Translations under genes and position numbers: made by a program
Notes under the pieces: generated by a model
Seen by the model: only the letters and a program-made list of their open reading frames with translations
What the model was told of the DNA's origin: nothing
Database searches by the model: none
In this document: one piece after another, positions 1 to 64,000 of the stretch
Layout of the letters: the number at the start of each line of letters is the position of its first letter
Numbering within the stretch: the first letter of the stretch is position 1
Assembly (NCBI GenBank): GCA_001606155.1
Contig: LODT01000035.1
Location: forward strand, 1,416,658 to 1,480,657
Source of the DNA: Tieghemostelium lacteum
Lineage: Eukaryota > Evosea > Eumycetozoa > Dictyosteliales > Raperosteliaceae
Direction of reading: 5' to 3'
DNA: 64,000 nt

Positions 1-1640
1 TTCACTAGTGTTTTAGACAAACAAAAAAGAGAGAAACAAAAACAACAAAAACTAAGAGCAAAGTTGAATAATTCTGGAAATGATGTGAAAAACAATACTC
101 AACAACAAGTTTCAAAATCATTATCCAAAGCCATTGAGACTTTTGATGTTGCATCCTATGTAAATTTACTAAATACTGTAGATACCAAGTATCCAAAAAT
201 CATTGAAATACAAGTTAAACTCATTGCTGAATGTCTCGAAGAACATTTTGGCACTGTTGAGAATGAATCTATAAACAATAATTCAACAAAGAATATTGGT
301 ATGTACTCATTATCTATTCATTTTTAACCATTATCTAACCACAATCGCTATAGATTACCTATCACATTTTAAAAAAAATAATAAGTTTAAAAATGAGACA
401 GTAAAATACTTTGAAGGTTGTAAAAACAATATCAAACTTATACCATCAATAGTATTTTTAGTTAATAATCTAGTATCAATCTATAGAAAAGAAAAGAATG
501 CAGTTCAAAGTAGTGGAGTGGGTTTGGAAATTCTATTACAATTGATTTTTAAATGTTTCCCTGAAACTTTATTAAAGTTGGCTTCGACATTTAAATCTTT
601 AAATTTACCAAACCAAAAACTACCATTAATTCAATTGATAGTTTGGTTCTTTTCACAACCATTAACTTCTGAACCAAAAGTTTCTTTACAATGTATGTAT
701 ACAATATATAAATACCTATACTTGAATGATTAGTAACTAACTAATATTTATAATATAGTATGGTTTGAAATTGTATTCCCAATATTTATGCATTCTAGTA
801 AGAATAAGATATCAGATACTGTTATTGGAATCTTTGATGAATTCTCTCAATCGGTATTTGATAATCTAAAACTTAAAAGTCACATTGATATTGATAGTGA
901 GATTTTATCGACATCACTAGATACTCTATTGTTTACATTACAAAATGAAAAATATTTACCACCAATGGCACTGAAATATTCTTATAGTTTATTAGTAAGT
1001 TGAAAATATGTTTATAATGTGCATTATATCATTTGGATTTGTGGAACTAATATTGATATTTTTTGATTAGGAAACTAAATTACTATTTCCAAATGGAAAA
1101 GTACCATCAAAGTACTTTTTGGTTTTATTGAATAATGCAGCAATACCAGATCAACAATTTAGAGATACCATTTTAGAGGAATCTGTAAAATGTTTGAGAG
1201 TGCATCATGCATGTTTTCAATATATTAAAGATAACTATAATACCTATATAGCACAGGTTAATAATCTATTATTGTATATTAACAATAGGTATGATGAACT
1301 ACATCTTCAAAATCAAATTCCAAAATCATTAGTTTTGGATTTGGCAACATTTGCAATGACAGAGAATCAAAAACTATTAGTTCAATGCCAAGATTCAAAA
1401 GTTAGAAAAACAAAAGGTCTCATTCCAAAAGAGATTGAAATGTGTAATGCAACATGCCAAACTGTTATCACTAATTTTACACCATCTAAAGCTAGTAAAT
1501 ATTTCAAATTGTTTATTCTCTTTATCAGTATTCCCATAACTATAGGTATCTCTGCTTATCTATCAGTTGACTACATCTGTAAAAATCAACAACACATTCC
1601 AAAACAATATCAATCCTATTCCAATTATATCTGTCAATAG
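1..1640 (+). CDS. tmem214: TMEM214-like ER membrane protein, 5' partial
   Basis: The gene enters from the left edge already in frame. I read four exons: 1-298, 354-692, 759-994 and 1071-1640 (480 residues in window), joined by GTATGT or GTAAGT introns ending in TAG. Helical repeats dominate, and near the C-terminus one hydrophobic segment (KYFKLFILFISIPITIGIS) can span a membrane. The pattern matches the TMEM214 family: a segment IQLIVWFFSQ followed by LWFEIVFPIFM, a YFLVLLNNAAIPD stretch, and the CNATCQ block just before the membrane segment. TMEM214 proteins are ER-anchored; human TMEM214 is reported to recruit procaspase-4. The part C-terminal to the membrane segment is much shorter than in human. 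The N-terminus and promoter lie outside the window. The assignment rests on remembered family similarity, not a search. Confidence 0.7.
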
Positions 1641-1841
1641 AACCATCATTCACCTCCCCACCAAACACACACCACACTAGATATAATATAATTGTCATCG
1701 CCATTGGTCCAAATTCAAATAAAAAAAACAAAAAAAACCCCTTGAAAAATTCAAAGATTTAGGTAGATATTTATAAATTTTAATTTTTGTGTTTAGTGAT
1801 ATCTTTTAGTTTTTTTTTTATTAAGAAACCTGAGATAGAGA

Positions 1842-4461
1842 ATGTTAATTAAACTTCAATATCAAGGTCAAGTTAAATCATTAAATACTATAGATTTGAA
1901 AATTGAAAATATAAATCATATTCACACAGAACATGACCTACACGAATTAAAAAAATCAATATGCACACTGTTGGATATACCAATACACAGTGAAATTGAT
2001 CTATTATCTACAGCAACTAAAGAATTGGTTAATGATTTTGTAGGTATCTTTATACTATACTCATTTCCAATTTTAGTCCTAATCAAAAATTCTTCTAAAA
2101 ATTCTATTTATAGAAAGAGGATATTGATATTGTGGTACAATTACAACCAAACAGTAATTCATCAACACCAGTTAAAATCAATTCAACTTATACTAGTAGT
2201 GGTAATTTAAATTCAATTTTAGAGAATTTAGAATCTATAGAACATATAGATAAGAAAAAATATTTATTTCAATTAAAGGATTTATTAAATGTATATATAA
2301 TAGATGGATGTTCAAAAGGAGAATGTTATAATAACTTATAATATTATTTTTTAATTATTATAGGATGTAAATAATATTAAAATATTTTTAGAAAAGGGTG
2401 GTATAAAGATACTAGACCAATTATTAGATAAGATAACTGGTAATTCATTATCATACATGTTGGTTGTAATTATGAAGATATCCAGTTATCCATTAGGCGT
2501 TTTAAAGATTTCAGTTAGTTTGATTGAAAAGATTATCAAGTTATTCACAGTTACTGATGATCATGGTATAAATTTAAATATTCTAAAACATTCTTTAGCA
2601 ATACTATCAAATTGTTGCCTTGAGAAATCAAATGAATTTTTAAATTTAATTCATCAGAGTACTTCTACCACTAGTAATAATAATACAACATCAGGTGGAA
2701 AGAACCAATTCTATTCTAAATTAGTTGGATTATTGACAAATTGTCAAGATGTTGATGTACAAAAACAATCATTGTCATTAATGGTTAATATACTATTGAA
2801 ATCAGAACAAATTGATGAATTACATTTTCAGATATTCAATATACTAGATCAATTGAATATTAATGAAAGTCTTAGAAAATTGTATCCATCATCTATAGTA
2901 TCGGAACACAAAACACTGATACTATCCTACCAAAAAGTTAAATTAAAGTCTATATTCACTCAGAAATCTGTGAGTTTTGAATGGAAACTACATGAGACTC
3001 TATTGACATCTCTCTGGGCTTCAAGTTTCCCAAATAACACTGCAGGTTTTCCTGGAAGAACTAGTGAACTCTATAAACATTTAGGTTTCTCAACTGATAA
3101 TCCATCACTGGATTTGAATTCACCAAATGTTGGTGTAATGGGTTTGGAATTGGTTACATTCTTTGGTCAAAACTATCAGGAAATCTATCAAAAGATACTG
3201 ACAACTCAGAATACAACTAGAAAAGGTAGAGAATATAGTATCATTGCAGTTTCAAATGCACTTGTAGAAATTCTAAATGAAGTTTTAATCAATTCAAATG
3301 ATATCCATCCAACTCTTATTAGTACAGTAAAACCAGTTGAAGAGATATTTTCTATCAGTTTTCAACTCTTTGACTATACCTATGATAACATGAATTCAAC
3401 AACCAGTATTGATCTAACTAAAGTATTAGCATCTGTTAGAAAAAAACAAATTATAGATGTTTTAAATAAGTCACCAACCACTATGCAATCAGTATGTATA
3501 TACTCTTTTCTCATATCAATCAAACACCTATATTTATATCTTTTATACAGTTTAAATATATATCATTTAGACAACAAAATAATCTAAGTAACTATATTGA
3601 TAGTGACAAAAAGAAAGGTGCAAATAATGTAGGACAGTTAGTACATTCAATGAGTAATAATAATTTACAAATCTATACCTATGATGAAAATTCAGAATTG
3701 GTAATTAAAACTAAAGTAGATGTGAAAAGAGACATTATGGAAATTATTAAGTACCAGAAACTAAATTATCTATTGGGTGGTTTCACATTTAAACTTTCAA
3801 AATCCTCCAAAGGAAAACTACCCAACCTATTTATTAGATTAAACACTGAACAAACAGAGTTAAATTATGTATATTATGATACCAATGAAAAACCAACTAC
3901 ATTACCAAATTCAAGTAAATATAATATATTTTAATTTTATAGAGGAGATATTGAATTATGTAATTATTAACCTGTATAATAGTTAAAATTAATGAAATAA
4001 CAGTAACAACTGAAATTGTAAAGAAAAAAGCCAATGATGCAACATTTATAATATATTTTGGTAATAATGAGCAAAATGAATTTATACAGACAGATGATAC
4101 TGTGCATCTGTGTGACGGAATTAAGATACTTAATGGTAAACAACCAGAGTCTATTGAGACTGTAGAGGAAATCAAGTCATTAGAGTCAATAGAATTGAGA
4201 ATTAGGTTAATTGATTTTCAAGGTACAACTATAAACAATAGACCACTGACACCAGATCCACCACCTGACTTGGATTTCCATGAGGTTAGATTAAAGAGAT
4301 ATTACCAATCTTTGGCAAACTCTGCAAATGCAACTCATACTAATAATTTACCATCAAAGAAGTTTAATTCAATTTCTAATAGCAGTAATTCAACAACACC
4401 TACCTCAAATATTTCAACCACTCCTCCTATTCCTATTACTCAAACTACTGTAGCTAAATAA
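1842..4461 (+). CDS. ELMO-domain protein (ELMO/CED-12 type, with PH region)
   Basis: Five exons: 1842-2039, 2114-2290, 2364-3491, 3551-3914 and 3983-4461 (781 residues). All joins keep frame; the first intron uses a GTAGGT donor. The order matches full-length ELMO1/CED-12 (about 730 residues): an N-terminal ubiquitin-like region, armadillo-like helices, an ELMO domain around residues 300-420 (FEWKLHETLLTSLWASSFP, then LGLELVTFFGQNYQEIYQKIL with minor differences), a PH-like domain across exons 4-5, and a Pro/Ser/Thr-rich tail with PPP motifs (TPDPPPDLDFHEVRLKRY). ELMO proteins bind DOCK exchange factors and activate Rac to drive actin assembly. In Dictyostelium the full-length ElmoE links G-beta-gamma to Rac in chemotaxis. 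This gene is the same architectural class; orthology to ElmoE is likely but not proven here. Confidence 0.88.
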
Positions 4462-4869
4462 TAATAATTATTATTATAAGTAAATTATATAATAATTGGT
4501 ACCAACATTTTTTTCATTATAATGTTTATAAAGTTAAAAAATTTTAATTTTGTTGAGTTGATTGATGTCTATGAATTCATAATAATGTGTATTTAAATTC
4601 ATGTAATTACTATGGAAGCTTATAATAATACGTTTAATTTGATAAGTGTCTTTATGATTTCCTTTTACAAAAATGTGGTGAATTAAATTTTTGGTGTACA
4701 TGTTAAATAAGGGAAAAATATCTTGTAGATTATTTGAATTTTTTTTGAGCCACCCAAAATTAATTTTAATTAAAGAGACACGTAAAACATTTAATATAAA
4801 AACTAAAATATTTTTTGTTAGTTCATTTTATTTTAATAGTTTATTATATACACATTAATTAACTTAAAC
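4462..4869. other. Intergenic, no gene seen
   Basis: A/T-rich spacer between the ELMO gene and the small Lys-rich gene. It holds the 3' end of one gene and the promoter of the next; no open frame, RNA gene or repeat was recognised. Confidence 0.6.
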
Positions 4870-5247
4870 ATGTCAGAAAAAGAAGAAAAGAAAGTCAAAG
4901 ACGAAAAGAAAACCAAAGAAGGTAAAGAGGGTAAAGAAAAGAAAGAAAAGCTACCAAAAGAAGATAAATTAAAATCCAAAGAAGATAAAAAGAAGGCCAA
5001 ACTTGAAAAGAAACAAAAGAAGGAACAAGATCCATCTAAATACGTTGAAGATAAAATTGCTGGTCTCCCACCCCAAGAGAAAAAGGCTGCCTTAGAACGT
5101 CGTCGTGATTTACTAAAGGTATATATTACATCTTAATCATAAATATATAATATCCAATTTTAAACATCTCAAATATTAATTTTTTTTTTAATTATATAGG
5201 CTCAATTAACTTACATTGAAGGTGAATTGGCTGCTATTAAAGTTTAA
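4870..5247 (+). CDS. Small Lys/Glu-rich protein, unknown function
   Basis: Two exons, 4870-5118 and 5200-5247, joined in phase 0, give 98 residues. The first half is almost entirely K, E and D (KEKKEKLPKEDKLK type), so it is probably disordered or a long charged helix. The C-terminal 45 residues differ: KYVEDKIAGLPPQEKKAAL followed by a short amphipathic helix ending AQLTYIEGELAAIKV. The short last exon completes that helix, which supports the splice. I do not recognise the family. The charge pattern fits an RNA- or chromatin-associated accessory protein, but nothing in the sequence demonstrates it. Confidence 0.75.
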
Positions 5248-5509
5248 ATTAATGTACATATAAAATGTAAACTAATCACATAATAAACTGAAACATATAG
5301 AAAACACTTCCTTTCAAAGGGAGTCATGTCTATATCTTTTCAAATTTTCTTACAAAAAAATATCTCCAATTTCATCTCCTTACATCCAATTTTCAAAAGA
5401 GGTTTTGATTATTATAACAATTGATGAAATTTTTCACCCTTTAAACACATTTACCACACCCACCAACTTCAAAACAAGCCCACCATTTTTTTTGATCAAA
5501 AACTAACTA

Positions 5510-5524
5510 TTTTTTTTTTTTTTT
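5510..5524 (+). promoter_or_regulatory. Oligo-T tract upstream of mvd
   Basis: Fifteen consecutive T about 20 bp before the ATG. Dictyostelid promoters commonly carry an oligo-T run near the transcription start; the role here is inferred from position only. Confidence 0.35.
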
Positions 5525-5545
5525 ATTTTTAAATTTCAACAAATC

Positions 5546-6724
5546 ATGGTTGTTTTGGGATCTATAACTTGTACAGCACCAGTTAACATTGCCACTATTA
5601 AATATTGGGGTAAAAGAGATGAAAATTTAATTTTACCACTCAACAGTTCACTTTCAGGTACATTGCATCAAGATGATCTCAAAACCACTACTAGCATAGT
5701 TGCAAACGATGAGTTCACAGAAGATGCATTGTGGCTCAATGGTGTCAAAGAGGATATTTCAGCAGTTAGATATCAAAATGTATTAAAAGCAATAAGAGAC
5801 AGAGCAACTAAACTCCAAGATAAACCACATCATGTTCATATAGTCTCAGTTAACAATTTTCCAACAGCCGCAGGATTGGCATCTTCAGCTAGTGGTTATT
5901 GCTGTCTAGTTTACACACTTGCTCAGTTGTATGGAGTCGAAGGTGATGTATCATCTATTGCCAGATTAGGCAGTGGAAGTGCTTGTAGATCCATGTTTGG
6001 TGGATTTGTTAAATGGGAGATGGGAACCAAAGAAGACGGATCAGATTCCATAGCTGTTCAAGTCCAACCCGAATCACATTGGCCAGAGATGAATATCATC
6101 GTACTCGTTGTAAACGATAAGAAGAAGGAAACTTCTTCAACTGCTGGTATGCAACAAAGTGCACAAACATCACCAATGATGAAAGAACGTTGTGCCACAA
6201 CTGTACCACAAAGAATGAAAGATATCGAAGAAGCTATAAAATCTAGAGATTTTGAGGTTTTTGGTGATATCACAATGAAGGATTCTAACGATTTTCATGA
6301 AGTTTGCGCAACTACCACTCCACCAATCTACTATCTCAATGACACCAGTCGTTATATTATCAATCTAGTTGAAAAATACAATACAGTTAGTGGTAATATC
6401 AAATGTGCTTACACTTTTGATGCTGGTCCCAATGCTTGTATCTATCTACCTGAACAGAATGTTACAGAGTTCTTGGCATTGGTACTCAAACATTTCCCAA
6501 CTGGTGATCAAACCAACTACTACAGAGGTCCAAATAAATATCTTCAACAATCACAATCCTATCAAGAACCTAAAGTCCTCCATTCTGTCTTCAATCCCGA
6601 TTCAGCCGTCAGTGATAGATTAAAATATATTTTACATACAAAGATTGGTCCAGGTCCACAGATTCTACCAGAATCTGATTCTTTAATTGACCTATCTACT
6701 GGTTTACCAAAATCTCAAAAATAA
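5546..6724 (+). CDS. mvd: Diphosphomevalonate decarboxylase
   Basis: Single-exon gene of 392 residues, full length for the family. It decarboxylates mevalonate 5-diphosphate with ATP to give isopentenyl diphosphate, the last step of the mevalonate pathway feeding sterols, dolichol and prenyl groups. GHMP-kinase-fold hallmarks are visible: the N-terminal [15 protein letters not shown] block, the ATP-binding loop [13 protein letters not shown] (about residues 108-120), the [18 protein letters not shown] block, and [11 protein letters not shown] (about 290-300), which contains the conserved catalytic Asp. There is no obvious targeting leader. The start is the first ATG after the oligo-T tract, and the conserved N-terminus begins within ten residues of it. 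Confidence 0.97.
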
Positions 6725-7415
6725 TAATAATATTCTAAAAAAAAGATAAATAAATTACCAAATATATATTTTATATTTTTATAGTAAACAACCTGGATGT
6801 GGTTCTTAAGTATGATTTAGCAATAGGACAAAGTAATAATCTAGATACCAACTTTCAAGATAACATGGGTAAACTAAACAAAATGCAAACATTCCACCAC
6901 AGGATTCTGTAGTTCTTAGTTGGTGTTTTTATGGAAGATTATATGATAATTAAATAATAATTATCCCTCTGCAAAAAATAGAGGTAATAATAATAATTTT
7001 AAATCCTGCTCATCAACAAATTTATGTAAAACATTTGTCATCGGATTTAGATGTTATGGTCATTGAAAAGTCATTCTCAATACACCTGGTGCTATTCTAC
7101 ATGAATTGGGTAATATATTAAGTAGATAAAGTAATCAAAACCGGCACCATTTCTAGTAGTATAAATATAATGAAAGGATTAAACCGTGTGAGTGACAGTC
7201 ATTATAAATATGCAAATTATTTTGGTATAAGTGAGACTATTAAATAAAACAGAAAATAGAAGTTGTTTTTATATTACCACTTAATTAATTGTATTTAATT
7301 TTTTTTTTATTTTTAATTTTTAGTAAGCTTCGAGACGACTCGTTTTTTTTTTTTTTTTATTTATTTATTTATTTGATTTTAGTTTCTAGATTTAGTTTTT
7401 ATATATACAATAAAT
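6725..7415. other. Intergenic with a possible decayed gene
   Basis: This 691 bp gap is less A/T-rich than neighbouring spacers, and several short frames read like former coding sequence. Around 6790-6910 the plus strand reads LDVVLKYDLAIGQSNN. Near 7007-7080 it reads NPAHQQIYVKHLSSDLDVMV. Near 7081-7129 it reads TPGAILHELGNIL. Near 7131-7245 it reads SINIMKGLNRVSDSHYKYAN. These lie in different frames with many stops between them. HELGN faintly recalls a zinc-peptidase HELGH motif, but that is weak. It may be a relic of an unrecognised host gene. Confidence 0.3.
7343..7358 (+). promoter_or_regulatory. Oligo-T tract upstream of lsg1
   Basis: Sixteen T followed by a short ATTT ladder, about 60 bp before the LSG1 ATG. 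This is typical dictyostelid promoter composition; function is inferred from position. Confidence 0.35.
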
Positions 7416-9419
7416 ATGACTGGAAATAAAAAACCAAGTAAACCAGCAGTGGGTAAAGCACTGATAAAAAGCAAGAATAAGAAATATGGTAGAAATTTTA
7501 ATGAACAAACTATTCAGATGTTTACAACAGATATAGATGCAAAAGAAGAGAGAAAGAAGTTATATTCAAATACAGATACTGGTAATAATTTACAGAATTT
7601 CTTAGAGTTGACATCACTTGAGCAAAAGGTATTTGAAGTGGAAAAACAAAATGTAGTTGTAATTACAAAGAGTTCATCTACCGTTTTGTCACCTGAAGAG
7701 AAACTTCAAAAGACTAAAGAGCATCAAGAGATTTTAGAAAAGAATAAAAAGTTTTGGAATTCATTAACTATTCCCAGAAGACCACATTGGGATGAAACTA
7801 CAACAACTGAACAATTACTCTCACAAGAGAGAGAGGCTTTCTATATTTGGAGAAGATCCGTTGCTAAATTGGAAGAGGAAGAAGGTCTTCTAGTTACACC
7901 ATTTGAAAAGAATCCAGAGGTTTGGAAACAGTTATGGAGAGTTGCTGAGAAATCAGATATTCTCGTACAGATTGTAGATGCTCGTAACCCATTACTCTTT
8001 CGTTCACCAGATTTGGAAAAATATGCAAAGGAATTGAACCCAAAGAAACACAATCTCCTATTAGTCAACAAAGCAGATCTCCTCACTAAACCACAACGTC
8101 GTAAATGGGCCAAATACTTTGATTCCGAGGGGGTAAATTTTAGATTTTTTTCAGCACACAAAGAACAAGTGAGAATTGAAAAAGAAAAACAGTTGGCAAA
8201 ACTAGAGGAATTGGAGAATCAAGAGTTATTACATCACAATAAACATCAACAATTGGAACAAGATGATCAAGATGAAGAGAATATCCAAAATGACAGTAAC
8301 AGTACAAAACCACAACAACAAGTTGAACCACCAAAAGAATCAGAAGAGGAATTAAAGATTAAAATTTACAACAGAGAAGAGATTATTGCAGAGTTTAAGA
8401 AAATTTGTCCAGAGGCAATTGAAGACAATCCAAGATTTGAAGGTAGAATTGTTGTGGGTTTGAGTGGGTATCCTAATGTCGGTAAATCTTCTACTATTAA
8501 TGTTTTGTATGGTGAGAAGAAGGTAGCTGTTGCTGCAACTCCTGGAAAGACAAAATATATCCAAACTATTTTACTAAATCAAGAAGTTGTTTTATTAGAT
8601 TGTCCAGGTTTGGTATTCCCAACTCTAACAAGTTCCAAATCTGATATGGTTTGTAACGGTTTGTTACCAATTGATCAGTTACGTGATTTTGTAAGTCCTG
8701 TTGACTTGATTTGTGAGAGATTCCCAAGAGTCTATTTGGAGGAGTTTTATAGTATCGGTATTCCAAAACCACAGGAACATGAACCTCAAGATCGTGCCCC
8801 AACTGCCAATGAATTCCTTTCTGCTTATGGGTACATGAGAGGTTTCAAAACCGTTCATGGTGCTCCTGATCAATCTAGAGCTGCTAGAATTATTCTTAAA
8901 GACTATGTCAATGGTAAACTTTTATATTGTCATCCTCCACCTGGTTTAGATGCTTTGAAATTCCAAAGAAAAAGTTTAAAGTCTCCAACTATCTCTGGAA
9001 AAAGTATTAATAATAATAGTAGTAGCAGTAATAATAATACAGAAGATATGGTAGATGATAATGATCAAGGTGAACAAAAAGAACATAAAGTAACTTATGA
9101 TTTTGTCCAAGATAATGCAGTTCAGATTACACAAGAAGGTGTTTTGGCTAGAACCAAAGACAACAAAAAGAAGAAATCTGCTTCAAAAAAGAAAAAGAAT
9201 GTAATTAATCTGCAGGAGGAACTTAAAGAAGAACAAGCTGGTTTCACTAGACAAACATTTAAACATAATCCAGAGTCAATCTCTCAAAGAGCTCAAAAAT
9301 TAATAGAGAAAAAACAACAATTAAAACAACAAATTGAAGAATTAAGAGCCTCTAAATCTATTTCAAATCCAACTACAACCACTACAACCACTACTACAAC
9401 TACAACTACCCAAAATTAA
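7416..9419 (+). CDS. lsg1: Large-subunit GTPase 1 (LSG1)
   Basis: Single exon, 667 residues. It is a circularly permuted GTPase of the YlqF/YawG class: DARNPLLFR (about 189), the G4 motif NKADL (about 218), then the G1 P-loop GYPNVGKSS (about 350) and G3 DCPGLVFP (about 395). This permuted order is diagnostic. LSG1 acts in the cytoplasm to release the export adaptor NMD3 from pre-60S ribosomal subunits. An acidic insert rich in Gln, Asn and Asp (about 265-310) separates G4 from G1, as in other eukaryotic LSG1 proteins. The basic C-terminus ends in a poly-Thr run, a common low-complexity feature in dictyostelids. Confidence 0.95.
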   Translation: MTGNKKPSKPAVGKALIKSKNKKYGRNFNEQTIQMFTTDIDAKEERKKLYSNTDTGNNLQNFLELTSLEQKVFEVEKQNVVVITKSSSTVLSPEEKLQKTKEHQEILEKNKKFWNSLTIPRRPHWDETTTTEQLLSQEREAFYIWRRSVAKLEEEEGLLVTPFEKNPEVWKQLWRVAEKSDILVQIVDARNPLLFRSPDLEKYAKELNPKKHNLLLVNKADLLTKPQRRKWAKYFDSEGVNFRFFSAHKEQVRIEKEKQLAKLEELENQELLHHNKHQQLEQDDQDEENIQNDSNSTKPQQQVEPPKESEEELKIKIYNREEIIAEFKKICPEAIEDNPRFEGRIVVGLSGYPNVGKSSTINVLYGEKKVAVAATPGKTKYIQTILLNQEVVLLDCPGLVFPTLTSSKSDMVCNGLLPIDQLRDFVSPVDLICERFPRVYLEEFYSIGIPKPQEHEPQDRAPTANEFLSAYGYMRGFKTVHGAPDQSRAARIILKDYVNGKLLYCHPPPGLDALKFQRKSLKSPTISGKSINNNSSSSNNNTEDMVDDNDQGEQKEHKVTYDFVQDNAVQITQEGVLARTKDNKKKKSASKKKKNVINLQEELKEEQAGFTRQTFKHNPESISQRAQKLIEKKQQLKQQIEELRASKSISNPTTTTTTTTTTTTTQN

Positions 9420-9870
9420 AAATATAGTATTTGTAAAATATATTAATATATTAATTTGTTCTATTTTATATGAAAAAATAATGTTTAAAATTTAAATTAT
9501 TCAGATGATCTGAAGTTAAAGTTGTATTGTACATAAATTTCTATAGCAAAGAATCTTTATTCTTTATAGGATAATTTGAATGAGCTTTTAACTGTTATTA
9601 TCACTTTGATATCTGGAAAAATATTTAGAAACTATTTATATCAATAGTTTTCCATATTGTAATTGTAATAGACATATAATATTATTTTTGTGTTGAAGTA
9701 TTGGAATTGGTTGAATAAATGGTAAAATAATACTTAACCATTCAGTTTTTATGATATTATTAATAAATTTAATTTTTCTTTGATGCTATTATTGAAATGT
9801 TGAGTTAAAATCATTTTGGTTGCGATACAGAAATAATATAAAAAATATTGCCTTGGATATTTCCATGATC
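9420..9870. other. Convergent 3' spacer, no gene seen
   Basis: Lies between the 3' ends of lsg1 (plus) and taf11 (minus). A/T-rich; presumably holds both 3' untranslated regions. No RNA gene or repeat was recognised. Confidence 0.55.
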
Positions 9871-10911
9871 CTATTTATTATATCTATGGAGTGTTTTTTT
9901 ATAATAGGGTACTTTTCCTTGTTCTTTAAGTCTTCTGTAAGCTTCTCTAATGTGTCTTGGTCTGATAGGACCAGATTCAGACCACTCTTCCATTATTGCA
10001 CGTGAGAGTTCAACAATTTCACCTACAAATACTTTGGTAATACCACCCATGACAATTGCTGAAGTTAAATTGACAGGAGTATTTAAAACATTTTGCATAA
10101 TTTTACGTATGTTTCCTTTGAGAAAACTTGATCTCTTGTAGAATTCATAACGATTCTGTTGATCATCTGTAAATTTACTAATGAGACTACTCATTAGCTG
10201 TGTATCACCAGCTCTCAAATTCAATTGAGAGTTGATATTAATTTCGTCATCGTCATCATCCATATTTCCACCTTCACCTTCAGATTGATTAGATCTTGAT
10301 GATCCTGAATCTGAATCATCTAATTGATCTGAACTGTCATCTGAATCCTCGCTATCTGAATCTTCATTACTACTACCAGTTTCTGAATCTAAATTACTAT
10401 TACCTTTACCACTACTAGTTGTGGTTGTAGTTGTAGTTGTACCTTGTTCTTCATCTCCAGACTCATCATCTGAAACATCTTCATCTTCTTCATCCATATC
10501 CTCATCATCTTCATTTTTTGGATCCTTTCTTATCTTTTTTGTAGGTTGACTTGATTTTGTATCTTTTAGCACTCGTTTCTTTGTTCCTGGTGTTATAGTA
10601 GGAGGTGAGGTCATACCCTCCGATATTGGTGTAGAAGGTGTAGAAGTCTGTACATTTTTACCTGCAGCCAATAATGCCTGTTGTTTCTTTGTTAATTTCT
10701 TTACTTTAGGTGGTTTCTTTTCTTTTGGTAGTTTCTCTTTTGGTGGTTTCTTTTCTTTTGGTAGTTTCTCTTTAGGTGGTTTCTTTTCTTTAGGTGGTTT
10801 TTCTTTAGGTGGTTTTTCTTTAGGTGGTTTCTTTTCTTTAGGTACTTTAGGTACCTTAGGTGCTTTCTTTATTCTACCTGTAGGTGTATATTGAATTGGT
10901 GGATCTGACAT
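9871..10911 (-). CDS. taf11: TFIID subunit TAF11
   Basis: Single exon, 346 residues. The C-terminal 100 residues are the TAF11 histone-fold: QQNRYEFYKRSSFLKGNIRK, then IVMGGITKVFVGEIVELSRAI and PIRPRHIREAYRRLKEQGKVP, all close to the TAF11/TAFII28 consensus. TAF11 pairs with TAF13 in TFIID and helps place TBP on promoters. The N-terminal 230 residues are low complexity. First comes a Lys/Pro repeat of KPPKEK-type units (about residues 20-75), then a long acidic Ser/Asp/Glu region broken by Thr runs. The start is the only ATG before the conserved run. Confidence 0.93.
   Translation of the reverse strand: MSDPPIQYTPTGRIKKAPKVPKVPKEKKPPKEKPPKEKPPKEKKPPKEKLPKEKKPPKEKLPKEKKPPKVKKLTKKQQALLAAGKNVQTSTPSTPISEGMTSPPTITPGTKKRVLKDTKSSQPTKKIRKDPKNEDDEDMDEEDEDVSDDESGDEEQGTTTTTTTTSSGKGNSNLDSETGSSNEDSDSEDSDDSSDQLDDSDSGSSRSNQSEGEGGNMDDDDDEININSQLNLRAGDTQLMSSLISKFTDDQQNRYEFYKRSSFLKGNIRKIMQNVLNTPVNLTSAIVMGGITKVFVGEIVELSRAIMEEWSESGPIRPRHIREAYRRLKEQGKVPYYKKTLHRYNK
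10693..10860 (-). repeat. Tandem coding repeat (KPPKEK units) in taf11
   Basis: About ten imperfect 12-18 bp units encoding KPPKEK, KLPKEK or PKEK. Units differ at silent positions, so the array was partly homogenised by slippage and then diverged. Confidence 0.8.
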
Positions 10912-11024
10912 CTCAATTTCTCAAAATATATAATATAATATATTTGATTTTTGTGTTCCCCACAATAAAAAATAAAAATTAAAAAAAATCACATTTTAGT
11001 TTTATAGTTTCAAGGTGTGTGAAG

Positions 11025-12785
11025 TTAATTTGGTTTATTTAGAAAATTTCTATTTAAAAGATCCTGAAATATTTGATATTCATTGGGTAGTGGTATTACA
11101 TTTGGAGGATCACCTGCAATACTAGAAATATTAATAATTTTTATGGTATCTAAATGATGTATATTTTCCAATAAGGTTCTTTTATAGAGGTTATATAACT
11201 CCATTCTTGATGTATTGGAATACTTTACCTCAGATTCCATTATCATTGGTGCATTTAACTGAATTGATTTTATATGTTTACATTTATCCACGAATAAAAT
11301 GACCAACTTGAAGACATCACTTGCCCATGTATTAATTTTATATTCATAGGAAAAGTATTGAATATACTGATTGTATGCTAATGCATTGGGTACTGTTGTG
11401 TCTATATATGTACTACTTAGTACATGGGTATGTAGTAACAGGTTTGATAGATGAGGTATACTGGTTTTTATCAATTGTGTAAGTTGTGTTATGGGTACTG
11501 CTTGATGTTGAAATTCCAGTGACTGAATATACTGGTTAGCTTGTAGAGATTCAATAAGTGATTCATAGGAATCAGCTCCGAATCTTTGTTTATTGATAAT
11601 GACTATACTGCTAAGAGTTGGTAAAGAAAGTGATATTACACTAATTAGGTTATCCCATGAGATATAGAATGTATATATCAAAGTTTTTATAGTTAGATGA
11701 GGAAACCTTTGAATAGGGTCTTTAGTATTAAATGTACTTCCATGCATTTCAAAGGTCTTTAACTCTGTAGAACACGCACCACACCAAAAATTAAATATAT
11801 TTTCATATTCAAATTTTGGTGAAATTTCTAGATACTCTATAGTGTGATTAAATATTTTAGTTGACTTTCTGTAAATCATTTTACCTTCGTATTTAAATGA
11901 TTTCAAAACTGTATTTTGGTTCAAACAGTTGGCTAATGATGTACTCTCCATTTGACTTTGTGGTTGTGTTGTTGTCATTTCAAAATTCACTATTGTCCTA
12001 GATGTACCCAATTGTTCAACTACCAAATCATAAGGACGATTAGACACCAAATCAAGTATCAAATATGTAAGTTTTAGTGTATGGATTGACTTTGTAGTTG
12101 CCATTAACTCTATAAGAGATGATGTTTTGACTATTACGAAATCTAAGTGCAATACAGTTAGATTATCAAGTAGTGATAAACTTTCAAGAGACTCTACTAT
12201 AACATGTGTTCTATCTACACCTTTGATTGTAATACTATGCAATTGTTTAAATTTACTGAATAGTCTGTAGAGTAGTGATGCATTTAGATTATCAAGTTTA
12301 AGAATGGTAAAACTCTTTAGTGTCTTAACATCAAGAGGAAATGTCTCTAATGTATCAAATTTATCAGAATTGAATATAGACATTGTCAATTGTTCAAGTT
12401 TATCGTATTTAGAGTAATCGTTCAGTAAATCAAAGTCCTTACCACTATCATCTCTTTTTAAAGTCAATGCTCGTACTAGTGGTACTAGATTGTATTTTTT
12501 TTGTTGATATTCATCATACCATGATGTTCTACTACTATTTAATGTTAAATTAATTTCAAAATTCTCACTATTTAGTATTGGTGATGAAAATGATTGTAAT
12601 AATGGTTCACAATCAATTTGGTACTGAAATGTAAATTTACTATTTCTAAAATCTCTACTCAATAATGTTATCAGCTTATAAACTTTAAATCTATTATCAC
12701 TATTGTCTTCATAGTGATGTTGTAAGTATTTAAATACTTTGGTAATCAATATTTTTGGAAGTTGTAAATTGTTTGTGGTTTGCAT
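11025..12785 (-). CDS. F-box-like/LRR family protein, distant member
   Basis: Single exon, 586 residues. The N-terminus LQLPKILITKVFKYLQHHYE, followed by FKVYKLITLLSRDFRNS, matches the first 55 residues of the cluster at 39.7-47 kb and has the shape of an F-box (LP..I....F.YL.....L..V.R..). The rest is a series of leucine-rich repeat-like strands and helices (LxxLxLxxL spacing). Its C-terminus (YQIFQDLLNRNFL) also matches the family ending. F-box proteins usually link substrates to SKP1-cullin ubiquitin ligases; that role is inferred here. It is the most diverged of the six copies in this window and lies on the opposite strand. Confidence 0.8.
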   Translation of the reverse strand: MQTTNNLQLPKILITKVFKYLQHHYEDNSDNRFKVYKLITLLSRDFRNSKFTFQYQIDCEPLLQSFSSPILNSENFEINLTLNSSRTSWYDEYQQKKYNLVPLVRALTLKRDDSGKDFDLLNDYSKYDKLEQLTMSIFNSDKFDTLETFPLDVKTLKSFTILKLDNLNASLLYRLFSKFKQLHSITIKGVDRTHVIVESLESLSLLDNLTVLHLDFVIVKTSSLIELMATTKSIHTLKLTYLILDLVSNRPYDLVVEQLGTSRTIVNFEMTTTQPQSQMESTSLANCLNQNTVLKSFKYEGKMIYRKSTKIFNHTIEYLEISPKFEYENIFNFWCGACSTELKTFEMHGSTFNTKDPIQRFPHLTIKTLIYTFYISWDNLISVISLSLPTLSSIVIINKQRFGADSYESLIESLQANQYIQSLEFQHQAVPITQLTQLIKTSIPHLSNLLLHTHVLSSTYIDTTVPNALAYNQYIQYFSYEYKINTWASDVFKLVILFVDKCKHIKSIQLNAPMIMESEVKYSNTSRMELYNLYKRTLLENIHHLDTIKIINISSIAGDPPNVIPLPNEYQIFQDLLNRNFLNKPN

Positions 12786-12932
12786 TTTTAAAATTCAAAA
12801 ATAAATGGTAAATAAATTTAAAAAAGATTCAATTAATTTAAATCAAATATCATTTAGAATGAAAACTGAATGATTATAATGAACTTAATATCAATTTAAC
12901 AATTGATTCACTCATAGTGCATTTTACAAATT

Positions 12933-14273
12933 TTATATCAATTAGAATTGGAGATAAAGATTGTCAAAACCCAATAAATGTAAATGAAAATGATTTCACA
13001 TCAATTAAATGTTCATTACCTGGTGGAAATGAAAATGATGAAAATATGATGATTGATATTGATATTGATAATGTAAAGAGTGTCAATTCTTCAACAACAT
13101 TCACCTATAATCTTCCAATTCTATCACAATATCATAATATTGATAATGATAAGATTTCAATCATTGGAAATAATCTCTTCAGTTCAATCAATCATCATCA
13201 ACAATTATCAAATTCAATGGAATTCCAATTGAATTACAAAATCTAAATGAAATCAACAACAAAACATCAATAATTGTTTCATTATCACAATTTGAAACAT
13301 CAAATTTGAATATCAATCAAAGTAATTTGATGAATGGAGATATTCAAGTTTTAACACCAAAATCTAAAATCTCAAATTCACTTCAAATTCGATTGATACC
13401 TTTGATTGAACAAGTTTTTGGTGAAATAAACAAGAATGGAGGTGGGGTCACAATGTTTGGAAAATATTTGAATTTGAAAAGATTCAATTCATCTGAAACA
13501 TCAATCAGAATCATTAATCTTCATGTAATATATTACATTACTATATCGAGAATTACTATATATGTAATCTATTATGCTTACTATAATCTAATAATAATTA
13601 GTAATCTTACTTCCATTTATAGAATATCTGTAATCTCTAAGAAAACTATAAATACTTAAACAATCCTAATAAACAAGACACTTTTAAGAAGAACAATAAT
13701 CTTATAGATTATACAATCTTAATTATATTTCAACTCTTAAATTTATTACTTTGTTATTCACATATATATAATCATTATATCTTTAATCAGCACTATAAAT
13801 TATTACACTTCAAAATTCAACAATTTGTTCAAAATTACAACAATAATATTAATAAAACATCGATTATTTGTCAACATTCACCAACTTCAACAATAAATAA
13901 TAATTATATTCAATTGATAATTGATGATCAACAATCAAACAATAATATTCAAATTAAATTTCAATCACCAATTATCTACACCGCTCAATATCAATATGAT
14001 GAAGATTGATCTAACTTTCATATTTATATCAATGGTGAAAACTTTGGAAAAGATCCATCATTTATTAAATTCAAAATTTCGAATAAATTGATGAATAATC
14101 AATTCATAATCAAATCCATTTCATTTGAAACAATTCATATTGAAACTGATGAATTTCTCTCTGAAAATAATGAAATTTCAATTTTAATCAACAACAAACA
14201 AAGTAATTCAATTTCTTTTGTATTTGGATTATCTCAACTTTCACAAAGTTCAAAATCCTCTTTTCTATTCTAA
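12933..14273 (+). pseudogene. Truncated TIG/IPT-domain gene copy
   Basis: First member of the TIG array. Homology to the next two copies starts abruptly at about 12933, inside the second TIG domain, so the signal-peptide exon, exon 2 and start of exon 3 are missing. The frame is lost near 13190, where one T is absent relative to the downstream copies. A 284 bp solo LTR sits at 13524-13807, and stops occur beyond it. The 3' end (QSSKSSFLF) and its downstream flank match copy 2, so it derives from a copy-2-like gene. Retained stretches are very similar to copies 2 and 3, so the duplication is probably recent. Confidence 0.85.
13519..13812 (+). mobile_element. Solo LTR with 5-bp target duplication
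   Basis: The element is 13524-13807 (284 bp). It begins TGTAATA and ends TATTACA, a 7 bp perfect inverted end in the TG..CA form of LTRs, and is flanked by CTTCA at 13519-13523 and 13808-13812. The same site is intact, with a single CTTCA, in the two downstream TIG copies, giving a direct empty-site comparison. No internal region or second LTR is present, so it is a fossil solo LTR of an LTR retrotransposon of unknown family. Perfect ends and target duplication suggest a fairly young insertion, later than the TIG duplication. Confidence 0.78.
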
Positions 14274-14384
14274 CAATTATATTAACTTTTTTAATATTTT
14301 ATATACTATATTTAATAAATGGAATCGCATAAGTTATTAAAAATAGTAATTAAGGACATTTTTACAAATTTCATAAAATGGATT

Positions 14385-14404
14385 CAACTTGATTCTATTT
14401 TTAG
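14385..14404 (+). promoter_or_regulatory. Conserved upstream block, TIG copy 2
   Basis: CAACTTGATTCTATTTTTAG lies about 55 bp before the ATG of copy 2 and recurs identically before copy 3. It was carried along in the duplicated unit and could be a promoter element. Confidence 0.35.
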
Positions 14405-14459
14405 ATTGTTAATTTTTTTTTATACAAATTTAAATCAATTTTTATTTTATCATTTTAAA

Positions 14460-16646
14460 ATGAAAAAATCCAATATTATCTTTTTAATTTTTATTTTATC
14501 ACCTATATATTCACAAATTACTGATATAGATACTACAAATAATGAAACTCACTTAGAAATTGTAATAAATTATGCTCAACCAATCATTATTACAGAAATC
14601 AAAACAGATAAAAGTAATCAAAGTTATATCCCAAATTGTATAAACTCCTTTCCATTAAAGTGTACAATTCAACTTACCTTCCATTCACAATCAGAAACAT
14701 ATAAATTCATAGATTCACTGAACCCTAATATTTTTGAAGAATATATAATTTTACGAAATAAATATAATCTTCATGTTGTACAAAACCCAAAACCTGGAAA
14801 TATCTCAAATCTACAATTATATGGATTATATTTTCAACCATACTTTTTGGGTGGAAAAAATTATGATTTATCAATTATCATAACTAGCATGGGTCAGAAT
14901 ATTACTTATAAAAGTTCTCAAGGAAATATTGAATTTATAAATTCAACAAACTTCCAAGTTTCAGTTTCGGATTCAGTTGGTATCATTAATATATTTATAT
15001 CTCAATCATTGTATCAGCAACAATTAATATCAAATTTCCAAGGTAATTGATAAATATCTATTATTAATTTTATAAATATTTTAACTTTAATTTTGATATA
15101 GAACCTATAATTCGATCAATATCATTACAGGATAATAAATTTATAATTAATGGTGATAATTTTGGAAATTCAATTTTTTCAAATGTATCTGAAATCACAT
15201 TGAATTCAATTATTCAAGATAAATCATCTTATTTAGATTATCAAAATGATAGAATAATAATTACCTCTCCTGAGAGTAAATTTTCAAACAGATATCAATT
15301 TGATATTTCAATTGCCAATGTATCTCTAAATAATTCATTTGTTTATGAAATAAGTAAGTTGATAATATTTGATATCGTCTTTATTATTCAAATCGATTAA
15401 TTTTTATAAAGAACCAGAGATTTTTAATTATTCAGCATTATCTTATATTGGTGGATCAATAACAATATTTGGAAATCATTTAAATTGTAAAAGATTTGAT
15501 AATTCATCTTCAGTTATATCAATTAAAATTGGAGATAAAGATTGTCAAAACCCAATAAATGTAAATGAAAATGATTTCACATCAATTAAATGTTCATTAC
15601 CTGGTGGAAATGAAAATGATGAAAATATGATGATTGATATTGATATTGATAATGTAAAAAGTGTCAATTCTTCAACAACATTCACCTATAACATTCCAAT
15701 TATATCACAATATCATAATATTGATAATGATAAGATATCAATCATTGGAAATAATCTCTTCAGTTCAATTCAATCATCTTCAACAATTATCAAATTCAAT
15801 GGAATTCCAATTGAATTACAACATCTAAATGAAATCAACAACAAAACATCATTAATTGTTTCATTATCTCAATTTGAAACATCAAATTTGAATATCAATC
15901 AAAGTAATTTGATGAATGGAGATATTCAAGTTTTAACACCAAAATCTAAAATCTCAAATTCACTTCAAATTCGATTGATACCTTTGATTGAACAAGTTGT
16001 TGGTGAAATAAACAAGAATGGAGGTGAAATCACAATAATTGGAAAATATTTGAATTTGAAAAGATTCAATTCATCTGAAACTTCAATCAGAATTATTAAT
16101 CTTCAAAATTCAACAATTTGTTCAAAATTACAACAATCAAATAATATTAATAATAAAACATCGATTATTTGTCAACATTCACCAACATCAACAATAAATA
16201 ATAATAATATACAATTGATAATTGATGATCAACAATCAAACAATAATATTCAAATTGAATTTCAATCACCAATTATCTACACTGCTCAATATCAATATGA
16301 TAAAGATAATTCATCTAAAATACAGATTTATATCAAAGGTGAAAATTTTGGAAATGATCCATCATTACTTCAATTCAAAATTTCGAATGAATTAATGAAT
16401 AATAATCAATTCATAATCATTTCAATTTCATTTGAAACAATACAAATTGAAACCTATTATATACTCTCGGAAAATAATGAAATTTCAATTCTCATTAACA
16501 ACAAACAGAGTAATTCTAATTCTGTTGTATTTGAATCATTACTTATTTCTCAAAGTTCAAAATCTTCATTTTCTTTTCTAACTATTACATTAACATATAT
16601 ATTTTATATTTTAATTTATTTAATAAAAGGAAATCTAAGTTATTAA
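14460..16646 (+). CDS. TIG/IPT-repeat surface protein, short-tailed (copy 2)
   Basis: Three exons: 14460-15042, 15102-15353 and 15412-16646 (689 residues). The ATG is chosen because it starts a signal peptide, MKKSNIIFLIFILSPIYSQ. After an N-terminal beta-rich region of about 175 residues come about five TIG/IPT (E-set) immunoglobulin-like domains, recognisable by the G-x-x-I-T-I-F/I-G-x-x-L/F strands such as GGSITIFGNHLN and GGEITIIGKYLN. Many N-x-S/T sites suggest glycosylation. It ends in SSKSSFSF, a hydrophobic stretch and KGNLSY, which could be a GPI-attachment signal or a membrane anchor with almost no cytoplasmic tail. The architecture matches the Tgr family of Dictyostelium (TgrB1/TgrC1), which mediates adhesion and self-recognition; orthology is not shown. 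Confidence 0.85.
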
Positions 16647-16695
16647 AAATAGTATTTTGGACATTTTACAATTTTACAAAAAGCTAAAAAGGAAT

Positions 16696-16715
16696 CAACT
16701 TGATTCTATTTTTAG
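16696..16715 (+). promoter_or_regulatory. Conserved upstream block, TIG copy 3
   Basis: Identical 20 bp block to 14385-14404, about 60 bp before the ATG of copy 3. It lies in the duplicated 3'-flank/promoter segment. Confidence 0.35.
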
Positions 16716-16774
16716 ATTGAAAATTTTTTTTTAACAAATTCATTTAAATTTAGTGTTATTTGATAATTTTTGAA

Positions 16775-19298
16775 ATGAAAAAATCCTATATAATCTATAT
16801 AATATTTATTTTATCACCTATATATTCACAAATTATTGACATAGATACTCCAAAAGTTAATAATGAAACTCACTTAGAAATTTTTGTATTTTATGAACAA
16901 CCAATCAATATAACAGAAATCAAAACAGATAAAACTAATCAAAGTTATATCCCAAATTGTATAAACTCCTCTCCTCCTTTAAAGTGTACAATTCAACTTA
17001 CCATATATTCACAAACAGAAAAATATAAATTCATAGATTCCCTTAACCCGACAATTTTTGAACGATATATTTATTTACCAAACAAATATAATCTTTATGT
17101 AGTTCAAAACCCAAAACCAGGAAATATCTCAAATCTGCAATTTTATGGATTATATTTTCAACCATACTTTTTGGGTGGAATATTTTATGATTTATCAATT
17201 ATCTTAACTAGCATGGGTCGAAATTTAACTTATAAAAGTTCACAAGGAAATATTGAATTTATAAATACTACTAACTTTCAAGTTTCAGTTCCGGATTCAG
17301 TTGGTTTAATTAATATATTTATATCCCAATTATCTTTTCAGCAACAATTAAACTCAAATTTCCAAGGTAATTGATAAATAACTATTATTAATTTTATCAA
17401 TATTTTAACTTTAATTTTCATATAGAACCTATAATCGGATCAATATCATTACAGGATAATAGATTTTTAATTGATGGTGATAATTTTGGAAATTCAATAT
17501 TTTCAAATATATCTGAAATCAAATTGAATTCTATTGTTCAAGATAAATCATCATATTTAGATTATCAAAATGATAGAATTATACTTTCCACTTCTTTTGA
17601 AAGTAAATATTCAAACAGTTATCAATTTGATATTTCAATTGCCAATGTATCACTAAATAATTCATTTGTTTATGAAATAAGTAAGTTGATAATATTTGAT
17701 ATCATCTTTATTTATTCTAATTGATTAATTTTTAAAAAGAACCAGAGATTGATAATGTTTCAGCATTATCGTATATTGGTGGATCAATAACAATATTTGG
17801 AAATCATTTAAATTGTAAAAGATTTGATAATTCATCTTCAGTTGTATCAATTAAAATTGGAGATAAATATTGTCAAAACCCAATAAATATAGATGAAAAT
17901 GATTTCACATCAATTAAATGTTCATTACCTGGTGGAAATGAAAATGATGAAAATATGATGATTGATATTGATATTGATAATGTAAAAAGTGTCAATTCTT
18001 CAACAACATTCACCTATAATCTTCCAATTCTATCACAATATCATAATATTGATAATGATAAGATTTCAATCATTGGAAATAATCTCTTCAGTTCAATTCA
18101 ATCATCATCAACAATTATCAAATTCAATGGAATCCCAATTGAATTACAAAATCTAAATGAAATCAACAACAAAACATCATTAATTGTTTCATTATCACAA
18201 TTTGAAACATCAAATTTGAATATCAATCAAATTAATTTGATGAATGGAGATATTCAAGTTTTAACACCAAAATCTAAAATCTCAAATTCACTTCAAATTC
18301 GATTGATACCATTGATTGAACAAGTTGTTGGTGAAATAAACAAGAATGGAGGTGAAATCACAATAATTGGAAAATATTTGAATTTGAAAAGATTCAATTC
18401 AACTGAAACATCAATCAGAATCATTAATCTTCAAAATTCAACAATTTGTTCAAAATTACAACAATCAAATAATATTAATAATAAAACATCGATTATTTGT
18501 CAACATTCACCAACATCAAATGTAAATAATAATAATATACAAATGATAATTGATGATCAACAATCTAACAATAATATTCAAATTGAATTTCAATCACCAA
18601 TTATCTACACAGTTCAATATCAATATGATAAAGATGATTCATCTAAAATTCATATTTATATTAATGGTGAAAACTTTGGAAATGATCCATCATTACTTCA
18701 ATTCAAAATTTCTAATGAATTGGTCAACAATAATCAATTCATAATCAAATCAATTTCATTTGAAAAAATTCAAATAGAAACTGATGATATTAGTGCTACT
18801 AGTGATATAAGTATTATCATTAACAACAAAACAAGTAACAGTATATCAATTGAATTTAGTAAACCAGTAGATGAGAAATCTAAAATTTCAACAGGGATTA
18901 TAATAGCCATTGTATTGTCTATATCACTATTCTTATTGTCTATTATAGTAGTTAGTATTCTGATAAAAAAAAGAAGAGAAAAGAGAAAATTAGTTCATGA
19001 TAAAGTGGAAAGTAAGGAACCATCCAATCCAAGTGTAGAATTGAAAGACTTGTCTAAAAGTAATTCAAATGTTTCCTTATCAGTTGATCATAAACCACTA
19101 ACATCACCAGTAGTCCCTGAAAATTCTAAAACTGAAATATTTAAAGAGAAATCAGTAGCTGAACATTCACTTGGAGTTAAAAATCTTTCAAAGGACAATA
19201 ACTCTTATAATGAATTTGGAGATGTTGTATTCTCAACAAGTGAAGCCAATGAATTTCAAACTGGATACTCAAAACAACCAACCAATTCAAAAAAATAA
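16775..19298 (+). CDS. TIG/IPT-repeat transmembrane receptor (copy 3)
   Basis: Three exons: 16775-17366, 17426-17680 and 17740-19298 (801 residues), with the same intron positions as copy 2. Signal peptide MKKSYIIYIIFILSPIYSQ, an N-terminal beta-rich domain, then about five TIG/IPT domains nearly identical to copy 2 through most of exon 3. From about 18780 the two genes part. Copy 3 continues into a single transmembrane helix (TGIIIAIVLSISLFLLSIIV), a KKRREKRK stop-transfer and a Ser/Lys/Glu-rich cytoplasmic tail of about 110 residues. This is the layout of a signalling-competent Tgr-type receptor. The tail contains no enzyme domain, so signalling would need partners. The family match is by architecture, and Tgr genes evolve quickly. 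Confidence 0.88.
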
Positions 19299-19490
19299 TA
19301 TAATTCATTAAACCTAATTCTGGTCATTCTATGTTATAATAAATGTATATTTTTATTTAAAAAGTTATAAAATACAATTTGTTAATAGTAATAATTATGA
19401 TTTGAAAATAGGATATTTATAAATAGATATTGAATATATATTTTGATTTAAAAATTGGATATAGATAAATATAAATGGATAGTTTTAAAA

Positions 19491-19520
19491 TAGATATAGA
19501 TAGATATAGATAGATAGATG
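19491..19520 (+). repeat. GATA/GATATA microsatellite
   Basis: Short run of TAGATA and TAGA units between the 3' ends of the TIG receptor gene and the Sel1-repeat gene. Simple slippage repeat. Confidence 0.7.
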
Positions 19521-19546
19521 ACAGTGTAGGTAGAAAAGGGCAAGAT

Positions 19547-22500
19547 TTACTTGGAAGGGGTTTCAAAAAATTTTACATGAGGGAACTTGGCTTGGTACTT
19601 TTTCAAAATGGAATCACTTTTGTAAGCAATTTTGTTGATATGGTCTAAGGCTTTAACAATGTCCTCTTCAGAGGACTCTGGATGCATGATTTTTTCAATT
19701 TTTGAACAGTACTCTTGGTAGATTGGGTTTTTGGGATTATTTTCAAAGGCTTTGGTAAAGAATACATTGGCCAATCCAAAGTTTTGTTCTTCGGTATGAC
19801 CACGAAGATGAATGAGAGCAACTCCAATGAACCCATTAAGGTATCCTCTGTAACCAGCAATTTCAAATAGAGATCTAGCTTTCTGATAGTCTCTATTACA
19901 ACCTAGACCATAGTAATAGTAGCTACCTAATGTCAATAGTGATGATGTGGTGTTATTGGAACATGCTCTTTCATGATAGATAAAGCTCTGGTCATAATCA
20001 TGTGCCATAGCATACAGTTCACCAATTTTGGTATAAACTTTTCTAGATTGTTCAGAAAATTCATCAAATGTAGTTATGGAAATGTATTCAAGTAACCAAT
20101 TTAGAGCATCTACAGTTACCTTATCATTTTTAGATAAAATAGTACCAACTAATCTGAATGCCTCTACACTACCAGCTTTAGCAGCTTTAATTCCATAGTA
20201 TAAAGCTTCTGGTGCACTTTGATGTACACCCTTTCCAAGCATATAAGCACATGCAATCTATATATTATATTAATATTAATATATTAAAGTATAATAAGAA
20301 TTATATATACATACTAAATAGAGAGCTCTAGGGTTTCCATTTCCTGCAGCTTTTTTGTAACATGATAGAGCACTTTTGTAATCATTTTTTAACTCATGAA
20401 GTGTACCAACGAAGGTTACAGTAGGTGGATGAATGGATTTTCTACATGTGATCATTGCAACCCTAACTGCTTCTTCTTTATCGTTTTGACTATAGTTCTG
20501 ATAGAATCTGTCAAATATTCCGATGAATTCTATATCATCTACAGAAGTACCATTGTTTTTAGAGGATAAGAATGAAGACTCTTGGAAGATGTGCTCTGGT
20601 TTTGGAACTGGATATTTCTTACTTTTGAATAGGTTACTAACAGTTTCAAAGAATGATAATTTACTGTCTTGTGATTTTAGTGATCTTGAAGCTAAAGATG
20701 ATCCAAGAGAACTGATATCCAATGATGATGATTCAAGTTTCTGAGGTAGAGAGCTTGGAACATAAGATGAAGTAAACTTCTTTTGCTGTGGAATAAATGA
20801 AGATGTAGGTTGAACATATTGTTGCTGTTGTTTTTGTTGTTGTTTTTGTTGATATTGTTGAGCAGCCTCTTTTAATTTCATTGAAATATTATTATTAATA
20901 TTCTCAAAGATATTCAAGGTACTGGAATTGGATTGTAAATGATGGGATTCATCCAATAGAGTGAATGTTGTTGGCAATGAGTTATTATCAGGTTGGAAAT
21001 AAGCACCTCTTTTAAATGATAATGGACCTGTTGAAACATACTGTTCACTCTCTGGACTGATATAAGAAGTTGGTTTTTCTTTTGTATTTTCAGAGTATAC
21101 ATAGACAGGTTTGATAAATCTATCAGGTACCGGTGTTCTGATAATCTCTAGTTCTTCTTCAGATAACAGTGAAAATATATCAATAGTGGGTACAGGTAAC
21201 ATTCCATTTTTCTGATTGGCACTAGTAGTATTTTTAATTGGTATATCAATTAAAAGACCAACACCTTCCATAGCATCTAGACGTCTGAACCCATTGATAA
21301 CTAGTTTTTGTAGTGCGGCATCATTGGTAAATTCAGCTGCTTTTTTAAAGAATATACGAGCTTTTTTGAAACAACGTGGGAAGGTGGCATGTCCTTCAAA
21401 ATACATTTCACCAATTGCGTATATAGCCAATGGTTCTTCATAACTTGCAGCTCTGAGGTAATATTTATAGGCCTCGAATGGTCTAGGATTTACAGTATCA
21501 AAACGTATACAATTACCAATATCATAGAGAGCTCTGTAGTATTTCAAATCAAGAGTTTTCTTAAACCATACTATAGCATCTATGAAATTCTTTCTTTTGT
21601 AATAACAGTATTGGCCTAGTGCATAAGAAGCAGTTGCATGATTTTTTGAAGATGCTTTAGTGAATAGTTCAATGGCTTTTTTGATATCAGCTTGTACACC
21701 AATTCCATGACTAAGACATAAAGCAAATTCAAATTGACCTGGTGGACAGTTCATATTGGAACTTGACTCAAAGAGAGATGCAGCTTTGGCTAAGTTACGC
21801 TTTAATACACCTGGTAAACCATCTTTGTAAATGGTACCTAGGAAATAGAGTGCATAAGGATTTCTATTGGCAGCAGCATATTCAGCCATTTCTCTAACTT
21901 TCTTGAGATTAGGTTCAACTCTATCAGGACCTTTTCCAACACCTTTAAGTATCTTGGCAACCATAATCATAGAATCAACATTACCAAACTCAGCAGCATC
22001 CATATAGAATTGTAGTGCAGCTTTGTATCTACGTTGTCTGAGTAGTTTATCAGCTTCCTCTTTTGAAGAAAGACATAATTCAGGTTTTTTAGCAATAACT
22101 GCAAATATTTGATCAAATCTAGTATCTAGAAGTTGATTGGAATAGCTCCATTTAAGTCTTGGTTTTTCTTCTCCAGTTTCATTATTCTTAACAGGAGGTA
22201 AACTAGGATCATAATAATCACAAACATTTTCAACAGTTGCACCAGTTGTTATACTTTGTATACAATCTTCTTCATTTTCATCAAGATTTTTATCAGTAGG
22301 TTTTGGTATTGGAATATCACTTAAACATTCACTTTTGGTAGATGAGCTTGTTGTTGTTGTTGTAGTTGTAGTTGTAGTTGTAGTTGTTGTTTTAGAATCT
22401 TTTACAACTGTATTATTAGATTCTGTTGTATCAGTTGATACTGATGCCTTTGTAGTAGCTTGCAATGATGTTGAGGATTCACCAGAAATATCAGTAGCAG

Positions 22501-23104
22501 TGGAGGTAGTATCAAAAGCAGCAGTTGATGTTGTTGATGTAGTTGTAGTTGTTGGAATTTGATTATTTAAATTTTGTTTAATTGTGTTTAATAGAGGTAG
22601 TTCAGAACTTTTAGGTGGTGAATTAGATAGAATATCAATTTTTATAGACTGTTGAGAACCCATATGAATTGATATAGGTGATTTAGATATTGGTGATTTT
22701 GAAATTGGTGATTTTGATATTGGTGATTTTGAAATTGGTAATTTTGTATTAATTGTTCTATTATTAATTTTAATATTATTAAGATTTTTACTGTTACTTC
22801 TTAGAATAGGTTGTGGTGATAGATGTAGTTTAGAAGTTGGTATAGATTCAAGTGTGTGTGTTGAATCATGTTCATTACAAGATGTGCAAATGACTAGATT
22901 ACAAGCCCAACAAACTTTAAAATTCAAGTCATGCTTTTCACATTTCATAGTGAGGAGAAACTGAAAGCTTCTGTAACGGTGTTCTCTATGATCTCTAAAA
23001 CACTCTGTGCATAATCCTTTGGTACATGAACAACCAAATCCTATAGGTTTATAATGATCTCTACAGTGGTAGGGTTTATGACCATTGTTTAGAAGGTTAT
23101 TCAT
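19547..23104 (-). CDS. B-box and Sel1-repeat protein
   Basis: Two exons on the minus strand, 23104-20315 and 20257-19547, joined in phase 0 (1166 residues). The N-terminus holds two B-box-like zinc fingers. The first is C14-x2-H17, C25, C27, C32, C35, H39, H42; the second is C55-x2-H58, C65, C68, C73, C76, H79, H83. There is no RING or coiled coil, so it is not a TRIM protein. A Ser/Thr-rich linker with a poly-Thr run and an SKSPI repeat follows. Then come two blocks of Sel1-like repeats (about residues 355-620 and 865-1140), marked by A-x-x-x-L-G-x-x-Y and A-x-x-x-F/Y-x-x-A-A motifs. The splice falls inside a repeat and keeps it in register. Sel1 repeats act as scaffolds, as in HRD3. Partners are unknown. 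Confidence 0.87.
22665..22746 (-). repeat. 15-bp coding tandem repeat (SKSPI)
   Basis: About five units of an ISKSP-type 15 bp repeat in the linker of the B-box/Sel1 protein. Each unit has an SP site that a proline-directed kinase could use. Confidence 0.75.
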
Positions 23105-23573
23105 TATTAGTTAAAGTCTTTATTATAATTATAATTATTTTTTATTATTTATTATATTATTATTATTATTTTAACTTGGTTGATAGAGTAAATGAATGAA
23201 TATAGCTATTTCAATGAAGCTTTCAACATTTTAGGTTGATTGTAAAATGTACCCCCTCCTCACCCCCACCACTTATTAAATTTGGTTTCATTTGTTTTAA
23301 ATTTAATTTAAAGGACCATTAACCACTAATTTATGCTTTCTAATTTCCATTTCTCAATTTTTATGAGTGTGGGGTTTTGTGTGTTTGAAGTTGTGTTGTG
23401 TTATTTTTACACATTTTCAATCTTTGAGGACTTGTGAAGCTAAATTTATAAAAGTTAAAATAAAAAAAATTTGTTTTATTTATACATACTTAACATATTT
23501 GAAAAGTGGGTGTAATCATACTCAAGGAATTAAGAATGATGGGTGAAAATTTACTTTTAAATGGGTTTATTGT
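23105..23573. other. Intergenic, no gene seen
   Basis: Upstream region of the B-box/Sel1 gene and downstream region of the four-pass membrane gene. A short C-rich stretch (CCCCCTCC near 23250) stands out in otherwise A/T-rich DNA. No gene recognised. Confidence 0.55.
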
Positions 23574-24410
23574 TTATTTTTGGGATTTATAAGGAGGAGG
23601 GGCATAGGTGGTTGGGTAGGTATAATTGGTTGGATATTGGTATTGATAGTTTGTAGGTGTTGAATGAATTGGTGTTGAAAATGAACCTGGATAGTTATTT
23701 GGATGATTAAATGCCGGTGTCTTTATAGTTGGTTGTGATACTTGTGCCATTTGTTTCATTTGTAATTCTCTTAATAATACAAATAAGGTAATGAGATATT
23801 TAATACCAAATATTTGAAGATTAATACAAATCAATCCCTTAAGGAACAACCACCATGGATATTTTCCTTCCATTATAATTGCTGAAATTATGAAAATTGC
23901 TACATTTATTGATAATACTAAAACTGAATAGACAATATACTAAAATATATTACAAATTAGAAATCGATTTATAATAATTAAAAACACCTTATAAAAACTT
24001 ACATTTGCAATTAACATTGTATTTTTTCTAGAAACTGCATATACACCTAAACATACACTAAATGAATGTGCAATAAAAGCACAAGATACCAAAATAAAAT
24101 ATTCACCATAACCAGTTACATAGTATAGGAAAAGTCCTAGAATAAATTGAATAGCTGGTAAAAGGTATCCCCAAAAAGTGGCAAAAGATAGTGAATATTG
24201 AGTTTCTTCATCGACAGTAGTTATAATTCCATCACCAATTAAAATATGCACTTCACCAGGTTTCAAAATATTTGACTGTTGTTGTTGTTGATCAATTAAA
24301 GGTGAATATTCACCACTATCAACACTTTCCAATTTATAAGGCTTTGAAAATATCTGTGTATGAGTACTGTTATTACTACTAAATGATGGTATATTTTCTT
24401 CAAATCCCAT
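23574..24410 (-). CDS. Four-pass membrane protein with C-terminal PY motif
   Basis: Two exons, 24410-24003 and 23939-23574, phase 0, 257 residues. The N-terminal 80 residues are soluble and include a Gln run. Four hydrophobic segments follow: TFWGYLLPAIQFILGLFLYY, then EYFILVSCAFIAHSFSVCLG, a third spanning the splice (YIVYSVLVLSINVAIFIISA), and WWLFLKGLICINLQIFGIKY plus a few residues. The tail is rich in Pro, Tyr and Thr and ends APPPYKSQK, a PPxY motif of the kind bound by WW domains of Nedd4-type ubiquitin ligases. I do not recognise the family. Recovery of a continuous third membrane segment supports the splice. Confidence 0.78.
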
Positions 24411-24830
24411 TTTTTAGAATTATAATATTATAGTTTAATGTAATAAACAATAATAATAATTTTTTATAAATTTAAATTTTGAAAATTATAATAATAATAA
24501 GTTTAAAAATAATATAATTAATAATTACTATCTTTTTTTAAAAAAATATCTTTTGGGAGTTGTAATAATTTTAAATTTCTGTGGTTAACACAATCTCAAT
24601 AATATTGTTATTTACCACACCTTCCTGATATAAATAATCGTTTAAATTTTTGAATAAAAAGATATTTAAATATTAATTTTAGTATTGTTATAAAATTTCA
24701 AATATAATACGACATTATACTAAGTTAATATAATAATCTAATCAAATAAATAATGTAATTTTTTTTTTTTTTTTTAATTTTTTGAAGTGAAATTCACTGA
24801 AATACATTTTTCAAATACAATATATACAAG
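24411..24830. other. Divergent promoter region, no gene seen
   Basis: Spacer between divergently transcribed genes (membrane protein minus, DUF4286 protein plus). Very A/T-rich, with a 17-T run at 24759-24775 upstream of the plus-strand ATG. Confidence 0.55.
24759..24775 (+). promoter_or_regulatory. Oligo-T tract upstream of the DUF4286 gene
   Basis: Seventeen T about 55 bp before the ATG; probable core-promoter feature by position. Confidence 0.35.
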
Positions 24831-25229
24831 ATGTCCAACCCAACAACAACAGCAGCAAAAGTAATCTATGAAGTTACATGTGAAGTTGAAGATGAAATCA
24901 ATGAAAGGTTTGCAGATTGGTTAACTAAACATGTTGATGAAATTGTAAAATTAGAGAATGGAAATCTATTTGCAAAGGCATTAATCACAAAATTAGATAA
25001 CTCATTAGTAGGAGGTCAGAACCCATCAAAGAATACCTATGTAATGCAATACTATGCATACTCTAAAGAGACATTACAAACCTATCTCACCAAATACAGT
25101 GCAGGTATGAGAGAAGATGGACTCAAACATTTTGGTGATAAGTTTAAAGCCACTAGACGTTCATTTGCAATTAAATCCGAAGTTATCCCACCTCCATCAC
25201 AAAGTAACAACTTTGGTTATGTATTCTAA
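24831..25229 (+). CDS. DUF4286-family protein
   Basis: Single exon, 132 residues. VIYEVTCEVEDEINERFADWLTKHVDEIV is typical of the DUF4286 family, a ferredoxin-like alpha/beta fold of about 100 residues found in bacteria and some protists. YLTKYSAGMREDGLKHFGDKF, followed by RRSF, matches the family C-terminus (Y-x-x-x-x-A-x-x-R-x-x-x-x-x-x-F-x-x-x-F-x-x-x-R-R). No catalytic residues are known and function is unknown. It has no signal or membrane segment and is probably cytosolic. Confidence 0.82.
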   Translation: MSNPTTTAAKVIYEVTCEVEDEINERFADWLTKHVDEIVKLENGNLFAKALITKLDNSLVGGQNPSKNTYVMQYYAYSKETLQTYLTKYSAGMREDGLKHFGDKFKATRRSFAIKSEVIPPPSQSNNFGYVF

Positions 25230-25544
25230 TTCTAAATATTGATCATCATTTTAGATCCAATAATTGGAATGTAAAATTAAAAACTAAATAAAAACATATA
25301 AATCAAAATTTACAATCCCAATTTACTACAATACAACTATATAATTGTAGTAGAGGGAATTTTCAAAACTTGAAATTTAAATATTTTAGCTCATAATCGT
25401 GATGCAGTTGCAAAAAAAAAAATTTAAAATTAAATCACAAAATTTAATAAAAAACGATTACTCGGTTTTAAAAAACTATTCTATTTTTTTTGTTTTACTA
25501 TTTATTTTAATTATTATTATTAAATTTAGATAATTATTATAATA
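25230..25544. other. Intergenic with a small inverted repeat
   Basis: Spacer before the helicase gene. It contains a perfect 9 bp inverted repeat, TACTACAAT at 25324-25332 and ATTGTAGTA at 25344-25352, with an 11-base loop. It may be a 3'-end structure of the DUF4286 transcript or chance; no RNA gene is recognised. Confidence 0.45.
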
Positions 25545-27318
25545 ATGTTTGGAATAAAAAGAGCTCTTTCTTTGTTTAGAGTAAGTTTATATTAAAAGTA
25601 AAATAATGTTTTGATTAAATTAACCAAAATCAAATATACATATATAGACTACAAGTTTATTATTAAACTCAGGTAGAGGTTATAATAATTATAATAGTAA
25701 TTTTAGAGGTGGATACAATTCAAATAGAAATGAACAACAACCATACAGACAAAGAGGAAATGTTTCTTTTGGTGGAAATAATAATAATAATGTGAATACT
25801 AATAATAATAATAATGATTCATTCGATGTCATTGATTTTAGAGGTGGAAGTAATACAAAGAGTAAAAGTGATTTTGCAATGGAGATGGAAAATATTGATT
25901 GGAGTATTGAAAGTTTACCAACTATAAAGAAAGAATTATATAGATCTAAAGATGAAAATGAATTAGAGACTAAATTGTTTTTGAAACAACATGAGATTCA
26001 AGTGACTACTGATGAAGCAGTTCCTAGTTTAATGTTAAATTTCACACAAACACCATTTCAAGAGAAAATTGTAAAAACTCTATCACAGGCATTTCAAACA
26101 CCAACACCAATTCAGAGTGTTGGTTGGCCATTGGCATTGTCAGGTAGAGATGTAGTTGGTATTTCAAAGACTGGTAGTGGTAAGACTTTATCATTTATCT
26201 TACCTGCTATTCAACATATTCTCTCACAAGAAAGACCTTCAACTTACAGAGGACCTAATGTATTGGTAGTCGCACCAACCAGAGAACTTTCCGTTCAAAT
26301 CTCTCAAGAAGCTACTCTGTATCTAGGTAAAGTAGGTTTGAGATCTTCTACTTTATTCGGAGGTGCTTCAAAGTCTCTTCAAGTCAGAGAACTTAGATCC
26401 AATCCACATTTGATTATCGGTACCCCAGGTAGAATACTCGACCATCTTAGAGACGGTTCACTATCCCTCAAAAATATTAGTTTCATGGTACTAGATGAAG
26501 CAGATAGAATGTTAGAAATGGGTTTTGAACAACAAATTCGTCAATTATTCCAATCTATCAGACCTGACAGACAGGTACTATACTGGTCTGCAACATGGCC
26601 AAAGAAAGTTCAAAATCTAGCAAACGAATTCATTGTCAATCCAGTCTCAGTTCAAGTTGGTGACAATGAACTCACAGCCAACACTGATATTACCCAACTG
26701 TTTTCCGTAGTAGACTCTGATGCTGATAAGCCAAAAGCCTTATTAGACACTCTAGAGAAAATCTATACTGAAAGACCACAAAGCAAAACACTAATTTTCA
26801 CAATGACCAAAACCGGTGCTGATAAACTCTCAGCATACATTTCCAAGAGCGGAAATGCAAGAATTGACTCTATCCACGGTGATAAGGCACAAAGTCAACG
26901 TTTAAGAATTATTGATGATTTCAAACGTAACTATATTGATATTCTAGTTGCTACTGATGTTGCATCTAGAGGTTTGGATATCAAGGATATCACAGATGTT
27001 ATTAATTTCTCATTACCAAATCAAATTGAATCTTATGTTCATAGAATTGGTAGAACTGCTCGTGCTGGTCAAACTGGTTTCTCTCATACTATAATTTCAA
27101 AAACCAACAGTAGTGATGTAGAAATCTTACCAGAACTCGCTGAACTCTTATCAAGATCAAAACAAGAAATTCCAGATTCAATCAAAGAAATTATGCCAAA
27201 ACAAAAACAACATTATAATAACTATAACAATAATAATAACAGAAACTATAACAACAGAAATGGTGGTAATAATAATTATAGAAATCAAAGAAGTGGTCCA
27301 ATTTCTTTTAGAAAATAA
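25545..27318 (+). CDS. DEAD-box RNA helicase, probable mitochondrial
   Basis: Two exons, 25545-25580 and 25648-27318, phase 0, 568 residues. The tiny first exon encodes MFGIKRALSLFR, which with TTSLLLNSGRG forms a basic, Ser/Leu-rich, acid-free leader typical of mitochondrial import. Helicase motifs are complete: Q motif (TPIQSVGWP), motif I (SKTGSGKT), Ia (APTRELSVQ), Ib (GTPGR), II (DEAD), III (SATWPK), IV (LIFTMTK), V (DVASRGLDI) and VI (HRIGRTARAG). The core is of the DDX5/Dbp2 type. Both ends are Asn/Gly/Arg-rich. DEAD-box enzymes unwind short RNA duplexes using ATP; mitochondrial targeting is inferred from the leader only. Confidence 0.92.
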
Positions 27319-27423
27319 AATGATTAGATAATTAAAATAATTATTAGTTTTTTTTAAATTATATATAAAGTGATTGAATGGAAATAGTTTCTTTTGTATT
27401 TTTTTATTATTGTTATTGGATAT

Positions 27424-30400
27424 TTAGTTTTCTTCCCAATTACCATTTTTAAGATCATCTAAAGCCTTGTCGAAAGAATCTTGGATGGAAGTTGGAGATT
27501 CACTACGATTTGGGGTGGATGATGGTGATTTCTTTTTAGGTGGGAGTTTGGATGAAGAGGATTTTGGAGGAGATGAAGTTGTCATGTGATCTTCCAGGAA
27601 GGAGAAAGTATTCATTTGTTGAGTGGCTTTATAGAACTCTGATGGTAATTGTTCAGGTTTCTTTTGTGAGGTATTTTGTGTTAGATAATTGGAGGTATTG
27701 AATGAAGGAACAATGGAATCAAAGAGAGTAGGATCATCAGAATATACACAATTATCAAATGGAATGGATTTTAATTGTGTAACTTGATTGAAATTGAATT
27801 GATCATTGAATACAGCTAGACATGTGAAATTATCAATCCACAGTAATTTATATTTACCATCAAATTCTTGAAGTACATTTACAATGTGTTCAGTCTTTAT
27901 GAATTCATTTAGATTCTTAAAGAGAAGAGTTGGATTGGCAATCAATTGAGTTTCAATGACTGGTGTATTGATACTGATAGAAGCATAACTCTGACTTCCA
28001 CCAATAGTTGGTGATGTTAATGTAGATGTTTGAATACTATCTGAGAGTCTTGGAGATGGAATCTGTGATGTTGATTTTCTAAAGACCTCAATGAGATTCT
28101 GAAGTGGTCTATCACGAATTCTGAATTGATAGAGTTTCAATACCTGAAGGATAAAGAAATGTTGAATGGAATCATTGTATTTCAATGTCAATTTCAAGTT
28201 ATTTGTACCTAAATAGTCATTGAGAATCTGTTCGAGTTTCTTTATACTCTTTGGAGATGCTTTACAAAACAATTGTAAATGTTCATATTGTATATCACTT
28301 TCAAGACCTCCATCAATTAAAGTGTTGCTAATATCCACACTATTCATTGTACTGTTGATATTTGATGTATTTGAAGATACACCTTGGTTACCATTGGAAG
28401 ATGTAGTGGTTGTAGTTGTATTTGAACTTGATCCAGTTGGACTATTACTATCAATTCCAAAAGCCTCTTTTAATTTCTTATCACGTTCTTCACGTTCACA
28501 AACTTCATCGCATTCCAATTGTCTAGTTTGATCATTTCCAGAACATAAAGATTCCACTGATCTTCTTTGACAAGGACAATAGATTTTAATCTTTTGTTTA
28601 CAAATTTGATCTGGTGGACAAGGTTGATCTGGGTGACATGGGAAACTACACCCATGTGTGCAAGTAGTCAGAGGAATACCACAAGGATATCCACAACCTT
28701 CTTGAGAACATTGTTGATCTGATTTCTCAGATATGCAAGGTCCACTGTGACATGTCTTTGGACAAGTATGTTTAAGACATCCTAGAATCTTTCCACAGAC
28801 TCTACCACATGAAACCTCAGTTGTACAACATTTAATGTTCTTTCTCATTTCATGACCTCCAGCACACATCTTATCCATCAATACCACACAAGGTGGACAA
28901 GCTCCACTATGACAGGTATGTTGAATAATCTCTGATTGTTTATGTCCACATTCACGTTCCTTCTGACACGGATGGATACAAACTGGAGGTTTAGTACCAC
29001 AAGGTACCGGAGGCAGTATAACAGTCTTTCCACAAGGACATGCCAAATCTTCATAGCTGTTAAGATAACAGTTAAAACATTTGTTTTGGTGACATAATTG
29101 TTGACATTTATGTACACCACATTTCAATGGTCTTCCACATACCAATGTACAAACATGTGCACCACTTGGATCCTCAGGATGTAAAGCAGATGGACAGCAT
29201 TTAATACCACATTCATGCTTCTTACATGATCTAAGAGTTCGACAAACATGATTACACAAGAATGCCGATCCCTGAGTCAAAAGATTCTGATGTACAATAC
29301 CACACTGTCTATTCTCACTAGTCTTCCCGCATCGACATGATGTCTTTACTTTAACCTTACACAATCCACAGTCTCCTGTATGACATTTCTCCTGACAATA
29401 GTGTTCACCACACTGCAGTTGTTTCATACATTTTTTCTGACAAACTGGTATAGGGTCTAGACAAGAGGTTCTGGTGACCCCAAGGTCCAAAAGTGAGGTT
29501 TGAGAACATTGGCATTGTTGAATCAAGTCAGGTGTCAATTGACATGGTTCACAAGGTCCTTTATGACATGGTTTCTGACATTGATGATTCTTACAATTCA
29601 GAGTTCTTTGACACTTTTCTTGACAACTAAAGTATCTAGGATCAGTTGAGGTATCTGAGAAACCAGGTGTAGTGTCAAGGTCACCTGTACCACAAAGTTT
29701 CTGTTCAATTTGTTTACCACAATAACATTTTTGAGTTTCCAAAATATTACATGGTTTACAAATACCAGAATGGCATTGGTCTTGACAAGTGTGTTTATGG
29801 CAATCCAATGGTCTCTTACAAACACCATCACAGGATTTACCTTTATCTACTTCACCACAAAGTATACGATATTCAGTAGCACCACAAAAACACTTTTTAA
29901 CATCACCCAAAGAGATACAAGGCAAACATGCACCAGGATGACACTGCATATTACATCTATGTGGACATGAACTGGTCTTTGCACCTTTGGGTTTAGCACA
30001 AACCTCCCCGCAACTATGTGGAAGATAGTAAGGGTTATACAAAGGGTCACGTTGTTTACCGCAGTAACATGTAGCTGTAAAACAACTATTGATAGTCAAT
30101 CTATTTTCATGAACATGTCTACATCCAGGACATTTCCATTTACCATCATTACTCTTTACAATAGTTGTAGTGTTACTTACAGTTGTAGTACCACTAGCTG
30201 ATGTTGAAGTAGGTGCTGATTTATTAGCCCATTGATTAATACAATCAATATGAAACATGGTATAACAAGATTCACAATTGATAACTTGTGATTTCTTACT
30301 GATAATATCATAACAAATCATACATTCATAATTGTTATTTTGAATCTTGTTTATCATTTGTATTGCCAATGGTGTGAATTCTAAATTCTTTAAATCATCC

Positions 30401-31308
30401 TCTTTATAAATTATATTAATTTTTTCATTTGATCTTCTAATTCCACTGCTACCCTGTTGTTGTTGTTGTTGTTTGTTTTTTCTTTCATTTCTTTTATTCA
30501 AATAATTATTATTATTAATATTGTTATTTGAATTTACTTGTTGTGTTGTTTGTTTTTTATTATTATTATTATTAGTTGAATTAGGTAATTGTTTTTTAGA
30601 TTGAAGTGGTACAGGTTTTTGTGGTGGTGGTGATTTCTTTGAAGATACTTGTTGATCTTGTTGATTTACTTTATCAGGTGGTGGTTTTTTATCATTTCTC
30701 CTAGATCTACTATTTGTAGACTTTGAATTGGATACTAAGTTATTATTGTTAGTTTCATTCGAGTTTACAATTGTAGGTACAAAAGGAGTGGAATTTGGAT
30801 TCAATTTAGTTGTTGTATTAAATTGTTTTTGTTGCCAATTTAAACTATCTTTAGTTGATTCTTTTGTTGTAGTTGTTGTTGTTGTAGTTGTTGCAACAGG
30901 AGTAGTAATAGTACTAGCTGTTGTTGTTGCAGTTGGTGATGTTGGTGGTAACAAATTCTCTTTTGGACTATACACAAATATTTCGTTAGTTTGTGGGTCA
31001 AATTGATAGTTACTATCACTCTGTGAGCTCAAATCTTTACTATTAGTAGTAGTTTGTACTCTATTTCTAGGTTTAGAACCTTTATATCTATTATTCTTAT
31101 TATTAGAATTTGATGATATATTATTAGTTGAAGTAGTTGTTGAAGTAGTTGTTGAAGTAGTACCAGTCATACGTTGTTTTTGTTGATTAGTGTTAATATT
31201 ATTTCTACTTTCTAGCTTTTCTACTGTTGTTGTTGTTGTTGTTGTTGGTAAACTATTAATGTTTGGGGGATGATTTTTTTCAGGAGGCTCCCGATTATTT
31301 ATGTCCAT
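27424..31308 (-). CDS. nfx1: NF-X1-type zinc-finger protein
   Basis: Single exon, 1294 residues from the ATG at 31308; an in-frame TTG further upstream is not needed. The first 330 residues are low complexity (Asn, Gln, Thr, Pro). A RING/PHD-like finger follows (CMICYDIISK, then HIDCINQWA and CPGCRHVH), then a row of NF-X1 zinc fingers of the form C-x-x-x-C-x-x-x-C-H-x-G-x-C-x-x-C. The C-terminal 330 residues are less conserved and may include an R3H-like region. This is the layout of human NFX1, yeast FAP1 and Drosophila shuttle craft. Family members bind DNA or RNA and can act as E3 ligases through the RING-like finger. Confidence 0.93.
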   Translation of the reverse strand: MDINNREPPEKNHPPNINSLPTTTTTTTVEKLESRNNINTNQQKQRMTGTTSTTTSTTTSTNNISSNSNNKNNRYKGSKPRNRVQTTTNSKDLSSQSDSNYQFDPQTNEIFVYSPKENLLPPTSPTATTTASTITTPVATTTTTTTTTKESTKDSLNWQQKQFNTTTKLNPNSTPFVPTIVNSNETNNNNLVSNSKSTNSRSRRNDKKPPPDKVNQQDQQVSSKKSPPPQKPVPLQSKKQLPNSTNNNNNKKQTTQQVNSNNNINNNNYLNKRNERKNKQQQQQQGSSGIRRSNEKINIIYKEDDLKNLEFTPLAIQMINKIQNNNYECMICYDIISKKSQVINCESCYTMFHIDCINQWANKSAPTSTSASGTTTVSNTTTIVKSNDGKWKCPGCRHVHENRLTINSCFTATCYCGKQRDPLYNPYYLPHSCGEVCAKPKGAKTSSCPHRCNMQCHPGACLPCISLGDVKKCFCGATEYRILCGEVDKGKSCDGVCKRPLDCHKHTCQDQCHSGICKPCNILETQKCYCGKQIEQKLCGTGDLDTTPGFSDTSTDPRYFSCQEKCQRTLNCKNHQCQKPCHKGPCEPCQLTPDLIQQCQCSQTSLLDLGVTRTSCLDPIPVCQKKCMKQLQCGEHYCQEKCHTGDCGLCKVKVKTSCRCGKTSENRQCGIVHQNLLTQGSAFLCNHVCRTLRSCKKHECGIKCCPSALHPEDPSGAHVCTLVCGRPLKCGVHKCQQLCHQNKCFNCYLNSYEDLACPCGKTVILPPVPCGTKPPVCIHPCQKERECGHKQSEIIQHTCHSGACPPCVVLMDKMCAGGHEMRKNIKCCTTEVSCGRVCGKILGCLKHTCPKTCHSGPCISEKSDQQCSQEGCGYPCGIPLTTCTHGCSFPCHPDQPCPPDQICKQKIKIYCPCQRRSVESLCSGNDQTRQLECDEVCEREERDKKLKEAFGIDSNSPTGSSSNTTTTTTSSNGNQGVSSNTSNINSTMNSVDISNTLIDGGLESDIQYEHLQLFCKASPKSIKKLEQILNDYLGTNNLKLTLKYNDSIQHFFILQVLKLYQFRIRDRPLQNLIEVFRKSTSQIPSPRLSDSIQTSTLTSPTIGGSQSYASISINTPVIETQLIANPTLLFKNLNEFIKTEHIVNVLQEFDGKYKLLWIDNFTCLAVFNDQFNFNQVTQLKSIPFDNCVYSDDPTLFDSIVPSFNTSNYLTQNTSQKKPEQLPSEFYKATQQMNTFSFLEDHMTTSSPPKSSSSKLPPKKKSPSSTPNRSESPTSIQDSFDKALDDLKNGNWEEN

Positions 31309-31548
31309 TCTGACACAAATCTTGAGAAACAAATGCAAATAAAGAAATAATTAATAAAAATAAAAAAAAAATTTTTTCAATTCTTTTAAGGATCAGTTTT
31401 GGGAAAATTTCATGAAAACTGACTTTTAGTAAAAACAACATATGTTGAAGTTTTGGGTTTTTTGAAAATACTTCATTTTGGGGTTTGTTGTGAAACCCTT
31501 TTTTAAAGTTTTATTATAATTTTACAAAAATGAAGTGTTTAGAGTGGG

Positions 31549-34344
31549 CTATTGTTTATTAGTATCAGAAGATGGAAGATCATCTGTGGAACTTGTAGTT
31601 GAAGGTGACATTGATGATGAAGAACTATTCATTTCAATATCACCACTAGAGGGTATGGGTGAACTTGATGAATTTGGAGATGGAATTACACTACTACTAC
31701 CACTACTACTCATACTACTACTGCTACTACTACTACCACTACATGCCAATGAAGATGACGAAGAAGATGAAAATGAATTACTTAAAGGCACTGGAATGGG
31801 TATACTAGACATTGGATTGGGTTGAAATAAACTAATTTTTGAATTTGATTTTATAGTGTCTTTTAACTTCATGTGTGATGTAGGTATTGTAGTGACTACT
31901 GACGATGTTGATGTCAATGTAGGAGAGTTTGTTGAATTAGTTACAACACCTGATGACAAGGTCAAAGGTGATGTATTTGTACTACCACTGTCACCAACCA
32001 ACTGTGAAAGTATCAAAGGTGATGGTGTATCTTTTGAAGAACTGTTATCGTCACTGAAAAACATTAGATCCTTTTCCTCCTGTTCCAGTTGATGTTTAAT
32101 CAACTGATTTTCCAATAGATTACTAGTTCTAGATTGACTTTTATCCTCTGACCAACTATCTCGTCGCTTTAGTGTATGACTACGACTATTAATAGTTGGC
32201 ATTAGAGGTGAATATGTCCAATTAAGTTTTGGTGGAGATGGTTCTTGCATGTCAAGATCCGAAATTAACTTTTTTGATTTTAGCTCCAAAGCATCAAATT
32301 CTTGTGTAAAAGTTTTTAATTTGGGGGATGAAAGTTTTTCAATGAGCGGTGATGGTTGGGGTTGAGACTGATCTTGAGATTGTTGAGGTGAATTGTTGAA
32401 TGTAACACTACCATTAACAGTAGATGTAACACCGTTACCTAAAGTTGAAGATGTAGATAACAAAGATGTTGAAGGCGAAGATGAAGATGTTGGACCAAAT
32501 TGATTTTGAAATTGAGGTAAAGTAGATAGAATCTTTATAAGACTTTGCTTTTTAGTCTCAGAATGCTGTGATTTTGTAGGTGACATTATAACGTTATTAA
32601 CCTGGTCTATATAGTACTTGTCTTGGTCAACATCGGTATACTGTGGCCATATAAACTGGTATTGAATATCACCATTATTTACATAATTACTATTTGTATA
32701 CAAATAGTTAAACTTAAAATAAAACACCCTTCTATCACCATTAGAAACCCTATGAAATGTCGCTTCTTTGTAATCAAACAAAAAAGATTTTTCAATTTTC
32801 ATTGAAACATGGGATCTCCATGAAATTTGAAAATTTGAAATTCCAATTTTTACCAAACTGAAATGACCTTTAGTTATCACAGGCTCAACCATTTTACTAT
32901 TACTATTATATAAACACAATCCAGCTGGAAATTCACAGATTATCTTTGGACTCTTGTACAGAAACATTACATTAGTAGGTACAGATTTACCAACATTTGG
33001 AGGAGGCTGTGCCGTCAGTGATATAGATGTAGGTGTTGCACTAGTTGTTGGTAACATTCCCTTACTATTCGGTATAGGTGATATAGGTTGTGTAGGTGAT
33101 CTGGAACTATTCAATTTTCTCATAGTTTGAAGAAATTCCATATAAAGTTCTTCTTTTTGTTGTTGTATATCCTGTGTCTCTTTTAAAGATTCTTCTAAAT
33201 CTTTAGTATTCTCGTTACTGCTATTATTATTATTTGAAGATCTAATTTGATTTAAACTTTCATTTAAAGCCTTAATCTTTGTTATACCACTTAGAAACTT
33301 CTCTCTAACTGAATTAAATTTATCTTCTATATCTTTAAAATTATTATTATTCTTTACATTCGTACTATTACTATTATTACTATTAATATTTGGTGAACCT
33401 TGTTGATTTCTTTTATTATAATCCAAAATTAAATTATAATGTAAAAACTTTGATTTTAAAATTCGATTTGTTTCACCCCCTTGTTTTCTACAATTTGCGC
33501 TACCACCAACTCCCACACCACTACCTACTATTACATTATTATGAGCATTATTATTATTATTATTTGAATTTGTTAAACCTGATATTTTTTGTTGTTGTTG
33601 TGGTATTATACTTGTTGATGTTGAAGTTGAATTTGAAGATGGAGGTAAAATATCTCTATAATAACCAATTAAAAACTTATTCTTTATAATCAAATCTTCA
33701 CCAGGTTGAACAAAATCCATAAAGCATCTATTCAATATAGAATAAGATGACGTGTAAAGTGCCTCTATAGATCGATAATCATTATCTCCAAATGAAACAA
33801 TACCTAAATTAATTTGATTGTTCCTATAATACATTCCTTCATTTGATAAATAATCAGATCTTTATAAGAAATGTTAGTAATTAATTGAAATTCTAAATTT
33901 ATTTGAAAGAAAATATATAAAAACATACGGTAAATTCCCAATCGGACTACCTATAAATAATAATAATTGTTTGGTTTTGAATTGATTGGTTGATAATTTG
34001 TTTCGGAATATTAAATGTATAGTTGATAGAGAGTCTTTTAGATTACATTCACCATTTAATGGTATATCACTGAAATCCAGTGAGGTTCTGTTAGTTGATG
34101 TCATGATCTTTAGTACCTGCGGTGACCTAGCCATTCCAATAATATAGATAGTAAAAGGTATTTTATAATGTTCAAATTTCTCTATATATCTAATGATGGC
34201 GATATACTGTGACATCAGTCTACTCGATGTCAAGTAGTCTCCATTTAACATCCACTGTGAATTATCTATACCAATAACTAACAGTACTTCTTCTTTTAGA
34301 TATTTGTTTGTAACAATAGTACTATTGTTATTATTATTTATCAT
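31549..34344 (-). CDS. RPN10-like VWA plus RPN13-like Pru domain protein
   Basis: Two exons, 34344-33929 and 33859-31549, joined in phase 2, 908 residues. Residues about 15-200 are a VWA domain close to proteasome subunit RPN10: IGIDNSQWMLNGDY matches its VCVDNSEYMRNGD, LLFIGSPIGN matches IAFVGSPVED, and LGIVSFGDND matches the next strand. After an Asn/Ser linker and a coiled-coil-like Glu/Gln region, residues about 443-563 match the Pru domain of RPN13/ADRM1: CEFPAGLCLY, KGHFSLVKIG, FQISWRS, FLFDYKEATFHRV, RRVFYFKF and YQFIWPQYTDVDQDKY. No ubiquitin-interacting motif is visible. The C-terminal 340 residues are Ser-rich and disordered. Both folds belong to ubiquitin receptors of the 26S proteasome, so a ubiquitin or proteasome adaptor role is the natural inference. 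It seems additional to, not a replacement for, normal RPN10 and RPN13. Confidence 0.8.
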
Positions 34345-34852
34345 TTTTATACAATCCTCTAATGTATCTAGATATATACAATATATCTATATACAAAGAT
34401 ATAAATAACCTGATCAAAAATATACAAAAAATTATAACAAAAAAATAAAAAAATTTTTTGAAAAATAAAGATGATCACAACAAGTTTTATTATAAAATTT
34501 CATTTCTATCTTAATTTAATTTATAAATTAAATCCAAATCAAAATTAAAAAATAAAGTTTTTACTTTTAGTTTATTTAAATTCTTAAAACAGTAAAAATA
34601 TCATATTATTAATTCAATATAATTTTAATTAAAAACTAATATTTGAAGATTTTTATAAATTAACTTTTATTTGATTCACATTTAAGTTAATTTAATTTAA
34701 AGAATAGAAATAGAGAAATAAACTCATATATTTCTAGAAATGATGACATCAGACTAAATTTTTGAATTTTTTTCTTTGTATATAATTTTTTTTTTTTCAA
34801 TTTTCTTTTAATTTTTTTTTTATTATATTGTTTAAACTTATATACAGAGAGA
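34345..34852. other. Divergent promoter region, no gene seen
   Basis: Spacer between the minus-strand VWA/Pru gene and rab2A. Extremely A/T-rich with many A and T runs; no RNA gene recognised. Confidence 0.55.
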
Positions 34853-35900
<1,048 letters not shown>

Positions 35901-36598
35901 AGCTTTTAACCTTCTTTTAAAATCCTACACTCTATTCTAAAGATTCTGAAGATTCTGAAAAATACACTTTTAGTAAACAAACTTTATTCTCAATCCAAAA
36001 GAAAAATCAAAACAATCACACTAGTGACATTAATACCTTTATATTCCTCTCCCCTCCCACTCCAACTCCATCAACAATATCAATTCCTTTCAACTAAAAA
36101 ACACCATTATTAAATATATATACACTACACCCTTTTCAAATAATAATCATATTTTCAATTGTTTTGAAATGAAACCCACTTCCCACAAATACCATTCCAT
36201 ACTTTCCCCTCCACTGTTCTAACACTATTTTTAATACTACCAATACCATAAAACCAAATTTGTAATTGCAATCAAAAAAAAAATATCAATCTCGATTTTT
36301 TTAATTTATTTCTTTTTTTCTTTCTTTTTAATTATAATAATGATCAAGAAATATATAATGGATCAAGAAATGGGGAAAAGATATTTATATTTTCCACAAA
36401 ATCCAAAGATCACAACACATACACATTCGTTTAAATTTTAAAAAGTTTGAATTTTTTGAGTGTGTATTTTAGCATTGGTATAAAAGATTAAGAAGGTCAA
36501 ATTCAATGAAAATATCTATTTTTTTTTTAACAACAAAAAATTTATTTTTTTTTTCAAATTTTTTTGAATTTGTGTTAAAAAGACAAAAAGTAACAACC
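35901..36598. other. Intergenic, no gene seen
   Basis: 698 bp between two tandem small-GTPase genes. It contains C-rich and CCCTCCC-type stretches early on and T runs near 36520-36560 before the next ATG. Presumably 3' UTR plus promoter. Confidence 0.55.
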
Positions 36599-37955
36599 AT
36601 GTCAAGCATGAATATGAGTATTTCATCAAGGTATGATCATGCATTTAATTGAAAGTTTTTCTTTCCATCAAGCAATGGAAACACAAAATCAACTTAGTTT
36701 ACCAATCATTTTTCAAAACATTTTTTTTCAATTTTTTATGTTTTTTTTTTTTGTAAATTTGATTACCACTACCACCCTCTACTCTTCTTAATACCTACAA
36801 CTCAACATCACCTCTTTATCTATACAATTGACAATATACATTGGAACTCTTAGTATTAATACATAAATACATTTGAATATTGAATGAATAATAACAGTGA
36901 CATTTCTTTAAAGATTGTGGTTGTTGGTGATACAGGTAATGGAAAATCAAGTCTTATATGGAGATTTTGTGTATGATATCAAATTATTCAATTTGGATTT
37001 TAAGATTTTACATTATATTTACAATCTATTGATAATTGTATACAATAGGAAGGTACATTCCCGAATGCAGAACAATCAAATATAACAGTTTTAAATTCAA
37101 TTGTATGATTTAGCAGATTTGATTTAGTAGATTTAATTGTGTTTAACAGAATGTTACTAATACTGTTTTTAAAATTATAGAAATCTAAAGCCATTCAATT
37201 TGGAAAAAAACAATTAGTTATTAAATTTGTATGTTTATTTATGTATATTTATTATTTAGATTGGTTAGGTGAATGATTAGATATTAATATAAAAGAATGT
37301 AGCATGACACAGCAGGACAAGAAAGATTTAGAACCATTTCAAGATCATTTTATTCCAGCACTGATATAATAATTCTAACTTATGATGCAAGCGTTCAAGC
37401 ATCTTTTGAACATGTATCATTATGGTATAACGAAATTCAGAGATATTCAAATAATCCTAAACTATATATAGCACTAGCCAGTACAAAATCAGATTTACCA
37501 GCAGTGGTTGATTCCACTCTTGGTCAGAAACTAGCAGATGAAAAGAAAATACCATTTTTTGAGACTTCTTCATTGAATAATGAAGGTGTTGATGATTTAC
37601 TTCAACATGTTATAAAAGGAGCTGGTGAAAAGTAATTATTACCCATACACACAAATTTAAAATATCCTCACTACAAAACCTTTTTGATTTACTAATTGAT
37701 CTACTCTTACCAATTTACTCAAAAACAAAAAAAACAAAAAATATCTTTTGGTGTTTACTTTTTTTGAAACTATTTAAATGTGTTTCTATTTTTAGAATTT
37801 ATACAGAAGAGAATTGGAATAGATTTAAAGTTAGAAATGAAAAGGACCATACTGCATCTCGTAAACCAACTCAAATGAGTTCAATCAATACAAATAACAA
37901 TAATAATAATAACAATACAGAACCAAAAAAATCATCTTTTTGTATAATTTTATAA
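36599..37955 (+). CDS. Atypical Ras-like small GTPase with CaaX box
   Basis: Six exons: 36599-36630, 36898-36970, 37049-37102, 37181-37228, 37303-37631 and 37796-37955 (231 residues). The P-loop is GDTGNGKSS and switch II is HDTAGQERFR, with the catalytic Gln kept and His in place of the usual Trp before DTAGQ. The guanine-specificity motif is TKSD rather than NKxD, and the last motif is ETSS. Between P-loop and switch II the sequence is unlike Rab or Ras. The tail has an Asn run, then KKSSFCIIL, a CaaX box ending in Leu and so likely geranylgeranylated. It follows rab2A on the same strand but is not a close paralogue. No assignment to Rab, Ras, Rho or Rap is possible by eye. Confidence 0.82.
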
Positions 37956-38404
37956 AGTATTTAAAAACAATCACTCTCACCAATCAATCAATCCCATTCA
38001 AATATCTTTACAATTGTACTAGAGATATTTCCTTTTAACACCATTAAACAGGTAAATAGTTTACTTTTTTTTTTTTCCCTTCCTCCTCCTTTCAAAATCA
38101 AATCTATACCATTATATTTAATTTCACATTTCATTGATACTAGTATATAAATAATATCTCAATACATCACCCAACAACAAACTATTCGTATATACTTTCG
38201 TCTCTTCCCCCACATAACCTCCCACTTTCAAAACTAAATAAATCAAAAAAAGAAAAGTAAATTTAATATATTAGCAACAATAATAACAACAACCACAACT
38301 ATAACAATAACACAGTAACAACAATAAAACTTTATGTTTGTATGTAATAGAAAATTTTCAGTTTTCATTTTTATTTTGAATTATTAGGAAATAGGTATAT
38401 TTAT
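37956..38404. other. Convergent 3' spacer with CAA/TAA simple repeats
   Basis: Lies between the 3' ends of the Ras-like gene (plus) and HADH (minus). A run of AACAACAATAATAACAAC-type trinucleotides occupies about 38274-38330. No gene seen. Confidence 0.55.
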
Positions 38405-39387
38405 TTATTTATTATATGAATAAAAACCTTTTCCATTCTTTTTACCAAATCTACCAGCTTCAACATATCTGACCAAGAGTGGACATGGTTTATACTTGTC
38501 ACCTAAATTGGCATGTAAAACATTCATAATAGATAGACAAGTATCTAAACCAATGAAATCAGCTAGAGTTAATGGACCCATTGGCATATTACAACCTAAT
38601 TTCATTGTGGTATCTATATCTTCAATAGTACCAAGACCTTCAAATAGAGCTTGAGCAGCTTCATTAATATAAGGCATTAACAATCTATTTGCAATGAATC
38701 CTGGCATATCTTTTGACATTGTTGTGGTTTTACCCATTTTCTTTGCAAGTTCCAAAGTGATGTTATTGGTCTCTGATGAGGTTTGTAAACCTGGAATAAC
38801 TTCAACAAGTTGCATTACAGGTACTGGATTCATAAAATGCATACCAATGACATTCTCAGGTACCTGATAATTTGATGCCAGTTTAGTTATACTGATACTT
38901 GAGGTATTCGATGCCAATATAGTTGTAGGTTTCAATACTGAATTCAATTGTTTAAATAACTGAGTTTTAATCTCTGGATTCTCAACAATGGCTTCAATTA
39001 CAAAATCACTGTCCTTTAGTGATTCCATATTATCAGAGAAACTTATTCTCTTTAGAATCTCAAATTGTTCTTGTTCTTGAATTTTACCTTTTTCAATTTG
39101 TCTCTTTAGTTGACTACTGATAAAAGTCAATGATTTATCTAACATTGCCTTGTTACTATCAAATATAACTACATTTTTACCTGCTGTTTGTGAGAGTACT
39201 TGTGCAATACCAGTACCCATTTGACCACCACCAATAACACCAACTTTATTGATCTACATAAAATATATATCTATATATTAATATTATATATAAGGAAATG
39301 ATAATCACTATATTTATATATATTTACACTAGAATAATATCTATAAAAGTTATTAAAAACTTTGGATGTAATTTGTTTGTTGAACAT
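38405..39387 (-). CDS. hadh: Mitochondrial 3-hydroxyacyl-CoA dehydrogenase
   Basis: Two exons, 39387-39328 and 39253-38405, phase 0, 302 residues. Exon 1 encodes MFNKQITSKVFNNFYRYYSS, a basic, acid-free leader typical of mitochondrial import. The mature part opens with the NAD-binding loop VGVIGGGQMGTGIA, completed by the splice. SNTSSISITKLA, HFMNPVPVMQLVEVI with the catalytic His (family knowledge), and PGFIANRLLMPYINEAA are all present. The enzyme oxidises L-3-hydroxyacyl-CoA to 3-ketoacyl-CoA in fatty-acid beta-oxidation. The length fits the stand-alone short-chain enzyme (about 300 residues) rather than the fused trifunctional form. The C-terminus GKKNGKGFYSY is typical. Confidence 0.95.
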
Positions 39388-39666
39388 CTTCGAGAGTTTG
39401 TTGTTCTTTGTAAACAAGATATTTATATAGTTTTTATAAAAATATGAAAAATCGAAGGGAAAAAAGAAAATTCAATTTTAAATTATTTAAAAATGAAATG
39501 TAATTATTATTTATTTCATTTATCAAAAACTGTTTGAAAAAGAAACACACATACACACACATATTGTGATCTAAATTCTCTTTTATACGATTTTGTTTTC
39601 ATACACTCTAAATTTTTTTTTAAATTTTATTTTAAATTTTATAAAATATCTCTTTGAAATGAACAA

Positions 39667-41448
39667 ATGAAATCCAATAATAGCATAGAGTTTCCAAAAC
39701 TACTGTTTATAAAGATATTTGAATATTTACAGTATAATTATGAATCTTCAAAATCATATGATAATTATAGTAACAAATTTAAGATTTATAAATTGATTAG
39801 ACTGTTAAATAGAGAATATAGAGATACTGTAGCACAAAAGTTTAGATACCGTTTTTTAGTGGCTGGTAATGATTCCATGAAATCATTACTATCTTTACAA
39901 TGTGATGATATGGAGATGGCTAATGTTACAATGCATTTACATGAAACTGTTTTAAATAGTTGGAGGAAACATAAGGATAGATTGTTACCTTTAATAAATA
40001 GATTATATGTTGGTACATCTCCTGATGCTTTGGGTGATTTTAAAAATAGCTCTTCATTGGTCTTTGCATCAGTTCCAAATTACAATGCACTACAATCACC
40101 ATTTCCAGAGTGTAAAGATACTTTAGATTCATTACACATTACCGTATCCAAACAATATGATATGCAGGTATTCTCTGAAATTTATAAAAACTATATGCAG
40201 TTAAATTCTTTGAAATTTGGTGGGTTTAATTTAAAGTGTGTTTTGGAGAATTTTCAAAGTATAACATTGTTAACAACACTGAACACACTCTATCTATATT
40301 CAGTGAAAATTAAACAATCTGATATAGTATATGTAGTCAACACCTCAAAATGTATAAATACATTAGTATTAGACATGATAGAAATTCAAAATGAAAATAT
40401 ATTCAATATGACTGGTGTAGATGATATCATAGATGCACTTGCAACTTCAAAAGTCATTACAACATTTGAATTCAACAATCTATCTTCTAGCTACGTTCTA
40501 ACTATCACCTTAAAATCTTTGGTTTCCATGTTAAACAGAAACTCTACTCTTAAACACTTAGTTTTAGAGTACATGGTATTAACCAAACCCTCCATAATTG
40601 TAAATCAAGAAGATTTCAGTATATACAATAACACATTGGTTTCACTTCGAACACCAGCCACTAGCATTCTAATAGAACTCACAAAATACTATGGAGGTTT
40701 GGAATTTCATTGGAATTCCAATTCAAATTTGAAATCTCTAAATTTTCATGTTCATAAAAGTAACCCATTTCTGTCATCTATAAAATCAAACTATCACCAT
40801 TTCTCTATACACACATTGTACTATTATCACCTGGAAACTGGAATCAGAGATAAGGAATGGGAATTCCTCATCCCTATTCTAGAGATGAAAATACCCACAC
40901 TTTCAACCCTTCTAATTCATAGTAGAAACAGTACACTAGATAAAGAAAGTGTAACTATTCTTTTTGAATCCATTGCCAATTGTCAAACATTGACTACTTT
41001 AGATATCAAAGTAGCAATACCCAGTGACAATGCACTAAAATTCATTGCTTTCAATCTACCCCACATTCAAAACCTTTATTTGAATATAAGTTGTCAAAAA
41101 TATAAGTTTTTTCAGAATTTGGGGGAGAGTTTGTTTAATAATACCTCAATTTCTGTGTTGTCTATAGGAGATATGGAATGCCATATACCAGTACAACTAT
41201 TTATTCCGTCCTTGATAACTTGGGTTAACCATACTCATTTGACTTCACTGACCATTGCTACAAATTACGAAATACCTCAAATCTTTAGTGATATTGATCA
41301 ATTATATACTGAATATAAGAATGCATTAGAATGCAATCTGTATCATCTCAGAAATTTAAAATTTACTTCTATGGCTGGTGGACCTCATCACCAAAAACTT
41401 ACAAAATTTGATCAACTTTTACATAAATTCTTTTTATATGAAAATTAG
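39667..41448 (+). CDS. F-box-like/LRR family protein, cluster copy A
   Basis: Single exon, 593 residues. The F-box-like N-terminus reads IEFPKLLFIKIFEYLQYNYE, followed by YKLIRLLNREYRD. The rest is LRR-like, including blocks shared by all cluster copies: a block near 295 (SMLNRNSTLKHLVLEYMVL), NNTLVSLRT, FHWNSNSNLKSLNF, and a C-terminal FDQLLHKFFL. It is the first of four tandem genes on the plus strand and the most diverged of the four at its 5' end. A substrate-adaptor role in SCF ubiquitin ligases is inferred from the F-box-like fold, not shown. Confidence 0.82.
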   Translation: MKSNNSIEFPKLLFIKIFEYLQYNYESSKSYDNYSNKFKIYKLIRLLNREYRDTVAQKFRYRFLVAGNDSMKSLLSLQCDDMEMANVTMHLHETVLNSWRKHKDRLLPLINRLYVGTSPDALGDFKNSSSLVFASVPNYNALQSPFPECKDTLDSLHITVSKQYDMQVFSEIYKNYMQLNSLKFGGFNLKCVLENFQSITLLTTLNTLYLYSVKIKQSDIVYVVNTSKCINTLVLDMIEIQNENIFNMTGVDDIIDALATSKVITTFEFNNLSSSYVLTITLKSLVSMLNRNSTLKHLVLEYMVLTKPSIIVNQEDFSIYNNTLVSLRTPATSILIELTKYYGGLEFHWNSNSNLKSLNFHVHKSNPFLSSIKSNYHHFSIHTLYYYHLETGIRDKEWEFLIPILEMKIPTLSTLLIHSRNSTLDKESVTILFESIANCQTLTTLDIKVAIPSDNALKFIAFNLPHIQNLYLNISCQKYKFFQNLGESLFNNTSISVLSIGDMECHIPVQLFIPSLITWVNHTHLTSLTIATNYEIPQIFSDIDQLYTEYKNALECNLYHLRNLKFTSMAGGPHHQKLTKFDQLLHKFFLYEN

Positions 41449-41566
41449 GCCTAATAAATATTGAAAATGATAATTTTGTTTACTTGATTTGGTCAACAAC
41501 GTTTTTATTTTTAGGTTCTTTGTAAATTCTAATTTTTTTTTCTCATTTTACAAAAATGATTAAATA

Positions 41567-43330
41567 ATGGATAATATAGAGTTTCCAAAGCTATTATTTA
41601 TAAAGTTATTTAAATATTTACAATATAATTATGAATCTAGAGAAATTAATGAATTCAAAATTTATAAATTGATTAGAGTTTTAAATAGAGATTATAGAGA
41701 TAATATTGCACCTAAATTCAAATATGAAAGGGATGTCAATTCTATCAGCCAATTACAGTATCTTACATGTTTGGGTGATACTGATAGAGAAATGTTAAAT
41801 ATTTCAATGCATGTATATGGTATAACAATAGAAGATTGGTTAGAGTTGTTGGCTCAGAATAGTAATTTAGTACCAAAGATAAATAGTTTTTATTTTGGAA
41901 TACACAAGTTTCCTATAGAATGTTTTAGTGATCATTCTTCAGATAAGTTACCTTTATTTCTACAGTGTAGAGATTCATTGGAATCTATAGAGACATCAAT
42001 ACAGGATATACATGATATCTCAATGATCACTGAGATATTTAAAGACTTTAAACGTCTTAAATATATAACGTTTAATGATAAAAAAGATCCCAATACATTA
42101 TCCAATCTACAGAGTATTTTAATATTGAATACTCTAACTAATTTTACAATACAATCTGTAAAAGTTACTGAAATGGAATTAAAATTTATAATTGAAAAGA
42201 CACAACACATCACTACTATGGTTATTGATAAATGTAATATTTTAAATGACCAATCTTATCTATGTACATCTTTAGATTTAGTAATGGATTCACTTTCAAT
42301 GTCAAAAGTTATAACAAACTTTAAGTTCAATTCAGTCTACACATATAAAAATTATATATCCCTAAAGTGTTTGGTATTCATGTTGAATACCAATACAATT
42401 CTTAAACACTTATTTTTGGAAGGAATGCTATTTACAAGACCTGTTGAGGACAGTGAAGATTTTCACATTTACAACAATACACTTCACACTCTTGACACCC
42501 TGAATTCATATTTAAAAATTGACAATATAAATTCACATATGGGGGGCTTGGAATTTTATTGGAATACTAAATCCAATTTGAAAACATTGAATCTTACCAT
42601 TCAATTCACAAACCCATTTGTGAAGAATATACGTTCAAATTTTAAACATTTTAAAATTCAGTCTTTGGTCTATAATAATAGAGAATTGAATAGAAAAATG
42701 TCAGAATGGGAACATTTAGTTCCAATTCTTAGAGTGAATATACCAACACTGACACATTTGGAGATTATAAGTTCTAATAGATCATTGAAAGATGACAGTC
42801 TGTCAGTACTCTTTAAAGCCATTTCAAAATGTAAATCCCTAACTTCACTAGATATCAAGCCATTGATACACGCTGACAGTGTATTTAAGCTTACCAAATT
42901 GAATTTAACTAAACTAAACCTAAATGTCAGTTCCCAACTATCATTCTATCAAAAACTTGCCTTAGTAATTCGAGAAAATGTCTCTATAAAAGAGATTTCC
43001 ATTAAAGATACTACCAGTAGAAGACCAATATTTGAGTTTATCCAATCCATTTTATCACTAATCTCCCATGCACCATTAACCTCCATTTCCTTTTCTTTAT
43101 CTTGTAACCTCTCAAACCATACTGATGAGGAAATTGACCATTTGTATTCTCAATTTGAAAGTACACTAAGAGGTAACCTCTATCATCTCACAAATTTAAA
43201 TATCTCAGGATTATATTCTTACATCCAATTCAGTTTTAAATATAAAATTGATATCGAATCTCAAAAATATCTAAAGTTTATTAATCTACTTCACCAACTC
43301 TTTTTAATTCAAAACACAAATAAATTATAA
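41567..43330 (+). CDS. F-box-like/LRR family protein, cluster copy B
   Basis: Single exon, 587 residues, starting 118 bp after copy A. The N-terminus IEFPKLLFIKLFKYLQYNYE is family-typical. DNA at 41660-41719 (IYKLIRVLNRDYRDNIAPKF region) is identical to copy C although the rest of the protein is well diverged. LRR-like blocks FMLNTNTILKHLFLEGMLF, FYWNTKSNLKTLNLT and HLYSQFESTLRGNLYHLTNL follow the cluster pattern. The C-terminus is slightly extended (LLHQLFLIQNTNKL). Confidence 0.82.
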   Translation: MDNIEFPKLLFIKLFKYLQYNYESREINEFKIYKLIRVLNRDYRDNIAPKFKYERDVNSISQLQYLTCLGDTDREMLNISMHVYGITIEDWLELLAQNSNLVPKINSFYFGIHKFPIECFSDHSSDKLPLFLQCRDSLESIETSIQDIHDISMITEIFKDFKRLKYITFNDKKDPNTLSNLQSILILNTLTNFTIQSVKVTEMELKFIIEKTQHITTMVIDKCNILNDQSYLCTSLDLVMDSLSMSKVITNFKFNSVYTYKNYISLKCLVFMLNTNTILKHLFLEGMLFTRPVEDSEDFHIYNNTLHTLDTLNSYLKIDNINSHMGGLEFYWNTKSNLKTLNLTIQFTNPFVKNIRSNFKHFKIQSLVYNNRELNRKMSEWEHLVPILRVNIPTLTHLEIISSNRSLKDDSLSVLFKAISKCKSLTSLDIKPLIHADSVFKLTKLNLTKLNLNVSSQLSFYQKLALVIRENVSIKEISIKDTTSRRPIFEFIQSILSLISHAPLTSISFSLSCNLSNHTDEEIDHLYSQFESTLRGNLYHLTNLNISGLYSYIQFSFKYKIDIESQKYLKFINLLHQLFLIQNTNKL

Positions 43331-43429
43331 TCCTAATGTGTAATAACCTAATCAAACATGAAAATCCAAAATTTTCATTTATTATTATTTTTTTAAATAG
43401 TGTTTTTTAAGTTACTTTTTATTTGTAAA

Positions 43430-45166
43430 ATGAACAGTAATAGAATAGAGTTACCAAAGATATTGTTTATAAAGATATTTAAATATTTACAATATAATTA
43501 TGAATCTATAGAAATTAAGATATTCAAGATTTATAAATTGATTAGAGTTTTAAATAGAGATTATAGAGATAATATTGCACCTAAATTCGAATACGAATAT
43601 ATAATTAGAAATGAATTTGATTTAGAATCATTAATATCAATGGATATTAGTGATATATTAATGGCAAATCTGACAATCTACAGTTCACATGTTATTAAGT
43701 GTTTATCTAGAAGATATATACATATATTACTACCATTAATTAATCACTTTTACACTTGTATAGATCTAGGAGATCTAAACTTTCTTAATGACCCAACAAC
43801 ACTACAATTGTCACAAATATACTATCAATTAAACAATCTACTTGTGAAACCTAGAGTGAATATTGAAACTCTTCAAATAACATTTTCAGGAGATTTTGTA
43901 GTGACATCTGAAACTCTAATAGAATTTAAGAATCTAAAATCACTTAAACTTACCAATATATCACTCAAAACATGGTTTTTTGTAGTCAATGGGGTTGAAT
44001 GGTTTTCTAAACTATGTAATTTAACAACACTACATTTACATGTATTAATCATTTACCAAAATGATTTGATAAATCTCATATCAAAATCACAATCAATAAC
44101 TTCAATGGTATTGGAAAGGGTTAAATTAACAAATGAAAAATTAACTGTGTCTACATCTAATGACCTATTCGATACATTATCAACATCAAAGTTTATAACC
44201 AACTTTGTGTATCAGAATGAAAACAAACCAATATACACTGTAAACCTTTCATTTAAATCTCTAGTTAACATGTTGAACACCAATTCAATTCTAAAACGAT
44301 TAAAACTATCAAATTTTGTGGTGGATTTTGAAGAGAACCTTTTCATTAGTAACAATACAATAGAGTCAATTTCTACATCTGACTTTAGAATTGTTAGTCC
44401 CAATAGAACATTTCATCAAGGATCTTTAGTATTATATTGGAATGTACCTTCCAATTTAAAAGAGCTAGACTATTTTGAAAATTGTCTATTGGATGAACCT
44501 GAATATCACCATAACCATTTCTATATACAAACTCTAAACTATTATCTAAGTGACCAATCCCTCAAAGATTGGGCACATTTAAAACAGATATTGGAATGTA
44601 GTAAGCATACATTAACAATTCTATGTATACTTTCTACCTATGATAGAAGGAGTGTTGATTTCCCTACACTCTTTAATATCATTTCCAATTTTAAATCTAT
44701 TACAACTCTTGAAATTTATATTGATGTACCAACTGGGCCCGCATTACATTTCATTCGTATGAATATTCCAAATATTAAAAATCTGTACATCAAGGTCAAA
44801 CCTAATAATACGACATTTTTGAATTTATTAGGTGATGTAATGAAATTCAATAATTCAATTGAAAATCTACACATTTGTGACAATCAGTATTATAAACCTG
44901 TATTTGAGTTTTTTAAATCTCTTTTACCACTGATTAACCATCAATCATTAACATTAATAACTGTCATTTCCATCTATGATTCATCACCTCAAATTGATTC
45001 TGAAATTGATCATTTATATAATGAATTTGAAAAATACCTAAAACTCAATCTACATCATCTAAGGAAACTAAAATTTAAAACACCTTCTGAGAGTGATTAC
45101 CCAAAGTACCAGAAGTTTGTAACTTTAGTCCATAAGCTATTTCTAAATGATAATTGGTCAAAGTGA
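43430..45166 (+). CDS. F-box-like/LRR family protein, cluster copy C
   Basis: Single exon, 578 residues from the ATG at 43430. An in-frame GTG at 43400 would add ten residues with no family match, so ATG is preferred. The N-terminus IELPKILFIKIFKYLQYNYE precedes the block shared with B and D. It is closest to copy D: both share the blocks FDTLSTSK, SFKSLVNMLNTNSILKRL or nearly so, FYWNVPSNLK or LYWNVPSNLK, NIPNIKNLYIKVK and FLNLLGDVMKFNNSIENL. The gap to copy B is 99 bp, leaving little room for a promoter. Confidence 0.82.
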   Translation: MNSNRIELPKILFIKIFKYLQYNYESIEIKIFKIYKLIRVLNRDYRDNIAPKFEYEYIIRNEFDLESLISMDISDILMANLTIYSSHVIKCLSRRYIHILLPLINHFYTCIDLGDLNFLNDPTTLQLSQIYYQLNNLLVKPRVNIETLQITFSGDFVVTSETLIEFKNLKSLKLTNISLKTWFFVVNGVEWFSKLCNLTTLHLHVLIIYQNDLINLISKSQSITSMVLERVKLTNEKLTVSTSNDLFDTLSTSKFITNFVYQNENKPIYTVNLSFKSLVNMLNTNSILKRLKLSNFVVDFEENLFISNNTIESISTSDFRIVSPNRTFHQGSLVLYWNVPSNLKELDYFENCLLDEPEYHHNHFYIQTLNYYLSDQSLKDWAHLKQILECSKHTLTILCILSTYDRRSVDFPTLFNIISNFKSITTLEIYIDVPTGPALHFIRMNIPNIKNLYIKVKPNNTTFLNLLGDVMKFNNSIENLHICDNQYYKPVFEFFKSLLPLINHQSLTLITVISIYDSSPQIDSEIDHLYNEFEKYLKLNLHHLRKLKFKTPSESDYPKYQKFVTLVHKLFLNDNWSK

Positions 45167-45239
45167 AGATCTATTTAAATAAACTTAAAATATTTATGTT
45201 TTTATTTTAATTTTTTTCAGGAGCAAACTCAATATTGAA

Positions 45240-46979
45240 ATGAATAATAATAGCATAGAGTTCCCAAAGATATTGTTTATAAAGATTTTTGAATATTTAC
45301 AATATAATTATGAATCTATTGATATAAATAAATACAAGATTTATAAATTGATTAGAGTTTTAAATAGAGATTATAGAGATAATATTGCTCCTAAATTCAA
45401 ATATAAATATATTGTAAGAGATAAAAAGGAATTAGAATCACTGTTGTCAATAGATATTAGTGATTTATCGATGGTAGATCTTACAATCTACATGTCAAAT
45501 GATTTTAAGGAGTTATATAAAAGAAATCAACATGTATTACAACCTTTAATTAAGCAATATCATTCTAGTTTAGCTCAAGGAATACAAAATGATTTTAGAA
45601 AGTCAACATCATTACATTTTGTAAGAACACATTACCAATCAACTATTCCATTTTTATACCCTAAAGATACTATTGATACACTTCATATAACATTTTCCAA
45701 AATTGCAGATTTAGTGGTGATTTACAAGATTCTAAAATACTACAAGATCTTAAATTCTCTTAAACTTGGTAGTCTACTAAATTTGGTGTGGATTGATGTT
45801 AATGGATTACAATGCATATCTAAATTACCAAACTTGACATTTCTACATTTACACTCATCACATGTCATAGAAAGCGAATTGATATATCTCATATCAAACT
45901 CACATACCATCACATCAATGGTATTAGAAAATATTGGTCTAAACAATGAAGATAGTGAACCTGTATCTACAGTCGACTCTTTATTCGATACATTATCAAC
46001 ATCAAAGTATCTAACCGACTTTACCTTTCACAATCAAATGAAAGGTGTTCCTATGGTTAAACTATCATTTAGATCTCTAGTTAACATGCTAAATACCAAT
46101 TCCATTTTAAAGCGATTAACGATATCATTCTTTTCAATGCCTTTTGAAGAGAACCTTTACATTTGTAACAACACACTTGAGTATCTTACCACCAATTTAA
46201 TTTCTATGGAAACTCCAACAAGCCGATTTGCAAGAGCAACTTTTGAATTCTATTGGAATGTACCTTCCAATTTAAAAAGACTAAACTATTTTGAACAGGG
46301 TCTGCTTGATGAATTTGGAAATAGATATAACCATTTCCAACTACAAACCTTAAACTATGCTTTAGAGGCCCCAAAATATAAAAAATGGGCATATTTAAGA
46401 CAGTTACTGGAATTCACAAAGAATTCACTACAAAATCTACGTCTACTCTGTAATACTTCTTTGAGAATAGAATATGATTACCCAAAACTATTTAAAATCA
46501 TCTCCAATTATAGATCCATTGTGAATCTCGAATTATTTATTGATGTACCAAGTGAAGATGCTCTAAATCTTATTCAAATGAATATTCCAAATATTAAAAC
46601 TCTCTATCTCAAAGTCAAATCTCATAATACCACATTTTTGAATTCATTAGGTGATGTATTGAAATTCAATAATTCAATTGAAAATCTACAAATTTGTGAC
46701 AACGAGCAATATAAACCGGTATTTGAGTTTATTCAATCTCTAATACCACTGATAAATCATCAATCACTGACATCATTAACCATTATTGCCGTCTATAATC
46801 TATCATCACACACTGTCTCTGAAATTGATCAATTATATGATGAATTTGAAAAAAATCTAAAACTCAATCTACATCATCTAAAGAAACTAAAGTTAATTGA
46901 TGTACCTGAAAGTAGTCTTCACCCACAGTACCAAAAGTTTGTAACACTATTAAACAAACTATTTCTTAATAACCCATAA
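45240..46979 (+). CDS. F-box-like/LRR family protein, cluster copy D
   Basis: Single exon, 579 residues, only 73 bp after copy C. The N-terminus IEFPKILFIKIFEYLQYNYE is followed by the shared block with a single base difference from B and C. Throughout, it is the nearest paralogue of copy C, suggesting the most recent duplication in the row. The last LRR-like unit ends LHHLKKLKLIDVPES and FVTLLNKLFLNN. The role is inferred as for the other copies. Confidence 0.82.
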   Translation: MNNNSIEFPKILFIKIFEYLQYNYESIDINKYKIYKLIRVLNRDYRDNIAPKFKYKYIVRDKKELESLLSIDISDLSMVDLTIYMSNDFKELYKRNQHVLQPLIKQYHSSLAQGIQNDFRKSTSLHFVRTHYQSTIPFLYPKDTIDTLHITFSKIADLVVIYKILKYYKILNSLKLGSLLNLVWIDVNGLQCISKLPNLTFLHLHSSHVIESELIYLISNSHTITSMVLENIGLNNEDSEPVSTVDSLFDTLSTSKYLTDFTFHNQMKGVPMVKLSFRSLVNMLNTNSILKRLTISFFSMPFEENLYICNNTLEYLTTNLISMETPTSRFARATFEFYWNVPSNLKRLNYFEQGLLDEFGNRYNHFQLQTLNYALEAPKYKKWAYLRQLLEFTKNSLQNLRLLCNTSLRIEYDYPKLFKIISNYRSIVNLELFIDVPSEDALNLIQMNIPNIKTLYLKVKSHNTTFLNSLGDVLKFNNSIENLQICDNEQYKPVFEFIQSLIPLINHQSLTSLTIIAVYNLSSHTVSEIDQLYDEFEKNLKLNLHHLKKLKLIDVPESSLHPQYQKFVTLLNKLFLNNP

Positions 46980-47099
46980 CTCAAAAATAAAAAAAAAAAG
47001 AAAGAACTTCTCATAAAATACTTAAAATTTCAAAACTTTTCATTTTTTTTTTGTGTCCCCTCTCTCCAAATAATTATTATATAATTATTTTATTATTAC

Positions 47100-48419
47100 A
47101 TGTCATCAAATAGTGTTTATGTAATTTTAGATGATTTTGTAAAGATTTTAATTAGAGGATTTTATGGGGATGAATATGCAGTTGTAATTGATGGACTTTT
47201 GAGAGAAAAGAGAAGAATAACAGAGGAACAGTTATCACAAAAACTAAGAATACCACAGAAACTAGTTAGAAAGGTATTATCAGATCTAAGAAATGACTCA
47301 CTAGTAAAGAGCTCAGAATCAAAGATAGATCCAAAACCAGGTGAGAAATCAACTACACAGATACTATGGTACATTGAATACAAACACATTATCGATGTAG
47401 TCAAATTCAAGATTTATATGATAAAGAAGAAAATGGAAATTGAAAAATCAACTAAACTCGATGTACAATCGTACAAGTGTGCCAGTTGTCTTACGGTTTA
47501 CACTGCATACGATATGGCAAAACTCATTGCTGAGGGTAAAGTCACTTGTGAGTATTGTAATGGAAAACTAGAGGAAGAACACAATAACGAGTCCCTGACA
47601 GAGACCACGAAACATCAGTCTGTTTTATGGGGTCATATGAAAAAGTTGGTGGATCAGTTAAGAAAAACTGAAGGTTTACAAATACCTTTGTTTGCAAGAG
47701 ATACAGCTGAGAATCCACAAGATAATTTTCATAATTTTACAATCAATACAGGAGCTCAGAATGTAAATACTACTAAAGCCTCTGCATTTCGTAGTAGTAC
47801 AAGTATAACCACTCCACAACCAACCAATAACAGTAACCTTGAATTTAATATTGAAATTTGCGAAACTGATAATATCGACGAAATGAATAAAAATGTAAAA
47901 AAAGAAAAGTAAGTGTGTTGTGAGGTACAAAGGGGTTATTTTGATAGTTAAATAACTAATGGTTCTAGTAGTAAAAAAACAGGATTAGCTTCATTACCAC
48001 CTTGGTTATTACCTTCCAATTCCATTTTGAATAAAACCAAAACTAAATTATCGGATAGAATTAATCAACCTAAAGAAGCACCAAAACCTGAAGCTATAGT
48101 GAAAAAGGAAGAGATTTTTGATAAAGATCTCTATGAAGATTATATTAAATCACATTTTAGAGAATGGGAAAGTGCAGAGAATGCCAACAAGAGAATTAAA
48201 TTAGAAAATGATGTAAAAATGGAAGAAAACTCTGATCCTATGAATATTGATAGTAATGATATGGATCCTGATGAAATTATAGTTCTAGTTGGTGGTAAAC
48301 AAGTATCAATCTCTGATATTACTGATGAAGATCAAGAAAAAATGTCTGCACAAGAATACGAAGATTTTCATTATAAACTCTATAACTATGCTTCCAAATG
48401 CATGTCTGTATCTCAATAA
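47100..48419 (+). CDS. gtf2e1: Transcription factor IIE subunit alpha
   Basis: Two exons, 47100-47908 and 47969-48419, joined in phase 2 across a 60 bp intron, 419 residues. The first 100 residues form the TFIIE-alpha winged helix (VKILIRGFYGDEYAVVIDGL, then EEQLSQKLRIPQKLVRKVL). A zinc ribbon follows, C-x2-C (CASC) and C-x2-C (CEYC) about 25 residues apart, around residues 125-160. The second exon carries an acidic C-terminal region (FREWESAENANKRIK, then a DxDEIIVLVGGK-type segment), as in other TFIIE-alpha proteins. TFIIE recruits TFIIH to the RNA polymerase II preinitiation complex. The intron was placed because the first exon runs into stops immediately after GTAAGT. Confidence 0.93.
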
Positions 48420-48530
48420 ACAAAAAATAAAATCATATGATTTTCAAATAAAACTATCATAATGAATAGTTTTATTTTAATTGTAATATTATATATTATT
48501 ATTTCAAATAATAATGAACTATAGTTTTTT

Positions 48531-49178
48531 TTAATTGAATGAACTGATATTACAATTTGGATCAGTAGCTACATGTGGACAATAAGATGGAAGTTCAAAT
48601 ACAGCTGAAGGTACATTAGCTGGATCATTTGAATAATAACTCATAACCATATTAATAGTCTCACCCAATAACCAAGATAATTGACATGGTTGACCTGTTT
48701 TAACAGAAGTCCACCACCCAAATTCAGCAACAGGACTATAAGCAACCCATCCATTACAATCTCTTTCATTGATTTCAGTAACACCAACATACTTTGTTTC
48801 GTTACCTTGTAACCATGTTGGAATAGGTGGAGATGCATTACCGCAACTATAAGGATTGGTACATAGACAACAAGTTTGTTGACCTACATTAACTCTCCAA
48901 GTTTGATTGACAAGATTGAGAATTGTAAATTCTTGACCAATGTAACTTGTCATTACCTGTGCCATTGATTTAGTTGTCCAATCATAATAGGTTTGTACTG
49001 AGGATACACTACCATCAGCGGTATTCTCTACACTTGCCAAAAAGACAAACTGGTTATCCCAAGCTGGTGGAGGTGGATCACTTTCACTAGATTCTATATT
49101 AATTTCAAAACATTCATTTTTGAAAACACATAATACCAATAGTATTACTGCAATAACCGAGTATTTATTACTTGACAT
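48531..49178 (-). CDS. Secreted protein, possibly ependymin-related
   Basis: Single exon, 215 residues. The N-terminus SVIAVILLVLCVFKNECF is a signal peptide. The mature part starts with an acidic/Pro stretch (ESDPPPPAW). It then has the shape of an ependymin-type beta sandwich: FVFLASVENT, VQTYYDWTTKSMAQVM, FTILNLVNQTWRVNVGQQTCCLC. Later Cys residues (CGN, DCNG, QPCQ, YCPH, NCN) could form disulfides, and NQTW, GNET and CNIS are possible glycosylation sites. The ependymin link is by pattern only and may be wrong. It is convergent with the TFIIE-alpha gene, about 110 bp apart. Confidence 0.72.
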   Translation of the reverse strand: MSSNKYSVIAVILLVLCVFKNECFEINIESSESDPPPPAWDNQFVFLASVENTADGSVSSVQTYYDWTTKSMAQVMTSYIGQEFTILNLVNQTWRVNVGQQTCCLCTNPYSCGNASPPIPTWLQGNETKYVGVTEINERDCNGWVAYSPVAEFGWWTSVKTGQPCQLSWLLGETINMVMSYYSNDPANVPSAVFELPSYCPHVATDPNCNISSFN

Positions 49179-49336
49179 TGTATCACGTTAAAAATATCAA
49201 AAAATTAAATAAAAATCTATTTTATAAAAACAATTGAGTGAAAATATCAATACCACTCTGATTATTCTGAAAAAAAAATGGAATAGAAACTGATTTCTCA
49301 GGGGTTTTCTTGAATAATAAAGAAATTTATATTTAT

Positions 49337-50682
49337 TTACATTGGATACAAATCTAATCCTAAAATATTTCTTTGTTGTTGAGAGAGTTTAGATAAAACA
49401 TCTTCATTAACATTTTTTGAATATTTTAATTTAATTTGTTCAGAACGTCTTTGTAGAGTTTCTTTTGGAAGTAAATCTTTTTTAAACATTTTAATAAATT
49501 GTGCCATTCTTGGTCTGTGACTGTTATTAAATGTTGATCCATGTGCTGTCTTTTGATCCCAAAGTACTAAACTACCAGCTCTAGCTGTAATTCTAATAGC
49601 TTGTTTATGTACTAAATTTTCATCTGGAATCACCACAAATGTCATTCTAGTACCATACATTGTTTTTAATTGAGAATTACTATTTTATATAAGGTAAAAA
49701 TTAGAAATATATAAAGTGTGAAGGTAAAATAGATATGAGCTTACTTTTTTGCAAAATCAACAAAATGGTTACTGAAACCTGGTACTAAAAGGAAACCACC
49801 ATCATCTTCTTGGTTATCTACTAGGTTGATTAGACCTTGAATGTGTAGTTCATTTTGTTTAAGTGTACCAGGTTCATTATTTTCATGCATAAAATCAGAA
49901 GAATTTTTATATTTCATACTATTGAACCTATTCATTCTATCAGTGTCACTGTTAGATTCAATGTATTGAAATGGATTCATATCCAAATGAAGATTTCTAA
50001 TGGTCTTCCATTTTGGAAAATCCAATTTTTCAATAGTTTGGTTGGTAGTAGATAAATGCTCATTAAGATCATGATGATGTGGTGTAACTCTTGGGTATGG
50101 TGATGGAACATCTTTAGTAGGTCTAAAGAAACCATACCTATCATGATTGATATAAAGTTGGTCACAGTTTAGTAAGGTTGAATAGACTTTATGTATAATA
50201 AGATTAGATCTATTACGAAGTGCAGTTTCAGTGAATACAGGTTGGTATCCTAAAATACCTTCTTCATGTAACTGTGGCCATAATCCCCATGATTTTGGAT
50301 CATTTCTCTTTGTAGTCTTATCTGATTCCTTTAGTTTATCATACAATTCATACCATTTACAAGATTCAATGTAATTCCATATATCATCTATAGTATTTTG
50401 ACATTCATCTTTACTAAGAACATCTCTTATTATTACAAATCCAAATGTTTTAAAAAACTAAAGTTATTGTTAATTATAGGATTAAATATTCAAATATAAA
50501 GAATAACTTACTTGATGATATTCAGTTTCTTGTTCAACTGTAAATGATGGTAAATATCCATTTACTGATTCAATTTCATAGTGTGGTGGTGAATATAATA
50601 TATCATTTTTATATTCTATTACATTTCTTGGTTCTTCTTCATTATTATTTGTTATATTGTTATTATTTCTATTGAAATTCAT
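49337..50682 (-). CDS. Phytanoyl-CoA dioxygenase-like oxygenase
   Basis: Three exons, 50682-50512, 50457-49745 and 49679-49337 (408 residues). The Fe(II)/2-oxoglutarate core is visible: an HxD pair at H214/D216 (NLHLDMNPFQY), the QGLINLVDNQEDDGGFLLVPG block typical of PhyH-type enzymes, and a distal His at 341 (LVLWDQKTAHGSTFNNSHRPR) followed by the Arg that binds 2-oxoglutarate. These joins place the metal ligands in the expected order. There is no leader or peroxisomal C-terminal signal (it ends LDLYPM), so the site is probably cytosolic. The substrate cannot be told from sequence; PhyH relatives hydroxylate lipids, small molecules or proteins. Confidence 0.85.
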
Positions 50683-50756
50683 GTGTGATTTGAAATTAAA
50701 AAAAAATTGGGTTTATTAATAAATTTGAGAGAAACTTGTAATTTTCAAAGAAATTT

Positions 50757-52433
50757 ATGTTACCTAGGATATTAATAATTAAAATTATAGATTATATAAA
50801 ATATAATTTTAAGAATAGTATAATATGGTTTGAAAACTTATTATTGGTTAATAAAGAATGGAGAGATTACATTGTACCAAAGATTAGATCAATCAGATTT
50901 AATGTAGATAAAATTGAGAGCCATTTTAGCAAGTTATCAAATAGAGATGGTGTAGAATTAAGTTTATCATTAAGAGGAAACAAAGATATAGATGATTACA
51001 TTAATAAATGGAATTCATTAAGTATTGATGATAATATAACATTTATATCAATACACAATAGTAATATAATACCAACAATTCGAAAAGCACCCAAACTACA
51101 AAACCTAATACTAGATAAATCGGGTAGAGATTGTAATGATATTCTACAGTTTATCAATAGTAATGAGAATATACAACATTTAGATACATTAAAGATTATA
51201 ATGCCACCTGGTGTAGATCTTCGTCTAAATCAACAAGTAACTTCAACAATTCTACAAAATCTAAAAAAATTAGAGCTAGTAGGTGGCGTATCTATTCATC
51301 TCTTTGGACTTGACTTTATAGTTGAATTAGAAAATCTAGAGAGTATCTCAGTAATGAAATATAAAGTCAGTTTTGAATCTATTATAAATCTCTTGGAGAA
51401 TACAAAGTGTATTGATATTCAACTATCATCTTTGGAGTTCACTGCCACTGATCAGAATCAAAAGCATGTAGATGATCTATTACAATCAATTACTCTATCT
51501 AAAACCATTAAAGTGTTAGATTTCTACTATTCACTGCCATTCAATGTCATCATTGACCATTTAGTTAATTTTCTAAATACTACCCCAAACTTGAAACAAC
51601 TTCTTTGTGGTAATGGATTTTTAGTCTCTAAAAACCTAAATAATAATGAAAATTATGTATCTAATCTTTCCATTGTCAATAATACCATAGAAATTTTTCT
51701 ATTCGAATCTCCGGTGGTAACAATGTATGATACTAAAGATAATTATAGTATTTATAGTTTATGGACAGTTCCATCAAATCTTAATGAATTAGATTTAACA
51801 GGTTTACCTGGAATTCCTATTGAAAGCTTGATGAAATATCATAACAAATGTTCTGAACTTTACATTTATGGAAGTGATGTTTCATCATTTCCTATTGATG
51901 TGGTGGCATTAAACTTACCAAATCTCATTTGGTTTTCCTTCGATACAGAGAAATCTACTGATTTCAACGCAGTGGAGTTTATAGAAAAACTACAAATGAA
52001 TAACCATCTCACCTATCTAAACCTAGGTTGTCAAATGGACTGTAATTTAATGTGTCAACTGATATCTCAAAATCATCCAACCATTCAGACTATAAACTGT
52101 TTTACTATTACCAATTGGAATCTATCAAACATAATCGACTCACTATTAAGTAATAGAAATATAACATCCGTATATTTCCTTAAAGCAAATTCTGTAAAAA
52201 CTGAAGAATCTTCAGAATATATCCATCAGATTATCAGATTACTTGAAAACAATGAGCTTTCCAATATATGTATTGAAGGTATTGCCAAATCCATTTATAC
52301 TCAAGATGATATGGATCAATTTGAAAAAACAATACAATTACATGGCCATAAAATTGTAAATCTTGTTATGTTACCAAATGATAACAAAAACATTACAAAA
52401 ATTCTAAATAAGTATTTAATTTACTTAAATTAA
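50757..52433 (+). CDS. F-box-like/LRR family protein, outlier copy E
   Basis: Single exon, 558 residues. The F-box-like start is LPRILIIKIIDYIKYNFKNS, followed by LLLVNKEWRDYIVPKIRSI. LRR-like strands follow (LQNLILDKSGRDCNDIL, ENLESISVMKY). The shared motif WTVPSNLNELDLTG corresponds to FYWNVPSNLKxL of the cluster. It lies 3.8 kb beyond the four-gene cluster with three unrelated genes between. It is clearly more diverged and lacks the 60 bp conserved block. Confidence 0.78.
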   Translation: MLPRILIIKIIDYIKYNFKNSIIWFENLLLVNKEWRDYIVPKIRSIRFNVDKIESHFSKLSNRDGVELSLSLRGNKDIDDYINKWNSLSIDDNITFISIHNSNIIPTIRKAPKLQNLILDKSGRDCNDILQFINSNENIQHLDTLKIIMPPGVDLRLNQQVTSTILQNLKKLELVGGVSIHLFGLDFIVELENLESISVMKYKVSFESIINLLENTKCIDIQLSSLEFTATDQNQKHVDDLLQSITLSKTIKVLDFYYSLPFNVIIDHLVNFLNTTPNLKQLLCGNGFLVSKNLNNNENYVSNLSIVNNTIEIFLFESPVVTMYDTKDNYSIYSLWTVPSNLNELDLTGLPGIPIESLMKYHNKCSELYIYGSDVSSFPIDVVALNLPNLIWFSFDTEKSTDFNAVEFIEKLQMNNHLTYLNLGCQMDCNLMCQLISQNHPTIQTINCFTITNWNLSNIIDSLLSNRNITSVYFLKANSVKTEESSEYIHQIIRLLENNELSNICIEGIAKSIYTQDDMDQFEKTIQLHGHKIVNLVMLPNDNKNITKILNKYLIYLN

Positions 52434-52599
52434 CATTGGGAACTAGGTATGTTAAATAAATAATAACTTGACATCAAAATAATAATTTTGATGAATGGTG
52501 ATGTTTGGTTGAAATCATTGTGAAGTCTTCGTTTTTCTAAAACAAATTTATTTTGGTTTTTCAGATATTTTTGTCTTCACACTCAATCAGATTTACTTA

Positions 52600-52616
52600 T
52601 TTTTTTTTTTTTTTTT
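52600..52616 (+). promoter_or_regulatory. Oligo-T tract upstream of cas1
   Basis: Seventeen T ending about 30 bp before the ATG; typical dictyostelid promoter feature by position. Confidence 0.35.
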
Positions 52617-52644
52617 GTGTTTAATCTACAGATTAGTTTAAAAA

Positions 52645-54759
52645 ATGTCTTGGAGATTAGAAGTTGATAGAGGTAGACAAGTTTGGAAATTTGATGAAGT
52701 AAAAACAGATAAACCAAAAGATGTAGATGTACATTTATTAGGATTACAAACACCAGGTACCAGTTGTCCAGAGGGTTGCAATTTAACCCCTGCAAAATCA
52801 CCACATGAATCCATTTTAAAGGGTTTGACTTACTTTTCAAAAGTTCAAACTGAGGATGGTCATTGGGCAGGTGATTATGGTGGACCAATGTTTTTGTTAC
52901 CTGGTTTGATTATAACCTGTTATGTCACTGGTTACACTCTACCTGAACCACATCAGAAAGAGATTACCAGATACCTTTACAATATTCAAAATAAGAATGA
53001 TGGTGGATGGGGACTTCACATTGAAGCAAAATCTGATATCTTTGGAACTGCACTACAATATGTTTCTCTAAGAATTCTCGGTCAATCCGAAGACGAACCA
53101 AATATGAAAAGAGCTAGAGAATTTTTACAAAAAAATGGTGGTGCTGTGGGAATTCCATCGTGGGGTAAGTTCTGGTTGGCTACTTTAAATGTCTATAAAT
53201 GGGAGGGTTTAAATCCAATTCCTATCGAGTTCTGGTTGCTTCCTTATAAGGTACCAGTTTGTCCAGGACGTTGGTGGTGTCATTGTAGAATGGTGTATTT
53301 ACCAATGTCTTATCTATACGCTAGAAGAACTACTGCAGCTGAGACACCACTCATCAAACAACTACGTAAAGAACTCTATGTTACAGACTATGACAAAATC
53401 AATTGGCCTGAACAGAGAAATAACATCTCACCTTTGGATATGTATAATCCTCATACTCTATTACTTAAAGGTGTAAACTACGCTTTGTCTCTCTACGAGA
53501 AAGTTCACAGTTCATGGCTTAGAGATAAAGCCATTGACCATACTTTTGATCATATTCGATTTGAAGACGAACAGACAAAGTATATCGATATCGGTCCTGT
53601 TAATAAGACTCTTAATATGCTTTGTGTATGGGATAGAGAAGGTAAATCACCAAATTTCTACAAACATGCTGATAGACTATTTGATTATCTGTGGTTATCT
53701 AACGATGGTATGAAAATGCAGGGTTATAACGGTTCACAATTATGGGATACTGCTTTTACAATTCAAGCATTTTTAGAGACTGGTTTGACAAATTCAAAGG
53801 AATTCCAAGAGACAATGTTGAAAGCAAATCATTATTTGGATATTACTCAAGTTCCAGAGAATGCTCCAGATATGGATAAATACTTTAGACATATATCTAA
53901 AGGTGCTTGGCCATTCTCTACTGTGGATCACGGTTGGCCAATTTCAGATTGTACAGCTGAAGGTATAAAAGCTGCTTTGGCTTTAAGACAACTTCCTTAT
54001 ATTACACCAATATCATTGGAACGTGTATCCGATGGTATTAATGTGGTTTTAAGTCTACAAAACAAGAATGGTGGTTGGGCATCTTATGAGAATACTCGTG
54101 GTCCTAATTGGACTGAGAAATTCAATCCATCAGAGGTATTTAATAATATCATGATTGATTATAGTTATGTTGAATGTTCAGCAGCTTGTATTCAAGCCAT
54201 GTCCTCATTCCTCAAACACATAACACCCACACACCCACAATACAAATTGTGTAAAAATTCCATTGCACGTGGTGTCAAATTTATTAAAGGTATTCAAAGA
54301 GAAGACGGTTCATGGTTAGGTAGTTGGGGTATTTGTTTTACCTATGGTACTTGGTTTGGTGTTGAAGGTTTAGTTGCATCTGGTGAACCTTTATCCTCAC
54401 CATCCATCATTAAAGCATGTAAATTCCTCTTATCAAAACAGAGATCCGATGGAGGTTGGGGTGAATCTTTCATGTCTAATGTTACCAAAAACTACGTTCA
54501 ACACGAACAAGCTCAAATTGTCAATACTGCATGGGCATTACTCTCTCTAATGTCTGCTAAATACCCAGACAGAGAACCAATTGAAAGAGGTATTCGATAT
54601 CTAATCTCAAAACAATATCCAAATGGTGATTTCCCACAAGAATCCATCATTGGTGTATTTAATTTCAATTGTATGATTAGTTATTCTAATTATAAAAATA
54701 TTTTCCCATTATGGGCATTAGCTAGATACAATAATTTATATTTAAAATCTAAAATCTAA
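52645..54759 (+). CDS. cas1: Cycloartenol synthase
   Basis: Single exon, 704 residues, near the length of other eukaryotic oxidosqualene cyclases. It folds 2,3-oxidosqualene into cycloartenol, the first cyclic precursor of amoebal sterols, on ER or lipid-droplet membranes. The catalytic DCTAE motif has its Asp at residue 435. The residues before it (HGWPISDCTAE) include His and Ile at the positions that in plants mark cycloartenol synthase; lanosterol synthases usually have Val at the Ile position. QW repeats (EDGHWAGDYGG, NKNDGGWG, NKNGGWASYE, EDGSWLGSWG, SDGGWGES) are present along the chain. The start gives the standard MSWRL N-terminus. Confidence 0.97.
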   Translation: MSWRLEVDRGRQVWKFDEVKTDKPKDVDVHLLGLQTPGTSCPEGCNLTPAKSPHESILKGLTYFSKVQTEDGHWAGDYGGPMFLLPGLIITCYVTGYTLPEPHQKEITRYLYNIQNKNDGGWGLHIEAKSDIFGTALQYVSLRILGQSEDEPNMKRAREFLQKNGGAVGIPSWGKFWLATLNVYKWEGLNPIPIEFWLLPYKVPVCPGRWWCHCRMVYLPMSYLYARRTTAAETPLIKQLRKELYVTDYDKINWPEQRNNISPLDMYNPHTLLLKGVNYALSLYEKVHSSWLRDKAIDHTFDHIRFEDEQTKYIDIGPVNKTLNMLCVWDREGKSPNFYKHADRLFDYLWLSNDGMKMQGYNGSQLWDTAFTIQAFLETGLTNSKEFQETMLKANHYLDITQVPENAPDMDKYFRHISKGAWPFSTVDHGWPISDCTAEGIKAALALRQLPYITPISLERVSDGINVVLSLQNKNGGWASYENTRGPNWTEKFNPSEVFNNIMIDYSYVECSAACIQAMSSFLKHITPTHPQYKLCKNSIARGVKFIKGIQREDGSWLGSWGICFTYGTWFGVEGLVASGEPLSSPSIIKACKFLLSKQRSDGGWGESFMSNVTKNYVQHEQAQIVNTAWALLSLMSAKYPDREPIERGIRYLISKQYPNGDFPQESIIGVFNFNCMISYSNYKNIFPLWALARYNNLYLKSKI

Positions 54760-55100
54760 ATATACCATTCACCAACATTGACTATTCACTTTAAACACAC
54801 ATGTCACTGACATTATCCTATGCTTTTAAATAAAAATTATTTGAAAATATTAAAAACAACAAATAATAATTACATCTTCATTGATTTTTATTATTATTAC
54901 TATAATGATATATACTTTTATGATAATCATAGTGTTATATGAATGATGACTAATTTTATCTATAAATTATCATTGTTTTTTTACCACACAAAATATCAAC
55001 CACACATCTAAGTAATTGATATGATAAAAACTATCTTATTTTTTTAAAAAAACATCATTGTTTATTTTTATCCATATATGTACATTACCAACATCAAAAT
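54760..55100. other. Intergenic, no gene seen
   Basis: A/T-rich spacer between cas1 and the membrane-protein gene on the same strand. No RNA gene or repeat recognised. Confidence 0.55.
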
Positions 55101-56554
55101 ATGAAATTTAATTTATTACTTTTATTTATATTATTATTTATAAATTATTTAAATTGTGAAGTTATTACAGAAAAAGAAAATTGTTTGTATTTGAAATTTA
55201 AATTTTATATAAATTTAATTAGTACTAATATTAAAAGTAGCTATTCAATTTATAACTTTACCAAGATATAATTTTAAACATGAAAGTGTATCAAAAAATT
55301 TTGATTTAAATAGTAAAGATTATAAAGAATCATTGATTGTGTTATCATTCCCAGGTATTATTTTGGGAGTAGGTATATTGATTCTTGGTGTAATTGCTTT
55401 GACTATTAGAAATCTCTGTTTTGGAAATAAGAAGTCTGTAGATGGTGCCGAAACTGATGAAACATTTTCCGAAACTGGATCCTATGCTAGTGAAATTGAT
55501 TATTCTGCATATAGAAGAGAGAAACCATCTTCATGTATTATGAAATTTGTAAAAAGTTTAATATTTTTTATTATACTTACTAGTGCTGTTGCTATAATAC
55601 TTGGATTCACATCTGATAGTATGATATCGAATAGAATTGATGAATTTTTTGAGAATTTACATGAGTCTGCTTCAGAGGGGAGAGATTTGATAAGATTGAT
55701 TGTGAATTCATTGGGATCTGCTACTGATGAGAAGTGGAGGGTAAATTCAAAGTTATTTATGATTCAGATACAATTAAATGGTGCTTTGGAGACTACAGAA
55801 AATGCTGATTTAATACAAAATAATTTAAATTCACTTAGAGTGACTCTATTCACCATGGGTAATATTTTAGCAATTCTTACTTGTGCATGGGCTATATTCA
55901 GTATGGTAAATGCCAAAGCATGGTCTTTTCTATTTTTGGCATATTTGAGTATACTATGTTTGTTAGTTCAATTTTTGGTATTGGGTATACACGTACCTTT
56001 ATCTGCAACCACAAATGACCTTTGTGATTCTATAGATGATTTTGATAATCCACCAAATTGGATAAAGTCATGGTATCATTGTGAAGATGATACAAAAAAT
56101 AATATAGGTGCTGAATTGAAATATGTTGAAACTGAAATGTCAAAAATTTTAACATCACTGAATAGTTATTCTCTAAATTATACACATACAAGATACACAT
56201 TTTCAAATATCACCGATATTGATTTTCAAAAACTTCGAAATAATGTACCTGTAAAGAAAAGAGTACAATTTGATAACTCTTTTAGTGAAGATACTATAAC
56301 CATTCTCTCTTCTATTCCCAAACTTAATGATCTCACTTCATGTCGTTACATTAAAAATTATATAACTGATTTGAAATTACATTATTGCCATGATTTAATG
56401 TATGTAATATGTAATATACCTAAAATTATACAAAACTAACAATTTTAAATTTAGTGAAAATATCAATAGGTTAATTATTTCTGGAATTTTAATAGTTGGT
56501 GTTTGGATATTTGGTTTTATATTTGCATTAATTTATTCAAAGAAATTCCTATAG
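55101..56554 (+). CDS. Multipass membrane protein with signal peptide
   Basis: I read three exons: 55101-55182, 55238-56399 and 56455-56554 (about 447 residues). The first acceptor could instead be at 55241. Exon 1 is a signal peptide, MKFNLLLLFILLFINYLNC. Membrane segments are LIVLSFPGIILGVGILILGVIAL, then SLIFFIILTSAVAIILGF, two close together (FTMGNILAILTCAWAIFSMV and FLFLAYLSILCLLVQFLVLG), and a last one in exon 3 (RLIISGILIVGVWIFGFIF). A Cys-containing loop follows the fourth segment. The five-segment plan recalls tweety or prominin-like proteins and some plant transmembrane proteins, but I cannot assign a family. Exon 3 was added because it restores a final helix in frame. Confidence 0.7.
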
Positions 56555-56680
56555 TGGTAAAAGTAGGGTCTACTTTTGTTCTTTAGATTTCTCTAAATAA
56601 ACATTTATAATATGATCCAATAATATAGAAAAGAAATCTTTAATACCACCATATGCTATTTTTTGTTTTGTTATAATTTG

Positions 56681-57690
56681 TTAGTAATTTTTACAGTATT
56701 TAATGATTTCTCTATACATACTTGGGAAATAATTAACATCAACAATAGAGAGTTTTTTACTGACACAATCGATAATGACATCAAAACCGAACAGAGTGAG
56801 TGAAAGGTGTTTTTGAAGATCTTTTGAGATTGCAGAAAGGGTTTCTAGAGTTGGTAATTCAACTAGAGAGGTATCTACATCTTGTTGATCTAGTAATGTT
56901 GGTGGTAATGGTTTTTGACTGTCAAAGTAAATAGGTGACTTTTCATCTGTACTCAGATTTTTTAGTGACTTTCTATAGACTACACTAGTGTAATTACCAA
57001 TCACAAATGCCTTATAAATGATTGCATTGTGGTTAATGTATTCTTGTACTAGTACTGGAAATTGTGATTCTATAGAATGAAGATCCTCTTCTTTAAATAG
57101 AATTGACATTAAATGTGATTCCTCTGAACCACATGCTTGTATAGGCTTAACTACAATTGGAAATCTAATAGATCTACTCTCTAATAGTGATGTATAGTTA
57201 TCTAATTTCTTTTCAATTACTACAAAATTAGGTGATTTTACATTTAAATGACTTGGAAGATCATTTAGTTTCTCTAAAAGTACTGACAATGTTACTCTAT
57301 CTAATACTGGTATCTGTGATTCTAGTGCATCAACTTGAATCAAATTAGGATATCTCTCTAATAACTTTTTAATCTGTGATATAGTTTTCTTATTTGACTC
57401 TTTCATTTGATTACTTAATTCATCTGTTAATTTATCTACAATAATATCATATGGACATTTATCTGATGTATATTCTGTAACTTCCATATCTATTGGAATA
57501 CATTTAATATTATATTTAGTTCTTAGGATATAAATATTGTTAATGATCAACAATTCGAATTTTCTAGATCAAAGTCAAAAACTTACTTGCATAATTCTAC
57601 AAATTGATCCCATTTTAATCTTTCTAATTTTGATTTTGATAAATAATATCCTATAGTAAAATCATTTGGTAATTTTGATATCAATGTCAT
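56681..57690 (-). CDS. itpk1: Inositol-tetrakisphosphate 1-kinase
   Basis: Two exons, 57690-57587 and 57521-56681, joined in phase 2, 314 residues, the size of plant and protist ITPK1. The enzyme phosphorylates inositol tris- and tetrakisphosphates on the way to InsP5 and InsP6. ATP-grasp features are visible: FPIVVKPIQACGSEESHLM, VLVQEYINHNAIIYKAFVIG, VVYRKSLKNLS, LTLFGFDVIIDC and VDVNYFPSM, matching human ITPK1 (FINHNAVLYKVFVVG, RPSLKNFS, IDINAFPGY). Exon 1 supplies the N-terminal beta strand (FTIGYYLSKSKLERLKWDQF). The acceptor was chosen because it gives ELCKTKYNIKCIPID. Confidence 0.93.
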
Positions 57691-57802
57691 TTTATGATGT
57701 GAGATATTTAGGTAAAAAAAAAAAAATTAAATTGAGGTTTATCTGAACCTTTTCAAATTGAAATTCTATACAAATTACACAAAATAGTGTATTAATTTGA
57801 GT

Positions 57803-59725
57803 TTACTTTTTTGGTTGCAAATGCTTACCATTGATTAAATGGTTAATGATTAGTTTTTGATCAATAGTTATACAATTTGAGTACATGGAGAAACATGTTT
57901 TTTCTAATAGAATTTCAAAAGCTGATTTGTTTTGAGTGCAATTTATGAAATAGTGTGTGATTGGTTTAGTAGTACTCATGACATCAGAAGGTGTATTACA
58001 TTCAACAATATTAGCTCCACCAGACTTTAATATAAGTGCCCAACTATACCACTGGTTAATATTCTTAGGTGATGTTGCAATCCAACAATCTTGAAACAGT
58101 AGTTTCTGTTTGTTATTTATCGCCATCCTACATTTAAAAGGTGCCATTATCCACAATTGTGATAATGACATATCAATATCTGATGTTATCTTTGATTGGT
58201 TCCATTCATGTGGTCCCTCAGGTACCAATACTTTCTTCTCAACAACTTCATCTAAATAACTAGGTGCCAAAACCCAAACTCCAGCAGCACATGAACACAT
58301 AAATTTTTCTGATTTAATTGGTGATTTAGATATCAAATGAGTTGTAACTCCTGGCATAAATCTATCCTGTAAAATACCCCCAAGATCCTGAATCACCGAT
58401 AACATTTCATAAAATTTACCTTCCTTTGAAAATCCTGAAAATAGAAAATATGGAGTACTAGTATCAGATTGAGAATTAGGATGCTCTACTTTTCTAATAA
58501 TATTACTATTACTATTATTATTACTATTATTACTATTATTAGTCTTTTTATTATTATTTAGTATTTGTTCAATATTATTTAGAATTTTAAATATATTTGA
58601 TAAATCAGAAGTAGTAGATTCTTTAAATTGTTGAAAATCATTTCGCAGTGATTCAATTGATTTTTCTAATTTTACAAAGTGCTGTACATTATTATTATTA
58701 TTAAAGCTATTGATGTTAATAGTGTTACTATCATGGACACTATTTGAAAATATTGTGTCATTAGCTGTAAGATCAATGATAGAATATGGAGATGATAGAG
58801 GTGAATCCATAGTGGTATCTTCTTTTTCTTTTCTTCTTTCCGTTTCTTTTAGTGATTGTAATATTCTATCTTTTTCCAATTCCTCTGATGATCTCCTTAT
58901 ATTAGGAAAGTTGAATGAATTACTAGGTGTTTCAAAACTTTGATTTGATTCCATTTCTTGTCCCCTTCTTGTAGATAGATTAACAATAGGTTGAAAATGA
59001 CTTATTGGTATAGTCAATTTTAACTTTTTACGATTGGTCGATGATTCAGCTGATAATGTTGGTGGTTGTGGTTGTGATGGTTGTGATGGTTGTGGTTCTT
59101 TTTCATCACTATCTTCCAAAGCTAATCTTTTCTTTCCAAAATTTAATCTCTGATTTCTGTTTTTTTCATAAATTTGTTGATACTGTGATTTCCATAGTCT
59201 CTCCAAATTACCAATAGTAATCCGATATTTAGAAGACAATGATCTTATAATTTGAGATATTCCCGATTTAATATTAAAGCAATCCATTATCATGTCAAAA
59301 TGTCTATCTGAAATGGGATGTATCATCCTACAAGATGACAAATGGTTACGTGAGTAATTTGCTAAATTATACTTTTTATATTCTACACCAGGTATATTTA
59401 CATCTCCAACACTGACAATTACATTCTTCATCTCTAGTACCGGTATAGATAACAATGTTGCTTTAATATAAGGTTTTTCATAGCCTGTAATTTCAGCAAT
59501 CGTTGTGAGATGAGGTTCCTCTGATAGATATTTTAAATCTTGGTAGAGTAAATCTGTATGCTTGTCATAGATTGACAAAAAGTAAAATGGTATCAGAAAA
59601 TTGGCTTTAACCAATATCTGTTCTGGTGGATATTTTAGAGTCAATTCAGTCAATTCAATATTCAATCTACTTATTATATTTAAATTTAGATTGACTACAC
59701 TTGATGTTTTTGTTAAATGTGACAT
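57803..59725 (-). CDS. BRCT-domain protein, probable DNA-damage factor
   Basis: Single exon, 640 residues. The C-terminal 220 residues form a tandem BRCT pair: YFLFSGFSKEGKFYEMLSVI and LGGILQDRFMPGVTTHLISK, then GVWVLAPSYLDEVVEKKVLV; the second repeat contains LLFQDCWIATSPKN and LILKSGGANIVE. Such pairs bind phosphoserine peptides in DNA-damage signalling. The N-terminal 190 residues are helical with no family I know (LTTIAEITGYEKPYIKATLL). The middle is disordered, with SIIDLTAND (a SUMO-interacting motif) and an Asn-rich coiled-coil-like stretch. It shares a short divergent promoter with the MRNIP gene. Its exact partner or orthologue is unknown. Confidence 0.82.
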   Translation of the reverse strand: MSHLTKTSSVVNLNLNIISRLNIELTELTLKYPPEQILVKANFLIPFYFLSIYDKHTDLLYQDLKYLSEEPHLTTIAEITGYEKPYIKATLLSIPVLEMKNVIVSVGDVNIPGVEYKKYNLANYSRNHLSSCRMIHPISDRHFDMIMDCFNIKSGISQIIRSLSSKYRITIGNLERLWKSQYQQIYEKNRNQRLNFGKKRLALEDSDEKEPQPSQPSQPQPPTLSAESSTNRKKLKLTIPISHFQPIVNLSTRRGQEMESNQSFETPSNSFNFPNIRRSSEELEKDRILQSLKETERRKEKEDTTMDSPLSSPYSIIDLTANDTIFSNSVHDSNTININSFNNNNNVQHFVKLEKSIESLRNDFQQFKESTTSDLSNIFKILNNIEQILNNNKKTNNSNNSNNNSNSNIIRKVEHPNSQSDTSTPYFLFSGFSKEGKFYEMLSVIQDLGGILQDRFMPGVTTHLISKSPIKSEKFMCSCAAGVWVLAPSYLDEVVEKKVLVPEGPHEWNQSKITSDIDMSLSQLWIMAPFKCRMAINNKQKLLFQDCWIATSPKNINQWYSWALILKSGGANIVECNTPSDVMSTTKPITHYFINCTQNKSAFEILLEKTCFSMYSNCITIDQKLIINHLINGKHLQPKK

Positions 59726-59825
59726 TAACTGTTGATGCTGAGAGCAGAAGTCTAATGTTTTTACACAAAAAAACTAAATTATTTTTCAAATTACCCCACA
59801 ACCTCCACATTTCAGATACTAAAAT
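59726..59825. promoter_or_regulatory. Bidirectional promoter, BRCT gene and mrnip
   Basis: Only 100 bp separate the two divergent start codons, so both promoters must overlap here. No specific element is recognised. Confidence 0.5.
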
Positions 59826-60821
59826 ATGGTGGAATATATATGTATTCAATGTTATGCATGTTCAATGTTTCAGTCTAAACAAAAAGCAAAAGTTAATACA
59901 TTTCAATGTAAAGTATGTGGAGAGAAACAATCTATAAGGAAAATCTATGCAATTAGTTATACACCTAAAGATGTTAGAACAATAGTACAACAATACAATG
60001 AAAAGAGAATAAAAGGTGAATTAGAACCTGTAAAAGAACCTGTACAAAATCAGCAACAAGAAGATGACGAAGAAGAATATGAATTTGATAATATTGATGA
60101 AGTTGAAGAAAAAACACCTAAAATTAATAAATGGGATTTATTCACTGATAATGATAACTCAAATGAAAAAGATATTGATGAGAATTATAATATCAAAAAT
60201 AATACAGTAAATGATGATAAATTCGTTACTTCTTTAGCAGATAATCCTAAAAAAAGAGGTAGATCAACATCAAATTATAAAAATAAAGTAAATCCAAAGA
60301 ATATAGATTCAACTGTAACTTCTTCAAAATCAACTTTAAAGCAAACAAATATTAAACCAACAACCTCAAATCCAACCTCAAATCCAACACCTTCAAATGT
60401 AAATTTAAAACCAACCATTAATAATAGCTATACACAACCAAAACCAATCAATAATACAACTAAATTAAAACTAAATTTACCTTCAAATAAAACAACGATA
60501 CAAGTACAGCAACAAAATCAAGCTCAATCAAAATCTAGTAATTCTAACGAAGATAATAGTAATATAGATAAACCAACCAAAAATACAAATATTCAACAAA
60601 AACAACAACAAAATGAAAAAGTACAATCAAAATGGAGTAATTTTATAGAAGAAAGTGATGATAAGGATGATAGTGATGATAGTGATGATGGATATGGTTA
60701 TAGTAATACTACAAAATCTGATAAAAAGAGGTTTAAAGAGGATTCAAATTATATATTTTCAACAAGTTCATCTGATGATAGATATGTTACTTTAAATAGT
60801 AATGATGATGATGGATATTAA
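59826..60821 (+). CDS. mrnip: MRNIP homologue (MRN complex-interacting protein)
   Basis: Single exon, 331 residues. The N-terminal zinc finger CIQCYACSMFQSKQKAKVN, then FQCKVCGEKQSIRKIYA, matches MRNIP (human CCSCRLFQ, then CKACGEKQSF). The C-x2-C pairs and the GEKQS tail are the family signature. In animals MRNIP binds MRE11-RAD50-NBS1 and supports DNA double-strand-break signalling. The rest is low complexity (acidic, then Asn, Thr, Ser, Lys) and unlike the human tail. The C-terminus is acidic and Ser/Asp-rich with SDDSDDGYGYS and SSDD repeats, possible CK2 sites. Confidence 0.85.
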   Translation: MVEYICIQCYACSMFQSKQKAKVNTFQCKVCGEKQSIRKIYAISYTPKDVRTIVQQYNEKRIKGELEPVKEPVQNQQQEDDEEEYEFDNIDEVEEKTPKINKWDLFTDNDNSNEKDIDENYNIKNNTVNDDKFVTSLADNPKKRGRSTSNYKNKVNPKNIDSTVTSSKSTLKQTNIKPTTSNPTSNPTPSNVNLKPTINNSYTQPKPINNTTKLKLNLPSNKTTIQVQQQNQAQSKSSNSNEDNSNIDKPTKNTNIQQKQQQNEKVQSKWSNFIEESDDKDDSDDSDDGYGYSNTTKSDKKRFKEDSNYIFSTSSSDDRYVTLNSNDDDGY

Positions 60822-60866
60822 ATATGAGATATAATATGTGATGATATATATTTATTAATAAATAGT

Positions 60867-62890
60867 TTATATATCACTAATTTCATCCTGAATATCAAAT
60901 TCTTTTTTAATATTCTCTAAATGTTGATCTACTTTTTGTTGATCATGTTTCTCTTTATCAAAGAGAACTACAACATCTCCACTATCAAAATCTGGAACTT
61001 CTATTGTATCTTTTAGATCGTTTTGGTCTAGACTATTGTCATCATTGTTGAGTTCTTCTTCTTCAGCATCTAGATCATCATTCTCTGGAATTGGAGCATT
61101 TAGAGTTGTTGGTAGATACCTTGATGTAATGATAGGTATCAAACACATGATTGCCATAATTATGAATACCAAGAATTGATTTAATGGGAAAGGTTTACCA
61201 CTCGTCAGTGACCATGCTAGAGTTACACTAGCAAGAGTAGGTGCAACAGCTCTACTCAATGCAACTAGTGATTGACCAAGACCATTGGCTTGACCTTTGA
61301 GTTTGGAAGTTGCAGAATTGTTGATTAGTGTCATAACAGGTGTAAACACGAATTGTCCTGCAAATTGTCTGATGAGAACTACGATAATCAAAAGTATCCA
61401 AAATAGAATTTCTTGAAGAATATGTGTACTAGCTTCACCAGGTTGTACAGCAATTAAAGATAAAACAGGATACAATATAAAATCAATTGCAGAGAGAACA
61501 TTACCAAAACAGAAAACCTTAATAATTCCATATTTCTTAACAGTGGGTTTAATGATGAACAATTGAATGAAAATTACAATTAAACCACCAGCTGCACCAC
61601 AAGCTCCTATTTGTCTACTTGTAAAACTAAGGCCACCATGTTTAATAGGTGCCAAAGCCCAAATAGGCCATGCCTCATCATGCATTGTATAATAGAATCC
61701 TACAACCATATACAATAACGATGTTGCCAAAATCAACTTATTCTTAAACACATTATCATGATTATGTTTTTTCATAGGAGGAGGAGATAAATTAGCTGTT
61801 GATACTGATGTTGTTGTTGTTGTTGTTACTGTTTGTTCTTTTAATTTCGAGTAATCACCACCACTCGAATTTTTAAAAATTATATTCTTTAATGACATTG
61901 TAAACCTCTTTAAAATATTTGAAGAGGGTTCCTCTGTCATTAATTCAATTTGATGAAAATCGTTTTCATTTATATCAGAATCTGATAAAGTACTATTAGA
62001 AAGTGTTGGTGAACCTCTTAGTGTTGGTGGTGTATCTGAACCAACAATTATATTACTACTACTAGCATTATTATTTATACTATTATTACTATGTATATTT
62101 GATAAATCTTCTAAAGGTACTGAATTATGTCTTCTAAGTGTTTCGTTCATAAAGAAATAGGTAAATATAATACCTAATGATGTAAGTGTACCAATTATCA
62201 AATTTGGTAATAAAAATGGATAATTTATAAATAATGTTGAATGTTCGAATAAAATCGGCAGATTTGTTGCTGGATATATAAATAATCCACCTATTAAAGG
62301 CCCAACAATTGATCCAAAACCCCATGTCTATATATATATATGATTATATTAAAATCATTGAATCGCTTTTTCGTAAAATATATCTATAAATTACATACCA
62401 TACCAATCCAACCAAAAGCTTCAATTTGATTATGTTTATTCGTACATTCACCAATATAGGTTTTAATAACACCAATATTACCATTTAAAATACCATTTAG
62501 TGAACGTGTAAATATAAGAGTTGGAAGATTACCACTTATACCTATGGATAGAGTGGAAATGAGTGATCCTAAACTACCAATTAATAGAATAGGTTTTCTA
62601 CCAAACTTATCTGACATGTATCCCCAAAAGAAAGAAGAAACAAATTGAGCTAAACTAAAAGAACTTGCAATAAAACCACTATAGTATCCAACATTTTCCT
62701 CATTTGAAATGTGAAAATGAACAACCATGAATCCAACATAGGTAAAGAATGATGTTGTATTAATAGCCTCACAAACTAGTAATATATAAGCACCAATTAA
62801 CTTTCTCCATGGAAGTTTTGATAACTCTCTTTCTTCGGCACTTATACCATCTCCACCTCCTTTTGTATTCAAATCAATAATTTCAACCAT
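60867..62890 (-). CDS. Major facilitator superfamily transporter
   Basis: Two exons, 62890-62399 and 62327-60867, phase 0, 650 residues. About twelve membrane helices are split by a large Ser/Thr/Asn-rich cytoplasmic loop (about residues 225-355). The MFS signature G-x-x-x-D-x-x-G-R-K appears as GYMSDKFGRKPIL in the loop between helices 2 and 3. TRSLNGILNGNIGVIKTYIGE and FGSIVGPLIGG match helices 4-5. This is the DHA1/ZIFL-like layout (plant ZIF1, fungal relatives). The substrate cannot be told by eye. The C-terminal tail is acidic. Exon 2 was started at TWGFGSIVG because it continues helix 5 in frame. Confidence 0.88.
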
Positions 62891-63181
62891 CTTAATCTTA
62901 AAACTCTATAAAAAATTTAAATTTGTCTTTTACTCTAACTTTCCAATCTTAGGAGATCATTCATGCAAGTTTCCCTATACTAGTAGTAATCTGATAATTT
63001 TAAAAAAATATACCTTCTAGAAGAAAATTTTAAAAACCAAAAAAAATAAAAAACCAACAACACACATATGTGGCTGGGGGGATTTTTGGGAAACTTTAAA
63101 ATATCTTGATTTCTTTTGGAGAAATTTACAAAAAAATTTTAATATATCTCATTTAAGATGGTAATGAGCCAAACCGTAAGT

Positions 63182-64000
63182 TTATTTTGATTTATTGGTA
63201 TAATGTTGATTGATTGATGATTCAATTAATTTGACATAGGATGGATTCATATGAGTACCATCGAGAGCATAGATTTGGTTGAAATCTTTACTGTCGTTAA
63301 TGAGTAGATCTTCAAAGAAATCCAAGTAGACTAGTTGTGGTTCTTTGGAGAGTTTCTCTTTGAGTATAGAATTGAAGGTTTTTACTAGGAATCTAGTTTC
63401 GTTTAGTGTTGGTACTACAGGATGAATATAACATTGATATTGATACTTTTTAATGAGATCTTTGAGTGCTTTGATATAGATATCAATAGTAACTCCCATA
63501 CCTTCTTCAATGGATGCATAACGACATTTCTCAACTGAGATTAGGATACCTTCACGACAATCAATCTCACCAAATAGGAATACAATTTCACTGCCTTTTG
63601 GTGCTTTGGTAGTTACATTGTAGAAATTGAGTTTTGGGAAGAATCTAGATTCTGGTCTGAGATGCCACATTTTCAAACCTGTTGTAAGAAGGGGGTGGAA
63701 AAGTCTCTTTTCTCCATTGACTTCTATAGGAGTCCAAGAAGCAGTCATGGAATGACTGTCACCTGCAATGTAAATAGGACGATAGTTTGGTAGAGGAAGT
63801 GTCTTGTGAACCATTAGATTACTTATACAACAAAAGTAAGCTTGTTCATTACGAATAACAGTCAAATGAAGATCTTTATCAGCTCTTGTGACTTCAAGTA
63901 GCTTGACAAGTTCTGGAAGAGGTTCGAGTATACCCAAAACATAAAGAATCTTAATGATAGTATACCACATGGACAACATGTCAAGTTCCTCTTTTCCATA
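63182..64000 (-). CDS. SGNH-hydrolase-like protein, 5' partial
   Basis: The frame is open to the right edge, so the N-terminus lies outside the window; 272 residues are visible. YIAGDSHSMTASW has the GDS motif with its nucleophile Ser, and the end has DGTHMNP, the D-x-x-H dyad of SGNH/GDSL hydrolases. FLFGEIDCREG may supply an oxyanion residue. The visible part before GDSH is hydrophobic/helical. Family members are lipases, esterases or acyltransferases; some act on glycans. The substrate is unknown. Confidence 0.75.
   Translation of the reverse strand, partial: YGKEELDMLSMWYTIIKILYVLGILEPLPELVKLLEVTRADKDLHLTVIRNEQAYFCCISNLMVHKTLPLPNYRPIYIAGDSHSMTASWTPIEVNGEKRLFHPLLTTGLKMWHLRPESRFFPKLNFYNVTTKAPKGSEIVFLFGEIDCREGILISVEKCRYASIEEGMGVTIDIYIKALKDLIKKYQYQCYIHPVVPTLNETRFLVKTFNSILKEKLSKEPQLVYLDFFEDLLINDSKDFNQIYALDGTHMNPSYVKLIESSINQHYTNKSK

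Follow-up and report, generated by a model that had tools for sequence, protein, structure and literature searches.

An RPN10-type VWA domain and an RPN13-type Pru domain in one gene model of Tieghemostelium lacteum

The 19S particle is described in the accessible text of a 2026 review as 'largely invariant' in composition, save for reduced parasite particles and plant isoforms (PMC13022661). According to the available part of one survey, the complete set of PA700 subunits has orthologues except in Giardia and Trichomonas (PMC4453063). In the accessible portion of an Arabidopsis study, homozygous rpn10-2 without RPN13 was never recovered (0/1348). Recovery was restored by the RPN13 Q70 variant, which is defective in ubiquitin binding alone, and only partly by the R67 variant, which is defective in both RPN2 and ubiquitin binding (PMC11546751). 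These results link the two docking functions to each other genetically. In D. discoideum, Adrm1 has been studied in the Phg2 pathway, as excerpts of the report describe (PMC6830349).

The original prediction held that no natural fusion of a VWA and a Pru domain was known. In agreement with this, the literature searched mentions no VWA-Pru protein in its accessible text; the architecture may already be present in some automatic annotation. Here we describe a gene with both domains in the window, the whole stretch of 64,000 nucleotides that was analysed. A natural fusion of two receptors, present in addition to the two normal genes, would open a new route to alternative caps. With this fusion, the proteasome may have an additional part or a regulator that has gone unrecognised. 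With both domains in one protein, the RPN10-RPN13 genetic link becomes testable in an amoeba.

Gene model and neighbouring genes

The coordinates, the strand and the intron of the fusion gene were as originally predicted, and re-translation agreed with them (Table 1). The spliced translation has a single terminal stop. The overall observation, an RPN10-type VWA and an RPN13-type Pru in one gene model, is confirmed. In the genome profile listing, the 945 frame given for this gene is the length of an intron read-through, and a 170 frame is given at the place of exon 1. The only Pfam match in the linker is a sub-threshold one to STX6_10_61_N (E 0.019). Residues 318-400 of the linker (33076-33324) form a charged stretch, which is possibly helical as judged by eye only. 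No match was found when the 64,000-nt window was scanned with Rfam at gathering thresholds and for tRNAs.

Table 1. Features of the fusion gene, in window positions.
Feature	Position	Strand	Content
Fusion gene	31549..34344	-	two exons, 908 residues
Exon 1	33929..34344	-	416 nt; residues 1-138 from the start codon on, plus two bases of codon 139
Exon 1 content	33929..34344	-	VWA, residue 23 through the strand-loop with FIGSP
Intron	33860..33928	-	69 nt, GT..AG, TACTAAC near the 3' end
Exon 2	31549..33859	-	2311 nt; VWA end, linker, Pru, C-terminal tail, stop codon
RPN10-type VWA	33661..34278	-	residues 23 to about 205, intron inside
Linker	32950..33660	-	residues 206-442 (about 240), low complexity
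RPN13-type Pru	32596..32949	-	residues 443-560; Pfam match 447-523 = 32707-32937
C-terminal tail	31552..32595	-	residues 561-908; long, Ser/Thr/Pro-rich, disordered-looking

Directly downstream of the fusion gene and on the same strand is a frame of 1304 residues (27424-31338, minus strand), in which a Pfam match to an NF-X1-type zinc finger falls just under the cut-off (1.3e-4). Two Rab/Ras-type GTPase genes lie divergent from the fusion gene at about 34853-37635 (plus strand), one recognised by Pfam Ras (35553-35897) and the other by eye from its translation (37303-37635). Further along the plus strand, four tandem frames of about 580-593 residues (39667-46979) are mutually 34-56% identical and start much like LPKILFIKIFKYLQYNYES, which is F-box-like by eye only. 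A distant relative at 50757-52433 (plus strand) is 24-26% identical to three of the array frames, and none of these five frames has a Pfam match at E ≤ 0.001. A gene of the squalene-hopene/oxidosqualene cyclase family is located at 52645-54759 (plus strand), which we presume to be an ordinary sterol cyclase.

The two domains and the separate subunit genes

An RPN10-type VWA had been predicted at the N-terminus, with a profile comparison named as the check. When residues 1-217 were searched against all solved structures, ten distinct sequences matched at E ≤ 1, the best at 7e-11. Nine of them are named RPN10, PSMD4 or S5a. The tenth, 8amz_W (6.6e-8), is named 'VWFA domain-containing protein' and was counted as RPN10-like because the genome's own RPN10 finds it as its top match (1.4e-76). 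The predicted RPN10 motifs IDNSQWMLNGDY and FIGSP are both present in the translation. Pfam VWA_2 matched at E 2.8e-5 with 25.1 bits, which is below its cut-off of 27. Compared singly with the genome's own RPN10, the VWA shares 38 of 144 residues (26%, E 6e-13); that RPN10 is identical to the human protein at 104 of 190 positions. Among 164 positions compared, 48 are invariant in the genome's own, 8amz, human and S. pombe RPN10s. The fusion keeps 21 of these, including D27-N28-S29, M32, N34-G35-D36, R42 and G132-S133-P134, and changes 27. The retained D27 is the equivalent of RPN10 D11. In Arabidopsis, D11 is needed for assembly and RPN10 D11A was undetected in 26S proteasomes, as stated in the available text of PMC11546751.

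The middle domain had been read as Pru from the motifs KGHFSLVKIG, FQISWRS, ATFHRV and YQFIWPQ, all of which were found in the translation. It matched PF04683 at E 7e-7, its 30 bits exceeding the cut-off of 25, and the lack of a significant profile match to Pru, named beforehand as the outcome that would speak against this reading, did not occur. A six-frame search of the genome (23,333,832 bases) with PF04683 returned two places, both over the cut-off, namely the exon of a separate RPN13 on C14 (1.1e-10) and the fusion gene (7.8e-7). A profile built from only the genome's own and the human RPN13 gave the fusion Pru 19.8 bits, and the best of 5000 shuffles reached 11.9. Against the own RPN13, 26 of 107 residues are identical (E 2e-4), and the Pru identities are 23-24%. 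With phmmer, the Pru stretch alone found human ADRM1 at E 0.92, ranked after a chitinase at 0.52; the Pru assignment therefore rests on the profile. Single-sequence AlphaFold2 of the Pru stretch (window 32536-32988) gave no usable model (mean pLDDT 33.4, pTM 0.28). About ten inserted residues separate the Pfam match from the W543 strand QFIWPQYTDVDQD, which aligns with human FFWMQEPKTDQD.

The lack of a UIM and a DEUBAD noted in the original prediction was borne out, as neither UIM nor RPN13_C matched the fusion at E ≤ 1 in Pfam, a scan that a strongly diverged DEUBAD might escape. Genome-wide, PF16550 gave one match from one candidate, the separate RPN13 on C14. This gene carries both Pru (4e-24) and RPN13_C (7.3e-19) over their cut-offs. 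The separate RPN10 is located on C26 near 376,000, where a five-exon model encodes 342 residues and matches RPN10-type chains down to 1.4e-76. Its UIM falls just under the Pfam cut-off (E 6.4e-4) and is sub-threshold at 0.16 in the genome-wide UIM search; among solved structures, the RPN10 model matches 2kde and 1yx4, both of human UIMs, at about 6e-6. VWA_2 gave 25 genome-wide matches at E ≤ 1 among 26 scored candidates. With the own RPN10 as query, 5 of 6 candidates matched at E ≤ 1, four being its own pieces and the fifth the fusion gene (1.9e-4), which is the only non-self match. Separate genes for both subunits, whose search had been proposed with the prediction, are thus found in the fusion's own genome. 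The idea that the fusion replaces a missing RPN10 or RPN13 was therefore rejected, and the fusion is an extra protein, to judge from its sequence an additional, strongly diverged paralogue. In collections of viral contigs (three queries, the own RPN10 among them) and prokaryote contigs (one of the other two queries), tblastn found no relative; the pattern matches numbered 10, 43 and 26 stretches for the three queries in the viral contigs and 27 in the prokaryote contigs.

The RPN2 gene of the genome (PF18004, 3e-49) ends its open frame with LPEPQPPQPFEFTD followed by the stop codon. This C-terminal end is likely the RPN13-docking tail, since the spacing of LPEPQPPQPFEFTD fits P942, P944, P945, P947, F948 and the aromatic residue 950 of human RPN2, which are RPN13 contacts in the accessible text of PMC5494190. 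From the same text, 14 positions of human RPN13 were taken as RPN2 contacts. The fusion is identical to human at 6 of them (V38, P40, V85, V93, W108 and Q110), and the genome's RPN13 at 5. Over the whole Pru alignment, 29 of 112 residues are identical between the fusion and human, and the enrichment of kept RPN2 contacts over the rest of Pru was not significant (one-sided Fisher p 0.11). Human E111 and P112 are replaced by Y546 and T547. Six ubiquitin-contact positions (S55, L56, I75, F76, D79 and F98) were taken from the available text of PMC11546751, in which the Arabidopsis counterpart of D79 is E70. The fusion and the genome's RPN13 are each identical to human at 2 of the 6. In the fusion, D79 is changed to E and, by the alignment used, L56 to N and F76 to D; both the fusion and the genome's RPN13 have a phenylalanine one position before the F76 site.

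One gene or two, and the possible role of the protein

It is very likely, judged on sequence, that VWA and Pru belong to one gene. The other explanation is that two adjacent genes were joined by a mis-modelled intron, so that exon 1 alone would make up a short VWA gene, and a Pru gene in exon 2 would start from the ATG at 33834. ATG-started frames indeed lie on either side of the intron, and the VWA piece of exon 2 alone is weakly similar to RPN10, with its score reached by 51, 4, 17 and 70 of 1000 shuffles for the own, 8amz, human and S. pombe RPN10, respectively. In contrast, the intron has the GT and AG ends, a GC content of 14.5% versus 30% and 31% in the exons, and a TACTAAC that we take to resemble the branch-point consensus. 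Splicing keeps the frame, and the unspliced frame meets two in-frame TAA codons inside the intron. The alignments with RPN10 structures cross the splice and reach residues 168-196, so exon 2, which carries Pru, also holds the end of VWA, and a split would cut inside the VWA fold. The 30 residues after the splice fit RPN10 in register, and their summed RPN10 score was reached by 1 of 20000 shuffles. Singly, it was reached by 2, 1, 1 and 162 of 5000 shuffles, the last number being for S. pombe. This segment is the top of 740 exon 2 windows for RPN10 score; among the 16,568 windows that other open frames supplied, at least 4 outscore it, and these overlap and come from one unrelated frame. By sequence, the VWA end is less strongly supported in exon 2 than Pru is. 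Two separate genes appear very unlikely.

Of the original interpretation, the gene model with VWA and Pru and without UIM or DEUBAD stood; the expression, docking, competition and function of the protein are what we infer. Our tentative preference, which we rate a little below an even chance, is an adaptor of the proteasome, either sub-stoichiometric or conditional and without a UIM or a UCH37-recruiting module, whose Pru would dock on the RPN2 tail. Pru would bind the proline-rich C-terminal tail of RPN2, the usual seat of RPN13, which is its likeliest partner because the genome encodes the docking peptide and, by identity to human, the groove is conserved about as well as in the separate RPN13. 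VWA might lean on the lid site used by RPN10, which is possible given the retained D27, or on another partner; its divergence from the genome's RPN10 may mean that the lid contacts were lost. The linker might be long enough for one protein to span both sites. Lacking a DEUBAD, the fusion would recruit no UCH37, and lacking a UIM as well, it would have a low or altered capacity as a ubiquitin receptor. It would then compete with RPN13, and perhaps with RPN10, or bring cargo held by its tail, and would resemble a competitor, an adaptor or an assembly factor more closely than a classic receptor.

A stronger version of this proposal is a bivalent alternative 19S subunit, whose VWA would occupy the RPN10 site at the same time as its Pru sits on the RPN2 tail. 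Such a protein would staple the lid to the base, exclude both standard ubiquitin receptors together with UCH37, and form a developmentally switched, ubiquitin-receptor-poor cap, which we consider doubtful. It is also rather unlikely, if less so, that the protein derives from the proteasome and has left it, with both folds serving elsewhere as generic protein-binding modules. Such a departure would fit the strong divergence of both domains (26% and 23-24% identity) from the separate subunits, which are themselves retained, as well as the long linker and tail and the ubiquitin contacts kept at 2 of 6. However, the presence of two folds specific to the proteasome in a single protein suggests that both act at the same place, and several RPN2-groove residues and the D11 equivalent of RPN10 are still in place. 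The same divergence, with many low-complexity stretches, could also be expected of a decaying copy with little function. This is very unlikely, because exon 2 is open over 770 codons (chance about 6e-28 with independent bases of exon 2 composition), GC differs by codon position over both exons (0.33, 0.40 and 0.20), and the hallmark motifs remain in both domains.

Comparison with known proteins

The VWA of TFIIH p44/Ssl1 is related to that of the fusion, and the genome's RPN10 also scores with Pfam Ssl1, at 27.2 bits for a cut-off of 27. In contrast, neither Ssl1 nor p44 was among the matches of the fusion at E ≤ 1 in Pfam or in solved structures, and a p44-type identity was rejected. Giardia has a 'reduced' VWA-containing RPN10, and the RPN10 VWA is common to both proteins. 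However, the Giardia protein is the RPN10 of Giardia itself, with no Pru mentioned in the accessible text (PMC4352536), whereas the fusion is an extra gene with Pru.

Compared with RPN10/PSMD4/S5a, the fusion has no listed UIM, is 26% identical to the own RPN10, and continues after VWA with a long linker and Pru. It shares with them an N-terminal VWA with the IDNSxxMxNGD and FxGSP motifs and the D11 equivalent. Compared with RPN13/ADRM1, it has no listed DEUBAD, its Pru is internal rather than N-terminal, it carries the insertion of about 10 residues, and the ubiquitin-contact residues L56 and F76 are changed by the alignment used. Like RPN13/ADRM1, the fusion has a Pru over the Pfam cut-off, in which the strand with W108 is kept, as are some of the residues of the RPN2 groove.
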